Shown one piece after another: positions 1-64,000 of a stretch of 64,000 nucleotides of DNA (the first letter of the stretch is position 1; each line of letters begins with the position of its first letter). The stretch spans positions 3,567,581-3,631,580 of the forward strand of contig NZ_CP063169.1 in NCBI RefSeq assembly GCF_014960965.1, read 5' to 3'. Source of the DNA: Ruania alkalisoli. GTDB lineage: Bacteria; Actinomycetota; Actinomycetes; Actinomycetales; Beutenbergiaceae. The position numbers and the translations under genes are program-made. The notes beneath the pieces were generated by a model. That model saw only the letters and a list, made by a program, of their open reading frames with translations, was not told the DNA's origin and did not search any database.

Positions 1-206
1 ACGCCATATCGCGCGAAGGCGCAACCGCCGAGTTGTCTGAGGAACAAATCGAATCGGCCGTTCGTGACGCCACCTGTAAGCAAGAGACAGGGTTTCTGCG
101 AGAGTGGTCCTTCCTCCAGGCCCAGGAGGAGCACGAGCGCCTCGCGGAGCACCCGGGCCTCGTGACCGAGTACCTGGAGCTGCTGGATGCGGCCGCCAGC
201 ACGTAG
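1..206 (+). CDS. C-terminal fragment of a lipoprotein-family protein (5' end outside window)
   Basis: An open frame enters at the window edge and ends at TAG 204-206, giving 67 residues that finish in LLDAAAST. The fragment resembles the C-terminus of the next gene: both have an acidic helix (SEEQIESAV here, EEEIATAI there), a single Cys after a short spacer (DATCKQE / DAECKEV), and then an amphipathic helix. I infer tandem paralogues. Its stop lies 17 nt inside the next gene, so the two are probably co-translated. Function unknown; only the tail is visible. Confidence 0.7.
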   Translation, partial: AISREGATAELSEEQIESAVRDATCKQETGFLREWSFLQAQEEHERLAEHPGLVTEYLELLDAAAST

Positions 207-1083
207 GAGATGGCGCATCGCCACCGTCGTCACAGCAGCACTGGGGATCACATGCGCCGGAGGATGCACATCAGAGGAGCCAGCCCATCCACCGCCAGCG
301 TCGGAGTCCGTAGCGATCGAATCAGCCTGGAGCCTGCCGCTGGACCCGCTGCTATGGCCCGACCACGAATCTGAGACCGCGTTGTTCGATGCGGTGCAGC
401 TGGCGATCGGCCGTTGTATGGAGGCACGCGGCGTGGACTATCAGCCCGGATCGTACGAGCCGGGATCGTATCCAGCCTTCTACGGCATCGTCTCGCGCGA
501 GCGGGCTGCCGCCTCGGGCTACCGGCCGGCGCGCGCAGGTGGTGACCAAGAACCCGAGTCCGCGCCTGCCGAAGAACTCAATCGGGCATCAGTTGAGGCG
601 CTGATCGGCACTGGGACGAGCACGGTGGATATTCGCGCCGACGACGGTGAGTTGCTCGGAACCTACGATCCTGACTCCTGCCTCAGTTCTGGGACTGCCG
701 AGGTCCGGCCGGAGTGGGTAGAACTGGTCCAGCTCGAAGCACAGTTGCGATCGGTGATCAATCCGTCCATCGAGGCGTCGAACGATGATCCGGCCGTGCT
801 CGACGCATGGTCTGAATGGTCGGAGTGCATGGCGGCTCGCGGCCACACGTTCGAGACACCGTGGGCGCCGTACTACTCCGTCTGGCCCGGCGATGAGCCG
901 GGCGAGGAGGAGATCGCGACGGCCATCGCCGACGCGGAGTGCAAGGAAGTGACGCAGCTCATCCCGCTGTGGTCGTCGGTTCTCGCCGACATCCAGGGCG
1001 AGATGCTCGCCGAACTCATGCCGGGCGTCCTTGATCGATGGAGTGAGCTACGGGCTGCCGATGTCGAGCGGGTACAGACATGA
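187..1083 (+). CDS. Putative lipoprotein, first gene of MacAB-like operon
   Basis: 298 residues. The N-terminus has arginines (RPPARRRWR), a hydrophobic stretch and a lipobox-like AGGC at about residue 24-27, so export and lipid anchoring are likely. The mature part carries conserved-looking Cys in short motifs (GRCMEARG near 77, SECMAARG near 215, DAECKE near 248), which may form disulfides. The start at ATG 187 overlaps the upstream paralogue by 20 nt. The stop TGA 1081-1083 begins a chain of overlapping genes leading to the ABC exporter, so a role with that exporter is inferred. I do not recognise a named family. Confidence 0.7.
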   Translation: MRPPARRRWRIATVVTAALGITCAGGCTSEEPAHPPPASESVAIESAWSLPLDPLLWPDHESETALFDAVQLAIGRCMEARGVDYQPGSYEPGSYPAFYGIVSRERAAASGYRPARAGGDQEPESAPAEELNRASVEALIGTGTSTVDIRADDGELLGTYDPDSCLSSGTAEVRPEWVELVQLEAQLRSVINPSIEASNDDPAVLDAWSEWSECMAARGHTFETPWAPYYSVWPGDEPGEEEIATAIADAECKEVTQLIPLWSSVLADIQGEMLAELMPGVLDRWSELRAADVERVQT

Positions 1084-1126
1084 GCGGCGACCTCGGCAAG
1101 ACCGCCCCCGACGGAACGGACATCTG

Positions 1127-2290
1127 GTGAAGCGCCTCGCAAGGATCGTCGTCGCCCTGATCGTGGTGGCAGGCCTCGTGGTCGCAGGATGGGCCGCCCG
1201 CGGGGTGATCCAGACGCCCGCCGAGGCCTCACTTCCCGAACCCACACCGATCGCCGTCTTCACCGACGTCACGTCCGGCCCCATCTCCACCAGGCTGACC
1301 GGCTCCGGAACCATCCAGACCAGCGAGAGCACCTCGGTAGTGGCCAGCACCAGTGCCGGGCGCGCGGTGATCTCGGACACGCCGGTCGAGGTGGGTGAGG
1401 CTCTCCCCCTCTGCTCGGCGGCCATCGAGATCTCCGGGCGGCCCATCATCGCGCTTGAGGGAGTGGTGGTCTCCTATCGCGACCTAGGTCCGGGAATGAC
1501 GGGCGATGACGTCGAACAACTCCAAGTCGCCCTCGAAGCCTGTGGATATCCCCTCGTGACCGACGGGGTGTTCGGAGCCCAGACTGCCTCCGCAGTGCGC
1601 GAACTGTACGAATCCGCAGGCTACGACCCCCCGACGCGACCAGCCACACCGGAGAACACAGGCCCGGGGGACGACCCAGAAGCTGCCGACAACTCCGCGG
1701 AAGAGCCCGACGCCGGAGACAGCGCGCCGCAGGCGCCCCAACGCGAGGTGTACGTCCCGTTCAACGAGATCGCCTACCTGGACTCCAGCGGAGTCGTGTC
1801 ACAGGTCGCAGGCGTCAACAGCGTCGTCGGGGCCGATCCTGTCCTCACCGTTGACCATGGTGCGCTCACCTTCAGAGCCGAACTCACTGGCGCGGCGCGT
1901 GTGGCGATCACCACCGATGCCACGATGAGGATCGACATCGGCTCAGGTGTCGAGGTCGCCGTCCCAGACCTTCCCACAGCTCCCACGACAAACGGTGCGG
2001 GAGAGCCTGTCTTCCCTCTTGTGGTCCCTCTCGCCGACGACACGGACGCAACCCTGGCCGGCACGACGGCGTCCTATACGATCACCGTGAGCGATGGCGT
2101 CACGTATGAAACAGTCGTTCCCATCACCGCCCTGTACGACAGTGCCGCTGGGGAGACCTTCGTGCGGCTCAGGGATCCAGACGGCGGCTCCACTCCCGTA
2201 CCGGTCACAGTCACCGCATCCGCCGGCGGCCTGGCTGCGATCGACGGAGACATCGCTTCCGGGGATTCCGTCCAGGTCGGCTGGCAGTGA
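1127..2290 (+). CDS. Membrane-anchored peptidoglycan-binding adaptor (MacA/HlyD-like) of ABC exporter
   Basis: 387 residues from GTG 1127. An upstream ATG at 1031 would add 32 residues with poor context, whereas GTG 1127 follows a short reading frame in a GTGA overlap, the same junction type used by the next gene. Residues about 6-28 form one membrane anchor. Residues about 120-170 look like a peptidoglycan-binding type 1 domain (MTGDDVEQLQVALEACGY, then DGVFGAQT). An acidic Pro-rich linker follows, and then beta-rich membrane-fusion-like segments. This arrangement is known for actinobacterial partners of MacB-type transporters. Its probable job is linking the transporter to the wall or to a substrate lipoprotein. 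Confidence 0.75.
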   Translation: MKRLARIVVALIVVAGLVVAGWAARGVIQTPAEASLPEPTPIAVFTDVTSGPISTRLTGSGTIQTSESTSVVASTSAGRAVISDTPVEVGEALPLCSAAIEISGRPIIALEGVVVSYRDLGPGMTGDDVEQLQVALEACGYPLVTDGVFGAQTASAVRELYESAGYDPPTRPATPENTGPGDDPEAADNSAEEPDAGDSAPQAPQREVYVPFNEIAYLDSSGVVSQVAGVNSVVGADPVLTVDHGALTFRAELTGAARVAITTDATMRIDIGSGVEVAVPDLPTAPTTNGAGEPVFPLVVPLADDTDATLAGTTASYTITVSDGVTYETVVPITALYDSAAGETFVRLRDPDGGSTPVPVTVTASAGGLAAIDGDIASGDSVQVGWQ

Positions 2291-2976
2291 AGCGCGATAG
2301 GACCGGCCCGCCACCGCTGCGGCTGCAAGGCATCGAACGTATCTTCGGAGCGCAAGCACGCATCCGAGCCCTCGACGGCGTCGATCTCGAGATCGATCCC
2401 GGAGATTACCTCGCGATCACCGGTCGCTCCGGCGCAGGCAAGTCGACGCTGCTCAACGTCCTCGGACTGCTCGAGCAGCCGACCGCTGGTAGATACACCG
2501 TCGGAGACACCGAGGTCCGGGCCCTACGCGCTCGCCAGGTCGACCGTCTGCGCGGTGAGATCTTCGGCCTGGTGTTCCAGTCCTTCCACCTGCTCGACCA
2601 TCTTTCTGTCGCCCAGAACGTCGAGGTCGGCCTCACCTATGCAGGACTGCGGCGACAAGAGGCCCTCCAAAGGGTCGAGGCTGTCGTCGAGAAGGTCGGG
2701 CTCTCTCACCGACTACGTGAGCGGGCTGCCACGCTGAGCGGCGGAGAAAGACAGCGCGTCGCGATCGCACGCACGTTGGCCCGATCGCCGGCCATCCTGC
2801 TGGCCGATGAACCCACCGGAAACCTCGACGAAAGTAACGCTGAAGCAGTGCTTGGGCTGCTGGACGACGTCCACGCCCAGGGTGTGACGGTCATCGTGGT
2901 CACACACGACGAGATGACAGCAGAACACGCCCAGCGGCGCATCGTCGTCCGCGATGGACGGATCGAGCGACTATGA
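2287..2976 (+). CDS. ABC transporter ATP-binding protein (MacB/LolD type)
   Basis: 229 residues, GTG start in a GTGA overlap with the adaptor gene. Complete nucleotide-binding domain: Walker A GRSGAGKST (46-54), signature LSGGE (150-154), Walker B ILLADE (170-175) and switch His in VTHDE (207). Length and sequence fit the LolD/MacB/FtsE group that energises mechanotransmission-type exporters rather than importers. It should pair with the permease that follows, whose ATG overlaps this stop (ATGA). Confidence 0.93.
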   Translation: MKRDRTGPPPLRLQGIERIFGAQARIRALDGVDLEIDPGDYLAITGRSGAGKSTLLNVLGLLEQPTAGRYTVGDTEVRALRARQVDRLRGEIFGLVFQSFHLLDHLSVAQNVEVGLTYAGLRRQEALQRVEAVVEKVGLSHRLRERAATLSGGERQRVAIARTLARSPAILLADEPTGNLDESNAEAVLGLLDDVHAQGVTVIVVTHDEMTAEHAQRRIVVRDGRIERL

Positions 2977-4175
2977 GGCTTCGACGCCCTCCCGGACACG
3001 CTGCCCGGGTGTTCGCTGCGACCGTGCGCCAGGCCGCCGGGTCTGTTCTCGCGAGACCCTCGCGGAGTATCCTCACGGCCATCGGAGTGGCAATCGGTGT
3101 CGCAGCGTTCGTCGCCAGTATGGGGCTGGCAGCCACGCTGGACGCCGAGGTCAACGCCACCTTCGACGATCTCCGGGCGACCCGCCTCACGGTCCAAGAC
3201 ACGCGATCCATCCCCGTGGATCCCCTCTTCGATGTCCGTACTCTCGACAACACCGTCGCGGAATTGCCCGGTGTCGTAGCCGGCGGCACCATGACGGATC
3301 TGGCCTCGGCACAGGTGAGCGCCAGCACCACCGGGTCACCGGTTGACGTCGGCGTCGTTGTTGCCTCACGCGGCGCACTTGACGCTGCGCTCGTGACCAT
3401 CGCGGACGGCCGGCTCTACGACTCGGCCACCGACAGGGCAGGAACGCCCGTCGCACTGGTCGGCGCAGGCGCGGCCGAGCTTCTCGGCCTTGTGGACGCT
3501 GAACCCGGCCAGATGCTCACCATCGACGAGCGGTCCGTGGCGCTAGCCGGCGTGCTCGACAGCCCAGGATCGGAATCCCAGCTCAGCCACTCGATCATGT
3601 TGAGTCCAGCATCTGCGTCGATGCTCGATTACCAGCTTCCACAGGAGCTCAGCGCGCTCGTCCGGACTGAATCGGGGGCTGCCGCAAGCGTGGCGTCAGC
3701 CCTACCACTCGCGATACGCCCGGCGGAGCCGACTGCCGTCGGCGTCTCCCGCCCTCCTGAGCCTGAGAGCCTCCGGTCTGGAGTCCAAGGTTCCCTGGAC
3801 ATCATGGGTCTGGGTCTCGCGGCCCTGTCCCTCCTCGTGGGAGGCCTCGGGATCATGAACGCGATGGTGACCGCCGTCAGTCAACGCAGAGGCGAGATCG
3901 GGCTGCGTCGCGCCCTGGGCGCACGCCCTGGGCACATCGTCACGCTCATTGTCGCGGAGGGTTCCATCATCGGCCTGCTGGGCGCGGTCATCGGCACCGC
4001 GACAGGGTTGAGCGCCATGATCGTCGTTGGGCTCGTCAGCCCCTGGGCGCCGGTCCTAGCACAGTGGGTGTGGCTGGCTGCTCCGGGCATCGGGCTGGCC
4101 CTCGGGGCTCTCGCGGGCATCTACCCCGCCCGAACCTCTGCACGTCTCAGCCCTGCGGAGGCGCTCCGGCAATAG
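2973..4175 (+). CDS. MacB/FtsX-family ABC permease
   Basis: 400 residues, ATGA overlap with the ATPase gene. One N-terminal membrane segment (about residues 32-55) is followed by a roughly 210-residue extracytoplasmic domain and then three C-terminal membrane segments (about 275-300, 328-352, 362-385). This is the four-segment FtsX/MacB topology. The segment NAMVTAVSQRRGEIGLRRAL is the typical coupling-helix region of this family. With the preceding three genes it forms a lipoprotein-adaptor-ATPase-permease unit. The substrate cannot be told; export or envelope stress functions are typical. Confidence 0.9.
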   Translation: MRLRRPPGHAARVFAATVRQAAGSVLARPSRSILTAIGVAIGVAAFVASMGLAATLDAEVNATFDDLRATRLTVQDTRSIPVDPLFDVRTLDNTVAELPGVVAGGTMTDLASAQVSASTTGSPVDVGVVVASRGALDAALVTIADGRLYDSATDRAGTPVALVGAGAAELLGLVDAEPGQMLTIDERSVALAGVLDSPGSESQLSHSIMLSPASASMLDYQLPQELSALVRTESGAAASVASALPLAIRPAEPTAVGVSRPPEPESLRSGVQGSLDIMGLGLAALSLLVGGLGIMNAMVTAVSQRRGEIGLRRALGARPGHIVTLIVAEGSIIGLLGAVIGTATGLSAMIVVGLVSPWAPVLAQWVWLAAPGIGLALGALAGIYPARTSARLSPAEALRQ

Positions 4176-4193
4176 TGCGCTCCGCAGCATGCG

Positions 4194-4370
4194 TCACCGC
4201 AACTGCGCCCGCGGGACCCAGCCCTCGATCGCACCCTCAACCGATTCCTTCGAGGCCAGATCAACTCCAACGACCGGGCCGGTGTCGCCTGAGAACACCG
4301 GGAGGGACGCTGGAGGGCACTGCTGCTCCGTCTCGACCAGGACCCGGTGCAGCGACTCGTCGATGTTCAT
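4194..4370 (-). CDS. Small hypothetical protein, 58 aa
   Basis: This reverse-strand frame starts at ATG 4370, or at an in-frame GTG four codons upstream (4382). It has almost uniform G/C at third codon positions, as real genes here do, and it overlaps no other gene. The predicted product starts MNIDESLHRV and ends GWVPRAQLR. It is acidic and soluble, with no membrane segment. No Shine-Dalgarno at the usual distance is visible (AGG directly abuts the ATG). It is convergent with the MacB-like permease gene. I recognise no family. Confidence 0.5.
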   Translation of the reverse strand: MNIDESLHRVLVETEQQCPPASLPVFSGDTGPVVGVDLASKESVEGAIEGWVPRAQLR

Positions 4371-4461
4371 CCTGATTCGCACACAACTACGGTACCGAGC
4401 GTGCGCATCGCCTGCATCACTCCCTTCACGCCCCTTCCGCCCCTCGAGGCATCCCACAGCC

Positions 4462-4491
4462 TTGACCAGCCCAACCGGCGCACCGTATGCT
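4462..4491 (+). promoter_or_regulatory. Candidate sigma-70-type promoter for the 4.57 kb dehydrogenase operon
   Basis: TTGACC at 4462-4467 and TATGCT at 4486-4491 are separated by 18 nt, a good -35/-10 pair for a vegetative sigma factor. The predicted transcription start falls inside the palindrome at 4494-4507, as expected of a repressor-controlled promoter. Confidence 0.55.
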
Positions 4492-4493
4492 GC

Positions 4494-4507
4494 GGAAAGC
4501 GCATTCC
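4494..4507. promoter_or_regulatory. LacI-type operator candidate
   Basis: GGAAAGCGCATTCC is an imperfect palindrome with the central CG and AA/TT flanks usual for LacI-family sites. It lies just after the -10 box, about 60 nt before the dehydrogenase start. A near copy (GGCAAGCGCTTTCC, opposite strand) lies before the SDR gene at 29147-29160, so the two operons may share a regulator. Confidence 0.5.
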
Positions 4508-4567
4508 GCTCGTGGCCTGGCCCTAGCGAGACCGCAGCCACGCACCCCCGATCCTTCAGGAGCACCT

Positions 4568-5731
4568 ATGAGCACCCGCACCCTGCGCATCGCGATGAAC
4601 GGCATCACCGGCCGGATGGGCTATCGCCAGCACCTGCTCCGGTCGATCCTGCCGATCCGCGACCAGGGCGGGATCACGCTCGCCGACGGCACCAAGGTGC
4701 AGGTGGAGCCGATCCTCGTGGGCCGCCGCGAGAACGCCCTCGCCGAGATCGCCGCCGAGCACAACATCGCTGAGTACACCACCGACCTGGACGCCATCGT
4801 CACCGACGAGCGCACCGACATCGTCTTCGACGCCTCGATGACCAGCCTACGCCCGGCCACCCTGACCAAGGCGATGAAGGCCGGCAAGCACATCTTCACC
4901 GAGAAGCCCACCGCCGAGACCCTGGACGAGGCCATCGAGCTGGCCCGCCTGCGCGCCGAGACCGGAGTCACCGCCGGAGTCGTCCACGACAAGCTGTACC
5001 TGCCTGGCCTGGTCAAGCTCCGCCGTCTGGTGGACGAGGGCTTCTTCGGCCGCATTCTCTCCCTGCGTGGGGAGTTCGGCTACTGGGTGTTCGAGGGCGA
5101 GCACCAGGCCGCCCAGCGCCCGAGCTGGAACTATCGCTCCGAGGACGGCGGCGGCATGACCACCGACATGTTCTGCCACTGGAACTACGTGCTCGAGGGC
5201 ATCCTCGGCTCGGTCAAGTCGGTGACCGCGAAGACCATCACCCACATCCCCACCCGCTGGGACGAGAAGGGCGCCGAGTACGCCGCCACCGCCGACGACG
5301 CCGCCTACGGCATCTTCGAGGTCGCCGGCCCGGGCGGGGAGGACATCGTCGCCCAGATCAACTCCTCCTGGGCGGTACGCGTCTACCGTGACGAGCTCGT
5401 CGAGTTCCAGGTGGACGGCACCCATGGTTCTGCGGTGGCCGGCCTGAACAAGTGCGTCGCTCAGCAGCGCGCCCACACCCCGAAGCCCGTCTGGAACCCC
5501 GACCTGCCGGTCACCGAGTCCTTCCGCGACCAGTGGATGGAGGTGCCCGCCAACGGCGACCTCGACAACGGCTTCAAGGCCCAGTGGGAGGAATTCCTGC
5601 GCGACGTGCTCGCCGGCCGCGAGCACCGCTACGACCTCCTCTCCGCCGCGCGTGGCGTGCAGCTGGCCGAGGCCGGGCTTGCCTCGTCCGCGGAGGGCAA
5701 GCGCGTCGAGCTGAAGCAGATCTCCCTGTGA
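4568..5731 (+). CDS. Gfo/Idh/MocA family oxidoreductase
   Basis: 387 residues from ATG 4568, preceded by AGGAG at a normal distance; the open frame runs further upstream but without codon bias. The N-terminus is a short beta strand and NAD(P)-binding turn (IAMNGITGRMG), and EKPTAET is the conserved Lys-containing catalytic motif of the family. The C-terminal half is the alpha/beta substrate domain. Such enzymes oxidise or reduce hydroxyls of sugars, inositols or sugar acids; the substrate cannot be read here. It is coupled (TGATG) to a TIM-barrel isomerase, a common pair in carbohydrate catabolism. Confidence 0.85.
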   Translation: MSTRTLRIAMNGITGRMGYRQHLLRSILPIRDQGGITLADGTKVQVEPILVGRRENALAEIAAEHNIAEYTTDLDAIVTDERTDIVFDASMTSLRPATLTKAMKAGKHIFTEKPTAETLDEAIELARLRAETGVTAGVVHDKLYLPGLVKLRRLVDEGFFGRILSLRGEFGYWVFEGEHQAAQRPSWNYRSEDGGGMTTDMFCHWNYVLEGILGSVKSVTAKTITHIPTRWDEKGAEYAATADDAAYGIFEVAGPGGEDIVAQINSSWAVRVYRDELVEFQVDGTHGSAVAGLNKCVAQQRAHTPKPVWNPDLPVTESFRDQWMEVPANGDLDNGFKAQWEEFLRDVLAGREHRYDLLSAARGVQLAEAGLASSAEGKRVELKQISL

Positions 5732-6642
5732 TGACCAGCACCGCAACGATTCCCGACGGCGCAACGTCCGTGACTGACCTGTCTCGCCTCTCCCTCAACA
5801 CGGCCACCACGAAGGCCCTGACCCTCGCTGAGGCGGTCGAGGTGGCCGCCGAGGCCGGGCTGGGCGCCGTGGGGCTGTGGCGGGACCGGGTAGCCGAGGC
5901 CGGCGTCGAGAACGCGGCGAAGATCGTGGCAGACGCGGGCCTGCGGGTCTCCTCGCTGTGCCGCGGCGGGTTCCTCACCGCGGCGGATGAGTCCGGTCAG
6001 TCCGAGGCACTCGGTGACAACCGTGCGGCGATCGTCGAGGCCGCCACACTCGGTACGTCCGAGCTGATCATGGTGGTCGGCGGGCTGCCTGCGGCCAGCA
6101 CTCCCGGCGGCCCGGCCCAGCTCGATGGTGACAAGGACATCGTCGCGGCCCGCACCCGGGTGGCGAACCGCATCGCCGAGCTCGCGCCGTTCGCGGCCGA
6201 GCATGGCGTGCGGCTGGTGCTGGAACCGTTGCACCCGATCTTCGCCGCCGACCGGGCCGTGCTGTCCACACTGGGGCAGTGCCTCGACCTGGCGACGGAG
6301 TTCCCACCCGAGCAGGTGGGCGTGGTGGTCGACACCTATCACGTGTGGTGGGACCCGGCCCTGCGCGACCAGATCGCGCGGGCGGGCCGGGAGAACCGGA
6401 TCGCCTCCTACCAGGTGTGCGACTGGATCCTGCCGCTGGCAGCCGACCCGCTGCTCTCACGCGGGTTCATGGGCGACGGGTACATCGACTTCCCCACGAT
6501 CACCCGGTGGGTGAGCGAAGCCGGGTACACCGGGGACGTGGAGGTGGAGATCTTCAACCAGGAGATCTGGAATGCACCCGGTGCACAGACTGTTGCCACC
6601 ATGGCCGAGCGGTACAGCCGACTCGTTCACCCCTACCTCTGA
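5731..6642 (+). CDS. Sugar phosphate isomerase/epimerase family protein (AP-endonuclease-2 fold)
   Basis: 303 residues, ATG 5731 overlapping the upstream stop by one base. The sequence fits a xylose-isomerase-like TIM barrel: VRLVLEPLHPIFAADR, then GVVVDTYHVWWD and a late VEVEIFNQEIW, the places where metal-binding Glu, Asp, His and Glu are expected. Members include inosose dehydratases, hydroxypyruvate isomerases and ketose epimerases; which one cannot be told. Cotranscription with the Gfo/Idh/MocA gene suggests successive steps on one sugar or polyol. Confidence 0.82.
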   Translation: MTSTATIPDGATSVTDLSRLSLNTATTKALTLAEAVEVAAEAGLGAVGLWRDRVAEAGVENAAKIVADAGLRVSSLCRGGFLTAADESGQSEALGDNRAAIVEAATLGTSELIMVVGGLPAASTPGGPAQLDGDKDIVAARTRVANRIAELAPFAAEHGVRLVLEPLHPIFAADRAVLSTLGQCLDLATEFPPEQVGVVVDTYHVWWDPALRDQIARAGRENRIASYQVCDWILPLAADPLLSRGFMGDGYIDFPTITRWVSEAGYTGDVEVEIFNQEIWNAPGAQTVATMAERYSRLVHPYL

Positions 6643-6682
6643 GGCGCCGAGTTCGCCCCAATTCTGGCCTGCGCGGTCAGGT

Positions 6683-6712
6683 GCGCCCCATCCACGATCG
6701 TGGGTGGGGCGC
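6683..6712. terminator. Rho-independent terminator after the isomerase gene
   Basis: A 30-nt near-perfect palindrome (GCGCCCCA ... TGGGGCGC, centre ACGATCGT, one mismatched pair) is followed by CTTGTTGT. It starts about 40 nt after the isomerase stop. The sequence between it and the next gene (6713-6858) shows only a possible TAGGAT -10 box near 6788. Confidence 0.75.
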
Positions 6713-6858
6713 CTTGTTGTCCGGACGCGCGAATCAGGAATGTGGACCGTCTGCGGCAGCCGAGTGGCGAGTGCCGCGATCCTGCTTAGGATGGGACTCA
6801 GGGGAGTTGCTAGGGGAATGTGGTCCAGCACAGTTCGCACACCGACGAGGAGGCGACG

Positions 6859-7224
6859 ATGACGGACGCAACTGGTAGCACCGAGCCCATCGCTGAGGTT
6901 CGCGAAGGGATGACGGTCTTCGACTCCAGCGGAGAGAAGGTCGGCACAGTGAGGGACGTCCAGATGGGCGATCCGCAGGCCGTCACGGCACAGGGCCAGG
7001 GCGGCGGTGGTGAGAACGGCAATGTCGTGACCTACCTTGCTGAGGCGTTCCGCCCCGGGAGCCTCGACGACACTGTCAGGGAGCGGCTCGCTCGCCTCGG
7101 CTTCGTCCGGATCGACTCGAGCGGACTGTTCCACCGGGACCGCTACACCACCAGCGACGAGATCGCCGCCGTGGAGGATGACGCCGTGCACCTCTCGGTC
7201 CCGGGCGACCAGCTCATCCATTGA
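6859..7224 (+). CDS. DUF2171/PRC-barrel-like protein
   Basis: 121 residues from ATG 6859, behind a strong GAGGAGG. Two beta-rich motifs are visible: EGMTVFDSSGEKVGTVRDV near the N-terminus, and an RLGFVRIDSSG...DRYTTSDEIAAVEDD...LSVPGD half near the C-terminus. That is the pattern of DUF2171/PRC-barrel proteins, small cytosolic proteins of unknown function. A Gly/Gln-rich loop lies between the halves. No signal peptide. It precedes the beta-propeller array in the same direction but is separated from it by a probable leaderless promoter. Confidence 0.75.
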   Translation: MTDATGSTEPIAEVREGMTVFDSSGEKVGTVRDVQMGDPQAVTAQGQGGGGENGNVVTYLAEAFRPGSLDDTVRERLARLGFVRIDSSGLFHRDRYTTSDEIAAVEDDAVHLSVPGDQLIH

Positions 7225-7270
7225 TGCCATCACAGTAGCCCGCGTTCGCTGAGCACCACGGCGCACGCGT

Positions 7271-7276
7271 CATGAT
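7271..7276 (+). promoter_or_regulatory. -10 box of probable leaderless promoter, paralogue 1
   Basis: CATGAT ends exactly 6 nt before ATG 7283, so transcription would begin at the A of the start codon. No Shine-Dalgarno is present. Identical boxes at identical spacing precede paralogues 2 and 5. Confidence 0.5.
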
Positions 7277-7282
7277 GGTGTG

Positions 7283-8569
7283 ATGGGGAGAAGGGACGAG
7301 GACGAGTTCACGCTCGGGGGCGAGGTATCCGGGAGCCCACCACGCAACGATCCCCGACGGCGCAGGGCCCGTAGTTCGGTCGGCTCACCATGGCTGTGGG
7401 GCACCACGGCCGTCGCCTTGATCGCGGCCGGGATCGCCACCTCCCCTGGCGGGGAACGTCCCGAACCTCGACCACCGGCAACAGCGTGGACCGTTCAGAT
7501 CACCGAGGGCCGCGCACCCCAGGTGTGGGCGATCGAGAATCAGGCTCTGGTCACCACCGTCACCGGCGTCACCGCCTTCGATGCCGCCACCGGTGATGAG
7601 GTGTGGTCCGTGCCGCTGGCGGACCCTGCCTGCACCGAGGCCGATGGCGAACTCACCTGCGTGCACGGCGAAGGCGAGGACGCCACCATCGCGACCATCA
7701 CCGCGGCCGGTGAGGTGACAGAGCAGGCATTCCCGTTCGCTGCGGTGGCCGTGTCGGTCGGTGACGCTCTGCTCGTGGCCGGTGGGACGCCGTCGGGAGA
7801 ACCGTGGGTGGAACGCTACGACGCAGGCGAGACCGAGCGCACGTGGCGGGCGGGATACGACCACCCCGTGGGTGAGGACCGGTGGGCGCGAGCAATCCTC
7901 AGTCAGGGCGTTGCCACCTTCTACACTCCGATGACCGATCCGGAGACGTTCGTTCCGATGATGGCGGTGGATGCCTCCACAGGTGAACTCAGGCCGGTGG
8001 TCATCCCGACACCGCGAGGCTACCTAGTCGGTATGAATGCCGACGTGGAGCGGAACCTTGACCAGCTTGTCCCGGCTGCGGGTCCGGGACTCGACCTCCC
8101 GGACCATCCCGACGCCGTGCTCACGACCGAGGGAGTCCTCACCAGCCCGGAAGGTGACACGGTGTATGCGAGCGGCGGAAGCACCGTGGTCGCCGTGCTC
8201 CGGACAGACCTGCTGGAGTGGGCGTTCATCCCACCCGAGGAACCGTGGGAACCGTCGACACTGCCTGAGGAGTTGCCCGGCGTGGTCCGTCGCGTGGACA
8301 TCACCACCGGGGAGACCAGCTGGAGCACCCCGACCGAGTCACTCGTCGGCTGCCCGTGCACCATCAACAACACGACGGCGGTGTTGGTCAGCAGCAACTG
8401 GAGCCAAGGAGAGGGCCAGTTCGGCGTCGAATCGATCCACGGTTTCGACCTCGACACCGGCAACGCGGAGTGGTCGATCCCGTTGGCGGTGGCCCCGGAG
8501 GCGATCGCGTCAGATGACCGTCACATCTACGTACTCAGCGACGGCACCGTGACCGCGTATGCGGATTGA
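7283..8569 (+). CDS. Membrane-anchored PQQ-like beta-propeller protein, array paralogue 1
   Basis: 428 residues from ATG 7283 (a GTG lies just before it; ATG matches the paralogues). The cytoplasmic N-terminus carries an acidic RRDEDEF tag and a basic stretch (DPRRRRARS), then one membrane segment (about 36-56). The outer domain repeats the PQQ-like blade pattern, for example FDAATGDEVWSVP and VDITTGETSW. Cys pairs: DPACTEADGELTC, and a CPC motif in the fourth quarter. It is separated from paralogues 2-6 by the reverse-strand HNH gene. Function unknown; a cell-surface beta-propeller, perhaps a sensor or scaffold, is likely. Confidence 0.8.
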   Translation: MGRRDEDEFTLGGEVSGSPPRNDPRRRRARSSVGSPWLWGTTAVALIAAGIATSPGGERPEPRPPATAWTVQITEGRAPQVWAIENQALVTTVTGVTAFDAATGDEVWSVPLADPACTEADGELTCVHGEGEDATIATITAAGEVTEQAFPFAAVAVSVGDALLVAGGTPSGEPWVERYDAGETERTWRAGYDHPVGEDRWARAILSQGVATFYTPMTDPETFVPMMAVDASTGELRPVVIPTPRGYLVGMNADVERNLDQLVPAAGPGLDLPDHPDAVLTTEGVLTSPEGDTVYASGGSTVVAVLRTDLLEWAFIPPEEPWEPSTLPEELPGVVRRVDITTGETSWSTPTESLVGCPCTINNTTAVLVSSNWSQGEGQFGVESIHGFDLDTGNAEWSIPLAVAPEAIASDDRHIYVLSDGTVTAYAD

Positions 8570-8650
8570 CGTGGCAGTGGCCGGACCCGGTCTCGACGCG
8601 CCGGTGTCCCCGTCGACGAGGCAGTGTCGGCGGGGTCCGGGGCGGGGTGG

Positions 8651-10391
8651 TCAGAACGGCGGCGGGTCGGTGCCGCCGGTCCCGGCAATTCTGCCCGTGC
8701 TGGTGTACGCGGTGGTCTGGTGGGTCCTACTCGCGGGGGCGTGCTCTCCAGTGAATGGCCGCACCTGATGGCGGCGGTTGGGCATGCCCTGGGCGGTCGC
8801 CCGCATCGAGGCCAAGGCACGCTGCCGGGCCCGGACCACCGGCCCGCCCCGTGTGCCGGGCAGCAGGAAGGTGGTGGCCGGGGTGACCAGGTACTGGGTC
8901 CCGTGCGGGTCACACCAGTAGTAGGTACCCGGGTTGAGCATCACATAGGACCACCCGTCATGGGTTTTGCATCGGTGGTGGCGGCGACACAGACTTCCGA
9001 GATTGGCCGACCTGGTCGGCCCGCCCTGCTCGTGCGGGGTGATGTGATCCCGGTCCGCTGACCGGGCCAACCGGTTGCAGAACGGGAACGCACAGGTGCG
9101 ATCGCGCAGGATCGCCTGCTCACGAAGCTTCGGGCTGGCCTCATAGGTAGTAGCCGAGTAGTCCTCGGCCAGATCGATCACCGGGCGCACGATCACACTC
9201 CCCCGCGGCCCCGCACCAGGACCGCACCTGCTCGGTCGTGACCGGCGAGCGCGTGTTCTCACACCGACCCACTCGAGGATCGAACCCGCTGTCAGCAGGG
9301 TCGGTGACGTCGGCTGGATTGGTGGGATCGGCAATTTCAGTGGGGTTGGCGGCGAGGTGAAGGTAGAGCATCACCGTGCGCCCGTTCACCCCGGGGTCTG
9401 GGACCGGGCCGGAACCGCCCGCCGCGCCGGGGGTACTGGGGGTACTGCTGACGCGGCTGCACGTGCCGATGCTGGTGCTGCCTGCGCTGATATCGCCGAC
9501 GTTGGGTGCCTCCGCACTGGCCGCCTCCCCACTATCCGTCTCCGCGTCGGCGTTGCCAGCCGGCAGGGATACCTTCCCGCGGGCGAGGTCACCTAACGCC
9601 ATCGAGCGGCGTACGTCCTCACTCGCGTCGGGCATGAAGGCTCTCAGTGCTGCCGCGCGGGCTGCCACGGCTGCTTCCAGGTCCAGCGCGTCTGCCAGGT
9701 CCAGTCCGCCCTCGAAGTTCACGACCGCGGTCGAACCGGGCACGTGAGGGTCACCAGCATCCCCGAGGTGGATCTCGACCCGGCGCGCTTCCAGCGCGGC
9801 CTGCGCTTCAGCACGCGCCTGCTCAGGGTCGTAGTGGTCCATCGCGGCCGCCACCGCCCGCTCGATCTGCGCCCTGCTACAGGACCCGATCGACCAGGCG
9901 ACCTGCCGATCCACCCACCCCGCACCCTCGAACGGAAGCTTCTTCGTCAACCGGGCCACCGCCCGCGCCCGGTGGAAACTGACCTGCCCGGCCCGAACCC
10001 TCGACCACAGGGCCGGGAGCCGGTACGCCAACTCGACCACGGCCCCGACATAGGACAGCGCGGCCTCGTTCGACTGCCCCAACGTGGCCGCCAACCGGGC
10101 AAACCCCAAATCCGAGACCCACGGGGCACCCTGCCCCGCAAGACGCATCGGTTCTTCCGTGCCCGGAACCGTCGACCCCGGCAGATCGATGTCCACCTCA
10201 GGGTCGTACACGCCAACAGCACCCGCACCGTCCTCGCTGGGCTCGACCGCTCGCTCAGCGACCCAGGAGACCACCAACTCGGCACACTCGATCTCCACCG
10301 CGCGGGCCGCAGCCCGGTTCTCCCGCACAGCCGCCAGCACATCACGCTCAGCCGAAGCCGAGAACGCGGAACCAGTAGCTGTCGAGGTCAT
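8651..10391 (-). pseudogene. DUF222/HNH endonuclease (13E12-repeat type), frameshifted
   Basis: The reading frame starts at ATG 10391 after GGGAGG and encodes a DUF222 domain up to TTEQVRSWCG. It then slips frame at a run of five C (9200-9204 on the + strand). The -1 continuation gives the expected SVIVRPVIDL and an HNH nuclease core (CAFPFCNRLARSADRDHI, then NLGSLCRRHHRCKTH) down to TGA 8651. Without the extra base it would be one protein of roughly 580 residues, as in the family. Either a disrupted gene or an assembly error. DUF222-HNH genes are multi-copy and mobile-like in actinobacteria. This one splits the beta-propeller array. Confidence 0.85.
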
Positions 10392-10543
10392 GACATCACC
10401 CTCCCACCCACCACCGACATCCGGCCGTTTACCCAGGTCAGAAGGCCAGACTCGGCCCATACAGCCGTGACGACAGTTCCTGCGAAGGGAGTCGTGCAGA
10501 CGCACCCGCCACGACGCAGATCGCTAGGGACCGAGGGCTAGGT

Positions 10544-10549
10544 CATGAT
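10544..10549 (+). promoter_or_regulatory. -10 box of probable leaderless promoter, paralogue 2
   Basis: CATGAT with exactly 6 nt to ATG 10556; same arrangement as before paralogues 1 and 5. It probably drives paralogues 2-3-4, which overlap one another. Confidence 0.5.
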
Positions 10550-10555
10550 GGACGG

Positions 10556-11794
10556 ATGGGGACGAGGGACGTCGAGGAGTTCGCGCTCGACTCGGGCAGC
10601 GATGACGCTACTCTCCCGCGCCCCGGCAGCAGGGGCGACCACTCAGCACCGCATCGGCTGTGGCCGGGACTGCCGTGGGTCGCAGCGGCGCTGACGCTGA
10701 TCCTCGCCGGCGTCGTGGCTGCCCCTGCGCCGGGTGCGGTCGTGAGCCCCTGGGGGTACGTGCCCGGCCTGGGCGAGGAACCCGAGCTCGCATGGGAGCT
10801 GGAGACCACCGAGATCACGGGTATGTGGGCATTTCGTGGGGTGCTGGCGATCGCAGAGCTGGAGCAAGTGCGCGGGATCGACGCCGCGAGCGGAGCCGAG
10901 CGGTGGCGCGTCGAGAGCAAAGCAGCCCAATGCGGCTCGGACGGGTCCCGTCTGACCTGCACCTCGATCGACGACGAGATCATCATGATCGACCCTGTTT
11001 CTGGCAACGTGGACGACTCGGTATCCGTGCCAGGAGCCTACGCAGCCACGGCTCACGACGACGACATCATCGTGGCCACCTCGAGCGCGATTCAGCGCAT
11101 CCGCGCCGATGGCACCGTCGTATGGTCCACGCCGCTGCCGGAGGGGACCCCGGTCTACGCCGGTCCGGCGGTGATTGACGGCCACGTCCTGGTCGGCACC
11201 GACGCTGCTCGAGGAGGCCAGCCTCCACCGCTGGACGTCGAGACCGGCGAACCAGGCGACCCGGCGGAGGTCGGCCAGACCGTGTACCGAATCCGGGACG
11301 GTGCCTGGGTGACGAGCCACCCAGGCTCTCTCTGGCTGTTCTTGCGCGGCGAGACCGTCCGCTCGATGCCGGCCACAGCACCGGCGATGATTGTGACGAC
11401 CGACCCGAGCCTGCTGGACTCTGAACTGCCCGCGACGGACGACGAGTGGCACCCGCTCGCCATCCTCCCCGACGTCGCGATCGGAAACATCAACGACGAC
11501 ACCCTCGGTTCGACGCTCATGGCGATCGATACCAGCACAGGCGAGGAACTGTGGCGATCCGAGGCCCTGATGCACTGGTTCAGCACGCCGATCGTCGACC
11601 GTGACACCCTGGCCGCCCCGGTGCTCAATCCCGAACTTGGGAGAATCTCGACGGTCATCGCCCTGAACGTCGACACCGGCGAGGAACGCTGGCGGATCGA
11701 TCGAGCGACCGAGCTGTACGGGATCACCGCCGGAGGCGGCTACCTGTTCCTCCAGGATGCCCTGGGCATCTCAGCCTGGGAACTGACCGGCTGA
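10556..11794 (+). CDS. Membrane-anchored PQQ-like beta-propeller protein, array paralogue 2
   Basis: 412 residues. N-terminal tag TRDVEEFAL, one membrane segment (about 39-60), then an extracytoplasmic domain with blades such as IDAASGAERW and LNVDTGEERW. It keeps the first Cys pair (AQCGSDGSRLTC) but lacks the CPC motif. With paralogue 3 it shares a post-membrane segment (PWGYVPGLGEEPE here), so these two form a distinct subgroup. The stop is fused to the next start (TGATG), indicating translational coupling. Confidence 0.8.
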   Translation: MGTRDVEEFALDSGSDDATLPRPGSRGDHSAPHRLWPGLPWVAAALTLILAGVVAAPAPGAVVSPWGYVPGLGEEPELAWELETTEITGMWAFRGVLAIAELEQVRGIDAASGAERWRVESKAAQCGSDGSRLTCTSIDDEIIMIDPVSGNVDDSVSVPGAYAATAHDDDIIVATSSAIQRIRADGTVVWSTPLPEGTPVYAGPAVIDGHVLVGTDAARGGQPPPLDVETGEPGDPAEVGQTVYRIRDGAWVTSHPGSLWLFLRGETVRSMPATAPAMIVTTDPSLLDSELPATDDEWHPLAILPDVAIGNINDDTLGSTLMAIDTSTGEELWRSEALMHWFSTPIVDRDTLAAPVLNPELGRISTVIALNVDTGEERWRIDRATELYGITAGGGYLFLQDALGISAWELTG

Positions 11795-12972
11795 TGCGTT
11801 CCACCGACGAGTTCGAACCGGCACCCACGTCGCCCACCAGCCCAGAGGCAGCCCGACGGCGACCCCAAGTCTGGTCACGCCCGTGGCCCTGGGCGGTGCT
11901 CGCCGTCCTGCTCGTGGTGGCGGCGGTCCTCACCGTCCCGCGACCTGGTCCGGTGGTCAACCCATGGGGGTACCTGCCCAACCTCGACGACGAGCCGGAG
12001 CAGGCCTGGGAGACCAACCTCACGGCAGATGCGTTCTGGCTGTTCTCGGGTGTGGTGGTCGCGCGTGGCCCCGACGGCGTCACCGGCCTCGACTCGGCGA
12101 GTGGCGAGGAGATCTGGAGCGTCCAGGCCGAGGAACCCGCCTGCACCTCCGACGGCGTCGACCTCACCTGCACCACCGGCCCCGACACGGTGGAGGTCAT
12201 CGACCCACGATCGGGCCGGGCACGGCAGTATGACGTCCCCGGAGTCGCTGCTGCCGCGAGCGTGGACCGCGATATCGTCGCGGTCACCACCCACGACATT
12301 CGTCGTGTGAACGGGAGCGGCCGGGTCATCTGGCGGAGCGAAATCGTCTTCGGCCGCGCGATGAACGCGCCGCCGGAACTGATCCATAGCACGGTAGCGG
12401 TCAGATCCATCAGGTCAGGAAGCACCCTCCTCGACGCCGAGACTGGGGAGGAGGTCTCCGTACCCGACGCCAGCCGTTCTCCACACTCTGTCCGTGATGG
12501 GCTGTGGCGGTCGACTGACCTGAGCGCCACCTGGCTGTATGTACGAAACGACCCGCCGCTGGCGTTCAGCGGTTGGATCTCCTCGGGGATCGCGACGCCG
12601 GACCCCACCCTGATCCGGGCCATCGACGAGAAAGAGCTGAACCGCTGGCGCCCAGTCGCCTTCCTCCCGGAGGTGACTCTGGGGCTCCTCACCATGCGTG
12701 AACACGGTCCCGGCGTGCTCATCGCCGAGGCTCCCGACACAGGCGAGGAACTGTGGCGCACCGGGCCGGATGTGTCGATGTGGGACCCACCATTGATCGG
12801 GCCCGAGACGTTCCTCTACTCCGACTCCACCGAGTTGATCGCACTCGATATCTCCACCGGCGACACGCGCTGGACGATCGCACCACAGGACGTCATCCTC
12901 GATTTCTCCAGTGACGGCGAGCGCCTCTACATCCTGGACGAGACGGGCGTCAGCGGGTGGGATCTGTCGTGA
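11794..12972 (+). CDS. Membrane-anchored PQQ-like beta-propeller protein, array paralogue 3
   Basis: 392 residues, the shortest member. ATG 11794 overlaps the preceding stop by one base. N-terminus RSTDEFEPA, Arg-rich stretch RRRPQVWSRPWPW, one membrane segment (about 29-50), then WGYLPNLDDEPE as in paralogue 2. It has the Cys pair PACTSDGVDLTC but no CPC. Blade motifs include LDSASGEEIW and DTGEELW. It ends in a GTGA overlap with paralogue 4, so paralogues 2-4 are one translational unit. Confidence 0.8.
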   Translation: MRSTDEFEPAPTSPTSPEAARRRPQVWSRPWPWAVLAVLLVVAAVLTVPRPGPVVNPWGYLPNLDDEPEQAWETNLTADAFWLFSGVVVARGPDGVTGLDSASGEEIWSVQAEEPACTSDGVDLTCTTGPDTVEVIDPRSGRARQYDVPGVAAAASVDRDIVAVTTHDIRRVNGSGRVIWRSEIVFGRAMNAPPELIHSTVAVRSIRSGSTLLDAETGEEVSVPDASRSPHSVRDGLWRSTDLSATWLYVRNDPPLAFSGWISSGIATPDPTLIRAIDEKELNRWRPVAFLPEVTLGLLTMREHGPGVLIAEAPDTGEELWRTGPDVSMWDPPLIGPETFLYSDSTELIALDISTGDTRWTIAPQDVILDFSSDGERLYILDETGVSGWDLS

Positions 12973-14252
12973 AGGAACGCGAGGAGTTCGAGCTCGGAGA
13001 CAGCCTCGACGCACCTCATACCGACAGTCCCCGACGGCGACCCCAGACCTGGTCGGGCCCGTGGCCCTGGGCGATGGTCGCCGTCGTGCTCCTCGTGACC
13101 GCAGTGGTGATCTCTCCGCAGGGCGAACGCCCGATCCCGACGGCGGAAGTCGCCTGGGTAGTGGACGTTGCGCCCGGAACGCACCCCACGGTCTGGGCCG
13201 TCGACGACCACATCGTGACAGTCGAGGCCGACGCGGTCGTGGCGCGTTCCGCCGCCGATGGAGAGCGGCAATGGCATGTTCCGCTTCAGGACCCGGTGTG
13301 CTCCTCGGACGGGGTGCGGCTCGCGTGTGTGAGCACGGCCGGTCCGGACGGCGAGGTCACGCTGATCGCAGCCGACGGCAGCACCCAGACACGGCATGTT
13401 CCGGGAGCCCAGGTGGCCACCCCGCTGGGATCGGACGTCATCCTGGTTGGCGGCGACATGGAGGCGCCGTGGGCAGCGCGCCTCGATCAGTCCGGAGCGA
13501 CAGTATGGCGCTCTAACCTCGAGCTGCGTTTTGTCGACACCGACCGCACATCATTCGGCTACCTCCACGCGACGCAGCAGCGCGTCCTCTGGCGACTGAA
13601 ATCTCGGGACAACTACTGGCCGGCCGTCGAGGCCATCGACCCGTCGGACGGCTCCATGCTGCGCATCACATCACCACTCAGTTCCTTCACCGAGCCCGAA
13701 GAAAACGAGGACCTAGTCGTGCTGGAGTCTGATGAACGTTCGTCAGAGACAGCCCAGTTCGCCCTCCGCAGCGACGGTGTGGCTGAGCATGCCGCTGGTC
13801 CCCTGCTGTGGCGGTGGGACGACGGCGAGACCCCGCTGGCCATCGACGCAGCCGCGCTCTACACGGCGATGCGAAACGAGAGTCTGCACCCGGCCAACGG
13901 TGAGCCACCACAGCTGGATGGCACGCTCGAGCCGGTGAACGTGCGCCTGCGCGATCTCACCTCGGGCGCGATACTGGCCGAGGCTGAATCTCCCTATCCC
14001 GACCTCACCTGCCCCTGCACTGCCGCAGCGAGCGGGGTGGTGGCTCGAGCCCTCACGACCACCGACGGCCGCACATTGTCCGAAGGAGAGGCCCACTTCG
14101 ACCTGGCGTTCGTCAGTCGAGAAACCGCCACGCCCGCCTGGCGCTACCCGCTTGAGGCCGAGTTCCGCAACTCGCCCGCCCGACTCGCAAGTCACGGCGA
14201 CACCGTCGTCGTATGGGTCGGTGGGGAGGTCGTGGCGCTGACTGCTCCGTGA
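12969..14252 (+). CDS. Membrane-anchored PQQ-like beta-propeller protein, array paralogue 4
   Basis: 427 residues from GTG 12969 (GTGA overlap; a GTG at 12957 is less likely). Acidic tag KEREEFELGD, then PRRRPQTW and a membrane segment (about 36-57). Cys pair DPVCSSDGVRLAC and a CPC motif (DLTCPCTAA). Seventy bases spanning the Arg-rich stretch and membrane segment are identical to paralogue 6 although the rest has diverged, which suggests gene conversion. Blade motifs are degenerate, so the propeller assignment rests on family resemblance. Confidence 0.78.
   Translation: MKEREEFELGDSLDAPHTDSPRRRPQTWSGPWPWAMVAVVLLVTAVVISPQGERPIPTAEVAWVVDVAPGTHPTVWAVDDHIVTVEADAVVARSAADGERQWHVPLQDPVCSSDGVRLACVSTAGPDGEVTLIAADGSTQTRHVPGAQVATPLGSDVILVGGDMEAPWAARLDQSGATVWRSNLELRFVDTDRTSFGYLHATQQRVLWRLKSRDNYWPAVEAIDPSDGSMLRITSPLSSFTEPEENEDLVVLESDERSSETAQFALRSDGVAEHAAGPLLWRWDDGETPLAIDAAALYTAMRNESLHPANGEPPQLDGTLEPVNVRLRDLTSGAILAEAESPYPDLTCPCTAAASGVVARALTTTDGRTLSEGEAHFDLAFVSRETATPAWRYPLEAEFRNSPARLASHGDTVVVWVGGEVVALTAP
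13028..13097 (+). repeat. 70-bp exact direct repeat, copy 1 (in paralogue 4)
   Basis: Base-for-base identical to 15614-15683 in paralogue 6. It encodes the basic stretch and most of the membrane segment. Identity falls sharply on both sides, which fits recent gene conversion or recombination between paralogues. Confidence 0.9.
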
Positions 14253-14271
14253 GCGATCGACCCCGAGTTGG

Positions 14272-14277
14272 CATGAT
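14272..14277 (+). promoter_or_regulatory. -10 box of probable leaderless promoter, paralogue 5
   Basis: CATGAT with exactly 6 nt to ATG 14284, as before paralogues 1 and 2. It lies in the 31-nt gap after paralogue 4 and probably drives paralogues 5 and 6. Confidence 0.5.
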
Positions 14278-14283
14278 GGGACG

Positions 14284-15543
14284 ATGGGGAGAAGGGACGC
14301 CGAAGAGTTTGCGCTGAGCTCGTCCAACGTAGCGGACACGGCGGAAGCGGCCGGCGGACCTCGTGGGCGAGGGCGTGTGCGGGTCGCATCCTCACCGTGG
14401 CTGTGGGTGCTACTGGCCGTGGTGCTTCTGGTGGCTGGCGCCATCACCTCCCCGCGCCTGCTGTCGCCCGAGCCTGAGGCCGCCTGGCAGGTGGAGTTGG
14501 ACCCGGGGTCGGCACCGAGGGTGTGGGTACTGCCGCGGGTCGTGCTCGCGACCACAGCAACCGGGCTCGTCGCCTTCGACGCCGACGGTCAGCGGCTCTG
14601 GGGCCTCGACCTCGACGACCCGACCTGCACGACCGCCCAGGAGGAGCTGATCTGCGTTCACGGTGAGGCCGGCGAGGCGACGGTGAGCGTGGTAGCTGCT
14701 GATGGCGCATGGAGCGACCTGTCGATGCCCGGCGCCGACGTCGCGGCCAGGACCCCCACAGGCGACCTGGTCGTGGCCGGCAGCAATGCAGCGACCTCCT
14801 GGCTCGGGCGCTACTCCCCCGACGGCGAGGAACAGTGGGTGCAGGAGCAGGCCGGTGGCGTCTCGTGGGCGGACCTGACCGTCCAGCAGGACGTAGTGAC
14901 CGCCATGGCTGGTCCGTCGCCTGACCTGTCCGGGCTGATCTGGACGGCGTACGTAGCCGACGGCGCCCCCGCGAGCATGTCATTCGCGCAGATCGGCAGC
15001 GTCACGACCACCGCAGTGGACGATCCCCGGTTCGAATCGGACACCCACCGGCCGCTATGGCTGGCCTCACGCGACCTGACCGAGCACCCGGATGCAGCGA
15101 TCACCGTCGACCTCCAGAACTCCACCGGCATCGCCCGGTTCGAGGACCCTGGCGGCGCCGTCATCAGCTGGGCCTCAGAAGTTCCGCTCGCGGCGCTCGG
15201 CACGACCGTCTACACCTCCTCGAACGATCTCCATGACGCTGCGCTGAGCGCCGTCGAGGCCCCCGACGGGAGGCATCGATGGTCCGTGACCCTGCCCGGG
15301 TCCGTCCAACCGGTCTGCCCGTGCGCAGCAACCGAGGGCACGTTCACGGTCGCCGGCGTCGACGGAGGAGTGGCTCGCCCCGGCTCCGGCGAGGTCGAGT
15401 TGCTCTTCCTCGATCAGCGTGAAGGCCGGGTCCGTGCTCGCCTCCCGATCGGATCCGGCCCGTGGTCGCTCGCCTCGGACGGGCACGCGACCTATCTGTT
15501 CGCCGACGGCGTCCTGTCGGCATTCCTTGACCCCCGGGCATGA
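14284..15543 (+). CDS. Membrane-anchored PQQ-like beta-propeller protein, array paralogue 5
   Basis: 419 residues. N-terminus GRRDAEEFALSS closely matches paralogues 1 and 2. One membrane segment (about 39-60). Cys pair DPTCTTAQEELIC and a CPC motif (QPVCPCAAT). Blade-like motifs include FDADGQRLWGLD and VEAPDGRHRWSV. The stop TGA 15541-15543 overlaps the ATGA start of paralogue 6, so the two are coupled. Confidence 0.78.
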   Translation: MGRRDAEEFALSSSNVADTAEAAGGPRGRGRVRVASSPWLWVLLAVVLLVAGAITSPRLLSPEPEAAWQVELDPGSAPRVWVLPRVVLATTATGLVAFDADGQRLWGLDLDDPTCTTAQEELICVHGEAGEATVSVVAADGAWSDLSMPGADVAARTPTGDLVVAGSNAATSWLGRYSPDGEEQWVQEQAGGVSWADLTVQQDVVTAMAGPSPDLSGLIWTAYVADGAPASMSFAQIGSVTTTAVDDPRFESDTHRPLWLASRDLTEHPDAAITVDLQNSTGIARFEDPGGAVISWASEVPLAALGTTVYTSSNDLHDAALSAVEAPDGRHRWSVTLPGSVQPVCPCAATEGTFTVAGVDGGVARPGSGEVELLFLDQREGRVRARLPIGSGPWSLASDGHATYLFADGVLSAFLDPRA

Positions 15544-16856
15544 TGGGACAGATGGCTCACGACGAGTTCACGATCGCCGGTGAGGATCCGGCGGCCGCCC
15601 ACGCAACCCCACCTCCCCGACGGCGACCCCAGACCTGGTCGGGCCCGTGGCCCTGGGCGATGGTCGCCGTCGTGCTCCTCGTGGCGGGTGTGGTGACCTC
15701 TCCGCAGGGCGAACGCCCCGTGCCGACGGCGGACGTGGCCTGGTCGGTTCCGCTCAGCGGGGCAGCACATCCCGGGGTGTGGGTGATCGATGACATCGTG
15801 GCCGTGAGCGAAGGAGACGGGATCGTCGGACGCGCCGTCGCCGACGGCGACGAACGCTGGCGGGTGGGCGTGCGGGAGCCGCGCTGTGCATCCGATGGAG
15901 TGCGGCTCGCATGCGTCCCGTCCGGTCCTCCGTCGCGAGCCACCGGCGGAGTGATCACGGTGATCGATGCCGATGGTGGAACGATGGTGGCCGAGGTCGA
16001 GGGCGCGCAGCTGGCGAGCCCTCTCGGCGAGGACCTGGTGGTGGCCGGCGGAACCGGCGACGACGAGCGCTGGCTCGCCCGGATCGGCCCCGGCGACGCG
16101 CAACTGTGGCGCACCGTGGTGACCCCCGAATCGCCGAGCCGCTCGGTGCAGCTGTCCTTCGATGAGCTCACGGTGAACGGGCGCTACGTGACCTGGTGGT
16201 TCGCCGAGGACGACGTGCGCTGGCCCGAGCCTGGCATGCTCGATCCAGCCACCGGCGAGCGCCTGCCGACCCTGACCGCCGCACCGTACACCTCAAGTCT
16301 CCCGCTGGAGTTCGAACGGACGCTGACCTACCTGGAAGCCGACTCGCGCTCCTCGGACCACCCGGTGGCTGTCATGACGGGTGGCGTGGCCGAGAGCGTC
16401 GAGGGCGCATGGCTCTGGCGGTGGGACGCCGACGAGCAGCCGATCGCGGTCTCATCTGCAGAGGTCGCAACGACCGTATTGCCCGACTTCACCAGCGCGC
16501 TCGAAGGAACCGAGCCACTGGGCTACGCCACGCTCCGGACCCGTGCCCTGATCGAGGGCGATGCCGAGGGGACGGTGAGTGACTACCGCGTGTTCAGATG
16601 CCCCTGCGCGTGGGTGGGAAACACTGTGGTCGCCCAGGGCTACTGGGTTGAGGACATCGAGGCGCTCCGGCAAAGACAGCACCGGATCGATCTGGTGATG
16701 ATCCAGGGGACCGAGGTGATCGAGCGGTTCGAGGTGCAACAACTGACCGCGGAGAACCCGCGCGCACAGGAGTGGGAGATCGCCACCGATGACACGACGA
16801 TCTACGTGCGTCAGGGTGGGCGCTTGCTCGCTCTGGAAGGAGTCCTCGATCTCTAG
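15540..16856 (+). CDS. Membrane-anchored PQQ-like beta-propeller protein, array paralogue 6
   Basis: 438 residues from ATG 15540, or 434 from ATG 15552, which matches the paralogues better (AHDEFTIAGE). The CATGATGG motif of the other promoters is present here but overlaps the previous stop, and its spacing to ATG 15552 is 7 nt. PRRRPQTW and the membrane segment are encoded by the 70-bp repeat shared with paralogue 4. Cys pair EPRCASDGVRLAC and a CPC motif (FRCPCAWVG). Last member of the array; only 22 nt separate its end from the convergent dehydrogenase gene. Confidence 0.78.
   Translation: MMGQMAHDEFTIAGEDPAAAHATPPPRRRPQTWSGPWPWAMVAVVLLVAGVVTSPQGERPVPTADVAWSVPLSGAAHPGVWVIDDIVAVSEGDGIVGRAVADGDERWRVGVREPRCASDGVRLACVPSGPPSRATGGVITVIDADGGTMVAEVEGAQLASPLGEDLVVAGGTGDDERWLARIGPGDAQLWRTVVTPESPSRSVQLSFDELTVNGRYVTWWFAEDDVRWPEPGMLDPATGERLPTLTAAPYTSSLPLEFERTLTYLEADSRSSDHPVAVMTGGVAESVEGAWLWRWDADEQPIAVSSAEVATTVLPDFTSALEGTEPLGYATLRTRALIEGDAEGTVSDYRVFRCPCAWVGNTVVAQGYWVEDIEALRQRQHRIDLVMIQGTEVIERFEVQQLTAENPRAQEWEIATDDTTIYVRQGGRLLALEGVLDL
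15614..15683 (+). repeat. 70-bp exact direct repeat, copy 2 (in paralogue 6)
   Basis: Second copy of the segment at 13028-13097; see that entry. Confidence 0.9.
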
Positions 16857-16878
16857 GCGCGATCCCGTCTTCAAGCTC

Positions 16879-17880
16879 TCAAGCCGAAACCGCAAGCTCA
16901 GCCTGGGCGACCGCGTGCCGTAGCGGCAGACCGCCTACCAGCCGTTCGACCTCGTCGACGGCGCTGCGGCCCAGCCGGCGCAGCTCGTTGCCGGCCGAGC
17001 CTGCGACATGCGGTGTCAGGAGAACTGCCGGGTGCGAGAGGAGCGGATCAGAGGGCGGAAGCGGTTCCGGATCCGTCACGTCCAGGACGGCATAGAGCGG
17101 TCGCCTCTGGATCTCGTGCCGCAGGGCCTCATGATCCAGCAGGGAGCCGCGAGCGGTGTTGATGAGAACCGCGCCCTCACACATCGCCGCCAGCACTGGC
17201 GCATCGATCATGTGCCGCGTCTCGGGCAGGGCAGGCGCATGGACGGACAGCACGTCCGAACGTTCGGCCAGCTCGATCAGGGAACCGACGAGCTCGGCGC
17301 GCCCGGCGAGCTCACGCTCGCCGACCCATGGGTCGTAGACCAGCACATCCACATCCAGCGCTGCGAGCATCTCGATCACGCGTCGACCGGTCCGCGAGGC
17401 GCCCACGATCCCGACCGTCGTCCCATAGTTTCCGACCTGCTGCAGCGGATTCCACCCACCCCGGGGGTCATGACTCGCCGGCCACAACACACGCTTCCCA
17501 GCCAGGATGATCATCGCGAGGGTGTACTCGGCCACCGGCTGCGCGTTGGCCGTCGCAGCGCTGGAGACCAGGACTCCACGTTGCCACGCGACCGGATCGA
17601 CCCACCACTTCACCGAGCCCGCGCTGTGCACCACGGCACGCAACCGCGGAGCACGGTCGAGCAGCTCTGCAGTGATGCGCGGCGTCCCCCAGCTGGTGAT
17701 GAGGATCTCGGTCCGGGCAAGCGCGCGGGCAGCATCCTCGGAGTCCAGTGGCGATAGCAGCCTGTCGTCCAGATCCACCAGGCCCCGGAGTCGATCCATC
17801 GTCTCCGGACCGAACAGCCCGTCCCGTAACTCGATCGACTCCATCGCCATCGTCGTGCGCGGCTTGTGCACCGGTTCCAC
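16879..17880 (-). CDS. D-2-hydroxyacid dehydrogenase family protein
   Basis: 333 residues from GTG 17880, chosen because the longer frame (TTG 17949) has poor third-position GC and GAGG sits before this GTG. The Rossmann turn is VGIVGASRTGRRV. Catalytic residues of the family are in place: Arg in NTARGSLLD, Glu in DVTDPEPLPP, His in LTPHVAGSAG. Substrates in the family range from phosphoglycerate to sugar acids; this one is unassigned. It is transcribed divergently from a DeoR/LacI-type regulator with an inverted repeat between them, so it probably belongs to that regulator's sugar regulon together with the importer at 19.3-25.8 kb. Confidence 0.85.
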   Translation of the reverse strand: MEPVHKPRTTMAMESIELRDGLFGPETMDRLRGLVDLDDRLLSPLDSEDAARALARTEILITSWGTPRITAELLDRAPRLRAVVHSAGSVKWWVDPVAWQRGVLVSSAATANAQPVAEYTLAMIILAGKRVLWPASHDPRGGWNPLQQVGNYGTTVGIVGASRTGRRVIEMLAALDVDVLVYDPWVGERELAGRAELVGSLIELAERSDVLSVHAPALPETRHMIDAPVLAAMCEGAVLINTARGSLLDHEALRHEIQRRPLYAVLDVTDPEPLPPSDPLLSHPAVLLTPHVAGSAGNELRRLGRSAVDEVERLVGGLPLRHAVAQAELAVSA

Positions 17881-17944
17881 CCATCCTCGGTCATTGGATC
17901 CGGGCACATCATGGCGGAGAACTCTACGAATCTCGTCAGATATA

Positions 17945-17963
17945 GACAAAAGTGATCTTTGTC
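17945..17963. promoter_or_regulatory. Inverted-repeat operator candidate between divergent genes
   Basis: GACAAA, 7 nt, TTTGTC lies between the dehydrogenase and the DeoR/LacI-type regulator gene. Related TTTTGTC/TTTTCGTC repeats occur before the importer at 19134-19151. Likely binding site of the adjacent regulator. Confidence 0.5.
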
Positions 17964-18005
17964 CGTCACGATGCCGACATCACCTGGTCACCTGCTGGAG
18001 AACTG

Positions 18006-19073
18006 ATGCTGCCGCACGCACGCCACGAGTATCTGATCCGCCAGCTCGAGCTGCACGGCAGTATCCGCGCCAGTGAGATCGCGGAAGCGCTCGACGTCTC
18101 GCCCGTCACGATCCGCCGCGACATCGATCAGCTCGCCGACAAGGGATTGATGGAACGAGTGCACGGTGGCGCCCTCTCCCTGGCCCGGCAGACCTCCCGG
18201 CCGGATCCCGCTCGCACGCTCATCGGTGCTGTGGTCCCGTTGCGCAACTTCTACTACCCCGAGGTCGTGCACGGTATGGAACTCGTGGCCTCGCGCATGC
18301 GGGCCCGGCTGATTCTCGGCGTGGCTGGATACCAGCCTGAAACCGAGCGCAGTCGGGTGGAACGACTGCTCTCGCTCGGTGTGCAGGGGCTGATCCTGAC
18401 ACCGAGCCACCTCCAGAACGCTGACGACGTGGCGTCCTGGCTCACCGCGATCCCTGTGCCGGTGGTGTTGCTCGAACGACACGTGAACGCGACAAGTCAG
18501 GTCCGGCAGATCGACAGCGTGCGCACCGACCACACCTACGGAGCCGAACTCGCCGTCGAGCACCTCCGCGACCTGGGTCACGAACGGATCGGCCTGGCGG
18601 TGGACACATGGACTCCGACGGCTCCGTGGATCCAGCAAGGCTATCTCCAGGTGGCCGCGCGACTCGCGATGGAACCCGTGCCTGTCGTCGAACTGCCCTC
18701 GGACCCGAATGATATCGAGGCGATCACCAACGCGGCCAACCAGTTGATCGACGAGTATCTGCGGACCGGAGTCACGGGCCTGCTGGTGCACTCCGACCAT
18801 CATGCGATTCAGATCGCCGAGGTGTGCCAGCTTCGAGGGCTCAGAGTCCCGGAGGACATGGCGATCGTCTCCTATGACGACGTCCTGGCCGCGCACGCAG
18901 CCGTACCGCTGACAGCAGTGACACCGCCGCGGGTCGAGCTCGGCCGGGAGGCACTGCGGATGGTGATGACACGAGTCGAGCGGCCGGATGAGGCCGCCGC
19001 ACCGCATCACCTCCAACTGCTGCCGCGGCTGACGGTGCGTCAATCCACGGCACCAGCCCCGGCGTCGGCCTGA
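18006..19073 (+). CDS. Transcriptional regulator: DeoR-type HTH fused to LacI-type sugar-binding domain
   Basis: 355 residues from ATG 18006, behind GGAG. Residues 1-55 are a DeoR helix-turn-helix (RHEYLIRQLELHGSIRASEI, then VSPVTIRRDIDQL and VHGGA). From about residue 75 the protein switches to a LacI/periplasmic-binding-like effector domain (LIGAVVPLRNFYYPEVVHGM; later VSYDDVLAAHAAVPLTAV). DeoR domains normally pair with a phosphosugar sensor; this chimera should sense a free sugar. It lies between a hydroxyacid dehydrogenase and an importer operon and probably controls both, with the repeats at 17945 and 19134 as candidate sites. Confidence 0.88.
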   Translation: MLPHARHEYLIRQLELHGSIRASEIAEALDVSPVTIRRDIDQLADKGLMERVHGGALSLARQTSRPDPARTLIGAVVPLRNFYYPEVVHGMELVASRMRARLILGVAGYQPETERSRVERLLSLGVQGLILTPSHLQNADDVASWLTAIPVPVVLLERHVNATSQVRQIDSVRTDHTYGAELAVEHLRDLGHERIGLAVDTWTPTAPWIQQGYLQVAARLAMEPVPVVELPSDPNDIEAITNAANQLIDEYLRTGVTGLLVHSDHHAIQIAEVCQLRGLRVPEDMAIVSYDDVLAAHAAVPLTAVTPPRVELGREALRMVMTRVERPDEAAAPHHLQLLPRLTVRQSTAPAPASA

Positions 19074-19133
19074 GAGGCCGTGGCAGCGGGTTCGACACTG
19101 CTGCTCGGCTTCCTGCACCAACCGGATGATCTG

Positions 19134-19151
19134 TTTTGTCGCTTTTCGTCG
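19134..19151. promoter_or_regulatory. Direct-repeat operator candidate upstream of Opp/Dpp-type operon
   Basis: TTTTGTCG, C, TTTTCGTCG are two near-identical half sites in direct order, about 200 nt before the binding-protein gene. They resemble the arms of the inverted repeat at 17945-17963. Confidence 0.4.
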
Positions 19152-19351
19152 TTCCGAACCTCACGCTGATTAGCCTGACGACCACAACCGGGCACACCCC
19201 GCCGCAACTGGCCCAGTGCTATCAGTGACGAAGGCACCAGGCCACGTGGCATCGCCACGGCGATGCCACGGCGACGCCAAGCGCCTGAAGCCAGACCCTC
19301 GTGCTGAACATCGACCGTTCGGCCGGGACTCAGAGTCGAGGAGGACTACAC

Positions 19352-21358
19352 ATGAAGCGCTCGAGCAGGAACACGGCGACAGAGATCAGCCGGCGCCACC
19401 TGTTGCAGGTGGGCGGAGGTGCCGCTGCCCTTGCGACGTTGTCGCTCACGGCTTGCGACCCCGCCGAGGGCACCGGGGAGACAGACGGGGGGCAGGGGGC
19501 GCCGGACCCGAACCGTCCACTCGAATCCCCTGAGCTCACCGAACGGGTCGATGCCGGTGACCTTCCACCGCTCGACGAACGTCTCCCGGTCGAATCCGAT
19601 CGCCTCGTCGCAGCGACGGCCGCACTCGGGGTGTACGGCGGCGTCTATCACGGTGCCGTCGCCGACCAGGGTGACTCTCCCTGGCTGGAGCGCATGCTCG
19701 CCTACGAGCCCCTACTGCGATACGACCCCAACCTGGACGAGTTCGCCCAGCCAGGCACGCTGCGCGAGATCACCGTCAACGACGACGCCACGGTGTTCAC
19801 CCTCCACCTCCGGGAAGGGATGAAGTGGTCCGACGGCGAGCCGGTCACCGCCGACGACATCATGTTCGCCGTCAACGATGTCTTCTACAACACCGATATC
19901 CACGCCACACCTCCCGGACTGCTCACGACAGCTGGTGAACCGTGCGAGGCCGAGAAGGTGGATGACCACACGGTCACATTGACGTTCGCCCAGTCCAAGG
20001 GAGACTTCATCGAGGAGGCCTCCCGCGCAGCGAACGCCGTCTCGCCCAATCTGCTCTTCTACCCCAAGCACTACCTGGAGCAGTTCCTGCCCGCTCTGAA
20101 CCCCGACGCCGAATCGGTCGCCGAGGAAGCGGGCTTCGGCGACTGGACCGCGTACTGGCAAGACCGGATCGAGTGGTGGAACAACCCCGACCGGCCGGTT
20201 CTCTATCCATGGGTCATCACCGACCCACTGAATGAGGGAAACGTCGTCCACGCCGAGCGCAACCCGTACTACTGGAAGGTCGACTCCGGAGGTGCGCAGC
20301 TGCCCTACATCGACCGCCTGGAGTTCGAGATCATCCAAGAGGAGGAGGTCATGCTTCTCAAGGCCGTCAACGGTGAGCTCGACTTCCACTCGAGGCACTT
20401 CAACTCCGACGCGAACAAGCCGGTCCTCGCAGAGGGCCGCGAGAGCGGCGGGTACCACTTCGTTCCTGTGCAGCCGACCTCGATGAACCGGCTCGTGATC
20501 GCGCTGAACCTGAACCACCGGGACGAAGAGCTGCGCGGCATCTTCCAGAACAAGGACTTCCGCGTCGGCCTCTCGCATGCCATCGACCGGCAGGACATCA
20601 TCGACACCGCGTACCAACGCCAGGGCGAGCCCTGGCAGGCGGCACCGCACCCGGACTCGGAGTTCTTCGACGAGGAGTTCGCCAAGCAGTACACGGAGTT
20701 CGATCTCGACCTCGCCAACAGCCACCTCGATGCTGCTGGACTGACCGAGAAGGACTCCGAGGGGTTCCGGCTGCGCCCCAACGGGGAACGGCTTCGTTTC
20801 AGCATCGACATCACCAACCTCTTCCCCGAATGGGCTCCAGCAGCCGATCTGATCACCCAGACCTGGGCCGAGGTCGGTGTGGACGCCCAGGTCAACCCGA
20901 TCGAGCGCAGCCTGTTCTACGAACGCAAGGAGGCCGCTGCCAACGAGCACGACGCCAACATCTGGGCGGGCGACGGTGGCCTGAAGATCGAGATGCTCGA
21001 ACAGCGGTGGTGGTTCCCCAACGGCGGCGAATCGAACTACGCCACACAGTGGGCGGAGTACTACGTGAGCCGAGGCGAGGGGGAGAACGCCGTCGAGCCG
21101 CCGGAGCCGACATTGCGGCAGATGGAGCTGGCTCGGCAGATCCCGCTCGAGCCCGATGTCGAGACGCAGAAGGAGATCTTCCGCGAGATCCTGCAAATCG
21201 CGAAGGAGCAGTTCTACGTGATCGGTATCGCGCTGCCGACCGCAGGCTACGCCATCGCTAAAGACAACCTCGAGAACATCGTCGAGTCCTTCCCCGACTC
21301 CTGGCTGCACATGACCCCGGGCCACATCAACCCACCGACCTGGTTCTTCACGCCGTGA
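19352..21358 (+). CDS. ABC transporter substrate-binding lipoprotein, family 5 (Opp/Dpp type)
   Basis: 668 residues from ATG 19352, preceded by GAGGAGG. The N-terminus has a twin-arginine-like EISRRHLLQVGGG and a lipobox LTAC, so it is exported, possibly by Tat, and lipid-anchored. The mature protein has family-5 hallmarks: LREGMKWSDGEPVTADDIMF and DFRVGLSHAIDRQDI. At 668 residues it is longer than typical peptide-binding members, as is common for members that bind oligosaccharides. The adjacent sugar-type regulator favours a sugar ligand, but that is inference. First gene of a four-gene importer operon. Confidence 0.9.
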   Translation: MKRSSRNTATEISRRHLLQVGGGAAALATLSLTACDPAEGTGETDGGQGAPDPNRPLESPELTERVDAGDLPPLDERLPVESDRLVAATAALGVYGGVYHGAVADQGDSPWLERMLAYEPLLRYDPNLDEFAQPGTLREITVNDDATVFTLHLREGMKWSDGEPVTADDIMFAVNDVFYNTDIHATPPGLLTTAGEPCEAEKVDDHTVTLTFAQSKGDFIEEASRAANAVSPNLLFYPKHYLEQFLPALNPDAESVAEEAGFGDWTAYWQDRIEWWNNPDRPVLYPWVITDPLNEGNVVHAERNPYYWKVDSGGAQLPYIDRLEFEIIQEEEVMLLKAVNGELDFHSRHFNSDANKPVLAEGRESGGYHFVPVQPTSMNRLVIALNLNHRDEELRGIFQNKDFRVGLSHAIDRQDIIDTAYQRQGEPWQAAPHPDSEFFDEEFAKQYTEFDLDLANSHLDAAGLTEKDSEGFRLRPNGERLRFSIDITNLFPEWAPAADLITQTWAEVGVDAQVNPIERSLFYERKEAAANEHDANIWAGDGGLKIEMLEQRWWFPNGGESNYATQWAEYYVSRGEGENAVEPPEPTLRQMELARQIPLEPDVETQKEIFREILQIAKEQFYVIGIALPTAGYAIAKDNLENIVESFPDSWLHMTPGHINPPTWFFTP

Positions 21359-21399
21359 CCAGCTCGGGCCCCAGCCCGCGCCCCAGGAGGAGGTGACCA

Positions 21400-22392
21400 T
21401 TGCTCCGCTACATCACTCGCCGGCTGCTTATTCTCATCCCGACGCTCGCCGCGATCTCGGTGGTCACGTTCATCGTGATCCAGCTGCCCCCCGGGGACTA
21501 TCTCACCACCCGGATCGCCCAGCTGTCGGCACAGGGCGACGGCTCGCTCAGTGCCCAGGAGCTGGAGCGACTCACGCAGCGATACGGCTTGGACCAGCCG
21601 GTGTACGTGCAGTACTGGACCTGGATCTCGAACATCCTGTTCCACGGCGACTTCGGCGACTCCTTCGTCTACGGCCGTCCGGTCGGTGCGCTGCTCGCCG
21701 AACGGCTGCCGCTGACGATCTTGCTGTCGGTGCTGACGTTGCTGTTCATCTGGGCCGTCTCGTTCCCGATCGGGGTGTACTCGGCGATGCGTCAGTACTC
21801 GGTGGGTGACTACACGTTCACCTTCTTCGGGTACCTCGGGCTGGCGGTGCCGAACTTCCTGATCGCGCTCGTGCTGATGTGGGTGAGCCTGCAGTACTTC
21901 GGCACGAGTGTCGGCGGGTTGTTCTCCCCGGAGTACCGGGACGCTCCATGGAGCATGGCCAAGTTCGGCGACCTGCTCGCGCACCTGTGGATCCCTGTGG
22001 TGATCTGGGGAACTGCCGGAACCGCTGCCAACATCCGGGTGCTCCGGGCGAATTTGCTCGATGAGCTGCGCAAACCGTACGTCACTGCAGCCCGAGCCCG
22101 TGGAATGAAGCGGGGGCTACTGACGATCAAGTACCCCGTGCGGGTAGCAATGAATCCGTTCTTCTCCACCATCGGGTGGATCCTGCCCGGGCTGATCGCC
22201 GCAGACGCGATCACCTCACAGGTGCTGAACCTCAACACCACCGGCCCCCTCCTGCTCGATGCGCTGCTCGCCCAGGACATGTACCTGGCCGGATCAGTTC
22301 TTCTGATCAGCGCGCTGCTGGTGGTCATCGGCACCCTGATCTCCGACCTCGCCCTCGCATGGCTGGACCCCCGCGTCCGGCTCCGGTACTGA
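21400..22392 (+). CDS. ABC permease, OppB/DppB type (TTG start)
   Basis: 330 residues. The best start is TTG 21400, right after AGGAGGAGG; it gives the standard LRYITRRLLILIPTLAAISV opening of the family. About six membrane segments, and the EAA-like loop KPYVTAARARGMKRG near residue 225 that contacts the ATPase. The gene follows the binding-protein stop by 41 nt and precedes the second permease by 15 nt. Confidence 0.92.
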   Translation: MLRYITRRLLILIPTLAAISVVTFIVIQLPPGDYLTTRIAQLSAQGDGSLSAQELERLTQRYGLDQPVYVQYWTWISNILFHGDFGDSFVYGRPVGALLAERLPLTILLSVLTLLFIWAVSFPIGVYSAMRQYSVGDYTFTFFGYLGLAVPNFLIALVLMWVSLQYFGTSVGGLFSPEYRDAPWSMAKFGDLLAHLWIPVVIWGTAGTAANIRVLRANLLDELRKPYVTAARARGMKRGLLTIKYPVRVAMNPFFSTIGWILPGLIAADAITSQVLNLNTTGPLLLDALLAQDMYLAGSVLLISALLVVIGTLISDLALAWLDPRVRLRY

Positions 22393-22407
22393 GAAGGAGC
22401 GTCGCCC

Positions 22408-23580
22408 ATGACGAACGCACCAACCCCTGACGCCGGTGGCGCTCTGGCCAAACCCGATCTCGGCCCAGGCCCGGAACCGACAGAGTCGACAGGTCAGGAC
22501 CGGCTTGCTCTCGCCTCGCAGTCCCAGCTCGTCTGGTGGAGCTTCAAGAAGCATCGCCTGGCTCTGGTCTGCGGCGTGATCACGATCGCGATCTACGCGA
22601 TCGCGATCCTGGCCCCCTTCCTCGCCCCCTACCCCTCGGGCCATCACAACAACGAGTACACGTACGCACCTCCACAGTCGGTCCACCTCTTCCACGAGGG
22701 AACCTTCCGTCCGCACGTCAACGGCTACTCCTTCGAGCAGGACCCGGACACGCTCGCGCTGACGTTCGAGGTCGATCCCGACATCGTGATCCCGATCGGG
22801 CTGTTCGTCGAGGGACCCGAGTACGAGATCCTGGGGTTCATCCCCTGGGACCGGCACCTGATCGGTCCCACCGACTACGACGCCGGCCCCATGTACCTGC
22901 TCGGCGCCGACGCCAATGGCCGAGACCTGCTCTCACGGATCATGCACGGGACGACGATCTCGATGTCCGTCGGCCTGGTCGGGGTGCTGCTCTCCCTCTT
23001 CCTCGGCGTGGTCCTCGGCGGGCTCTCCGGCTACCTCGGCGGGAAGGTCGACACAGCGATCCAGCGGCTCATCGAGTTCATCATCGCGATCCCGACGATC
23101 CCGCTCTGGATGGCCCTGTTCGCCGCCGTACCCGCCAGCTGGAGCCCGGTGCAGCGCTACCTCGCGCTGACCGTGGTGATCTCTCTCGTCGGCTGGGTCG
23201 GGATGGCCCGCGAGGTACGCGGGAAGTTCTTCGCCGTCCGCAACGAAGAGTACGTCTCGGCGGCCATCGCCGACGGTGCGAGCCAGAGCAGGGTGATGTT
23301 CCGTCACATGCTGCCCTCATTCACCAGCCACATCATCGCCAACCTCTCGTTGTCGATCCCCACGATCATCCTCGCTGAGACCGCGCTGTCCTTCATCGGG
23401 CTCGGCCTGCAGTCCCCGACCGTGAGTTGGGGTGTGCTGCTGCAGGAGGCGCAGAACATCCGCGCCGTTTCCACCGCACCGTGGATCCTGCTGCCCGGTG
23501 TCGCCGTCGTTATCACCGTGCTCGCGATGAACTTCTTCGGCGACGGCCTACGGGACGCGGCCGATCCGTACAAGAACTAA
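22408..23580 (+). CDS. ABC permease, OppC/DppC type
   Basis: 390 residues, ATG 22408 behind GAAGGAG. After the first membrane segment (about 50-72) there is an extracytoplasmic insertion of about 90 residues before the core segments, as in OppC-like permeases of long-binding-protein systems. The coupling loop EEYVSAAIADGASQSRVMFR contacts the ATPase, and the C-terminus has the GDGLRDAADP ending typical of the family. Confidence 0.92.
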   Translation: MTNAPTPDAGGALAKPDLGPGPEPTESTGQDRLALASQSQLVWWSFKKHRLALVCGVITIAIYAIAILAPFLAPYPSGHHNNEYTYAPPQSVHLFHEGTFRPHVNGYSFEQDPDTLALTFEVDPDIVIPIGLFVEGPEYEILGFIPWDRHLIGPTDYDAGPMYLLGADANGRDLLSRIMHGTTISMSVGLVGVLLSLFLGVVLGGLSGYLGGKVDTAIQRLIEFIIAIPTIPLWMALFAAVPASWSPVQRYLALTVVISLVGWVGMAREVRGKFFAVRNEEYVSAAIADGASQSRVMFRHMLPSFTSHIIANLSLSIPTIILAETALSFIGLGLQSPTVSWGVLLQEAQNIRAVSTAPWILLPGVAVVITVLAMNFFGDGLRDAADPYKN

Positions 23581-23627
23581 CGCCGCCACCACACCCCGAC
23601 CAGTTCCTCAGATTCCCGGGAGCCCCC

Positions 23628-25835
23628 ATGCAGCATTCACTCACCGCCACAGACGAGCGGCCCACAGAACCGCCCGCTGCCGCCGCGCCGCTGCTTGAGA
23701 TCGACTCGCTCCACACCCGCTTCGACACCGCCGACGGTGAAGTACGCGCCGTGGACGGCGTGAGCTTGACCGTCCGCGCCGGTCGCACATTGTGCGTGGT
23801 CGGCGAGTCCGGGTGCGGGAAGTCGATCATGGCCCGATCCGTTCTCCAGCTCGTCGAGCCACCGGGCAAGATCGTGAGCGGCTCGATCCGCTGGAACCAC
23901 GGCGAGTCCGGTCCGGTCGACACCACGGCCCTGGAACCGGACGGTGAGCAGATACGTCAGATCCGTGGCAACGAGATCGGGATGGTCTTCCAGGAACCGA
24001 TGGCCTCACTCTCCCCCATGTACACCATCGGGGCGCAGCTCACCGAGGCGATCCTCCTGCACCGTGACGTCACCCCCGACGAGGCACGTCGGATCGGGAT
24101 CGATCTCCTCACCCAGGTCGGCATCCCCCAGCCGGAAGGACGCTTCGACGCCTACCCGTTCCAGCTCTCCGGCGGGATGTGCCAGCGAGTGATGATCGCG
24201 ATCGCCCTCAGCTGCGATCCAGCCCTGCTCATCGCCGACGAACCCACCACGGCCCTGGACGTCACGACGCAAGCCCGCATCCTCGACCTGCTCAAGGACC
24301 TGCAGCGTCACAACGGCATGGCGATGATGTTCATCACCCACGACCTCGGAGTCGTGGCCGAGATCGCCGACGACGTCACCGTGATGTACCTGGGCCAGGC
24401 CGTCGAGCATGGCACCGTCGAACAGATCTTCACCACACCGAAACACCCGTACACCCAGGCCCTGCTGGGCTCACTGCCCACCCTCGAGGACACCACGCAT
24501 CGACGGCCACTGACCGCGATCCGCGGCATGGTCCCGCACCCCCAGAACCGACCCACCGGCTGCCCGTTCTGGACCAGGTGCGATGCTGCGATCGGTGGTG
24601 TGTGCGACGTCGAGGAACCGCCCGAGTCGACCTTCGACGACGGCCACCGTGCCGCCTGTCATCGGTACAGCCACCCCGACGGCGGAGGCAGCGTGCCGCT
24701 CCCGGCGCCGGCCGTGCGCGGGCACGCCACCGACCGCAGCGGACGCGGCCAGGCCGAGGGCGCCCCGGTCCTGGAAGTGCGGAACCTGACCAAGCAGTAC
24801 ACCGTCTCCGGCGGAATGTTCCGCCGCAACAAGGGCACCGTGCACGCCGTCAGCGATGTGAGTCTGACGATCAGACCGGGGGAAACTCTGGGGCTCGTGG
24901 GCGAGTCCGGATGCGGAAAGACCACCCTCGGTCGCAGTATCGCCCGGCTCGTGGACGCCTCCTCCGGGGAGGTGCTGTTCCGGGATCGCGACGGCACTCA
25001 GGTCGACCTTGCAGCGTTGCGCGGGGCGGCTCTACGCCGCTACCGCACCCGGGTGCGGGTGATATTCCAGGACCCGTTCTCGTCGCTGAACCCACGGATG
25101 ACTGTCGAGCAGATCGTCGGTGAACCGCTGCGGGCGAACGGCATGGCCAGAGGAAGCACCCTCACCGATCAGGTAGCCGAGATGCTGCGCAAGGTCGGGA
25201 TCCAACCGGAGTACATGTCGCGGTACCCGCATGCCTTCTCGGGCGGGCAGCGGCAGCGGCTCAACATCGCCCGGGCCTTGATCACCGAACCCGAGTTGGT
25301 GATCGCTGACGAACCGGTCTCGGCGTTGGACGTCTCCGTGCGTGCGCAGATCCTGAATCTGCTCAACGACCTGCAGGACGAGTTGGGCCTGACCTACCTG
25401 TTCATCTCGCACGACCTGTCGGTCGTCGAACATGTGAGTGACCGTGTCGCCGTCATGTACATGGGCCGGATTATCGAGGAGGGGCCGGCCGACGCCCTGT
25501 TCGGGGCGCCACAGCACCCGTACACCCAGGCGCTCCTGGACGCGGTGCCGATCCCCGATCCGTTCGCCCGGCCCGAACGCTCCAGCACCGTGCCCGACGA
25601 GCTCCCGGACCCCATGAACCCACCAGCTGGGTGCTCCTTCCACACACGGTGCACCTTCGCCGATTCCAATCACGGGTGCTCAACGACGCTGCCGGCATTG
25701 ACCCGCGTCGACGAGAATCACGACGCCGCATGCCACCGGTCCAGCGAACTCGCGCTGCAGGGGATCACGCGCACCCGTGAGACACCGGAGGCGTCGGAAA
25801 CGGCACCATCCCAAGCGGCTGTCTCGTCCAGGTAA
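23628..25835 (+). CDS. Fused dual ABC ATPase (DppD-DppF type) of the importer
   Basis: 735 residues from ATG 23628, with two complete ATPase domains plus OppD/F C-terminal cysteine motifs. Domain 1: GESGCGKS (about 62), signature [26 protein letters not shown]. Domain 2: [41 protein letters not shown]. The tails CPFWTRC and CSFHTRC carry the conserved Cys of this branch, linked in some members to an iron-sulfur site. The usual Arg in signature 1 (GMRQR) is Cys here. The last 118 nt overlap a reverse-strand antitoxin gene. Confidence 0.93.
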
Positions 25836-26017
25836 CTCGCCCACTCATCCGGAGGCGTCCGCCGAATCTGGTCACGCAAACGCTCGAACCGACGCGATCG
25901 GTCGTCGAGATCTGCGAGCGCAGCCAGGTGCTGGCCGAACGTTGTTCCATGGTCCGCCGCCTGCGCCTTGAGTCGGTCTCTCAGGTCGGTATCGACCTTG
26001 ATCGTCGTCACAGTCAT
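25718..26017 (-). CDS. Orphan antitoxin-like ribbon-helix-helix protein
   Basis: 99 residues from ATG 26017. MTVTTIKVDTDLRDRLKAQA is the N-terminus of actinobacterial RHH antitoxins that neutralise PIN or MazF toxins, and [13 protein letters not shown] is where such proteins usually end. Here the frame continues about 25 residues ([11 protein letters not shown] ... WHAAS) read antisense through the end of the ATPase gene. No toxin gene follows, so this looks like a remnant whose partner and original stop were lost. Its ATG is 33 nt from the flavoprotein stop on the same strand. Confidence 0.72.
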   Translation of the reverse strand: MTVTTIKVDTDLRDRLKAQAADHGTTFGQHLAALADLDDRSRRFERLRDQIRRTPPDEWASYLDETAAWDGAVSDASGVSRVRVIPCSASSLDRWHAAS

Positions 26018-26049
26018 ACCGAGAGTATGACCGCGCTCAGTAGGAGCTG

Positions 26050-28191
26050 TCAGTGAATATTGCCGTCCTCCCGGTAGGCCTTCCACACGTTCTCGAAGAA
26101 GTCGTCATCGGCGGGCAGGGGGCGCACCGGCCGCCACCGGAACACGGGACGCCCGGCCCGGTCCCCCTCCTCCCGGGTGACGATCTCGGAGAACTCAGGC
26201 TCCGCCGTCGGGATCTCGGACGGGGCGCAGGCGCCGCGGGCTTCCAAAGGGGCGACCCATGCGGTCTCCTGTACCTCGTGAGCCAGGGCTCCGCCGTCGA
26301 GGGTAAAGCGGAACAGCTCCGGCAGGTCGAGCTCTGCCTCGGCGTTCTCCCCGTACCCGACCAGCGGAAGCTGGCCTTCCGGGTCCGTGTAGAGCACCGA
26401 GCCGCGGGACTTGCCGCCGTGGCCGACGTAGTCCGCCATCGCGGACAGGTAGATGTAGGCGGTGGTGAGGATGTCGCGCACGAGAAAGGTGCGGTTCATC
26501 GAACGGCGAGAGGTCTGGTCGGCGCTGATGAGCTCGTCGTAGCTGCTCAGCCACTCGTGCACCTGCAGCAGCGCTTCCTGGATCGATTCCGGCGAGCGCA
26601 CCGGCCCGGCCTTGGCGCTCATCAACTCCTGCACCTGGGTCAGCAGATCGCCGGTGTTGTCCGGGGTGCCACCGGCCCGGCGGGCGGCAGCGGCTTCTGC
26701 CAGTGCGAGCGCTCCGGTGACCACAGGCCCGGCGGCCGCGGTGAAGTCCTCGACGGCGAGCGGGGCATCAGTACGGCGGGCGGCGATGAACTGCGCCGCC
26801 CGGGTGGCCCCGACCTGGCCACTGTTCAGCGCGGCGCCACCGGGGCGGTACACCCCGTGCGCACCGCCGGCCTCCCCCACCGGGAAGAAGCCCGCCACGT
26901 TCGACTGCCACCACGCGTCCACCAGCAAGCCACCATTGTTGTGCTGGGCGCACACGTCCACCTCGAGCATCTCCTGCTCGAGATCCACGTACGGGTTCTT
27001 GTCCAGGTAGAACTGGTAGGCGGGCTCGTTCATGTGCCGCAGCCGCTCGATCGGGGTGCCGAAGAGCACACCCGCCTTCTCCAGGTACTCCAGCGCCTCC
27101 GGCTCCAGCTCAGCGTGGTCGAAGGTCTCCCGCACCGGGTTGGAGCGGAAGTCCAGGAACACCCGGCGCCCGCGCAGCACCGTCTCCCGGTAGACCAGCA
27201 GGTCGATGAGGCTGGAGCCGTCGCGGGCCTTACGGATGTCGAACGGCCACTGGTAACCCTTGAGGAAGACCAGGGTGAGCATCCGGCCGTAATCGGGAAT
27301 CGCCTCGGTGAGGAATTCGCGCTCGTCGTTGCCGTCGGCATCGGTGGAGACGAACCGCGGGATCACCTGCATATACGTGCCCGAGACGTTCCAGCGCGGC
27401 TTGATCGAGGCCAGGCCGAACTGCCACTCGGTGAGGTTCTTGCCGTGCACCCCGGCACGGTAGGCGGCTCCGGATGCCCCCCACTGCCCGTTCGGGAACA
27501 CCCGGGTGGCGTAGATGCCGGCCGGACCGCCGGTGGCGTAGACGACGTTCGTGCAGCGCACCAGCAGGTAGGGCGAGCGTTCGCCGTCGTGCGGGACGTC
27601 AGTGCGCAGCAACAGGATGCCCGCAATCTCTCCCTCGCGGACGATGAGGTCGACCACGCGGCACTCGTCGAAGACGGGAGTACCGTTGCGGGCGACCTTC
27701 TTCTCCAGCTGCTCCACCATCGAGCGGGAGGTGTAGGGGCCCACGCTGGTGCCGCGGCGGCGCGGGTCGTGGTCGGTCTTGTACCCGACGAACTCCCCGT
27801 AGCGGCTCTGCGGGAAGGGAACGCCCAGGTCGCACAGACGCAGGAACCCACGAGCGGAGAGCGCGGCCTCGGCGAGCGCGTTGTCGCCGTCCATCGCGCC
27901 GCCGGAGAACAGCGTCTGGGCCATCTCGTTGACCGAGTCGCCCTCGGCGCCGGAGAGGCTCAGCTTGTAGTAGGTCTGCTTGTCGGAGCCGGCGTTGCGG
28001 CTGGCCCCGGCGCCCACCTTGTCGGTGACCATGACGATGTCATCCTGGCCGAACTCCCACAGACGGTCGGCCGCGCAGAATCCGGCTGAGCCGGTGCCGA
28101 CCACCACTGTGTTCGCGGTGACGACGGGGATGTCGGTGCCGGCGATCGTGTGCAGCTCGGCTCCGGGTACGTCGGTGGTGGCGGTGCTCAT
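26050..28191 (-). CDS. FAD-dependent oxidoreductase of the fumarate reductase/succinate dehydrogenase flavoprotein superfamily
   Basis: 713 residues from ATG 28191, with GAGGA upstream. The FAD dinucleotide-binding turn is TVVVGTGSAGFCAADRL near residue 30. Later VVYATGGPAGIYATR and GEAGGAHGVYRPGGAALNSG match the flavin and C-terminal parts of the SdhA/FrdA/AprA superfamily. The usual His-linked FAD and fumarate-site residues are not clear, so the substrate is unknown. Such flavoproteins often work with a ferredoxin-like subunit encoded next to them; here an orphan antitoxin follows instead. Downstream of an SDR gene on the same strand, with a palindromic repeat between them. Confidence 0.85.
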   Translation of the reverse strand: MSTATTDVPGAELHTIAGTDIPVVTANTVVVGTGSAGFCAADRLWEFGQDDIVMVTDKVGAGASRNAGSDKQTYYKLSLSGAEGDSVNEMAQTLFSGGAMDGDNALAEAALSARGFLRLCDLGVPFPQSRYGEFVGYKTDHDPRRRGTSVGPYTSRSMVEQLEKKVARNGTPVFDECRVVDLIVREGEIAGILLLRTDVPHDGERSPYLLVRCTNVVYATGGPAGIYATRVFPNGQWGASGAAYRAGVHGKNLTEWQFGLASIKPRWNVSGTYMQVIPRFVSTDADGNDEREFLTEAIPDYGRMLTLVFLKGYQWPFDIRKARDGSSLIDLLVYRETVLRGRRVFLDFRSNPVRETFDHAELEPEALEYLEKAGVLFGTPIERLRHMNEPAYQFYLDKNPYVDLEQEMLEVDVCAQHNNGGLLVDAWWQSNVAGFFPVGEAGGAHGVYRPGGAALNSGQVGATRAAQFIAARRTDAPLAVEDFTAAAGPVVTGALALAEAAAARRAGGTPDNTGDLLTQVQELMSAKAGPVRSPESIQEALLQVHEWLSSYDELISADQTSRRSMNRTFLVRDILTTAYIYLSAMADYVGHGGKSRGSVLYTDPEGQLPLVGYGENAEAELDLPELFRFTLDGGALAHEVQETAWVAPLEARGACAPSEIPTAEPEFSEIVTREEGDRAGRPVFRWRPVRPLPADDDFFENVWKAYREDGNIH

Positions 28192-28252
28192 GTGCTCGTC
28201 CTCAAAATCCGTCGTCGATCTGGTTGCTTATCGAGTGCCTCCCGCGACATCA

Positions 28253-28292
28253 CACGTCGATGTGGTGGCTTGTGAACGACCACATCGACGTG
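28253..28292. repeat. Intergenic palindromic repeat (copy A)
   Basis: Arms CACGTCGATGTGGT and ACCACATCGACGTG, with a loop GGCTTGTGAACG. It lies between the SDR stop and the flavoprotein start. The core GTCGATNTGG recurs at 43147, 43206, 58908 and 60304. Confidence 0.85.
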
Positions 28293-28301
28293 CGATTTCG
28301 G

Positions 28302-29087
28302 TTAGAGGCGCGGGATGTGCATCCCGCCGTCGACATTGATGATCTCGCCGGTGGAGTACGGCATCTTCCCAGCGGAGAGCTGCACGACGGCGCCCGCGAC
28401 GTCGGGCGGAGTGCCCCACCGCGGCATCGGGGCCAGGCCGTCCGCGAACTGCGCGTCGTACTTCTCCTTGACGCCGGCGGTCATGTCCGTGGCGATCACG
28501 CCGGGCCGGACCTCATAGACCACGATGCCCTCCGGGGCCAGACGCGCAGCGAACAACTGCGTGGCCATCCCGACGCCGGCCTTGGAGATGCAGTACTCGC
28601 CGCGGTTGGTGGAGACGAACGTCGCGGAGACGGAGGAGACGTTGATGATCGTGCCGACCACGCCACCGTCAGGGGTATCCCCGCGCTCGTCGCGCTGGTC
28701 CCGCACAGCAAGCATGGCGTTCGCCACCCGCTGGGTGAGGAAGTACGGACCGCGCAGGTTGATCCCGAGCACCCGGTCGAAGCTCTCGGGCTCGGCCTCG
28801 AGGATGTCGGCGCGCACCGAGGGCGCCACGCCGGCGTTGTTGACGAGGAGGTCGATCCGGCCCCAGCGCTCGAGGGCTGCGTTGACGTAGCGCTCGTGCG
28901 ACTCGGTCTCGGCCACCGACCCCTGGACGTAGAGCACCTCGCCACGCTCGCGCAGCTCGGCCATCAGGTCCTCAGGCTCCGGGCGTGTGGCCAGGATGGC
29001 GACGGCGTACCCCTCGTCGAGCAGGGCATGGGTGATGCCGAGGCCGATACCTCGGTTTCCTCCGGTGACGAGAGCAACCTGGGGCAC
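28302..29087 (-). CDS. Short-chain dehydrogenase/reductase (FabG-like)
   Basis: 261 residues. Classical SDR: NAD(P) turn LVTGGNRGIGLG at residues 7-18, LLVNNAGVAP, catalytic Ser in INVSSVSATF, and Tyr/Lys in GEYCISKAG (YxxxK). The ending STGEIINVDGGMHIPRL is typical. Length is usual for the family. It heads a two-gene unit with the flavoprotein, both possibly acting on one sugar-derived substrate. A LacI-type operator lies about 60 nt upstream. It could equally be annotated 3-oxoacyl-ACP reductase, but the setting argues for sugar catabolism. Confidence 0.88.
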   Translation of the reverse strand: MPQVALVTGGNRGIGLGITHALLDEGYAVAILATRPEPEDLMAELRERGEVLYVQGSVAETESHERYVNAALERWGRIDLLVNNAGVAPSVRADILEAEPESFDRVLGINLRGPYFLTQRVANAMLAVRDQRDERGDTPDGGVVGTIINVSSVSATFVSTNRGEYCISKAGVGMATQLFAARLAPEGIVVYEVRPGVIATDMTAGVKEKYDAQFADGLAPMPRWGTPPDVAGAVVQLSAGKMPYSTGEIINVDGGMHIPRL

Positions 29088-29146
29088 GAAGAACTCCTAC
29101 GGATCGGGGGCGCTTCCCTTCATCATGCCTGACAAGCACCCCAGAC

Positions 29147-29160
29147 GGCAAGCGCTTTCC
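29147..29160. promoter_or_regulatory. LacI-type operator candidate upstream of the SDR gene
   Basis: GGCAAGCGCTTTCC; its reverse complement (GGAAAGCGCTTGCC) differs at two positions from the site at 4494-4507. Sixty nt before the SDR start. Confidence 0.55.
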
Positions 29161-29211
29161 ACGCCTCGCTGGGCCACCGCTGGGCCCAGAGTCGCGGCAC
29201 CTGCAAGAGTC

Positions 29212-29265
29212 GACGGGCTGTGGCGTATCCGTGCCATATGTGGCACGGATACGCCACAGCCCGTC
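29212..29265. terminator. 54-bp perfect inverted repeat at the end of rhaM
   Basis: Two perfectly complementary 25-nt arms (GACGGGCTGTGG ... CCACAGCCCGTC) flank the loop TATG. It overlaps the rhaM stop codon by two bases, and the gene's last codons read into the stem. It would make an exceptionally stable hairpin ending the importer-rhaM transcript. Confidence 0.8.
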
Positions 29266-29623
29266 AGTTCTGTTCCGGCCCCGTCGGCAGACCCGCCGCC
29301 GCCAGCTGATCCTCCAGGCTGAAGATCTCCGGCAGCAGCTCGAACCCTTCGTCCGGGTTGCCCGGATTGACGAAAAACCTCTCCATGTTCGACTGCCAGC
29401 GTTCGTTCACTGCCGTGCGACCCATCGCGGCCTGTGCGGCCTCGTAGTCGTCGGCCTCGAAGTGCCCGACCAGCAACCCGTCCGGGGCCAGATACAGCTG
29501 GTAGTTGCGCCAGCCCGAGTCGCGCAGTGCCTCCAGCATCTCCGGCCAGACGGCGGCGTGCGCCTCGGTGTACTCGTCCAGCCGGTCGGGCCGGACCCGA
29601 TTGATGAAGCAGTAGCGGGGCAT
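29264..29623 (-). CDS. rhaM: L-rhamnose mutarotase
   Basis: 119 residues. RhaM interconverts the alpha and beta anomers of L-rhamnose so that the isomerase gets its preferred form. Family features: N-terminal YCFINRVRPDRLDEYTEAH (catalytic His), central NYQLYLAPDGLLVGHFEADD and MGRTAVNERWQ. Length about normal (100-120). It is the last gene of the importer operon, 7 nt after a Gfo/Idh/MocA gene. This links that operon, with its binding protein and two permeases, to rhamnose or a rhamnose-containing oligosaccharide; the rest of the pathway is at 39.5-44.4 kb. Confidence 0.93.
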   Translation of the reverse strand: MPRYCFINRVRPDRLDEYTEAHAAVWPEMLEALRDSGWRNYQLYLAPDGLLVGHFEADDYEAAQAAMGRTAVNERWQSNMERFFVNPGNPDEGFELLPEIFSLEDQLAAAGLPTGPEQN

Positions 29624-29630
29624 GGCGCTC

Positions 29631-30956
29631 CTAGAGCGTCGTCGCGGTCAGATCCACACCGAGTGCGAGCTCGTCGACCGTGACCGCACGCCCCTCGGCC
29701 AGTGACACGTTACCGGCGATCCCGGTACTCACCGCCCGCACCCCGTCGAGCACCCCGGATGCACGGCCGAGCGGGTCATCCTGGGTGCCGGGTTCGAAGA
29801 TGTCCCGCAGCAGGATCGCGTCACCGCCGCCGTGACCACCGATGCCCTCGGGGATCGGAACCTCCCGCGCGGCCTCCCAGTGGCGCTGCACCACCAGCTT
29901 CTCCCCTTGCGGCCGCACGCGATCCTCCTCGACGCCCTCGGGCGTGGCCGAGGGATCCACCACCGAGGCCTTGGCCACGAATCCGCGCTCGATCACCTCG
30001 AGCTCGGCCCGCCCCTCGGACCCATTCACCGTGACCCGGTACCCCTCCCACGGGGCGTGCGCGTTCAAGGAGTAGGTCAGGAACGCACCAGAGGTGTAGT
30101 CCACGGTCAGGCCGAGGTTGTCCTCGATCGTGATCCCCGGGGCGAAGACGTCCTGGTCACGTACGTAGCCGTCGTGTATCTCAGCATCGAGGTACATCAC
30201 CTTCAGCTTCGGGTCGGCGGCGAGGTCGATCGCCCACGGATCCCCCGCGACGGCGTCCCTCCCCTTCGCAGGCCGCGCACCTGCACCTGCCGCACCTGCG
30301 CCGTCGGGACCGTAGAACTTCAGCCCACCGGTGGCGTACACCCGCGCGGGCGCTGCACCGACCCACCAGTTGACGAGGTCGAAGTGGTGCGAGGACTTGT
30401 GCACCAGGAGGCCACCGGAGTTGGCCTTGTCGCGGTGCCAGCGGCGGAAGTAGTCGGCACCATGCACGGTGTCGAGCGCCCACTCGAAGTGCACGGAGAG
30501 TACCTGGCCGATCTCACCGTCGGCGATCACGCGGCGCAGCTCGGAGTTGCGTGGCGAGTAGCGGTAGTTGAAGGTCATCACCAGATCGCGCCCGGTCTCG
30601 CGCATCGCCTCGGTGATGGTGCGCACCCCGTCGGCGGTGGTGGTCAGCGGCTTCTCCACCACGACGTCGGCTCCGGCGCGCATGGCGCGGGCCACCACAT
30701 CGGCGTGGGAATGGTCGGGGCTGGTCACGACCACGCGATCGACGCGCTGCTCGGTGATCATTCGCTCCAGGTCGGCCGGCTCGTAGCGCGGGACGTCGAG
30801 GCTGAGACCAGTGCCGTAGTAGTCGGCCCGGGCGGGGTTCGGTTCGCACAGCGCCACCACCTCACCGACGTGCGCGTAGTCCTGGGTGAGGGCGTTGAGA
30901 TACATGCCGGCTCGGGAGCCAGTGCCGGCGACGGCGTAGCGACGGCGGGTGGTCAT
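29631..30956 (-). CDS. Gfo/Idh/MocA family oxidoreductase in the rhamnose importer operon
   Basis: 441 residues from ATG 30956, behind GGAG. N-terminus RYAVAGTGSRAGMYLNALTQ is an NAD(P)-binding turn. EKPLTTTADG carries the catalytic Lys, and HKSSHHFDLVNWW is the C-terminal substrate-site pattern of the family. Longer than the homologue at 4.57 kb, with an Ala/Gly-rich insert (GPDGAGAAGAGARPAKG) around residue 230. Because it is cotranscribed with rhaM, it may process a rhamnosyl or related sugar, but the substrate is not shown. A structured 238-nt gap separates it from the DUF624 gene. Confidence 0.85.
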   Translation of the reverse strand: MTTRRRYAVAGTGSRAGMYLNALTQDYAHVGEVVALCEPNPARADYYGTGLSLDVPRYEPADLERMITEQRVDRVVVTSPDHSHADVVARAMRAGADVVVEKPLTTTADGVRTITEAMRETGRDLVMTFNYRYSPRNSELRRVIADGEIGQVLSVHFEWALDTVHGADYFRRWHRDKANSGGLLVHKSSHHFDLVNWWVGAAPARVYATGGLKFYGPDGAGAAGAGARPAKGRDAVAGDPWAIDLAADPKLKVMYLDAEIHDGYVRDQDVFAPGITIEDNLGLTVDYTSGAFLTYSLNAHAPWEGYRVTVNGSEGRAELEVIERGFVAKASVVDPSATPEGVEEDRVRPQGEKLVVQRHWEAAREVPIPEGIGGHGGGDAILLRDIFEPGTQDDPLGRASGVLDGVRAVSTGIAGNVSLAEGRAVTVDELALGVDLTATTL

Positions 30957-31077
30957 CGTGGACTTCTCCAGGGGTCGTAGGTCGCGGGCGGCGGCGCACC
31001 GCTGCGTCACAGGATAGCCGAGAGACCGGTTTCTCAGTGCAGAGGAAGTCGATGCTCAGCACGAGTGGGGACGTCGC

Positions 31078-31173
31078 GGTGACCGAACCGACCGGTACTG
31101 ACACATGCGGGGCAGCATGTCCCCGCACCACTCCACGCATCTGTGTCAGCTCGGTCAACCGTGCCCGAACCAC
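31078..31173. other. Structured intergenic region between the Gfo and DUF624 genes
   Basis: Nested complementary segments are visible: GACCGA/TCGGTC outside, CTGACACA/TGTGTCAG inside, TGCGGGG/CCCCGCA at the tip. It may be an attenuator or mRNA-processing site within the operon. The rest of 30957-31194 shows nothing recognisable. Confidence 0.45.
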
Positions 31174-31194
31174 CCGGGCCCCAGCGCCCGGGAG

Positions 31195-31818
31195 TCAGAA
31201 GTCGGGGCGACCGCGCCGGGAGGCGACGCCGACGATCGCGAAGGTGAGCAACCCAGGGGCGAGGATCACCAGCAGCGTGTACATCCACACGATGGTCACG
31301 CACAGCCCGACGGCGGTCAGTAGTAGCACCGACCCGATCGGGTCGGCCGCAACCAGCCTCGCACCGTCGGAGATGGCCGTGCGCCAGCTGCCCGCCGGCT
31401 CGAACCCGCGCACCTCGATCGTGCGCAGCAGCACCAGCACCACCGCGACGAGCCCGGCGATCGAGACGACACGGATCACCTCAGCCCCGGGGAGGGCGGT
31501 GAAGCGGGCGATATCCAGATTCAGCACCAGTACTGCAGCCAGCAGCAGCGATCCCGCGGCAATCAGCCACGAACCGCGCAGATGCCCTACGAAATCCGCC
31601 AGCAGTTCGCGCACCCGATCCGAACGTCCGTCGAGGTGACGCCGCAGATGGGTGACGCCCGCCGCCAGAGCAGCAGGCGCCGTCAGTACCGGAATGCACA
31701 GCACCAGCACCACCACGGCGGTGGACATGACCTCGGCGAACAGCGGCAGGGCAGGCGGGCGCGGCGCCGGATCGTTTCCGCCGCCCCGCTCCGCACGTGC
31801 CGCTGCCAGAATGCTCAT
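31195..31818 (-). CDS. DUF624 (YesL-like) membrane protein
   Basis: 207 residues, ATGA overlap with the upstream permease gene. About five hydrophobic segments and the pattern LPLFAEVMSTAVVVLVLCI near the N-terminus match DUF624/YesL proteins. These are found beside carbohydrate ABC transporters in rhamnogalacturonan and other oligosaccharide loci. Role unknown; an accessory function for the transporter is inferred from the constant gene neighbourhood. Confidence 0.78.
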   Translation of the reverse strand: MSILAAARAERGGGNDPAPRPPALPLFAEVMSTAVVVLVLCIPVLTAPAALAAGVTHLRRHLDGRSDRVRELLADFVGHLRGSWLIAAGSLLLAAVLVLNLDIARFTALPGAEVIRVVSIAGLVAVVLVLLRTIEVRGFEPAGSWRTAISDGARLVAADPIGSVLLLTAVGLCVTIVWMYTLLVILAPGLLTFAIVGVASRRGRPDF

Positions 31819-32756
31819 CCCTTCAGACCTTGTGTGGCCACACCGTCGATGAGGTAGCGCTGGAACACGAAGAAGAAGATCATGACCGGGATCAGCGCCA
31901 GCACGGCCATCGCCACCTGTGCACCGTAGTCGGAGGTGGTGGTCTGGTCCACAAACAACCGCAAAGCCACCGGCAGGGTGTACAGATCGGGCCGCTTGAG
32001 GTAGAGCAAGGGGCCCAGGAAGTCATTCCAGGAGGCGATGAAGGTGAAGATCGCTGCAGTGATCATCGCCGGCCGTAGCAGCGGCAGGATGATCGAGGAG
32101 AACACCCGCACATGCCCGGCACCGTCGATCCGGGCCGCCTCGTCCAGCTCACGCGGGATACCGCGCAAGAACTGGATCATCAGGAAGACGAAGAAGGCCT
32201 CCGTGGCGAGGAACTTCGGGATCAGCAAGGAACCGAAGTTGTTGATGAGCCCCAGGTTCTGGAACAGGATGTACTGCGGGATGATCGTCACGTGGAAGGG
32301 CAGCAGCATCGTGGCCACCATCAGCGCGAACCACACCTTCTTCCCGCGATACTCGATCCGGGCGAAGGCGTAGGCCGCCACCGCGGAGGAGACCACCACG
32401 CCGACCACCGAGAACACGGCGATGATCAGCGAGTTGAGGAAGAACGTCCAGAACGAGATCCCGGCGATCCCCGACAATGCGGTCGCGAAGTTGTCCAGGG
32501 ATCCGTTCTCCGGGATCAAGTTCACATTTCCGATGATCTCGCTCGAGGGTTTGAGCGAGCTCATGAACATCCATGCGGCCGGGTAGAGCACGATGGCGCA
32601 GACCACGATCATCCCGAGGTGGTAGGCAGCGCTTCCCAACCGGCTACGTCGTTGTGCATCGCGCCGCAGGCGGTGACTGTCGTTGCGGGTGGGCATCGCC
32701 GCCTGCAGCGGTGCACCCTCGGCGCTGGACCCGCCGCTCACGTGGGTGATGGTCAT
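31815..32756 (-). CDS. Carbohydrate ABC permease (MalG/CUT1 type)
   Basis: 313 residues from ATG 32756, overlapping the first permease stop (ATGA). A cytoplasmic N-terminus of about 40 residues, then six membrane segments. The EAA loop near residue 205 reads RELDEAARIDGAGHVRVFSS. The C-terminus LIDGVATQGLKG is the family signature. Works with the permease before it and the lipoprotein at 33.9 kb. No ATPase gene is nearby; CUT1 systems often share a housekeeping MsmK/MalK-type ATPase encoded elsewhere. Confidence 0.92.
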   Translation of the reverse strand: MTITHVSGGSSAEGAPLQAAMPTRNDSHRLRRDAQRRSRLGSAAYHLGMIVVCAIVLYPAAWMFMSSLKPSSEIIGNVNLIPENGSLDNFATALSGIAGISFWTFFLNSLIIAVFSVVGVVVSSAVAAYAFARIEYRGKKVWFALMVATMLLPFHVTIIPQYILFQNLGLINNFGSLLIPKFLATEAFFVFLMIQFLRGIPRELDEAARIDGAGHVRVFSSIILPLLRPAMITAAIFTFIASWNDFLGPLLYLKRPDLYTLPVALRLFVDQTTTSDYGAQVAMAVLALIPVMIFFFVFQRYLIDGVATQGLKG

Positions 32757-33697
32757 CGTGCGTCTCCCTGGTAGTGCACCCACGACTTGGAGCTGCGGAA
32801 CAGCAGGATGGTGACGAGCCCGACGGCGATCACCAGCAACCAGGCCATGGCCGAGGCGTAGCCCATCCGGAAGTCACCGAAGCCACGGATGTACAGGTAC
32901 AGCGTGTAGAAGAGGGTCGAGCCTGCCGGGCCACCGGTCCCGCCGGAGATGATGAAGGCCGAGTTGAACACCTGGAATGACCCGATGGTCTCCATCAGCA
33001 GGTTGAAGAAGATGACCGGGCTGAGCATCGGCAGGGTGATGTTGCGGAACTTGCGGATCCGCCCGGCCCCGTCCACGTCCGCGGCCTCGTACAACTCGGC
33101 GGGCACCTGCTTCAGACCGGCCAGGAAGATCACCATCGGACCACCGAAGGCCCAGACGGCCAGCAGGATGAACATCGGCATGGTCATGTTCTGGTTGCCG
33201 ACCCAGCCGCCGAGCTCGATCCCGAAGATCCGCAGGCTGCGGTCGACCACGCCATCGTCGATGAACATGGCCTTCCACACGATCGCGATCGAGACCGACG
33301 CGGCGACGAGCGAGGGGGCGTAGAAGGCGGAGCGATAGAAGCCCAGGCCCTTGCGCTTGGCGTTGAGCAGCATCGCCACACCGAGCGCCGCGGCCAGCTT
33401 GATCGGGGTTCCGAGCAACACATAGGTCGCGGTGACCTTCACCGACTGGAGGAACTGCGGGTCTGCGAATATCCGTGTGTAGTTCTCTGCACCGATGAAC
33501 TCAGGGGCGCCGAAGAGGTCATAGTCGGTGAATGACAGGTACAGCGAGGCGATCATCGGGCCGACGGTCAGCGCGAAGAAGCCGGCCAGCCATGGCGCCA
33601 TGAAGGCATAGCCGGAAAGCGACTCCCGCAGCCGCGCCCGCCGGAGCGAGGGCCGCTCCTCCACGGCATCTGCCGGGCGGTTCGTCGTAGTGGTCAC
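32753..33697 (-). CDS. Carbohydrate ABC permease (MalF/CUT1 type)
   Basis: 314 residues from GTG 33697, with AGAGGA at a good distance; the longer frame lacks codon bias. Six membrane segments, and the EAA loop AELYEAADVDGAGRIRKFRN that docks the ATPase. A predicted hairpin (33772-33808) separates it from the binding-protein gene. Confidence 0.92.
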   Translation of the reverse strand: MTTTTNRPADAVEERPSLRRARLRESLSGYAFMAPWLAGFFALTVGPMIASLYLSFTDYDLFGAPEFIGAENYTRIFADPQFLQSVKVTATYVLLGTPIKLAAALGVAMLLNAKRKGLGFYRSAFYAPSLVAASVSIAIVWKAMFIDDGVVDRSLRIFGIELGGWVGNQNMTMPMFILLAVWAFGGPMVIFLAGLKQVPAELYEAADVDGAGRIRKFRNITLPMLSPVIFFNLLMETIGSFQVFNSAFIISGGTGGPAGSTLFYTLYLYIRGFGDFRMGYASAMAWLLVIAVGLVTILLFRSSKSWVHYQGDAR

Positions 33698-33771
33698 GTC
33701 ATTCCTCTCAAGGGATCGCGCAGATGGACGGGCCTGCGGCCGCATCAGACGGGACCGGCTCCGCACCGCCG

Positions 33772-33808
33772 CTGTGCCCTCCCCGCCCAGGGGACGGAGC
33801 GGGCACAG
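33772..33808. terminator. Intercistronic hairpin after the binding-protein gene
   Basis: CTGTGCCC and GGGCACAG arms with a 21-nt loop, between the solute-binding protein stop and the permease start. Another possible stem-loop (GGTGAG, TCAG, CTCACC) follows the stop at 33829-33844. Such hairpins commonly let the binding protein be made in excess of the permeases. Confidence 0.6.
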
Positions 33809-33868
33809 CAGGCGGGCCGGTGGATCAGGGTGAGTCAGCTCACCGTGCGCCGTCGCGGCCGGAACAGG

Positions 33869-35200
33869 TCAGCCCAGGGCGATCTCGGCCTCGGCGAACC
33901 ACTGGGAGGCGAAGTCCTCGACGGTGATGTTGCCGTAACCGAGCTCCTCCGCCAGTCGCAGCCACTCGGCCTCGATCGAGCCGAAGCCCTCAGGTAGCAC
34001 CGGCGTGGACTCGGTGATCTCGCCGGCCCACTCCTCCTCGTAGCCGATCACCTGGGCGTCCACACCCTCGGCCTCGAGCTGCGAACGAGCGGTCTCGGTC
34101 GCGGGCACACCACGGGAGGTGCCGAAGATCGCACCGACCTCGGCGTCGTTGGTGATGAAGTCGATGAACGCAGCAGCGGCTTCCGGGTTCTGGGTGTTCG
34201 CACCCGCCGAGAGCAGCATCGACGGCTTGAAGAACATCCCGCGCTCACCGCTGGATCCGACCGGCAGGGGCAGCATCTCGATGGACTCCGCACCGGAGTC
34301 AGCCAGGTAGCCGGCGAGGAAGTTGTCCCACGAGAACTCGGTGGCGACTTCGTTCGCGGTGAACCCGCCGAGCGGGTCCAGCTGGGTGGTGCGCTCGGCC
34401 GGGAACAACTGACCGTTCTCGCGCAGTGGGGCGGCCAGGTTGAGCCAGTCGATGACGTCCTGTTCGGTGAACGCGATGTCGCCCTCGTCGGTGAAGACGT
34501 CCTGGCCCTCCTGGACCAGGTGCTGGACGAACAGCCACAGCACACCGGTGAAGTCGCCGGTGCCGTACAGGGCCGGGTCTTCGCCTGCTCCCGCGTCGGC
34601 GGCTTCAGCGGCCCACTGCACGTACTCTTCCCAGGTCTGGTCCGCGCTCGGCGGCTCAAGACCGAGCTCTTCGACGATGGCCGGGTGATAGAAGAGCGCC
34701 AGCGTATTGGTGCTCTGCGGGATGCCCAACTGTTCGCCGCCGAGCTGACCGGAGGCCAGGAGGGAGTCAGACATCTCACTCATGTCGAGCTCGCCGCCGA
34801 TGTAGGGGGTGAGGTCGAGCAGCTGCCCACGCGAACCGAACTCGCTGATGTAAGACAGATCCATCTGAAACACGTCCGGGAGCGACTGGCCCGCCGCCTC
34901 GGTCGCACGTGCGGTCCAGTAGTCGGGCCAGGCCTGGAAGGCCGGCTGCACGGTGATGTTCGGATACTCCTCCTCGAACAGGTCGATCGCCGCCTCGTAG
35001 CGTTCGGCCCGGTCGTCGTTGCCCCACCAGGTCACGGTGAGTGTGATCTCCTGCTCGGGGTCGACCGTCCCGCCACTGCCGGGCTCGCCGCCGGCCGTGT
35101 CGGAACCGCCGGAGCACGCGGCGAGGACGAGAGATCCGGTCGCGGCCACGGCGGCCACGCCGGACAGTCGCTTCGCGAAACGATTCCTTGGTGAGTTCAT
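33869..35200 (-). CDS. Carbohydrate ABC transporter substrate-binding lipoprotein (family 1)
   Basis: 443 residues. Signal peptide RNRFAKRLSGVAAVAATGSLVLAAC, shown here only to place the lipobox LAAC at about residue 29. The mature part has family-1 features: ITLTVTWWGNDDRAERYEAA and IDLFEEEYPNITVQPAF. First gene of the operon that ends with rhaM. The ligand is therefore probably L-rhamnose or a rhamnose-containing oligosaccharide (inferred). Two copies of the AACGATTC operator lie upstream. Confidence 0.92.
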   Translation of the reverse strand: MNSPRNRFAKRLSGVAAVAATGSLVLAACSGGSDTAGGEPGSGGTVDPEQEITLTVTWWGNDDRAERYEAAIDLFEEEYPNITVQPAFQAWPDYWTARATEAAGQSLPDVFQMDLSYISEFGSRGQLLDLTPYIGGELDMSEMSDSLLASGQLGGEQLGIPQSTNTLALFYHPAIVEELGLEPPSADQTWEEYVQWAAEAADAGAGEDPALYGTGDFTGVLWLFVQHLVQEGQDVFTDEGDIAFTEQDVIDWLNLAAPLRENGQLFPAERTTQLDPLGGFTANEVATEFSWDNFLAGYLADSGAESIEMLPLPVGSSGERGMFFKPSMLLSAGANTQNPEAAAAFIDFITNDAEVGAIFGTSRGVPATETARSQLEAEGVDAQVIGYEEEWAGEITESTPVLPEGFGSIEAEWLRLAEELGYGNITVEDFASQWFAEAEIALG

Positions 35201-35253
35201 GAGGGAGCCTCTCTGCTCGGAGTCTGGGCTGCGCCGTCCGTGGCGGCCCGTCG

Positions 35254-35265
35254 TGAATCGTTACA
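35254..35265. promoter_or_regulatory. LacI-type operator, rhamnose regulon candidate (importer, proximal)
   Basis: TGAATCGTTACA; in reverse, TGTAACGATTCA. It matches the rhaI site (TGAAACGATTCA) at all but one position and lies about 55 nt before the importer lipoprotein start. Confidence 0.6.
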
Positions 35266-35354
35266 AAGAATGACATGGCACCCGACCCAGCGCAACCCCT
35301 TCGGAAAGCGCAGTCCGCCTGTAATCATCACGATCTGATCACAACGACTGGGCG

Positions 35355-35366
35355 TCGAATCGTTGT
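35355..35366. promoter_or_regulatory. LacI-type operator candidate (importer, distal)
   Basis: TCGAATCGTTGT, reverse ACAACGATTCGA, shares the AACGATTC core. It is about 100 nt further upstream, a spacing that would allow looping. The rest of the 319-nt intergenic stretch 35201-35519 holds the terminator at 35476 and nothing else I recognise. Confidence 0.45.
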
Positions 35367-35475
35367 GCAATGAAACTATTCACTCGACCAGGTCGGCCGC
35401 GCGAACATGACGACCCCGGGGATCCGTGAGACGTCAACGAGTTCGTGTATCGATCCACCAGTGGAGGCAGAGAAG

Positions 35476-35510
35476 AGGGTGCCGGCGGAGGTGAACTCCA
35501 CCGGCACCCT
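35476..35510. terminator. Terminator downstream of the anti-sigma factor
   Basis: AGGGTGCCGG and CCGGCACCCT arms, with a 15-nt loop that can itself pair (GGAG/CTCC). On the reverse strand it follows the anti-sigma stop by about 10 nt, and CTTCTCT follows it. Confidence 0.65.
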
Positions 35511-35519
35511 CGATGCCGA

Positions 35520-36353
35520 TCACGGCATCGGCATCTGCGCCACGATCTCGCCCGTGGGTTGATCCGAACCCCCGGCCGGCTCGACAGAGACCGCCATGGC
35601 GTCGGTGCTGAGCGCGGCCGCATCCATGATCATGGTGGCCGCACCGTCAGCGGCAGCCATCACGCCGGCACTGGTCGGCACGCCGTCCACGAGCGTCCAC
35701 GCCTGGAAGTCCTGATCCTGGCCGATCGCGGGCAGGCCCCGGAAGGTCACGGCAGCCGCACCGTTCTCACGCGAGACGAACAGCGCCGCCTCCGGCCCCT
35801 CAGCACCGCCCGCCGTCACCACCTCAAGGTCACTGGCGTGAAGGATCTGCAGCAGCCGGGCATCATCGGAGCTCGTCTCGATGGGCGCCACCTGCCTCGG
35901 GAACTCCTGGTCCGGCCGTGCTCCCACTCCCCAACCCACGGCGACCACGGCCACGAGGCACGCGACAGCGGCCACAAGCCGCCAGGCACGCGCGGCACCG
36001 TTGCGATCCCTGCGACGGCGGCGAAACGCGAGCTCGTCGGTCCCCTCAGGCGAGGACTCGCTGATGCGTGGGATGTCAGGGTCGGCTTCCGGAGGCTGTG
36101 CAACCTCAGCCGCGATCGGGGGGAGGGGACGGATCCGTTCGATCCCGGCGAGGATCTGCTCACGCAACTCGGGGGGCGGATCGACGGCACTGATGTGCGC
36201 CAACCGCTCAGTCGCGCCGCGCAACGAGGCGACCTCGTCACGGCACACCGCACAGTCGGCCAGGTGCTCCTCGAAGGCAGCTCGTTCGGTCTCGTCCAGC
36301 GCATCAAGCACATAGGCGCCTGTCAATGCGTGGATGGAGGCGTCGTCCGTCAT
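35520..36353 (-). CDS. rskA: Anti-sigma-K factor, RskA family
   Basis: 277 residues, ATGA overlap with the sigma gene. The N-terminal zinc-binding anti-sigma domain has His-3-Cys-2-Cys in FEEHLADCAVCRDEV (about residues 28-40). A basic stretch (AFRRRRRDRN) precedes one membrane segment (about 124-146). The C-terminal extracytoplasmic RskA domain runs to the end (LQILHASDLEVV; AVTFRGLPAIGQDQDFQAW). It should hold SigK at the membrane until regulated proteolysis, as in mycobacteria. Confidence 0.92.
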   Translation of the reverse strand: MTDDASIHALTGAYVLDALDETERAAFEEHLADCAVCRDEVASLRGATERLAHISAVDPPPELREQILAGIERIRPLPPIAAEVAQPPEADPDIPRISESSPEGTDELAFRRRRRDRNGAARAWRLVAAVACLVAVVAVGWGVGARPDQEFPRQVAPIETSSDDARLLQILHASDLEVVTAGGAEGPEAALFVSRENGAAAVTFRGLPAIGQDQDFQAWTLVDGVPTSAGVMAAADGAATMIMDAAALSTDAMAVSVEPAGGSDQPTGEIVAQMPMP

Positions 36354-36958
36354 CGTTCCTCCCCTCCGAAGAAGTCTCGTAGTCGTATCAACCCGTCTCG
36401 CAGCCGCGTCTTGGCCGTCCCGAGCGGGATGTTCAGGATTCCAGCCACCTCGACGTGGGTGTAGCCGCCGAAGTACGCGAACTCGATCGCCTCACGCTGG
36501 GTCGCGGTCAGCGTGCGCAACGCCCGGCGCACCCGGTCTGCCTCGAATCTGTTGACCACCACCTCCGAGACATCATCACTGTGACGTGCCTGCCGCGCCT
36601 CGTACAGGACGTGCCGGTCTTGTGCCGCCTGGGCCGAGCGCACCCGGTCCACGGCACGTCGGTGAGCGATCGTCGTCATCCACGCCTGCACCGACCCCTT
36701 GGACGGGTCGTACCGAGCGGCTTGCTCCCAGTACTGCAGGTAGCAGTCCTGGGTCACCTCGGCGGCTTGGGATGGGTCTCGGACCACGCGCACCACCACG
36801 CCGTACACACGCGCCGACGTCGCATCATAGAGCTGGGCAAAGGCTTCCGAATCGCCGCGGGAACTGCGCTGGAGAAGGTCCGCGAGCCCAGCGCCGTCGA
36901 GTCCGGCAGTGCCGGAGGGGTTCTTCCCCTCCGGCACCCGGTCGTTAGCTCTCATCAT
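36350..36958 (-). CDS. sigK: ECF sigma factor, SigK type
   Basis: 202 residues. Region 2: EAFAQLYDATSARVYGVVVR, then EVTQDCYLQYWEQAARYDPS and GSVQAWMTTIAHRRAVDRVR. Region 4: TATQREAIEFAYFGGYTHVE and IPLGTAKTRLRDGLIRLR. It matches the SigK (ECF19) group. Coupled to rskA and followed by a fasciclin lipoprotein and a molybdoprotein, the same kind of set that SigK controls in Mycobacterium (MPT70/MPT83). An alternative start is the second Met codon. Confidence 0.93.
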   Translation of the reverse strand: MMRANDRVPEGKNPSGTAGLDGAGLADLLQRSSRGDSEAFAQLYDATSARVYGVVVRVVRDPSQAAEVTQDCYLQYWEQAARYDPSKGSVQAWMTTIAHRRAVDRVRSAQAAQDRHVLYEARQARHSDDVSEVVVNRFEADRVRRALRTLTATQREAIEFAYFGGYTHVEVAGILNIPLGTAKTRLRDGLIRLRDFFGGEER

Positions 36959-36987
36959 GATCGCGCTATCCGAACGTCAGGTCGGAC

Positions 36988-37626
36988 TCACTCCGACGGC
37001 GGGAGCAGCACGCCGTCGATGATGTAGACGGTCGCGTTGGCCGTCTGCACGTTACCGCAGACCACCGCGGCGCCCTCGGCACCGACCGTGAAGTCCTCAC
37101 CGGAGCCCTCGACCGTCAGCTCTGCTCCGTTCAGGGTCTCGAACGTTCCAGCCAGGTCCTCCGGGGTGAGCGTCTGCGGCACCACGTGGTACGTCAGCAC
37201 CTCGGTGAGCAACCCGCTCGGGTCATCCTGAACTGCCTGGACCGTCTCAGCCGGCAATGCCTCGAACGCCGCATTGGCAGGGGCGAACACCGTGATGTCC
37301 TCAGCACCGTTCAGGGTGTCACCAAGTTCGGCCAGACCGACGAGGTCGACCAGGGTCGACAAGGCCGGGTTGTTGCTGGCGGCGGTCGCTACCGGATCCT
37401 GAGCCATGCCGTCGAAACTGCCGGGGCCGTCGTCGGGGATATCGGCACAGACGGGGCCGAACTGAGCGCCCATCTCATCCATCGGTTCCTCGGTCATCTC
37501 CTCCGAGGTGGTGGGGTCCGAGGTCTCGGGCGCATCAGCGGTCTCGTCAGCCTCACCGCCGGAGCAGGAGGCCAGGGTGAGCGCGGCAGCCAGCGTGAGC
37601 GCCGGTGCGTAGGTGCGGATCTTCAT
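36988..37626 (-). CDS. Fasciclin (FAS1) domain lipoprotein, MPT70/MPT83-like
   Basis: 212 residues from ATG 37626. Signal peptide with lipobox LASC, then an acidic Thr/Glu-rich spacer (about residues 22-50), then one FAS1 domain: NNPALSTLVDLVGLAELGDT, DITVFAPANAAFEALP, LTYHVVPQTLTPEDL and YIIDGVLLPP. MPT70 and MPT83 of M. tuberculosis have the same layout and are SigK targets. Probably a surface adhesion or signalling protein. It sits directly upstream of sigK on the same strand. Confidence 0.92.
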   Translation of the reverse strand: MKIRTYAPALTLAAALTLASCSGGEADETADAPETSDPTTSEEMTEEPMDEMGAQFGPVCADIPDDGPGSFDGMAQDPVATAASNNPALSTLVDLVGLAELGDTLNGAEDITVFAPANAAFEALPAETVQAVQDDPSGLLTEVLTYHVVPQTLTPEDLAGTFETLNGAELTVEGSGEDFTVGAEGAAVVCGNVQTANATVYIIDGVLLPPSE

Positions 37627-37727
37627 GGTCGTACTCCTTGTATCAGGCGACTGGCCGAACCAGTCGTGAGGTGCAGTGCGGACATCTCTGATTCGATGCG
37701 GTCGGCTGGATGGATTGGTCGCACCGT

Positions 37728-39416
37728 CTACTCCACGACGAAGGCGATCGAGTGCCACCCACGGGCGCCGTCGGGGAAGGGGGTGGTGCGTTCCTGTGGT
37801 TGTGCCTCTCCCCTGCCGTCGGTCGCCCGGACCTGCACGTCGTGACGGCCGGAGCCGTTGCTGGTCCAGTCGAAGCGCCACTGACGCCATAGATCCGCAC
37901 CGCCATCGGCCGCGAGCTCGGCCTGCTGCCAGTCGCCGTCATCGATCCGTACCTCGACCGAACGGATTCCACGGTGCTGCGCCCAGGCGATGCCGGCCAT
38001 CGTCACGGTGCCGGCAGGCACTCGCTGCAACGGACCCGGCACGTCGATGCGGCTCTGAGTCAGCACCGGCGCGTCTGTCGCCCAATCGCGCTCGGTCCAG
38101 TAGGCGATGTCACGGTCGTAGGTGGACAGGTCCATACGGGTGATCCACTTCGCGGCCGAGACGAAGCCGAACAGGCCGGGAACGATCAGCCGGGCCGGGA
38201 AACCTCGTTCGACCGGGAGCTGCTCACCGTTGAGCCCCACCACGAGCATCGCGTCACGACCGTCGGTTGCGGCGTCCAGTGGGATGCTCATGGTGAGACC
38301 GTCGGCGCTCTCGGTGAAGATCTGATCGGCTCCAGGCTGGACGCCGACCTGCTCGAAGAGATCGAGCAGCGGAACCCCGAGCCACCGGCCCGTGCTCACA
38401 TAGGGACCGCCGACCGGGTTGGAGACGCAGGTCAGGGTGATCCAGCGTTCCACCAGCGCCATGTCCAGGATGTCCTCGTATCGCAAGGTGATCGGCTCGT
38501 CGACGAGACCGCCGATCGGCAGCGACCAGGTGTCGACATCGATCCGGGGTGTACTCAGGGCGATGTCCACGCGGTAGAAGTCGGGCGAAGGAGTCCGGAA
38601 GGGGGTGATTCCCGGCAGTTCCAGCTGGACATCCTCGGGGAGCGGCGGGGCAGGGTCGCTCGGTTCCGGCAGCGCCTGGTCACGCCCGATCGCACCGTCA
38701 TCGCGACGTCGTCCCAGCAGCGTGCCACCTGCGGCGCCCGCCACCGCGAGCGCGGCGGGGCCGCCGATGAGTACCCCGCGGCGCGTCGGCACGAACTGGC
38801 CGCTGCGCACGCGAGGACCATCCAGCGCAGACTCACGTGCCGGCGCCGCATCCCGCTCCGCTGCCGGCCTCTCGCCCGCGCGGGTTACGCCCGCGCCAGG
38901 CCCGGGCACTGTGCCCGTCGCTGTGCCTGTCGCTGTGCCCGTCGCTGTGCTGCTCTGAGTGCCGGTACTCCCTAGTACGCCGGCCCGTACCCACAGCAGG
39001 CCGGCCACGGCGATCACTCCGGTGACGAGGGCGGGCACGACGGCGGTCGGGTCGGGGGTCCTGGTCAACGCGGCGGCCCCGGCGATCGCGGCGAGCGCCA
39101 CCAGCCCTGCCACGGCGATCCATCGGCGCCGGTAGGCCAGCAGGCCCAGGCCGGCCGTGATCAACACCAGCACCACCGCCATCCCCGCGAGTAGGACGGG
39201 CTTGTCGGCGTTGCCGAAGGTCTGGACGGCGAACTCCTTGACCGGGGTCGGTGCGGCGTCGATCGCGACGCTTCCCACCGCCAGCAGGGGCGAACTTGCG
39301 GGCGAGGTCACTGCCGCGACGGTGTGACCGACACCTAGTCCCGCCGCTGCCGCCACGACCCCGGAGAGCGCGTGGAGCCATCGGGGCGGACGGGCGGCGC
39401 GGTGGGAACCAGGCAT
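37728..39416 (-). CDS. Membrane-anchored sulfite-oxidase-like molybdopterin oxidoreductase
   Basis: 562 residues from ATG 39416; the longer frame has poor codon bias. Several membrane segments occupy residues about 15-165. A low-complexity TG-rich linker follows, encoded by a 12-bp tandem repeat, then an RRGVLIGGPAALAVAGAAGG segment like a twin-arginine or internal membrane signal. The catalytic domain (about 270-460) has LTCVSNPVGGPYVSTGRWLG, with the Cys expected to ligate molybdenum, and a C-terminal Ig-like dimerisation domain. It would act outside the membrane. Next to sigK/rskA as in other actinobacteria. Confidence 0.88.
   Translation of the reverse strand: MPGSHRAARPPRWLHALSGVVAAAAGLGVGHTVAAVTSPASSPLLAVGSVAIDAAPTPVKEFAVQTFGNADKPVLLAGMAVVLVLITAGLGLLAYRRRWIAVAGLVALAAIAGAAALTRTPDPTAVVPALVTGVIAVAGLLWVRAGVLGSTGTQSSTATGTATGTATGTVPGPGAGVTRAGERPAAERDAAPARESALDGPRVRSGQFVPTRRGVLIGGPAALAVAGAAGGTLLGRRRDDGAIGRDQALPEPSDPAPPLPEDVQLELPGITPFRTPSPDFYRVDIALSTPRIDVDTWSLPIGGLVDEPITLRYEDILDMALVERWITLTCVSNPVGGPYVSTGRWLGVPLLDLFEQVGVQPGADQIFTESADGLTMSIPLDAATDGRDAMLVVGLNGEQLPVERGFPARLIVPGLFGFVSAAKWITRMDLSTYDRDIAYWTERDWATDAPVLTQSRIDVPGPLQRVPAGTVTMAGIAWAQHRGIRSVEVRIDDGDWQQAELAADGGADLWRQWRFDWTSNGSGRHDVQVRATDGRGEAQPQERTTPFPDGARGWHSIAFVVE
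38909..38950. repeat. 12-bp tandem repeat (3.5 units) in molybdoprotein linker
   Basis: CTGTGCCCGTCG, with one C-to-T variant in the second unit, repeats in frame and encodes Thr-Ala-Thr-Gly units on the reverse strand. It sits between the membrane part and the catalytic domain, where length changes would be tolerated. Confidence 0.8.
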
Positions 39417-39508
39417 GCCTGGTATTCGGAGTGGGCTTCGATCCGGATTGCCGCACCGCCGCGCCAACCCATGCCTTGTCTCACGCCGAGCGCTGTGGAA
39501 AGAGTCAC

Positions 39509-41056
39509 TCAGCCGACGGCGGCCCACCCCTCGCGCTCGGAGGCATCCGGTTCGTAGCGGCGCAGCTCGAGCCCGCCGGCTCCGACGGCGCGCAGGGCGG
39601 TGAGGTCGCCGGCGAGCACTCCGGCAGCACGCGCCTGCACCAGCACGTTCCCGAGTGCCGTGCCCTCCTCAGGGCCGGCGATCACCGGCAGACCGGTCGC
39701 ATCCGCTGTGGCCTGGCACAGCAGTTCGTTCTTCGACCCACCACCGACCACGTGGATCACCGACACACGCTGCCCGGAGAGGCGTTGAGCGTCCTCGATG
39801 GCCTTCCGGTAGGCCACCGCGAGGGAATCGACGACGCATCGCGCCACCTGTGCGGGTGTCTCGGGCACGGGCTGCCCGGTCGCAGTGGCGTGCTCGGCCA
39901 GCCGCGCAGGCATGTCACCGGGCGGCAGGAAGTCCGGGTGGTCGACGTCGATGATCGTACGGCGCGGCGCTTCCTCGGCTGCCGCCTGCAGCAGCGGCCC
40001 AATCGGGATACCTTCCCCACGCTCGTCCCAGACCCGCTGAGATTCGGACAGCACCCACAAACCCATCACGTTGCGCAGGTACCGGACCGTGCCGTCGACG
40101 CCGCGCTCGTTGGTGAAGTTGGCCTCACGGCTGGCCTCGGTGAGTACCGGCGCGTCGAGCTCGACGCCGACGAGCGACCAGGTGCCGGAGGAGATGTAGG
40201 CGAAATCGCTGCCCGTCGCCGGGACGGAGGCCACCGCTGAGGCGGTGTCATGCGATCCGACCGCGTACACCGGCACCGGTCCCAGGCCGGTGCGGCGCTG
40301 GATCTCCTCACTCAGCACCCCGATCTGCTCTCCCGGCTGGACGACCGGAGGGAACAGGCCCGCCGGGATCGCGAGCCGATCCATCAACTCACCCGACCAC
40401 TGCCCGGTGCGCTGGTCCAGCAGCGCTGTGCTGGAGGCGTTCGTGTACTCGCTCACCCGCGCGCCGGTGAGCCAGTAGGCGAGGAGATCCGGGAGCAACA
40501 GCGCCTGCTCGGCACGGCCCCACCACGGACCCCGCTGCTCGGCGGCCAGCTGGTAGATCGTGTTGAAGGGCAGGTGCTGCATCCCCGAGATGACGTACAG
40601 GTCCGACGGCGGAACCCTCGCGTGGACGTCATCGATCACGGCCTCGGTGCGCGAGTCGCGGTAGGCGACCGGCTCTGCGAGGAGCTGACCGTCGGCGTCC
40701 AGCAGACCGTAGTCGACCGCCCACGTGTCGATCCCGATGCCATCGAGCGGCCCTGCCCCACCGGCCGCCCGAAGTCCCTCGAGCACCTCCTCAAAGAGGG
40801 CGGTGAGGTGCCAACGCAACGTTCCGCCGTCATCCGCCGTGGCTGCGTTGGGAAACCTCGCTACCTCACGCAACACCACGCCGTCGGAGGTCCCGGCCAC
40901 CCCAGGGGCCGAACTTTCGGCCCCGGAAGCGCTTCGGGGCCGATTATTGGGCCCGGGAAGGACCTCGGCGGCGCCGGCCGCCACCTCCGCGCGGATGACC
41001 CGCCCGGAGGTGGCGCCCAGGTCGACGGCGGCGAAGGCTGCGACCTGCCCCGCCAT
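39509..41056 (-). CDS. rhaB: Rhamnulokinase
   Basis: 515 residues, TGATG overlap with the aldolase gene. FGGY kinase: phosphate loop AAVDLGATSGRV at the N-terminus, GIGIDTWAVDYGLLD, and FAYISSGTWSLVG and VHVVGGGSKNELLCQ in the C-terminal half, all matching RhaB. It phosphorylates L-rhamnulose at O-1. An extra stretch of about 30 residues (EVLPGPNNRPRSASGAESSA) lies after the first motif where relatives run straight into the next strand; it is encoded by palindromic DNA (40905-40941). Confidence 0.9.
   Translation of the reverse strand: MAGQVAAFAAVDLGATSGRVIRAEVAAGAAEVLPGPNNRPRSASGAESSAPGVAGTSDGVVLREVARFPNAATADDGGTLRWHLTALFEEVLEGLRAAGGAGPLDGIGIDTWAVDYGLLDADGQLLAEPVAYRDSRTEAVIDDVHARVPPSDLYVISGMQHLPFNTIYQLAAEQRGPWWGRAEQALLLPDLLAYWLTGARVSEYTNASSTALLDQRTGQWSGELMDRLAIPAGLFPPVVQPGEQIGVLSEEIQRRTGLGPVPVYAVGSHDTASAVASVPATGSDFAYISSGTWSLVGVELDAPVLTEASREANFTNERGVDGTVRYLRNVMGLWVLSESQRVWDERGEGIPIGPLLQAAAEEAPRRTIIDVDHPDFLPPGDMPARLAEHATATGQPVPETPAQVARCVVDSLAVAYRKAIEDAQRLSGQRVSVIHVVGGGSKNELLCQATADATGLPVIAGPEEGTALGNVLVQARAAGVLAGDLTALRAVGAGGLELRRYEPDASEREGWAAVG
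40905..40941. repeat. In-frame palindromic element inside rhaB
   Basis: Two overlapping hairpins: GGGGCCGAA/TTCGGCCCC (40905-40924, loop CT) and GGCCCCG/CGGGGCC (40919-40941). The second encloses GAAGCGCTT. It falls in the Ser/Ala-rich insert of RhaB and looks like an inserted palindrome that was kept in frame. Confidence 0.6.
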
Positions 41057-43092
41057 CAGCGCAGGAACGCGGCCGCCACCCCGGAATCGACCGGGATGTG
41101 CAGACCGGTGGTCTGGCTGAGGTCGCCGCCGGTGAGGGCGAAGACCGCGGCGGCGACGTGCTCGGGGAGCACCTCACGCTTGAGCAGCGTGCGCTGGGCG
41201 TAGTACTGGCCCAGTTCCTCTTCCTTGACGCCGTAGACGGCCGCTCGCTTGGCGCCCCACCCGCCGGCGAAAATCCCGGAGCCACGGACCACGCCGTCTG
41301 GGTTGATGCCGTTCACGCGCACACCGTGCTCACCGAGCTCGGCCGCGAGCAGGCGCACCTGGTGGGCCTGGTCGGCCTTGGTGGCCGAGTAGGCGATGTT
41401 GTTCGGGCCGGCGAACAGGGAGTTCTTGGAGGCGATGTAGACGATGTCGCCACCGAGCTTCTGGGCGATCAGCGCCCGGGCTGCCTCGCGGGCCACCAGG
41501 AAGGAGCCGCGCGCCATCACATCGTGCTGGAGGTCCCAGTCCTTGACGGAGGTTTCCAGTAGCGGCTTGGAGATGGACAGACCGGCGTTGTTGACCACGA
41601 GGTCCACACCACCGAATGCCAGCGCCGCAGCGTCGATGAGCGCGCTGACCTGCCCCTCGTCGGTCACGTCGCACGCGACAGCCGCAGCGACGTCGGGGCC
41701 ACCGAGCTCGTCGGCCACCTCCTGGGCCGCTTCCAGGTTGAGGTCGGCGATGACGACGCACGCACCCTCTGCAGCCAGTCGCGTGGCGATGGCCTTACCG
41801 ATCCCGGAAGCCGCACCGGTCACCAGAGCGACGCGGGTGGCCAGGGCCTTCGGCTTGGGCATCCGCTGGAGCTTGGCCTCCTCGAGTGCCCAGTACTCGA
41901 TCCGGAACTTCTCCGACTCCTCGATCGGGGCGTAGGTGGAGAGGGCCTCGGCGCCGCGCATCACGTTGATGGCGTTGACGTAGAACTCCCCCGCCACCCG
42001 CGCGGTCTGCTTGTTCTTGCCGAAGGAGAACATCCCGACGCCGGGGACGAGCACGATGGCCGGGTCCGCACCGCGCATGGCGGGTGAGTCCGCAGTAGCG
42101 TGGCGGTCGTAATACGAGGCGTAGTCGGCGCGGTACGCCTCGTGCAGCTCTTCGAGCCTGGCCACCACGTCCTCGACCGGGGCGTCCGCGGGCAGGTCCA
42201 CCACGAGCGGCTTGACCTTGGTGCGCAGGAAGTGGTCCGGGCACGACGTGCCGAGCTCGGCCAGCGGGGCGAGCTTCTCACTGGCGAGGAAGTCCAGCAC
42301 GACGCCTGCGTCAGTGAAGTGACCGATCTGCGGGGCGTCGGTGCTCGCGATACCCCGGATGGTCGGGGCGAGCGCGGCAGCCTTCGCGCGGCGCTCGGCC
42401 TCGGGGAGCGCCTCGTAGCCGGGACGGACCGCGCCGAACGGGTCAGCCTTGCCGTTCTCTGCGATGTAGGCCTCGGCGGTCCGGATGATCTCCAGCGAGT
42501 TGGCCTCGGCCTCCTCGGACGTGTCACCCCAGGCGGTGATGCCGTGGCCACCGAGGACGCAGCCGATGGCCTGAGGGTTCTCCGCCTTGATGGCGGCAAT
42601 GTCGAGACCCAGCTGGAAGCCGGGGCGGCGCCACGGCACCCAGACCACCCGGTCACCGAAGATGGTCGAGGTGAGGGCCTCACCGTCGGCTGCGGTTGCG
42701 ATCGCGATGCCGGAGTCGGGGTGCAGGTGATCGACGTGCGGGGCGTCCACCAGGGCGTGCATGGCGGTGTCGATACTCGGCGCTGCGCCGCCCTTGCCGT
42801 GCAGGCAGTAGTCGAAGGCAGCGACCATCTCGTCCTCGCGGTCCAGGCCGGGATAGACGTCGACGAGCGAGCGCAGCCGGTCCAGGCGGAGCACGGCCAG
42901 GCCCGACTCCTTCAGGGTGCCGAGGTCCCCGCCGGACCCCTTCACCCAGCACAGTTCGATCTGCTCGCCGGTCACGGGGTCGGTCTCGGAGCCCTTGGCG
43001 GAGGTGTTGCCGCCGGCGTAGTTGGTGTTTCTCGGGTCGGCGCCGAGTCGGTTGGATCGGGTGATGAGGTCGGTCACTGCCGGGTTCGTCAT
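41056..43092 (-). CDS. Bifunctional rhamnulose-1-phosphate aldolase / lactaldehyde dehydrogenase (SDR)
   Basis: 678 residues from ATG 43092. Residues about 1-400 are a class II (zinc) aldolase: NYAGGNTSAKG, DAPHVDHLHPDSG with metal-binding His, and CVLGGHGITAWGD. Residues about 425-678 are an SDR: LVTGAASGIGKAIA, VVNNAGLSISK, and Tyr/Lys in NIAYSATKADQ. The fusion (as in Bacillus YuxG/RhaEW) splits rhamnulose-1-P to DHAP and L-lactaldehyde and oxidises the latter to L-lactate, avoiding free aldehyde. Coupled to rhaB; separated from rhaI by palindromic repeats. Confidence 0.92.
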   Translation of the reverse strand: MTNPAVTDLITRSNRLGADPRNTNYAGGNTSAKGSETDPVTGEQIELCWVKGSGGDLGTLKESGLAVLRLDRLRSLVDVYPGLDREDEMVAAFDYCLHGKGGAAPSIDTAMHALVDAPHVDHLHPDSGIAIATAADGEALTSTIFGDRVVWVPWRRPGFQLGLDIAAIKAENPQAIGCVLGGHGITAWGDTSEEAEANSLEIIRTAEAYIAENGKADPFGAVRPGYEALPEAERRAKAAALAPTIRGIASTDAPQIGHFTDAGVVLDFLASEKLAPLAELGTSCPDHFLRTKVKPLVVDLPADAPVEDVVARLEELHEAYRADYASYYDRHATADSPAMRGADPAIVLVPGVGMFSFGKNKQTARVAGEFYVNAINVMRGAEALSTYAPIEESEKFRIEYWALEEAKLQRMPKPKALATRVALVTGAASGIGKAIATRLAAEGACVVIADLNLEAAQEVADELGGPDVAAAVACDVTDEGQVSALIDAAALAFGGVDLVVNNAGLSISKPLLETSVKDWDLQHDVMARGSFLVAREAARALIAQKLGGDIVYIASKNSLFAGPNNIAYSATKADQAHQVRLLAAELGEHGVRVNGINPDGVVRGSGIFAGGWGAKRAAVYGVKEEELGQYYAQRTLLKREVLPEHVAAAVFALTGGDLSQTTGLHIPVDSGVAAAFLR

Positions 43093-43146
43093 GACGATGG
43101 CTTTCCTGTCAGAGGTGTGCTGTCTGTGTGCAAGAGGGGCGGCCTG

Positions 43147-43197
43147 GAATTGCACGTCGATGTGGCTGCCAGAAGCAGCCAGATCGACGTGCAATTC
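43147..43197. repeat. Intergenic palindromic repeat (copy B)
   Basis: Twenty-three-nt arms (GAATTGCACGTCGAT ... ATCGACGTGCAATTC) with a single mismatch and loop CAGAA, between rhaI and the aldolase gene. Same family as copies at 28253, 43206, 58908 and 60304. Confidence 0.85.
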
Positions 43198-43205
43198 CCG
43201 ACTTG

Positions 43206-43229
43206 GCAGCCAGATCGACGTGCAATTCC
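43206..43229. repeat. Palindromic-repeat half copy (copy B')
   Basis: GCAGCCAGATCGACGTGCAA plus TTCC repeats the right arm of copy B. It abuts the rhaI stop codon at 43231. Confidence 0.8.
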
Positions 43230-43230
43230 G

Positions 43231-44409
43231 TCAGGCGCCCCAGCCGGCCTGCTGACCGCCCACGCGCTCGGCGGCGATCTGGTCGAGGTATCCGGAGGCG
43301 TTGAACGCGGCGTAGGGGTCCTCGGCCAGCCCCTTCTCGGCGCGGACCTCGGCGAGCAGTGGGCGCACGTCGGTGTTGTAGGCGTCCATCAGCACGGCGT
43401 TGGCACCGAGCACGTCACCGGAGATCTGCGCCTCGCGCAGGGCTTCGCGGTCGACGATCAGTGCCTTGGCCGTGGCTTCCTGCACGTTCATCACCGAGCG
43501 GATCTGGCCAGGGATCTTCGGCTCGATGTTGTGGCACTGGTCGAGCATGAAGTTCACGCCCGCCTCCTCCTTCAGCGCGTCGTTGGTCACGATCTCGTTC
43601 ATGATCCGGAACAACTGGAAGGGGTCCGCGGCGCCGACGATCAGATCGTCATCGGCGTAGTTGCGGGAGTTGAAGTCGAACGCGCCGAGCTTCCCGAGCC
43701 GCACCAGCTGGGCGACGATGAACTCGATGTTCGTCCCCGGCGCGTGGTGACCGGTGTCGAGCACGACGGCGGCCTGGTCACCCAGGGCGAGACAGTGCAC
43801 CAGGGAGGTGCCCCAGTCAGGGATGTCCATCGTGTAGAAGTACGGCTCGAAGAACTTGTACTCGATGAGCAGCCGGTGGTTCGGGTCGAGCGCGGCGTAG
43901 ATCTCCTGCAGGGATTCGGCGAGCCGATCCTGCCGGCCCCGGATGTCGTCCTGGCCGGCGTAGTTGGTGCCGTCGGGGAGCCAGAGCTTGAGGTCGGTGG
44001 ACCCGGTGGCGCGCATGACGTCGATGCACTGCTTGTGGTGGTCGATCGCCTTCTTGCGGATGGCCGGGTCCGGATGGGTCAGCGAGCCGAGCTTGTAATC
44101 GTCCTCCTGGAACAGGTTGGAGTTGATCGCCCCGATCTGCACGCCGAGATCGCTCGCGTGCGCAGCGAGCGCCTCGTAGTCGTCGACCAGATCCCACGGG
44201 ATGTGGAGGGAGACCCGCGGCGCAGCGCCAGTGTAGCGATGCACCTGCGCGACGTCGGCGATCTTCTCGAACGGGTCCCGCGGTACACCGGGGGTGGAGA
44301 ACACCTTGAACCGGGTGCCGGAGTTTCCGAAGGCCCATGAGGGGAGCTCGATGGTCTGGGCGGCGAGGGCTTCGCGCACCTGCGGGGCGGCGGTGGCCGA
44401 GGTGGTCAT
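43231..44409 (-). CDS. rhaI: L-rhamnose isomerase
   Basis: 392 residues from ATG 44409 (GGAG upstream). TIM-barrel isomerase of the Pseudomonas stutzeri type rather than E. coli RhaA: LPSWAFGNSGTRFKVFSTPG, LIEYKFFEPYFYTMDIPDWG (metal Glu), VVLDTGHHAPGTNIEFIVAQ (His) and GAFDFNSRNYADDDL (Asp). It converts L-rhamnose to L-rhamnulose. First gene of the operon rhaI - aldolase/dehydrogenase - rhaB. A perfect LacI-type palindrome lies about 45 nt upstream of the start. Confidence 0.93.
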   Translation of the reverse strand: MTTSATAAPQVREALAAQTIELPSWAFGNSGTRFKVFSTPGVPRDPFEKIADVAQVHRYTGAAPRVSLHIPWDLVDDYEALAAHASDLGVQIGAINSNLFQEDDYKLGSLTHPDPAIRKKAIDHHKQCIDVMRATGSTDLKLWLPDGTNYAGQDDIRGRQDRLAESLQEIYAALDPNHRLLIEYKFFEPYFYTMDIPDWGTSLVHCLALGDQAAVVLDTGHHAPGTNIEFIVAQLVRLGKLGAFDFNSRNYADDDLIVGAADPFQLFRIMNEIVTNDALKEEAGVNFMLDQCHNIEPKIPGQIRSVMNVQEATAKALIVDREALREAQISGDVLGANAVLMDAYNTDVRPLLAEVRAEKGLAEDPYAAFNASGYLDQIAAERVGGQQAGWGA

Positions 44410-44455
44410 GGGAGTGCACTCCAAGTCCGGTGGTGACGACGATCGACATCAACTC

Positions 44456-44467
44456 TGAAACGATTCA
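44456..44467. promoter_or_regulatory. LacI-type operator, rhamnose regulon candidate (rhaI)
   Basis: TGAAACGATTCA, within the palindrome CTGAA-ACGA-TTCAG. It lies in the divergent region between rhaI and the Pls-type synthetase gene. Near copies: 35254 (importer), 50413 (lacI gene) and 56732 (lldD). Confidence 0.65.
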
Positions 44468-44584
44468 GCCTTCAGATTAGAAGATTCGAGCCGCTGCCGT
44501 CAAGATGTCGAGCCATCGAGCAACGCGCCTCGCGACCCGGCCCCACAGCGGCGCGCGAGGTCCGGCATAGGCCAGACTGTTCCC

Positions 44585-47500
44585 GTGCCCGCCGCCAGCT
44601 TGCTGCCCTCGCTGCTCGCCTCCGACCGCGCCACCCCCGCCCGCACCCTCATCGACATCTTCACGGAGTCGGTGAACGCCCACCCCGAGGCCCCTGCCCT
44701 CGAGAGCGGCCTCACCCAGCTCTCCTACCGCGAGCTCGCCGAAGCCGCTGCGGAACTGGCCGATCGGCTCACCGCGCTCGGTGTGCGCCGCGGCGATCGG
44801 GTGGGGGTACGAGTCAGCTCCGGAACCACGGAGCTGTACATCGCCATCCTGGGCACCCTGATGGCCGGCGCCGCCTACGTACCGGTCGATGCGGATGACC
44901 CACCGGAGCGGGCGCGCACCGTCTTCACCGAGGCGGCCGTGATCGCCATCATCGGCAACAGTCTCGAGATCACGGCCACCGCTCCCACCGTGCAGTACAC
45001 CACCCCCGACGGCGACCCTCCCCCTGCCGCGCACAGCGCACCTTCCACTGTGATCACCGGCGCAGGTGCATCCGCAGACGCCCCCGAGCGCACCCCACGC
45101 CCGACCGATGACGCGTGGATCATCTTCACCTCGGGTTCGACCGGAACACCGAAAGGCGTCGCCGTCTCCCACCGCAGTGCCGCCGCCTTCGTCGATGCCG
45201 AGTCCCGCCTCTTCCTCACCGCCGAGCCGATCGGGCCGGGAGATCGGGTGATGGCCGGGCTCTCGGTCGGTTTCGACGCCAGCTGTGAGGAGATGTGGCT
45301 CGCCTGGGCGCACGCCGCCTGCCTGGTGCCCGCACCACGCTCGCTGGTGCGCTCCGGTGTGGACGTCGGGCCATGGCTGACGGCCAACGACATCACCATC
45401 GTCTCCACCGTGCCCACCCTGGTGGCGTTGTGGCCACCAGCGTCGCTCGATCGTGTCCGGCTGGTGATCCTCGGCGGCGAGGCGGCACCGGCCGAGCTCG
45501 CTGCCCGGCTGCAGGGGCCCGGCCGCGAGGTGTGGAACACCTACGGCCCCACCGAGGCGACCGTGGTGGCCTGCGCAGCGCCCCTGGACGGGTTCGAGCC
45601 GGTCCGGATCGGACTGCCGCTGGACGGGTGGGACCTCGCCGTCGTCGATCACGACGGAGTCCCGGTAGCCGAGGGTGAGACCGGTGAGTTGATCATCGGC
45701 GGAGTGGGGCTGGCTCGCTATCTCGATCCGGACAAGGACGCCGAGAAGTACGCACCGGTACCGAGCCTGGGCTGGGCGCGCGGGTACCGCTCCGGCGATC
45801 TGGTCAGGAACGACCCGGCCGGTCTGGTCTTCGCCGGGCGGGCCGACGATCAGATCAAGCTCGGCGGCCGGCGGATCGAGCTCGGCGAGATCGACGGTCA
45901 GCTGCTGCGACTTGCCGGCGTGGCCGGCGCCGCCGCCGCCGTGCGCACAACCTCCGCCGGCAACCAGGTGCTGGTCGGCTACCTCACCGTCGAGGAGACC
46001 TTCGATCAGAGCGCCGCCCTCGCTCTGCTGCGCGAGCGCATGCCGGCGGCCCTGGTTCCGCGCCTCGCCGTGGTCGACACCCTTCCCACCCGCACCTCCG
46101 GCAAGGTGGATCGGGACGCTCTGCCGTGGCCGCTGCCCAGCGCGCCGAGCACGACCGCACAGTGGTCCCCTACCCAGGAGTGGCTGGTGGGCATCTGGCG
46201 CGATGTGCTTGCCGCGGATCCGGCCGATGCCGGAGCGGACTTCTTCGACCTCGGCGGCGGTTCGCTCACCGCGGCACAGACCGTCGGGCGGATCCGGGCA
46301 CGCCATCCGGAGGTCGCCGTCGGGGACATCTACGCCTACCCGACCCTGGGCGCACTGTCGGCCTATCTGGACAGCCTCGTCCAGTCCAGCACGACCACCA
46401 CACGCACGAACCGCGCGGTCTCCCCCATCCGCACGAGGACCAAGGTGGGGCAGATCCTCGCCTTCTACCCGCTGCGCGCACTGGCGACGCTGCGGTGGCT
46501 CGCCTGGCTGCTGCTCGCCGGCGCGCTGCTGCACCCGGCACTCGGCTGGTGGCCGGCGCCCCCGGTCTGGCTGGTGGCCCTCAGCACTGCACTGTTCCTC
46601 CTCCCGCAGGGCCGGATGCTCGTCGCGGCCGGGCTGATCCGGGTGGTGCTGCGTGGCATCCAGCCGGGCACTTACCCCCGCGGCGGGAAGGTCCATCTGC
46701 GGTACTGGCTGGCCGGCCGGATCCAGGATGAACTGGCTGCGACGGGTCTCGCCGGTGCCGCATCGATCACCTGGTACGCCCGCCTGCTCGGCGCCAAGAT
46801 CGCCTCGAACGTGGATCTGCACTCCCTGCCACCGGTCACCGGGTTCCTCCGGATCGGCAAACGCGCCTGCGTCGAACCCGAGGTCGATCTGACCGGTGCC
46901 TGGATCGATGGTGACCGGGTGCATCTGGGCCGGATCGCGATCGCCGCCCGGGCGCGGATCGGTGCCCGGAGCACACTCGGCCCAGGCGCCACAGTGGGCC
47001 GGGGCGCCGAAGTGGCTGCGGGATCGTTCGTCGCCGGCAGGGTGAGGGCCGAGCGGCTGGTCTCCGGATCGCCCGCTGAGGTCACCGGCTCCGCCCGGGG
47101 ACCCTGGTCGAAGCGAGCCCCGGCCGGTGGCCGTGCCTGGGTGGCGGGCTACGCCGTCATCGGCATGCTCCTGGCCGCCCTGCCCTGGTGCGCCGCCGCG
47201 GTCGGAGCGTTGGTGCTATGGCCGGCGCTGCGTCCCTCGACGGACCTGAGCCACGCGTGGGCGAGGGTATGGCCGTGGTTGCCGCTGGCCGCACTGGCCG
47301 GATACGCGACCCTGATGATCCTGGTTATCGCCGTCGTGCGGATCCTCGCCCCGGCCGTCCGCAGCGGCCCGGTACCCGTACGCTCCGGGCGGGGGCTGGC
47401 GGTGTGGGCCACGGTACGGCTCATGGACGAAGCCCGCGACTGGCTCTTTCCGTTGTACGCCGGAGCACTCACGCCGTGGTGGCTGCGAGCCCTCGGCGCC

Positions 47501-48553
47501 CGTGTGGGCCGCGGCGTCGAGGCCTCCACGGTGGTGTTGATCCCGAAGTTGACGCAGATCGGCGACCAGTCCTTCCTCGCGGACGACACCCTCGTGGGCG
47601 GCTACGAGCTCACCGGTGGGTGGCTGCGAGCCGAACGCGTGAAGATCGGCAAGCGCGCCTTCCTCGGCAACTCCGGGATGGCCGCACCCGGGCGGAAGAT
47701 CCCGAAGGCCTCTCTCGTGGCCGTCCTCTCCGCGGCACCCAAGCGCGGCACTGCCCGGGCGGGGACGTCGTGGATCGGCAGTCCGCCCACCCAGCTGCGC
47801 CGCGAGGGCGGGCCGGCCGACGCGACGCGCACCTATGAACCAAGCGCCCGTCTACGAGTACTGCGTGGACTGGTCGAGACCGGCCGGGTGATCCCCCTGT
47901 TCGGCTCCGTGTGCCTCATGCTCATCGTGGGCACCACACTGCTGGCGCTCCTCGGCGGTTCGGCCGGTGACACCTGGTCCTGGACGGGCCTCGTCGCCGC
48001 AGTGCTGCTCGGCCCGCTGGTCCTGCTGCTCGCCGGTCTGATCGCCGCGGGAATCACCGTGGCCGCGAAGTGGCTCCTGGTGGGTGCGCACCAGGTCAGC
48101 GAGCACCCGCTCTGGAGCGCAGCGGTGTGGCGCGGCGAGCTGGCCGACACCTTCACCGAAGTTCTCGCCGCGCGTTGGTTCTGCTCCCTGGCGCAGGGCA
48201 CCGTCGCCCTGAACGTATGGTTCCGCGCCCTCGGGGCCAAGATCGGCGACGGCGTCTGGTGCGATACGTACTGGCTTCCCGAACCGGATCTGGTGGAGTT
48301 GGGCGCAGGATCATGCATCAATGCCGGATGCGTGGTGCAGACCCATCTGTTCCACGACCGTGTGCTCGCCATGGACCGCGTGGTCATCGGCGCCGGAGCC
48401 ACTCTCGGGCCGAACAGTGTGATCCTGCCTGCTGCGCATCTCGACCGCGATGCGACAGTAGGGCCGGCATCGCTGGTGATGCGCGGTGAATCCGTACCGA
48501 GCCGCACCCGGTGGCTCGGCAACCCGATCGGCCCCTGGGAGGAGGGAGCGTGA
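44585..48553 (+). CDS. Pls/PosA-family single-module nonribosomal peptide synthetase (predicted poly-lysine-type synthetase)
   Basis: 1322 residues from GTG 44585, with no Shine-Dalgarno and possibly leaderless. Adenylation domain (about 15-515): IIFTSGSTGTPKGVAVSHRS, NTYGPTEATV, YRSGDLV, GRADDQIKLGGRRIELGE and Lys507 in TSGKVD. Carrier domain with Ser560 in DLGGGSLTA. Then six membrane segments (about 630-652, 658-680, 850-880, 895-920, 1104-1125, 1132-1162) separating three soluble domains with hexapeptide-like character. This A-T-(TM2-C)x3 layout, without condensation or thioesterase domains, is that of epsilon-poly-lysine synthetase. My hand alignment of the binding pocket reads D231 A232 E235 S274 I295 G297 T319 V327 V328 K507. 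Confidence 0.9.
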   Translation: MPAASLLPSLLASDRATPARTLIDIFTESVNAHPEAPALESGLTQLSYRELAEAAAELADRLTALGVRRGDRVGVRVSSGTTELYIAILGTLMAGAAYVPVDADDPPERARTVFTEAAVIAIIGNSLEITATAPTVQYTTPDGDPPPAAHSAPSTVITGAGASADAPERTPRPTDDAWIIFTSGSTGTPKGVAVSHRSAAAFVDAESRLFLTAEPIGPGDRVMAGLSVGFDASCEEMWLAWAHAACLVPAPRSLVRSGVDVGPWLTANDITIVSTVPTLVALWPPASLDRVRLVILGGEAAPAELAARLQGPGREVWNTYGPTEATVVACAAPLDGFEPVRIGLPLDGWDLAVVDHDGVPVAEGETGELIIGGVGLARYLDPDKDAEKYAPVPSLGWARGYRSGDLVRNDPAGLVFAGRADDQIKLGGRRIELGEIDGQLLRLAGVAGAAAAVRTTSAGNQVLVGYLTVEETFDQSAALALLRERMPAALVPRLAVVDTLPTRTSGKVDRDALPWPLPSAPSTTAQWSPTQEWLVGIWRDVLAADPADAGADFFDLGGGSLTAAQTVGRIRARHPEVAVGDIYAYPTLGALSAYLDSLVQSSTTTTRTNRAVSPIRTRTKVGQILAFYPLRALATLRWLAWLLLAGALLHPALGWWPAPPVWLVALSTALFLLPQGRMLVAAGLIRVVLRGIQPGTYPRGGKVHLRYWLAGRIQDELAATGLAGAASITWYARLLGAKIASNVDLHSLPPVTGFLRIGKRACVEPEVDLTGAWIDGDRVHLGRIAIAARARIGARSTLGPGATVGRGAEVAAGSFVAGRVRAERLVSGSPAEVTGSARGPWSKRAPAGGRAWVAGYAVIGMLLAALPWCAAAVGALVLWPALRPSTDLSHAWARVWPWLPLAALAGYATLMILVIAVVRILAPAVRSGPVPVRSGRGLAVWATVRLMDEARDWLFPLYAGALTPWWLRALGARVGRGVEASTVVLIPKLTQIGDQSFLADDTLVGGYELTGGWLRAERVKIGKRAFLGNSGMAAPGRKIPKASLVAVLSAAPKRGTARAGTSWIGSPPTQLRREGGPADATRTYEPSARLRVLRGLVETGRVIPLFGSVCLMLIVGTTLLALLGGSAGDTWSWTGLVAAVLLGPLVLLLAGLIAAGITVAAKWLLVGAHQVSEHPLWSAAVWRGELADTFTEVLAARWFCSLAQGTVALNVWFRALGAKIGDGVWCDTYWLPEPDLVELGAGSCINAGCVVQTHLFHDRVLAMDRVVIGAGATLGPNSVILPAAHLDRDATVGPASLVMRGESVPSRTRWLGNPIGPWEEGA

Positions 48554-49878
48554 CCCGAACACAGACCCCGGTGACACCCGGCACGACCGATACGTACATG
48601 CCCGGACATGGCGACTCGGGCTACGCCGTCGACCACTACCAGCTGGACCTGACCTATCAGCCCCGCAGCAACCTGCTCGACGGCGTGGCTGAGGTGCGGC
48701 TACACACCCTCACCGAGACCTCCGCACTGCGCTTCGACCTGCACGAGCTGCGCGTGACGAAGGTGTCCGTGACGGGCGCCACGCTCGGCAAGTACACCCG
48801 CAAGCCGACGCGGCTCACCGTCGCCCTCAAGAAGCCCGCACCCGCCGGATCGGAGCTCGTCGTCCGCATCGAGTACGGGGGCAACCCCAGGCCGGTGCGC
48901 TCGGCCACCTTGGGCGAGGCAGGCTGGGAGGAACTCACAGACGGGGTGATCGTGGCTTCACAGCCGCACGGGTCGCCGTCGTGGTTCCCGTGCAACGACC
49001 AGGCACGCGACAAAGCCCGCTACGACGTGAACCTCACCGTGCCCGCCGACTACACCGTGGCCTTCAGCGGTGAGACGCGGGAGGTCAGACGCCGTGGCTC
49101 ACGCCGGACATGGACGTTCCAGCAGCGCCACCCGATGGCTCCGTACCTGGCCTCGGTGCAGATCGGGAAGTACCGCGAGCAGTCGCTGGACGGACCCGGC
49201 GCAGCGATCCGGATCCTCCGGCCGGAGGGACTGCCCGCGGACGCCTTCGCTGCGTCCTTCGGCCGGCAACGCGAGATGCTGACGTGCTTCGAGGACGCGT
49301 TCGGGCCCTACCCCTTCGACTCCTACACCTGCGTGATCACTGACGACCCGTTGGAGATCCCGCTCGAGTCACAGGCCCTGTCGACTTTCGGACGCAACCA
49401 CTGCTCAGCGGACTGGGACGCCGTCCGGCTCATCGCACACGAACTGTCCCACCAGTGGTTCGGCAACGCCGTCACGGCGAGCTCCTGGCGCGACATCTGG
49501 CTGCACGAAGGGTTCGCCTGCTTCAGCGAATGGGTGTGGTCCGAGCACTCCGGTGGGCCAGGGATCGCCGAGCATGCGGCCCGCCAGCACGAGCGGCTCA
49601 GCACACTGCCCCAGGACCTGCGGCTCAGCGATCCGGGTGCGGCGGACATGTTCGACGACCGCGTCTACAAGCGCGGGGCACTGACGCTGGCGGCCCTGCG
49701 GGACCTGATCGGCGCCGAGGACTTCGGGCGGCTGCTGCACCGCTGGGTCGCGCAGCACCGCGGGGGGGTCGTCTGCACCGAGGACTTCATCTCACTGGCA
49801 CAGGAGATCAGCGGACGGTCGCTGCGCGACTTCTTCGACACCTGGCTCCACCAGGTCACACTGCCTGCGTGGCGGTGA
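48550..49878 (+). CDS. M1-family zinc aminopeptidase, partner of the Pls-type synthetase
   Basis: 442 residues, GTG start in a GTGA overlap with the synthetase gene. Zinc site His297-Glu298-x-x-His301 in IAHELSHQWFGNA, plus Glu320 in LHEGFACFSEW, the exact M1 spacing. The substrate-binding GxMEN is replaced by LESQALS, as in a compact M1 branch; the protein is about half the length of classical members. No signal peptide, so cytosolic. Zinc aminopeptidases that degrade epsilon-poly-lysine are known from producer strains. Tight coupling suggests it trims the synthetase product or protects the cell from it. Confidence 0.88.
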   Translation: MTRTQTPVTPGTTDTYMPGHGDSGYAVDHYQLDLTYQPRSNLLDGVAEVRLHTLTETSALRFDLHELRVTKVSVTGATLGKYTRKPTRLTVALKKPAPAGSELVVRIEYGGNPRPVRSATLGEAGWEELTDGVIVASQPHGSPSWFPCNDQARDKARYDVNLTVPADYTVAFSGETREVRRRGSRRTWTFQQRHPMAPYLASVQIGKYREQSLDGPGAAIRILRPEGLPADAFAASFGRQREMLTCFEDAFGPYPFDSYTCVITDDPLEIPLESQALSTFGRNHCSADWDAVRLIAHELSHQWFGNAVTASSWRDIWLHEGFACFSEWVWSEHSGGPGIAEHAARQHERLSTLPQDLRLSDPGAADMFDDRVYKRGALTLAALRDLIGAEDFGRLLHRWVAQHRGGVVCTEDFISLAQEISGRSLRDFFDTWLHQVTLPAWR

Positions 49879-50385
49879 GTTCACGCACACTCGCGCAAGA
49901 AGGCCCGCGGGTGCAGGCAGATCGTGCACCGAGAAATCGGCCACCCGGATCGAAGGCATCGGCACGCTGAGCCCCACCCCGAGCATCTTCAGGATCGCCT
50001 CCTTCGCCACCCACACCTGCAGGACGTCCTGACCGGACTCGTCCCGGTGCAGGACGAGCGTGGGGTCGATGGGTGCCGCGTCGGCGCGTTCGATATCGAC
50101 CCCGATCCGGGGAACGGGCGGGAGGCCAGCGGCGGTCACCAGGTATCCCCCGGCACGCGCGGCGGAGACGGCGATGGTGCGCTCGCCGGCACGCGCCCAC
50201 GGGCGGCCGTGGTCCGAGCCTCCGCATCGCGGGCATAGGTGGCCGATCCGCAGATCCGCTCCCGGCAGAGGCGTCAGGTCGTCGGCGAGGTGGCGGCGCA
50301 GTGCCTCGTCGGTGCCGAGGGCGGCGCGATGCCAGTGCACACTGACGGGTATGCCGGTCGGCACGGGAGCGGCCATCGCCGACAT
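49792..50385 (-). CDS. 4'-phosphopantetheinyl transferase superfamily protein
   Basis: 197 residues; the last 29 codons overlap the aminopeptidase gene antisense. Conserved magnesium and CoA motifs: IGVDIERADAAP (Asp and Glu) and VWVAKEAILKMLG (W-x-x-K-E-A). An extra CPRCGGSDHGRPW segment lies before them. It should transfer phosphopantetheine to a carrier Ser, most obviously Ser560 of the synthetase next door, as also inferred from proximity. The C-terminal tail after CVNSPP is probably a run-on. Confidence 0.85.
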   Translation of the reverse strand: MSAMAAPVPTGIPVSVHWHRAALGTDEALRRHLADDLTPLPGADLRIGHLCPRCGGSDHGRPWARAGERTIAVSAARAGGYLVTAAGLPPVPRIGVDIERADAAPIDPTLVLHRDESGQDVLQVWVAKEAILKMLGVGLSVPMPSIRVADFSVHDLPAPAGLLARVCVNSPPRRQCDLVEPGVEEVAQRPSADLLCQ

Positions 50386-50412
50386 TCTCGCAGATGCGCG
50401 CCCACGAATCGG

Positions 50413-50424
50413 TGAAACGATACA
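50413..50424. promoter_or_regulatory. LacI-type operator, probable autoregulation of the 50.5 kb lacI gene
   Basis: TGAAACGATACA differs from the rhaI operator at one position and lies about 40 nt before the regulator start. Confidence 0.6.
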
Positions 50425-50465
50425 CTCACGCGATCGGTGCAGACCCGGTACAGACGAGGAGCAAT

Positions 50466-51497
50466 ATGCCCAGGCGGAACGGCGGCCCGAGGCGCCCGAG
50501 CGTCACCGATGTGGCGAAGGAAGCAGGCGTCTCGGTCGGCACGGTCTCCAACGTGCTCAACCGGCCCGACTCCGTCTCTCCCGCCACCCGGGCCAGGGTG
50601 GAGGAGGCCATCGAGGAGCTCCGCTTCGTCCGGAACGCCTCCGCCCGCCAGCTTCGCAGCGGCGAGATCACCACCGTCGGTGCCGTGGTGCTCGATATCG
50701 CGAACCCGTTCTTCACCGAGATGGCGCGCGGGATCGAGGACAGACTCGCCCAGGACGACCACACGCTCATGCTGTGCAGTTCCGACGAGGATCCCGAGCG
50801 TGAGGCCAGATTCCTGCGCCTGTTCGAGGAGCGCGGGGTGCGGGGCGTCATCGCCACCCCCTCCCACGGCAGCCTGAACGGGCTCCTGGCGCTGCGTGAA
50901 CGCGGCACGGACGTGGTGCTGCTCGACCATACGTCCCCGGTTCCGGACATCGGATCCGTGGCCGTCGATGACGTCGGCGGAGCGTCGCTGGCGATGAACC
51001 ACCTGCTCGATCTGGGGCACACGACGTTCGTGTTCCTCAACGGCCCGCTCACCCTCCGCCAGTGTGTGGACCGGCGTGACGGCGTCATCGCCACCCTGAC
51101 CTCCCGCGGGTTCGACCCGGCCGAGGCCCTGGTCGAGGTGAACCTCGACGCCCTCAACGCCGACGCCGCCGACGCCGCCGTCCACCGGTGGCTGGCCGAG
51201 ACGACCGAACGCCCGACGGCCATGTTCTGCGCGAACGACTTCACCGCCCTGGGCGCCTTGCGAGCCCTCCGCGACTGCGGCGTCTCCATCCCGGGGGACA
51301 TGGCCGTCGTCGGCTATGACGACGTCATCTTCGCCTCGATGCTCACCACGCCGTTGACCTCGGTCCGCCAGCCGATGCACACCCTCGGCTGGACCGCCGC
51401 CGACATGCTGCTGCGCGAGAGCGAGCCCGGGCGCTCACGGCAGGTGGAGTTCGAACCGGAGCTGGTCGTGCGCGCCTCCAGCGGCTCGGCTATCTGA
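50466..51497 (+). CDS. LacI-family regulator, candidate regulator of rhamnose genes
   Basis: 343 residues from ATG 50466, behind GAGGAG. HTH SVTDVAKEAGVSVGTVSNVL at about residues 14-33, hinge, then sugar-binding domain (TTVGAVVLDIANPFFTEMAR; VVGYDDVIFASMLTTPLTSV; a full-length member). The operator copy before its own gene, with close matches before rhaI, the importer and lldD, makes it the best candidate for the repressor of the rhamnose pathway (inferred). The effector is probably L-rhamnose or a phosphorylated intermediate. Confidence 0.85.
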   Translation: MPRRNGGPRRPSVTDVAKEAGVSVGTVSNVLNRPDSVSPATRARVEEAIEELRFVRNASARQLRSGEITTVGAVVLDIANPFFTEMARGIEDRLAQDDHTLMLCSSDEDPEREARFLRLFEERGVRGVIATPSHGSLNGLLALRERGTDVVLLDHTSPVPDIGSVAVDDVGGASLAMNHLLDLGHTTFVFLNGPLTLRQCVDRRDGVIATLTSRGFDPAEALVEVNLDALNADAADAAVHRWLAETTERPTAMFCANDFTALGALRALRDCGVSIPGDMAVVGYDDVIFASMLTTPLTSVRQPMHTLGWTAADMLLRESEPGRSRQVEFEPELVVRASSGSAI

Positions 51498-51503
51498 TCC
51501 GGC

Positions 51504-52469
51504 TCACGCGACCGGCGGGCCCGCCAATCGGTCGAGCAGTACCGGTCCGACCTGCAGGTCGGTCTCGAGCACAACCTGGCACCGTGCCCCCGGTACGTCC
51601 ACCGGGCCGCGCCGCTGCCCACGCATATCGGCGATCGTCTGGCCCCGGCCCGGCCCGTCGCTGTGGTCAACCACCACCGGAACCCGGGGCGCGCGCGTGG
51701 GCTGTACCGTTCCCACCAGCAGCGCGGCGGCGAGCGGGTCGTGCAGGGCGCAGGCGCGGTAACCGTAGACCTGCAGGTAGCGGTCGAGGTAGGCCTCCAG
51801 CGATTCACCGACCGCACGTGAGATCGCCTCCGGCGCCTCCAGCAGCCGACGACGGCCGAGCTCGTCGAGCGTGTGCTCCATGGTGACGTCGAGCGGCACG
51901 AGCATGACGTCCCAGTCGGCACTCAGCACCGCCGCAGCCGCCTCGGGGTCGTTGGCAATGTTCGCCTCCGCCACGGCGCTCACGTTCCCCGGGGCCAGGA
52001 CTGCACCGCCCATCACGACGACGTCCCGCACCAGTGCCGGCAGCTCCGGCTCACGTTCGATCGCCTGGGCGAGGTTGGTCAGCGGGCCGATGGCCAGGAT
52101 CCGCAGTTCGCCGGGGTACTGGCGGGCCAGGTCGATGAGGAGGTCGACGGCGTCCCGCGGGTCCGGCCGGGCCGTCGCCGGCTCGAGGCTCACACCACCG
52201 AGACCGTTCTGGCCGTGGACGTCCGGTGATCCACCGGCAAAGGTCCCGCGCAACGGGTCGGTGGATCCGACAGCCACCGGGATCTCCTCGCGGCCCGCCA
52301 GGGCCAGCAGGGCCTGCGTGTTCTCGGCGGCCACGGCAGCCGAGACATTCCCGCTGACCGTGCCGATCCCGGCCACGTGCACTTCCGGGGAGGCGAGGAG
52401 GTAGGCGAGAGCGAGCGCGTCGTCGATTCCGGTGTCACAGTCGAGGTAGAGCGGGGTAGCACCAGTCAT
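51504..52469 (-). CDS. Ribonucleoside hydrolase (inosine/uridine-preferring type)
   Basis: 321 residues from ATG 52469; the longer frame lacks codon bias. Calcium-binding motif LDCDTGIDDALAL at the N-terminus, NVSAVAEANIANDPEAA in the middle (Asn, Glu, Asn, Asp), and CALHDPLAAAL in the C-terminal part. It hydrolyses the N-glycosidic bond of nucleosides, releasing ribose for catabolism. Convergent with the 50.5 kb lacI gene and divergent from the 52.6 kb lacI gene, which may control it. Confidence 0.9.
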   Translation of the reverse strand: MTGATPLYLDCDTGIDDALALAYLLASPEVHVAGIGTVSGNVSAAVAAENTQALLALAGREEIPVAVGSTDPLRGTFAGGSPDVHGQNGLGGVSLEPATARPDPRDAVDLLIDLARQYPGELRILAIGPLTNLAQAIEREPELPALVRDVVVMGGAVLAPGNVSAVAEANIANDPEAAAAVLSADWDVMLVPLDVTMEHTLDELGRRRLLEAPEAISRAVGESLEAYLDRYLQVYGYRACALHDPLAAALLVGTVQPTRAPRVPVVVDHSDGPGRGQTIADMRGQRRGPVDVPGARCQVVLETDLQVGPVLLDRLAGPPVA

Positions 52470-52568
52470 GAGCCCAGTCTGCCAGTCGTGTGCGCGAAGA
52501 AGTTCCGCCCGTCCTGTCGGCAGGAATCGACAGCCTCCGTACGATGTGGCGGACGACAAGGAGGAGAC

Positions 52569-53588
52569 ATGGCGCGGATCGTGGATGTGGCCCGTGAGGC
52601 CGGCGTGTCCACGGCCACCGTCTCACGGGTGCTCAACGGCAAGGACGTCAACCCGGAACTGGCGACGAAGGTGCGTTCCGCCGTCGAGGCACTCGGGTAC
52701 ATCCCGGACCGCACGGCTCGGTCGCTGCGACGAGGAGCGAGTGACGTGGTGGCCCTGGTGCTCCCGGACATCGAGAACCCGTTCTTCACGGCCGTGGCCC
52801 GCGGGGTGGAGGACGTGCTGCACGGCGCGGGCTACTCGGTGGTGCTGTGCAACACCGACGATGATCCCGGCAAGGAGGGCCGGTACCTCGGAGTGGCCGA
52901 GCACGAGAACATGGCAGGGGTACTCATTGCTCCGGCGAGCGGGCAACCCCAGCTGGACGCCCTCCTGGACCGTGGCCGGGCGGTGGTGGTGCTGGACCGG
53001 CAGGTCGAACGCCCGGTGGATCAGGTGGCATTCGACAACCTGGCTCTGGGTGAGGGCTGCGCCCGCGAACTACTCGCGAGCGGGTTCCGCCGGGTCGCAT
53101 GCATCACCGGGCCCGTCGGCACCCGGACGGCGATCGAACGGGCCTCCGGGTGGTCACGCGCACTCGAGGCAGCCGGTCTAGACGCACCGGAGGAACTGCT
53201 GGTCCACGCCAACTTCCGTGTGGACGGCGGATATGAGGCATTGGCTCATCTGCTCGACCTGCCCGAGCCTCCCGATGCCGTGCTGGCAACGAACAACCTG
53301 GTGGGGGTCGGGGTGCTGCGCGCGCTGGCGGACGGGCATGTGGCTCTCGCCACCCACGGTCGGGGGGACTCTGCTGGCGCACCCGTTCCCGGCGGCGCGA
53401 TCGGCGTGGGGATCATCGGCGACCTGCCGTTCGCCACGTCCCGCACCACAGATGTGCACCTGGTGCCGCTGAATCCACGCGCCCTGGGGACGACGGCGGC
53501 GCAACTGTTGCTGGACCGCCTCACCGATCCAGGTGCGCCGGTGCGTTCGATCGTGCAGACCATCACTCCTGCGGGCGCCCGGCACTAG
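52569..53588 (+). CDS. LacI-family regulator, second in cluster
   Basis: 339 residues from ATG 52569 behind AAGGAGG. HTH ARIVDVAREAGVSTATVSRV from residue 2, then VVALVLPDIENPFFTAVARG. Effector domain with GFRRVACITGPVGTRTAI and DAVLATNNLVGVGVLRAL. It differs clearly from the regulator at 50.5 kb. Divergently transcribed from the nucleoside hydrolase, 99 nt apart, which suggests it regulates that gene (ribose or nucleoside sensing), but it could also act on the isomerase gene downstream. Confidence 0.85.
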   Translation: MARIVDVAREAGVSTATVSRVLNGKDVNPELATKVRSAVEALGYIPDRTARSLRRGASDVVALVLPDIENPFFTAVARGVEDVLHGAGYSVVLCNTDDDPGKEGRYLGVAEHENMAGVLIAPASGQPQLDALLDRGRAVVVLDRQVERPVDQVAFDNLALGEGCARELLASGFRRVACITGPVGTRTAIERASGWSRALEAAGLDAPEELLVHANFRVDGGYEALAHLLDLPEPPDAVLATNNLVGVGVLRALADGHVALATHGRGDSAGAPVPGGAIGVGIIGDLPFATSRTTDVHLVPLNPRALGTTAAQLLLDRLTDPGAPVRSIVQTITPAGARH

Positions 53589-53730
53589 GCACTGGGCACT
53601 GGGCGCACCCCTGGCTCACCCAGCCCCCGGCCTGACCAAGTCGACACGTATGCGTCGGGCTACGCATGATCGTGCAGCGTTCGACGCATGCCGGTCACTT
53701 AGGTCGCACACGACCTCGACACCTGGCGAT

Positions 53731-53742
53731 GTAATCGATTAC
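53731..53742. promoter_or_regulatory. Palindromic operator candidate before the isomerase gene
   Basis: GTAATCGATTAC, a perfect 12-nt palindrome, lies about 17 nt before the start codon. The central ATCGAT resembles LacI-family sites but differs from the AACGATTC group. The rest of 53589-53758 shows nothing clear. Confidence 0.5.
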
Positions 53743-53758
53743 CTGGCACCATGGGTCC

Positions 53759-55408
53759 ATGACCGCATCGCCCTACACCCTTCCCGCCCTCATCGAACCC
53801 GCAGCCGCACCGGAGAAGACCGCCTACCTGGTGGCCTCGGGTGACCTGCGCGAGTCGGCCAACAGCGCCGGCTGGCCCACCCAGGTCGAGCTCGAGCACA
53901 TCATCACCGACGCCCTGGCCGTGCACGGGTGGCAGGTGATCCGCGCCAATGACGTGGACCCCGCCACCGGGCACGGCTTCATCTCCAGCCAGCGGATGGG
54001 CCTGGAGGTGTTCGCCACGATCCCCCCGGACGCCCCGCTCATCGTGGCCGAAGCGGTCTGGCAATACAGCCACCACATCCTCGCGGGGTTGCGCACCCAC
54101 CGCGGACCGATTCTCACTGCCGCGAACTTCGCCGGTGAATGGCCGGGCCTGGTGGGGCTGCTCGGGATCAACGCCGGCATGACCAAGATGGGCAGGGCCT
54201 ACTCCACCGTGTGGACCGTGGACGGTACCGACCAGTGGTTCCACGATGCGATCTCCTCCTGGGTCCAGACCGGCACGATCACCCACGACGCCTCGCACGT
54301 GCACCCGCTTCCCACGCTGCCTGACAGCGCCGAGACCGAGCTGGGCACGGCGCTCGCCGCACAGTTGCAGCGCGAGAAGGCGATCATCGGCGTCTTCGAC
54401 GAAGGCTGCATGGGCATGTACAACGCCATCTTCGACGACGAACTCTTGAACGGGCTCGGCATCTACAAGGAGCGACTCTCCCAGTCCGCACTCTGGGCAG
54501 AGATGCAGCGGGTCAGCGATGACGAGGCGGACGAGGTGCAGGCCTGGCTCGAGGAGGCCGGGATGACCTTCCGGCTCGGCACCGACGACGCCACCGAGCT
54601 CACGATGGAGCAGTTGCGCTGGCAGCACAAGATGTACATCGCGGCACTGCGGATCGCCGATGACTTCGGACTGGACGCCGTGGGTATCCAGTACCAGCAG
54701 GGTCTGAAGGACCTCTCCCCCGCCTCCGACCTTCCCGAGGGCCTGCTGAACAACGTCTCCCGCCCGCCGGTGCGCTCCCGCGACGGTGAGCGCGTGCTCT
54801 GGGAGGGCAAAGCGCTACCGCACTTCAACGAGGCGGACGAGGGCGTAGCCGTCGACGCACTGGTGACGAACCGGATCTGGACCGCGATGGGCCTGGACCC
54901 GGCCACCACGTTGCACGACGTGCGCTGGGGGGAGGAGTACGACGGCCAGTTCGTCTGGGTCTTCGAGATCTCCGGGTCAGTGCCGCCGTCGCACTTCGAG
55001 AACGGCTACGCCGACGCCGAGGGCTGGCGGCAGGGGCCGGTGTTCTTCCCGGCGGGCGGCTCCACGATCAACGGGATCTCCAAGCCGGGCGAGATCGTCT
55101 GGTCGCGGGTCTACATCGCCGAGGGCAAGCTCCAGGTGGACATGGGCCGGGCCTCGGTGGTCGCGCTGCCCGAGGAGGAGACCCGACGCCGCAAGGAGGC
55201 CACCAACCCGGAGTGGCCGATCATGCACGCGGTGCTGCACGGCGTCAGCCGGGACCAGTTCATGGCGCGGCACAAGGCCAACCACCTGAACGTCGTCTAC
55301 GCACCCGACGCCGAGACAGCCGACCGTGGGCTGCTCGCCAAAGCCGCGCTCTTCGACGCCCTGGGCGTGCCGGTGCACCTGTGCGGGGACACCTCACTCA
55401 CCCGCTGA
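53759..55408 (+). CDS. L-fucose/L-arabinose isomerase superfamily protein
   Basis: 549 residues from ATG 53759, with no clear Shine-Dalgarno (possible leaderless start). The N-terminus (EHIITDALAVHGWQVIRAND, then VAEAVWQYSHHILAGL) and the central FDEGCMGMYNAIFDDELLNG and DFGLDAVGIQYQQGLKDL fit the FucI/AraA fold. The last part has MHAVLHGVSRDQFMARHKAN, where a metal His is expected. It should isomerise a deoxy-aldose or pentose. The place between lacI and lldD fits L-fucose, which also yields lactaldehyde, but the substrate is inferred. Confidence 0.75.
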   Translation: MTASPYTLPALIEPAAAPEKTAYLVASGDLRESANSAGWPTQVELEHIITDALAVHGWQVIRANDVDPATGHGFISSQRMGLEVFATIPPDAPLIVAEAVWQYSHHILAGLRTHRGPILTAANFAGEWPGLVGLLGINAGMTKMGRAYSTVWTVDGTDQWFHDAISSWVQTGTITHDASHVHPLPTLPDSAETELGTALAAQLQREKAIIGVFDEGCMGMYNAIFDDELLNGLGIYKERLSQSALWAEMQRVSDDEADEVQAWLEEAGMTFRLGTDDATELTMEQLRWQHKMYIAALRIADDFGLDAVGIQYQQGLKDLSPASDLPEGLLNNVSRPPVRSRDGERVLWEGKALPHFNEADEGVAVDALVTNRIWTAMGLDPATTLHDVRWGEEYDGQFVWVFEISGSVPPSHFENGYADAEGWRQGPVFFPAGGSTINGISKPGEIVWSRVYIAEGKLQVDMGRASVVALPEEETRRRKEATNPEWPIMHAVLHGVSRDQFMARHKANHLNVVYAPDAETADRGLLAKAALFDALGVPVHLCGDTSLTR

Positions 55409-55419
55409 CGGCGGACGAA

Positions 55420-56676
55420 TCAGCGGGTGCGGGCGGGAACCCCCTGCTCCACCGGCAGCAGCCGGCGCAGCTGCGTCACGTGCGCGGGCTCCAGCTCGGC
55501 CACGGAAGAGACACCGAGGAGTTTCATCGTGCGCTCGACCTCGGAGCCGAGGATCTCGATCATCCGGTCCACACCCTCGCGGCCCCCAGCCATCAGGCCG
55601 TAGAGGTAGGCGCGGCCGACCAGGGTGAAGTCGGCACCGAGAGCGAGCGATGCGACGATATCGGCGCCGCTCATGATGCCGGTGTCGAGGATGATCTCGA
55701 GCTGGTCGCCGAGCTCGGCGGCCACCTCCGGCAGCAGGTGGAACGGGATCGGGGCGCGGTCGAGCTGGCGGCCACCGTGGTTGGAGAGCACGATGCCGTC
55801 GACGCCGAGGTCGGCCACGCGGCGCGCGTCATCGAGGGTCTGGATGCCCTTGACCACGACCTTGCCGGGCCACTGCTTGCTGATCCAGGCGAGGTCGTCG
55901 AAGTCCACCGTCGGGTCGAACATCGTGTCCAACAGCTCCGCCACGGTGCCGGACCAGCGGTCCAGGGAGGCGAAGGCCAGCGGTTCGGTGGTGAGGAAGT
56001 CGATCCACCATGCGGGCCGCGGGATCGCGTTGATCACGGTCTTCAGGCTGAGCGAGGGAGGGATCGTCATCCCGTTGCGCTTGTCGCGCAGGCGGGCGCC
56101 GGCCACCGGCACGTCGACCGTGACCAGCAGGGTGTCGAAGCCCGCTGCGGCGGCACGGTTCACCAGCGCCATCGAGCGGTCCCGGTCCTTCCACATGTAC
56201 AGCTGGAACCAGTTGCGCCCCGAGGGGTTGGCGGCGGCGACGTCCTCGATGGAGGAGGTGCCCATGGTCGAGAGGGAGAAGGGGATGCCGGCTGCGGCGG
56301 CGGCACCGGCACCGGCAATCTCGCCCTCGGTCTGCATCATGCGGGTGAACCCCGTGGGCGCGATCCCGAACGGCAGCTCGCAGTGCCCACCGAGGATGTC
56401 CACGCCGGTATCCACGCGGGAGACGTCGCGCAGGATCGCGGGGTGGAACTCGATGTCCTCGAACGCCTGGCGGGCACGGGCCAGTGAGAGTTCCTGCTCG
56501 GCGGCACCCTCGGTGTAGTCGAATGCGGCCTTGGGTGTGCGCCGCTGCGCGATGTGGCGCAGATCGGCCACAGTCAGGGCCGCATCGAGGCGGCGCTTGC
56601 GCCCATCGAGCTCGGGACGCTTGAACTGCAGAAGAGGCGCGAGATCGCGCACCTTGGGTACTCGACGCTGAACCAT
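55420..56676 (-). CDS. lldD: L-lactate dehydrogenase, FMN-dependent (alpha-hydroxyacid oxidase family)
   Basis: 418 residues. FMN TIM barrel: [70 protein letters not shown] and the active-site His in [16 protein letters not shown], followed by [20 protein letters not shown]. It oxidises L-lactate to pyruvate, linked to the respiratory chain. Since the rhamnose aldolase/dehydrogenase makes L-lactate, this gene closes the pathway, and it carries the same operator (56732-56743) about 55 nt upstream. Confidence 0.9.
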
Positions 56677-56731
56677 GCCTCAATACTCCCGTACTCCGGA
56701 CGTGGCGAGCGCCGCCGCCCATGAAGTGGAA

Positions 56732-56743
56732 TGGAACGATTCA
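56732..56743. promoter_or_regulatory. LacI-type operator, rhamnose regulon candidate (lldD)
   Basis: TGGAACGATTCA matches the rhaI operator except at position 3. It is 56 nt before the lldD start and about 125 nt before the divergent kinase gene. Confidence 0.6.
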
Positions 56744-56856
56744 GTGGAGTCTTCCGAGGCAGCCCGAGCGTGTCAAGCCAGGTCGGATCCCCGACGACGC
56801 CGGTTGCGTTGAGATGTCCGTCACCCCCGCGCTCCAGCTCACGGTGGCGTACGGGC

Positions 56857-56862
56857 GATAAT
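56857..56862 (+). promoter_or_regulatory. -10 box of leaderless promoter for the kinase gene
   Basis: GATAAT ends exactly 6 nt before GTG 56869, the same geometry as the CATGAT boxes of the beta-propeller array. Confidence 0.55.
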
Positions 56863-56868
56863 CGCCTG

Positions 56869-57507
56869 GTGCCGCCCGCAGACTCCGCTCTCTTCCCCGT
56901 TCCCGACGGCGCCCGCCGGTACCCACGCCAGGTGGTCCTGCTCACGGGGCCGTCCGGGTCGGGCAAGAGCTCGTTGAGCCGGCGCCTGGGCCTGCCGGTG
57001 GTGGCGCTCGACGACTTCTATCACGACATCGAGACCCCCGGCTTGCCGCAACGGTTCGGGAGCGTGGACTGGGACGCGCCGCAGAGCTGGAACGCCGCCG
57101 CGGCGACGGCTGCACTGGTAGCCCTCTGCCGCGACGGTGAGGCGCAGGTGCCGATCTACGACATCCCCACCTCCCGCCGGACCGGAACCACCACGGTGGT
57201 GGCCGACGACGCACCGATCGTGCTCGCCGAGGGGATCTTCGCCAGTGAGCTGGTGGCGAGCCTGCGGTCCGAAGGGGTGCTCGCCGATGCGATCTGCCTC
57301 GTCCGGCCCCGGTTGCAGACCTTCTGGTTCCGGTTGCTGCGCGATCTGGCCGAGTCCCGCAAGCCTCCGGTGACGCTGATCCGCCGCGGTCTGGCGCACT
57401 ACCGGGCCGAACCGGCGAAGGTACGAGCCTGGACGGCGCAGGGGTGCCGGGCCGCGAGCGTCGCCGCCGCCGAGGCTGATCTGCGCACCCTCCTCACCCC
57501 CTCCTGA
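56869..57507 (+). CDS. Uridine kinase-like P-loop protein
   Basis: 212 residues from GTG 56869, supported by the leaderless -10 box; the longer frame lacks codon bias. Walker A GPSGSGKSS at about residues 25-33, LDDFYHDIE (the typical kinase Asp-Asp) and a lid-like VRPRLQTFWFRLLRDLAESR. It belongs to the uridine kinase/phosphoribulokinase-like group, phosphorylating a nucleoside or sugar. Proximity to the nucleoside hydrolase (5 kb away) is suggestive only. The IS110 insertion lies just after its stop. Confidence 0.75.
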   Translation: MPPADSALFPVPDGARRYPRQVVLLTGPSGSGKSSLSRRLGLPVVALDDFYHDIETPGLPQRFGSVDWDAPQSWNAAAATAALVALCRDGEAQVPIYDIPTSRRTGTTTVVADDAPIVLAEGIFASELVASLRSEGVLADAICLVRPRLQTFWFRLLRDLAESRKPPVTLIRRGLAHYRAEPAKVRAWTAQGCRAASVAAAEADLRTLLTPS

Positions 57508-58830
57508 AATCCAACGACGCTCCTATGTTCTGTCAAGGGGTGTTTGTGGGGTTGTGGTGTTCGAGTTGTCGGTAGATGTCGCGGGCTATGTAGCGTTTGA
57601 GGCAGCGGGTGATTTCGCGGTGGGTGCGGCCTTGGGTGGTGCGGCGTTGGGCGTAGGCGCGGGTGTGTGGGTCGTGGCGTAGTCGGGTCAGGACGATGAC
57701 GTGGAGTGCTCGGTTGAGTTGGCGGTCGCCGTGGCGGTTGAGGCGGTGTCGGTTGGTGGTTCTGCCGCTGGTGGCTGGGATGGGGGCGACGCCGGCGAGC
57801 ATGGCGAATGCGGCTTCGGAGTGGATGCGTCCGGGGTGGGACCAGGCGCACAGGATTCGTGCGGCCACGATGGGGCCGATGCCGGGCTGATCGAGCAGGT
57901 CGGCGCGCATGCTGGTCACGATGTGGTGGATCTGTTTCTTGTACTGGGCCGCTTGTGTGGTCAGGTCTTGGGCGCGGCGGGCCAGGTCGCGCAGGATGGT
58001 GATCGTGGTGGTGGTCTCGATGTCTTGACCGGGCCGGGTGCGTAGCCGGGCGGCGGTGGTGATCATCGCGGGCAGTTTCTTGCCGGCGAACTTCGCTCGC
58101 AGGGGTTCGGGGGCGGTGATGATGAGGTGGAACACTTGCCGTGCGGCGCGGCCTGCTTCGGTCACGAGGGAGTCTCGGGTGCTCAGCAGGATCGCGAGGG
58201 CGTGCCGGTTCCCGCCTGAGCGTGGGGTGGCTAGGTGCTCGCGGGTTAACGCTTCCCGTGCGGCGCGGACTGCGTCGATCGGGTCGGACTTGGCTCCACG
58301 GCGGCGCTTGGCCCGTTGCGGGCGGTCGATCTCGATGACCAGCTCACCACGAGCCTGTAGATGTCGGGTCAGACCCGCCCCGTGGGAGCGGGTGCCCTCG
58401 ATCGCCCACGCCCGTCCACCAGTGGCGGCGCACGGATCGGTCTCGATATCAGCCTCATCCTCACCGCGTAGGTGGGTATCGACGAACTCGACCAGCTCGG
58501 CATACCCCGCCGGGGTGGCCGCGACCTGTACCTGGCCGAGCACCCCACCGGTGCCAGCATCGATGATCGCCGCGGTATGGGTATCGACATGGGTGTCGAC
58601 CCCGATGACAACCTCGACGAGATCACTCAGACTAGTCATGACGTTTCCTCCACTTCGGAACGGGACGGGACGTTGTTGCTTTCCGGTCCGGTAGGAGAAT
58701 CGGCAGGACTGTAGATGGGACACGACGGGCGCTACTACGCCCGCCGGTCAAGCTCCTGATCAGGCCAGTCGCTCCGACCGGGCCGGAGGCGGCGACCCGG
58801 AGCGGACAAGTCGTGCGAAAGGCACACACG
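57508..58830. mobile_element. IS110-family insertion sequence, ends unresolved
   Basis: One transposase gene with a strong GAGGAAA site and a leader of about 200 nt. IS110 elements lack clear terminal inverted repeats, so I cannot fix the ends; the left end must lie after the kinase stop at 57507. The leader contains CGGGCG/CGCCCG near 58729. Codon usage in the transposase is less G/C-biased at third positions than in neighbours. Confidence 0.5.
57533..58639 (-). CDS. IS110 family transposase
   Basis: 368 residues from ATG 58639, behind GAGGAAA. The N-terminal DEDD domain starts VVIGVDTHVDTHTAA; KSDPIDAVRAAREAL follows at about residue 115. The C-terminal transposase-20 domain has LDQPGIGPIVAARILCAWSH and AFAMLAGVAPIPATSGRTTN. 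The frame appears intact, so the element may be active. Confidence 0.92.
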   Translation of the reverse strand: MTSLSDLVEVVIGVDTHVDTHTAAIIDAGTGGVLGQVQVAATPAGYAELVEFVDTHLRGEDEADIETDPCAATGGRAWAIEGTRSHGAGLTRHLQARGELVIEIDRPQRAKRRRGAKSDPIDAVRAAREALTREHLATPRSGGNRHALAILLSTRDSLVTEAGRAARQVFHLIITAPEPLRAKFAGKKLPAMITTAARLRTRPGQDIETTTTITILRDLARRAQDLTTQAAQYKKQIHHIVTSMRADLLDQPGIGPIVAARILCAWSHPGRIHSEAAFAMLAGVAPIPATSGRTTNRHRLNRHGDRQLNRALHVIVLTRLRHDPHTRAYAQRRTTQGRTHREITRCLKRYIARDIYRQLEHHNPTNTP

Positions 58831-58907
58831 GCCAGTCGATTAGCGAGTCACACTCCAAGCCACCACCCACAGCCCATCACCACCAGGCTGCGAACACCAC
58901 ACTCACA

Positions 58908-58952
58908 GTCGATTTGGCGGCTGAGTCGGGTCGACTCAGCCGCCAAATCGAC
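58908..58952. repeat. Intergenic palindromic repeat (copy C)
   Basis: Perfect 21-nt arms (GTCGATTTGGCGGC ... GCCGCCAAATCGAC) with loop GGT, between the IS element and the GH1 gene, about 36 nt after the GH1 stop. It could end the GH1 transcript. Apart from the IS leader, the 349-nt stretch 58640-58988 shows nothing else. Confidence 0.85.
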
Positions 58953-58988
58953 GTTGGATTTCACGAGGGTGATCCGGCAAGGACTTGC

Positions 58989-60245
58989 TCAGGAAGGCGC
59001 CACGGCCCGATCGGCGGCAGCATGGCGGGCAAACGCATCGGCCACGGGGTTACGACGGCGCAACAAGCCCTGCTCGGATTCGACCAGGTCCCACAGCCCC
59101 ATGGTGAGCAGCGAGGCCTCCCGCGGCGTGTCCGCGTGACGGTAGGTCCACTCGTACATGTCGAACAGCGGCCACCACGTGTAGCCGACGATCGGCACGC
59201 CCTCCTCCCGCATCCGGTGCACGAGCGCGACCGAGTCGTCCAGCCACGCCACTCGCTCCCCGACGGAGGCGGTCACACAGGTCTCGGTCAGCGCTACCGG
59301 CACGCCGTAGCGATCGGCGTAGGTACGCAGCACGTCCTCCAGGCCGAGCATCCCCTCGTCGATCTGCGGGGCCGGGTCCACGAACCCGCCCGCGTGCCAG
59401 ACCCCGTCCTGCACCAGGGTGGTCGAGTGGCGCGGGTAGTAGTTCACACCCATCACGTCCGGCAGCACGGGCGCGCCGGCGAGCCGGTCGAGCAGATCGG
59501 GCGAGAACCCGTGGGCGAGCAGGTGCTCGAGCATCGGATGCCCGTCGCGCACACGCCCCGTGACGAGATCCTCGACGACGTAGCTCTGCTCGCGTAGGAA
59601 CCGCACCTTGTCCGCGTGCTCGCCGTCCACATCACCGGAGAACCGGGAGGTCGCGTCCACGTGCACGAAGGTTGCGCGATCACCGAGCACTTCGGCGATC
59701 CCGTGCTGAGTGCGCGCGAATCCGTCTGCGAGCGCCGCGACCATCCTGGTGAGGCCCTCCTCGCCGGAGAGATAGGGCGGCCAGTAGGCCAGCTCACCGC
59801 AGAACCGGGCGTGGATCATCGGCTCGTTCACCGGGGTGTAGTCGGTGACTGTATCCGCATACCGCTCGGCCACAGCGACCGAGTACTCGGCGACGCGCTT
59901 GGGGTAGTCCGGGTGGGCGAACTCCCCCTCGAGCCACTGCGGAGTGCCGTAGTGCAACAGGTCCACCATGGGCCTGATCCCCAGCTCGGCGAACCGCGCC
60001 ATCACCGGATCCAGCCAGGACCAGTCCCACTGCCCCGGCGCCGGGTTGATCCGGTACCACGGGATCCCCCAGCGCATGAACTCCGCGCCTGCCTCGGAGG
60101 CAAGGCCGAGGTCGGCGTGCCACTGGTCGTAATGCTCGGTGAGCTCGTATTCGTCCAGGGCGCGTTCGCCCGGACGGGTCTGCGGGACGAAGGTGTCTTC
60201 GACGCCGACGCCGAAGTGCAGTCGGCCGTCCTGGTACCAGGTCAT
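58989..60245 (-). CDS. Glycoside hydrolase family 1-like beta-glycosidase
   Basis: 418 residues. The TIM barrel has the acid/base Glu in DYTPVNEPMIHARF (T-x-N-E-P, near residue 141) and a nucleophile candidate Glu in VALTETCVTAS (near 317). WWPLFDMYEWTY near the end forms the sugar subsite wall. No signal peptide, so it cleaves imported oligosaccharides in the cytoplasm. Shorter than the usual GH1 length of about 440-470. Downstream of a CUT1 permease gene on the same strand, so probably cotranscribed. Exact glycoside unknown. Confidence 0.83.
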   Translation of the reverse strand: MTWYQDGRLHFGVGVEDTFVPQTRPGERALDEYELTEHYDQWHADLGLASEAGAEFMRWGIPWYRINPAPGQWDWSWLDPVMARFAELGIRPMVDLLHYGTPQWLEGEFAHPDYPKRVAEYSVAVAERYADTVTDYTPVNEPMIHARFCGELAYWPPYLSGEEGLTRMVAALADGFARTQHGIAEVLGDRATFVHVDATSRFSGDVDGEHADKVRFLREQSYVVEDLVTGRVRDGHPMLEHLLAHGFSPDLLDRLAGAPVLPDVMGVNYYPRHSTTLVQDGVWHAGGFVDPAPQIDEGMLGLEDVLRTYADRYGVPVALTETCVTASVGERVAWLDDSVALVHRMREEGVPIVGYTWWPLFDMYEWTYRHADTPREASLLTMGLWDLVESEQGLLRRRNPVADAFARHAAADRAVAPS

Positions 60246-60303
60246 GGAGTCCTCACTAGGTCTGTGCTGGGTCGCGCACGCTGGGCGCGGTGGTGGTCGT
60301 CAC

Positions 60304-60324
60304 CGCCAGATCGACGTGCGATTT
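60304..60324. repeat. Palindromic-repeat half copy (copy D)
   Basis: CGCCAGATCGACGTGCGATT plus T repeats the arm sequence of copies A and B, in the gap between the GH1 gene and the permease gene. No second arm is nearby. Confidence 0.7.
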
Positions 60325-60355
60325 CGTGGCGGCGGGTGAGTGGAGGGCGGCGGCG

Positions 60356-61261
60356 TCACCCCTTCATGCCGGTCATGGCCACGCCTTCGATGAAGCGCCG
60401 CTGCACGAGCAGGTAGAGCACCACCAGCGGCACGATGGCCACGAGCGAGCCGGCCATCATCACCCCGTAGGGGGCCACACCCGTGGCGGAGCCGGTCAGC
60501 AGGGCGAGCCCCGCCGTCAATGGCCTCACGCTCGAATCGCTGGTCATGATCAGCGGCCACAGCAGGTCGTTCCAGTTGTTGACGAAGTGGAACAGGGCCA
60601 TGGTCAGCAGTGCGGGTTTGGCATTCGGCAGGATGATCGACCAGAACACCCGCAGCTCGCTGGCGCCGTCGATGCGGGCCGCCGAGTCCAGATCCCGCGG
60701 GAGGGTGATGAAGAACTGCCGCAGCAGGAAGATCCCGGCCACATCCGCGGCGCGCGGGATGACCAGCCCGGCGTAGGTGTTGACCCAGCCGATATCGGAG
60801 ATCAGTTCGTACAGCGGCACCAGCAGCGCCTGGAAGGGCACCATCATGATCGCGATCAGCACGGTGAAGATCGCATACCGGCCCTTGAAGTCGATCCGTG
60901 CCAGCGCGTAGGCCGCCAGCGAGTTGAACACCAGGGACAGCCCGGTCACGGCGGCCGCGAACACGAAGGAGTTCCACGACTGCGCAAATACCGGGATGCG
61001 GGCGGTGAGCCCGTCGAAGTTCTCGAGTGTGAAGCGGGACGGGATGAAGTTCGGCGGCCAGGAGAGCACCTCCGATTCCGGGGAGAAGGCGGAGAGCACC
61101 ACCACGACCACCGGGAAGGAGGTGAGGGCCGCGAACACGAGCAGGCCGGCCACCACACCCGACTGCGTGAGCAGTCGGGCGGTGCTTGCGCTGCCCCTAC
61201 GGCGGGCGGGCGGACGCGCGGGGGCGAGGGACGCCGTCGTGGTCTGATTCATGGCACTCAC
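60356..61261 (-). CDS. Carbohydrate ABC permease (MalG/CUT1 type), sulfatase-GH1 locus
   Basis: 301 residues from GTG 61261 (GTGA overlap with the first permease; ATG 61252 is an alternative). Six membrane segments and the EAA loop LDSAARIDGASELRVFWS. The C-terminus FIEGVAMTGMKG is the family signature. Moderately similar in layout to the rhamnose permease at 31.8 kb but clearly a separate system. No ATPase gene nearby. Confidence 0.92.
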   Translation of the reverse strand: MSAMNQTTTASLAPARPPARRRGSASTARLLTQSGVVAGLLVFAALTSFPVVVVVLSAFSPESEVLSWPPNFIPSRFTLENFDGLTARIPVFAQSWNSFVFAAAVTGLSLVFNSLAAYALARIDFKGRYAIFTVLIAIMMVPFQALLVPLYELISDIGWVNTYAGLVIPRAADVAGIFLLRQFFITLPRDLDSAARIDGASELRVFWSIILPNAKPALLTMALFHFVNNWNDLLWPLIMTSDSSVRPLTAGLALLTGSATGVAPYGVMMAGSLVAIVPLVVLYLLVQRRFIEGVAMTGMKG

Positions 61262-62220
61262 TCCAGGTCCTTCTCACGCTTGGCCCCGATCCGGAGCTGG
61301 ATCAGCCCCAGGGCGAGGGTGATCACCAGCAGTACGTAGGACAGGGCCGAGGCGAAGCCCATCCGGAAGTCGCGGAACCCGTCGGTGTAGATGCGGTAGA
61401 CGATCGTCTCCGTGGCCCGGTCCGGTCCGCCCTGGGTCATGATGTAGATCTGGTCGAAAGCCTGGAACGCGCCGATGATCGCGAACACGATCACGAACGT
61501 CATCGTGGCGCGCAGCCCGGGCATGGTGACCGCCCGGAACTGACGCCAGGCGCCGGCGCCGTCGAGTATCGCGGCCTCGTACAGGTAGCGCGGGATGCCC
61601 TGCAGGCCGGCGAGGAAGATGACCATGAAGTAGCCGAAGTTCTTCCAGATCGCGACGGCGGTCACCGCCGGTAGTGCCCAGGTGGTCGACGCGAAGATGT
61701 CACCCATCTGGATGCCGACCTTGCCGAGCCAGTACGGGATCAGGCCGAGGTTCGGGTCGAGCAGGAACGCCCAGGCCAGGGACGCCACCGCCATCGAGAT
61801 GACGAACGGCAGGAAGATGATCGTGCGGAAGAAGCTGCGCAGTGGCACGTCCTTGCGATTGAGCAGCAGCGCCGCCCCGAGTCCGACTGCGATCACGATC
61901 GGCCCGTACATGACGGCGTAGCCCACGGTGTTCCAGATCGCCCGCAACGTCGCCGGGTCGGTGAAGACGGTGGCGTAGTTCTCCAGGCCGATCCAGGACT
62001 CCTCGCCGAAGCCGGAGGCGTCGGTGAAGGAGAGCCGTAGCGCCGAGAGCGCCGGCAGGAACACGAACGCGAGGATCACCGCTACCGCCGGGGCGAGGAA
62101 CGCCGCGGCGCGCAACGCCCGGCCGCGTTCGTGGCGCGCGATCTGACGCGATCGGTCCGGCGGCATTCTGCTGCCGCCGAGGCGCCTGGGGGCCCGGTAG
62201 GCCGGTTGCACACTGGTCAT
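61258..62220 (-). CDS. Carbohydrate ABC permease (MalF/CUT1 type), sulfatase-GH1 locus
   Basis: 320 residues. Arg-rich cytoplasmic N-terminus (residues 1-38), then six membrane segments and the coupling loop RYLYEAAILDGAGAWRQFRA. Start ATG 62220. Separated from the binding-protein gene by a hairpin (62238-62268). Confidence 0.92.
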   Translation of the reverse strand: MTSVQPAYRAPRRLGGSRMPPDRSRQIARHERGRALRAAAFLAPAVAVILAFVFLPALSALRLSFTDASGFGEESWIGLENYATVFTDPATLRAIWNTVGYAVMYGPIVIAVGLGAALLLNRKDVPLRSFFRTIIFLPFVISMAVASLAWAFLLDPNLGLIPYWLGKVGIQMGDIFASTTWALPAVTAVAIWKNFGYFMVIFLAGLQGIPRYLYEAAILDGAGAWRQFRAVTMPGLRATMTFVIVFAIIGAFQAFDQIYIMTQGGPDRATETIVYRIYTDGFRDFRMGFASALSYVLLVITLALGLIQLRIGAKREKDLE

Positions 62221-62237
62221 GAGGTCTCCAAGGGCTC

Positions 62238-62268
62238 CGGTGGTGCCGGGGAATCCCCGGCACCACCG
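62238..62268. terminator. Intercistronic hairpin between binding protein and permease
   Basis: Perfect 15-nt arms (CGGTGGTGCCGGGGA / TCCCCGGCACCACCG) around a single A. Same place in the operon as the hairpin at 33772. It should stabilise or attenuate, so that the binding protein exceeds the permeases. Confidence 0.7.
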
Positions 62269-62284
62269 TCGATGTGGGAGTCGA

Positions 62285-63598
62285 TCACTCGAACCGGGAG
62301 AGGATGTCGGCGATCGAGCCGGCAGTCTCGGTGGTTACAGCAGCGAGATCGCCGCCCTGGGTGACCGTGGTGTTCAGCGTCGACAGCTCGGCGTTGACGT
62401 CGGTCAGCCCGCCCGGGATCCCGTACATCCGGATGTAGGAGTTCTCGGTGTGGTCGATCATGGTGCCCACGAACGGGGTGTCGCCGATCTGATCGGCCGT
62501 GATGTCGGTGCGGTTCGGCGGGTAGTAGGACTGCTGCGCCCACAACACCTGCGAGTCATGAGCGTTGTAGTAGCGCAGGAACGCCTCGGCGCCGGCCGCT
62601 GTCTGTTCGTCGGCCTGGGATGTCAGCCACCAGTAGTTGGCCGCGGCCTGGGTGACCACGCCCTCCGGGCCGGCCGGCATCTCGAAGACGTCGATGTCCA
62701 GGCCCACGCTCTCGGCACCGGTGATGATCCATGGTCCGATCACGGTCATCGCGGCCTTACCTGCCTTGAACAGGTCCACCGCCTCCGGCAGCGTCACATT
62801 CGTCGGGCCCCAGCCGCCCTCGTAGGCGTCCTGCCACCACTGCAGGGTCTCGACGTTCTGCGGGGTGTCCAGCGTGACTTCGCCGTCGGTGTACACGGAG
62901 CCGCCGCCGGCCTGGATGAAGCTCGGAAGGAATGTGCCGTCGGCATCGGGCAACGCGAGGCCGTAGATCTCCGGCTCACCGTCACCGTTGTCGTCCACGG
63001 TGAGCTCTTCGGCGAGGGCGACCCATTCCTCCCAGGTGGCAGGGACGTCGCTCTCGGTGATGCCCGCCTCGGCGAACATCTCGGTGTTGTACCAGACCGA
63101 GAACGGGCCGTAGGCCATCGGGACGGCGTAGTGGGTGCCGTCGAATGTGGCGTAGTCGACCACGTGCGGGTAGTAACTGTCCGTCTCGTTCTCGGGGTTC
63201 TCGTAGAAGGAGTCCATCGGAACGAAGACACCCTGGTTGACATAGCCCTCACCGGCATCGGCAGGCTGAACCACGAGATCCGGACCGTTGCCGGCGGAGA
63301 CGGCGGGCAGGAGCTTGTCGGTGATGACATTCCAGGGGTTGACCTCCACGGAGATCTCGTACTCATCCTGGGAGGCGTTGAACTCGTCAGCAAGCTGGTT
63401 GACCACGTCACCATCGGCCTCGGTGAAACCGTGCCAGACGCTGACGGTGGTGGTACCGCCGTCGCCGCCACCGGAGTCACCGGTGTCGGTACCTGAGGAG
63501 CAGGCAGCAAGGGTCAGAGCAGCCGCAGTGCCCGCGGCGAGCAGCACGCCGCGTCGGCGACGTGCCGGCCGGCGCAGTAGGGGTGTTGAAGGGGACAT
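62285..63598 (-). CDS. Carbohydrate ABC transporter substrate-binding lipoprotein, sulfatase-GH1 locus
   Basis: 437 residues from ATG 63598, behind AAGGAG; the longer frame is unbiased. Basic start RRPARRRRGVLLAAGTAAAL, lipobox LAAC at about residue 33. Mature part: TVSVWHGFTEADGDVVNQLA and DEFNASQDEYEISVEVNPWN, family-1 sugar-binding features. First gene of the operon; next upstream is a sulfatase gene on the same strand, so a sulfated or decorated oligosaccharide is a plausible ligand. Confidence 0.92.
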   Translation of the reverse strand: MSPSTPLLRRPARRRRGVLLAAGTAAALTLAACSSGTDTGDSGGGDGGTTTVSVWHGFTEADGDVVNQLADEFNASQDEYEISVEVNPWNVITDKLLPAVSAGNGPDLVVQPADAGEGYVNQGVFVPMDSFYENPENETDSYYPHVVDYATFDGTHYAVPMAYGPFSVWYNTEMFAEAGITESDVPATWEEWVALAEELTVDDNGDGEPEIYGLALPDADGTFLPSFIQAGGGSVYTDGEVTLDTPQNVETLQWWQDAYEGGWGPTNVTLPEAVDLFKAGKAAMTVIGPWIITGAESVGLDIDVFEMPAGPEGVVTQAAANYWWLTSQADEQTAAGAEAFLRYYNAHDSQVLWAQQSYYPPNRTDITADQIGDTPFVGTMIDHTENSYIRMYGIPGGLTDVNAELSTLNTTVTQGGDLAAVTTETAGSIADILSRFE

Positions 63599-63619
63599 CT
63601 TTGTTCTCCTTATCGGTAG

Positions 63620-63631
63620 TACATCGGTGTA
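63620..63631. promoter_or_regulatory. LacI-like operator candidate before the binding-protein gene
   Basis: TACATCGGTGTA, an imperfect palindrome (TACA/TGTA arms), 22 nt before the start codon. Not similar to the rhamnose-type sites. Confidence 0.35.
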
Positions 63632-63668
63632 TGAGGGTGGCCGATGCGGGGGAAGGGGGCCATGAAGA

Positions 63669-64000
63669 TCAGGGGTTGATATACGGGATGCCGACAGCGT
63701 CAACCGCACCGTCGCCGGTGACTTGCTCGCGGGGAATGACGCCCACGCGCCTGGACCATTGCTCGTACGCGGCAGCGAGAGCTGCGACAAGTTCCGGACG
63801 ATCGGCCGCACGATCGCGAGTCTCGGTGCGATCGGCGAGCAGATCGTAGAGCTCCCACGGGCCGGGGTACTTACGCGCAAGCTTCCAACGGCCCAAGCGA
63901 ACGGCGGCGTTGCCCTCGTGTTCCCAGTACAGAGGCCGCACCGAACCGCCCGAGCGGTCGCCGCCCTGCAACACCGGAAGCAGGCTCGCTCCCTCCATCG
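63669..64000 (-). CDS. Sulfatase, C-terminal part (gene continues beyond window)
   Basis: Only the C-terminal 110 residues lie inside. They show the typical sulfatase ending: PLYWEHEGNAAVRLGRWKLA, PGPWELYDLLADRTETRDRA and DRPELVAALAAAYEQWSRRV. The active-site formylglycine motif (C/S-x-P-S-R) is outside the window. Removal of sulfate esters from a polysaccharide or oligosaccharide is the likely role. The neighbouring transporter and GH1 enzyme suggest a small utilisation locus. Confidence 0.83.
   Translation of the reverse strand, partial: MEGASLLPVLQGGDRSGGSVRPLYWEHEGNAAVRLGRWKLARKYPGPWELYDLLADRTETRDRAADRPELVAALAAAYEQWSRRVGVIPREQVTGDGAVDAVGIPYINP

Follow-up and report, generated by a model that had tools for sequence, protein, structure and literature searches.

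The window analysed here, a stretch of 64,000 nucleotides from Ruania alkalisoli, carries a unit of three genes that, judged from sequence, is in all likelihood devoted to epsilon-poly-L-lysine: a predicted epsilon-poly-L-lysine synthetase gene (pls, positions 44585 to 48553, forward strand), an M1 zinc metallopeptidase gene, putatively of the PldII type by position and homology (48550 to 49878, forward strand) and, convergent with the latter, a predicted phosphopantetheinyl transferase (PPTase) gene (49792 to 50385, reverse strand). Epsilon-poly-lysine is a well-studied natural food preservative, and this ordinary polymer is the likely product because the substrate pocket is identical to that of the S. 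albulus synthetase Pls, the M1 gene is coupled in the published manner and the synthetase family, TIGR02353, is common. The system is very probably a new copy of a known one; what is added here is modest and consists of the PPTase link, a clean insertion site and a peptidase without a leader.

By profile match, the 1322-residue synthetase (GTG start) is a full-length member of the Pls/PosA family. An AMP-binding domain (A) occupies residues 26–378 (Pfam, 223.7 bits) and a carrier (T) domain residues 532–595 (positions 46178 to 46369, forward strand; PF00550, 47.4 bits; GGGS from residue 557), while the C-terminal region, residues 623–1315, matches positions 3–695 of the 695-position TIGR02353 profile with 639.4 bits against a curated cut-off of 423.1. 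No condensation or thioesterase domain is listed by the Pfam scan. The best match in the PDB is 7wew, epsilon-poly-L-lysine synthase (E 3.1e-182). Family-averaged hydropathy gives nine peaks beyond residue 590 (624–642, 639–657, 664–682, 861–879, 900–918, 954–972 and 980–998, both weak, 1102–1120 and 1139–1157), which fits three membrane pairs with a C domain behind each, the number of helices being approximate. The domains C1, C2 and C3 are mutually homologous (hhalign probabilities 97.1, 98.5 and 99.2%; blastp E 3e-6 to 1e-10); L122, L123 and 7wew were left out of both the hydropathy average and the C-domain profiles. Pfam, TIGR02353, hydropathy and hhalign thus bear out the layout proposed by a sequence-only reading of this DNA, namely A–T followed by three C domains without condensation or thioesterase domains. 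The match of the whole C-terminal region to the family profile also answers the check, attached to that reading, of whether these domains are homologous to those of Pls: they are, and an origin of the C domains unrelated to Pls is ruled out.

The substrate pocket, re-read by motif, is DAESIGTVVK, the same residues that had been read by hand. In the core alignment it equals the pocket of S. albulus Pls (7wew) at 10 of 10 positions, and the two A cores agree at 251 of 353 residues. The same code occupies 97 of 99 aligned rows: 95 of the 97 relatives have it, as do 7wew and the window. These relatives are the best 80 of 593 confirmed loci plus 17 further genomes that exceed the TIGR02353 cut-off (18 of 39 genomes in the relatives search pass it, the window's own included), so the set leans to close kin. 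The exceptions in this set are L122, with DFEYNGTVTK, and L123, whose frame has no A domain; L122, from genome G033, is a distant Pls/PosA member with no same-strand M1 gene after pls. Alanine at the second pocket position is described as going with lysine enzymes (PMC10522769). The idea of a poly-lysine-type synthetase with a coupled peptidase and a PPTase is upheld by the pocket and by the end-to-end TIGR02353 match, and no non-basic amino acid is assigned. The suggestion of an unstudied isopeptide homopolymer finds, by contrast, no support: the code is the Pls lysine code, the gene pair is that of the published epsilon-poly-lysine operon (PMC4361855, PMC8117764), and a new polymer is rejected on the identity of the pockets.

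The stop codon of pls and the start codon of the M1 gene share the sequence GTGA, a 4-bp overlap. The 442-residue M1 protein begins with GTG, contains HELSH-18-E and matches Peptidase_M1 (PF01433) with 104.3 bits and M1_N with 49.6 bits; the reading-frame positions and the PF01433 match confirm the coupled M1 zinc aminopeptidase noted earlier. In 96 of the 97 relatives (best 80 of 593 plus 17), pls is followed by an M1 homologue in the same orientation, which begins at most 250 nt 3′ of pls in 91 and 629–2170 nt away in five; the exception, L122, has a mere 24% M1 match on the opposite strand. The same gene is found in 17 of 18 further loci of the class (20 stretches less L171 and L190). HExxH-18-E is kept in all 114 M1 frames, from the 96 relatives (best 80 of 593 plus 17), the 17 class loci and the window, and in 51 of 97 cases evaluated (50 of the 96 relatives, from the best 80 of 593 plus 17, and the window) the sequence allows a start codon with the 4-bp overlap. 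In S. albulus, pldII likewise overlaps pls by 4 bp within one operon (PMC4361855) and is translationally coupled to it, PldII being placed outside the membrane, and its repression gives chains of over 40 units (PMC9223678); the degrading enzymes are said elsewhere not to set chain length (Yamanaka 2010, cited in PMC3937719). Trimming of the polymer, proposed earlier for the peptidase of the window, is no more than a candidate role. The published PldII model, in which two zinc ions sit at residues unlike the HExxH site (PMC9223678), is a poor fit to an M1 enzyme; we read PldII as a probable M1 enzyme from the 7wew-like loci described below, which are related to 7wew by the identity of their A cores.

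These loci were obtained by searching the 7wew core in 343 genomes (the genus of G137), of which 148 match at E ≤1e-150 with a best identity of 95% and four contain matches of 90–95%. The eight best loci (L211–L218) have A cores 80–95% identical to 7wew; among the earlier 20 stretches of the class the value is at most 73%. All eight have an M1 gene after pls, with an in-frame start giving the 4-bp overlap possible in seven, and its product is 38–40% identical to the M1 protein of the window. Taking these loci as positive controls, a 12-residue hydrophobicity window at 1.3 detects a twin-arginine-like leader on all eight M1 proteins, while by the same measure, a sequence criterion only, the M1 protein of the window has neither a hydrophobic nor a twin-arginine leader. 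The mark is passed by two of 97 proteins of the main set (the 96 relatives from the best 80 of 593 plus 17, and the window), and of these two L068 also has RR, read from a long upstream stretch that looks spurious. In the class set one of 17 passes, without RR. This leader comparison omits L122 and one further locus that lacks an M1 match. A 15-residue window with a threshold of 1.8 finds a leader nowhere and is too strict to rely on. Present in 8 of 8 loci and in almost none of the others, the leader sets the S. albulus-like form of the peptidase apart from the form in the window, and since the leader is absent the M1 protein of the window is probably intracellular. Its sequence does not agree with the location outside the membrane published for PldII, which counts against the reading as an epsilon-poly-lysine unit. 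In the open-licence literature, nothing was found on a signal or twin-arginine leader of PldII.

The third gene, convergent with the M1 gene, encodes a 197-residue protein with a PF01648 match of 31.4 bits (cut-off 25); its match to Sfp chains reaches an E of about 0.8 only. Its reading frame on the reverse strand and the PF01648 score above cut-off agree with the convergent PPTase proposed earlier. The 3′ ends of the two genes overlap by 87 bases; at 49792–49878 the frame of the PPTase continues for some 28 residues beyond the point where that of G002 stops and thereby covers the 3′-terminal part of the oppositely oriented M1 gene. PF01648 is found at two places in the genome, the other being a 121-residue frame that reads like AcpS, and PF00550 likewise at two, the carrier of Pls and a 121-residue frame resembling an acyl carrier protein. 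Apart from what is apparently fatty acid synthesis, the genome has a single carrier and a single PPTase, which makes activation of the carrier cleanly testable. The PPTase does not belong to the system generally, since among the 97 relatives (best 80 of 593 plus 17) tblastn finds it downstream of pls, in the opposite orientation, in 26, a profile built from the tblastn hits finds it in 35 of the same 97, and none of the 18 further loci of the class has it. A search of the open-licence literature found nothing that links a PPTase to poly-L-lysine synthetase.

Of 296 sampled genomes of the class, 73 have a TIGR02353 match at E ≤1e-100, representing 26 of 115 genera, and Pls homologues are described as widespread in coryneform bacteria, their pockets being the same as that of Pls or very close to it (PMC8117764). 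In contigs C1 and C14 of genome G028, one full Pls-family region is accompanied by a number of incomplete TIGR02353 matches spread over separate frames, which gives the impression of decay. Within the genus, pls, a close M1 homologue (78–100% identity) and the PPTase place beside pls, sought by PF01648, occur together in the same four of eight genomes (G000, G002, G004 and G006). Against this simple picture, G001 lacks pls and yet encodes another PF01648 protein besides the first, at a different place; in G007 (92% complete) nothing matches PF01648, AcpS included. In 4 of 4 carriers the unit sits between a rhamnose isomerase-like gene (rhaI, 43231–44424 in the window) and a lacI-type gene (50394–51497), and in the four non-carriers these flanking genes are adjacent, with gaps between the protein matches of 228 (G001), 1236 (G007), 1189 (G003) and 1011 bp (G005). 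LacI-type regulators are very numerous in the genus: each of the genomes G000 to G007 has between 41 and 81 matches to the lacI protein of the window. Over rhaI and lacI the carriers are 87–98% alike, G001 is 85–90% identical to them and the other three 80–81%. In a quick tree of Pls (97 rows, SH-aLRT support only, midpoint root, L123 and 7wew left out), the genus clade joins a copy from Intrasporangiaceae (99) within a Nocardioides/Ornithinimicrobium group (98), and eight other members of the genus's own family stand in two other places, a ninth being the omitted L123. This placement and the split of same-family members suggest that the unit was gained horizontally; loss in G001 is also possible. 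Tentatively, and at a shade under an even chance, a compact cassette of synthetase, own PPTase and cytoplasmic M1 peptidase may move between actinobacteria as a unit, the peptidase existing in two forms, one exported beside S. albulus-like Pls and one cytoplasmic in most other actinobacteria. If true, this would imply that the cell encounters polymer in its own interior and degrades it there.

As to how an epsilon-poly-lysine unit would work here, we infer the substrate, the product, its chain length and export, and the roles of the peptidase and the PPTase. The PPTase would load phosphopantetheine onto the T domain of Pls, the A domain would activate L-lysine and transfer it to the T domain, and the three membrane-anchored C domains would link the lysines via the epsilon-amine. 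The polymer would then exit the cell, and the translationally coupled M1 peptidase may break it down, probably in the cytoplasm, for self-protection or turnover. That the synthetase makes a polymer of another diamino acid (ornithine, diaminobutyrate, diaminopropionate or beta-lysine) is very unlikely: the Pls/PosA family does contain such enzymes (PMC10522769; PMC8117764), but the ornithine enzyme PosA has the pocket DMEHNGTVSK and the PDAP and PDAB enzymes have phenylalanine at position 2 (PMC10522769), a different gene context is described for the other three synthetases (PMC8117764), and the pocket in the window equals that of Pls throughout.

It is hardly to be expected, either, that the M1 peptidase acts on other peptides and adjoins pls by chance. 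Although the genome holds two additional M1 genes, the conserved same-strand position after pls in the relatives speaks against a chance neighbour, as do the four genus members without pls, whose M1 proteins are merely 28% identical. A silent or decaying unit, in a host that makes no polymer, deserves more weight, even if we regard it as rather improbable. Neither C. variabile nor C. glutamicum carrying the C. variabile gene gave detectable polymer although that gene works (PMC8117764), which counts against an active poly-lysine unit and means that the copy in the window may be silent, and the extended frame of the PPTase relative to G002 points the same way. Set against this, all three frames are open and the pocket is kept in the window, G002, G004 and G006, and the zinc motif is intact in every M1 frame of the relatives (best 80 of 593 included), the class loci and the window. 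An epsilon-poly-lysine unit remains the preferred reading; the genome examined here would add a probable epsilon-poly-lysine maker, and the leader contrast raises a testable question, namely where the coupled peptidase works.

Among known systems, the Pls–PldII pair of S. albulus resembles the unit in the domain layout of the synthetase, in all ten pocket residues, in the A core and in the peptidase coupled by a 4-bp overlap (PMC4361855); it differs in that the window has a PPTase beside the pair and a peptidase without the leader of the 7wew-like loci. The product of the Pls operon of C. variabile has been shown in S. coelicolor to be epsilon-poly-lysine (PMC8117764); in this comparison, made by the text of the paper, the term "phosphopantetheinyl" is absent from the main text of PMC8117764. 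PosA of Acinetobacter baumannii belongs to the same family as the synthetase of the window and differs by its ornithine pocket, DMEHNGTVSK (PMC10522769). For the M1 protein, the nearest solved chains are those of a small M1 "zinc metalloprotease" (6a8z and 6iff), aligned over residues 13–439.
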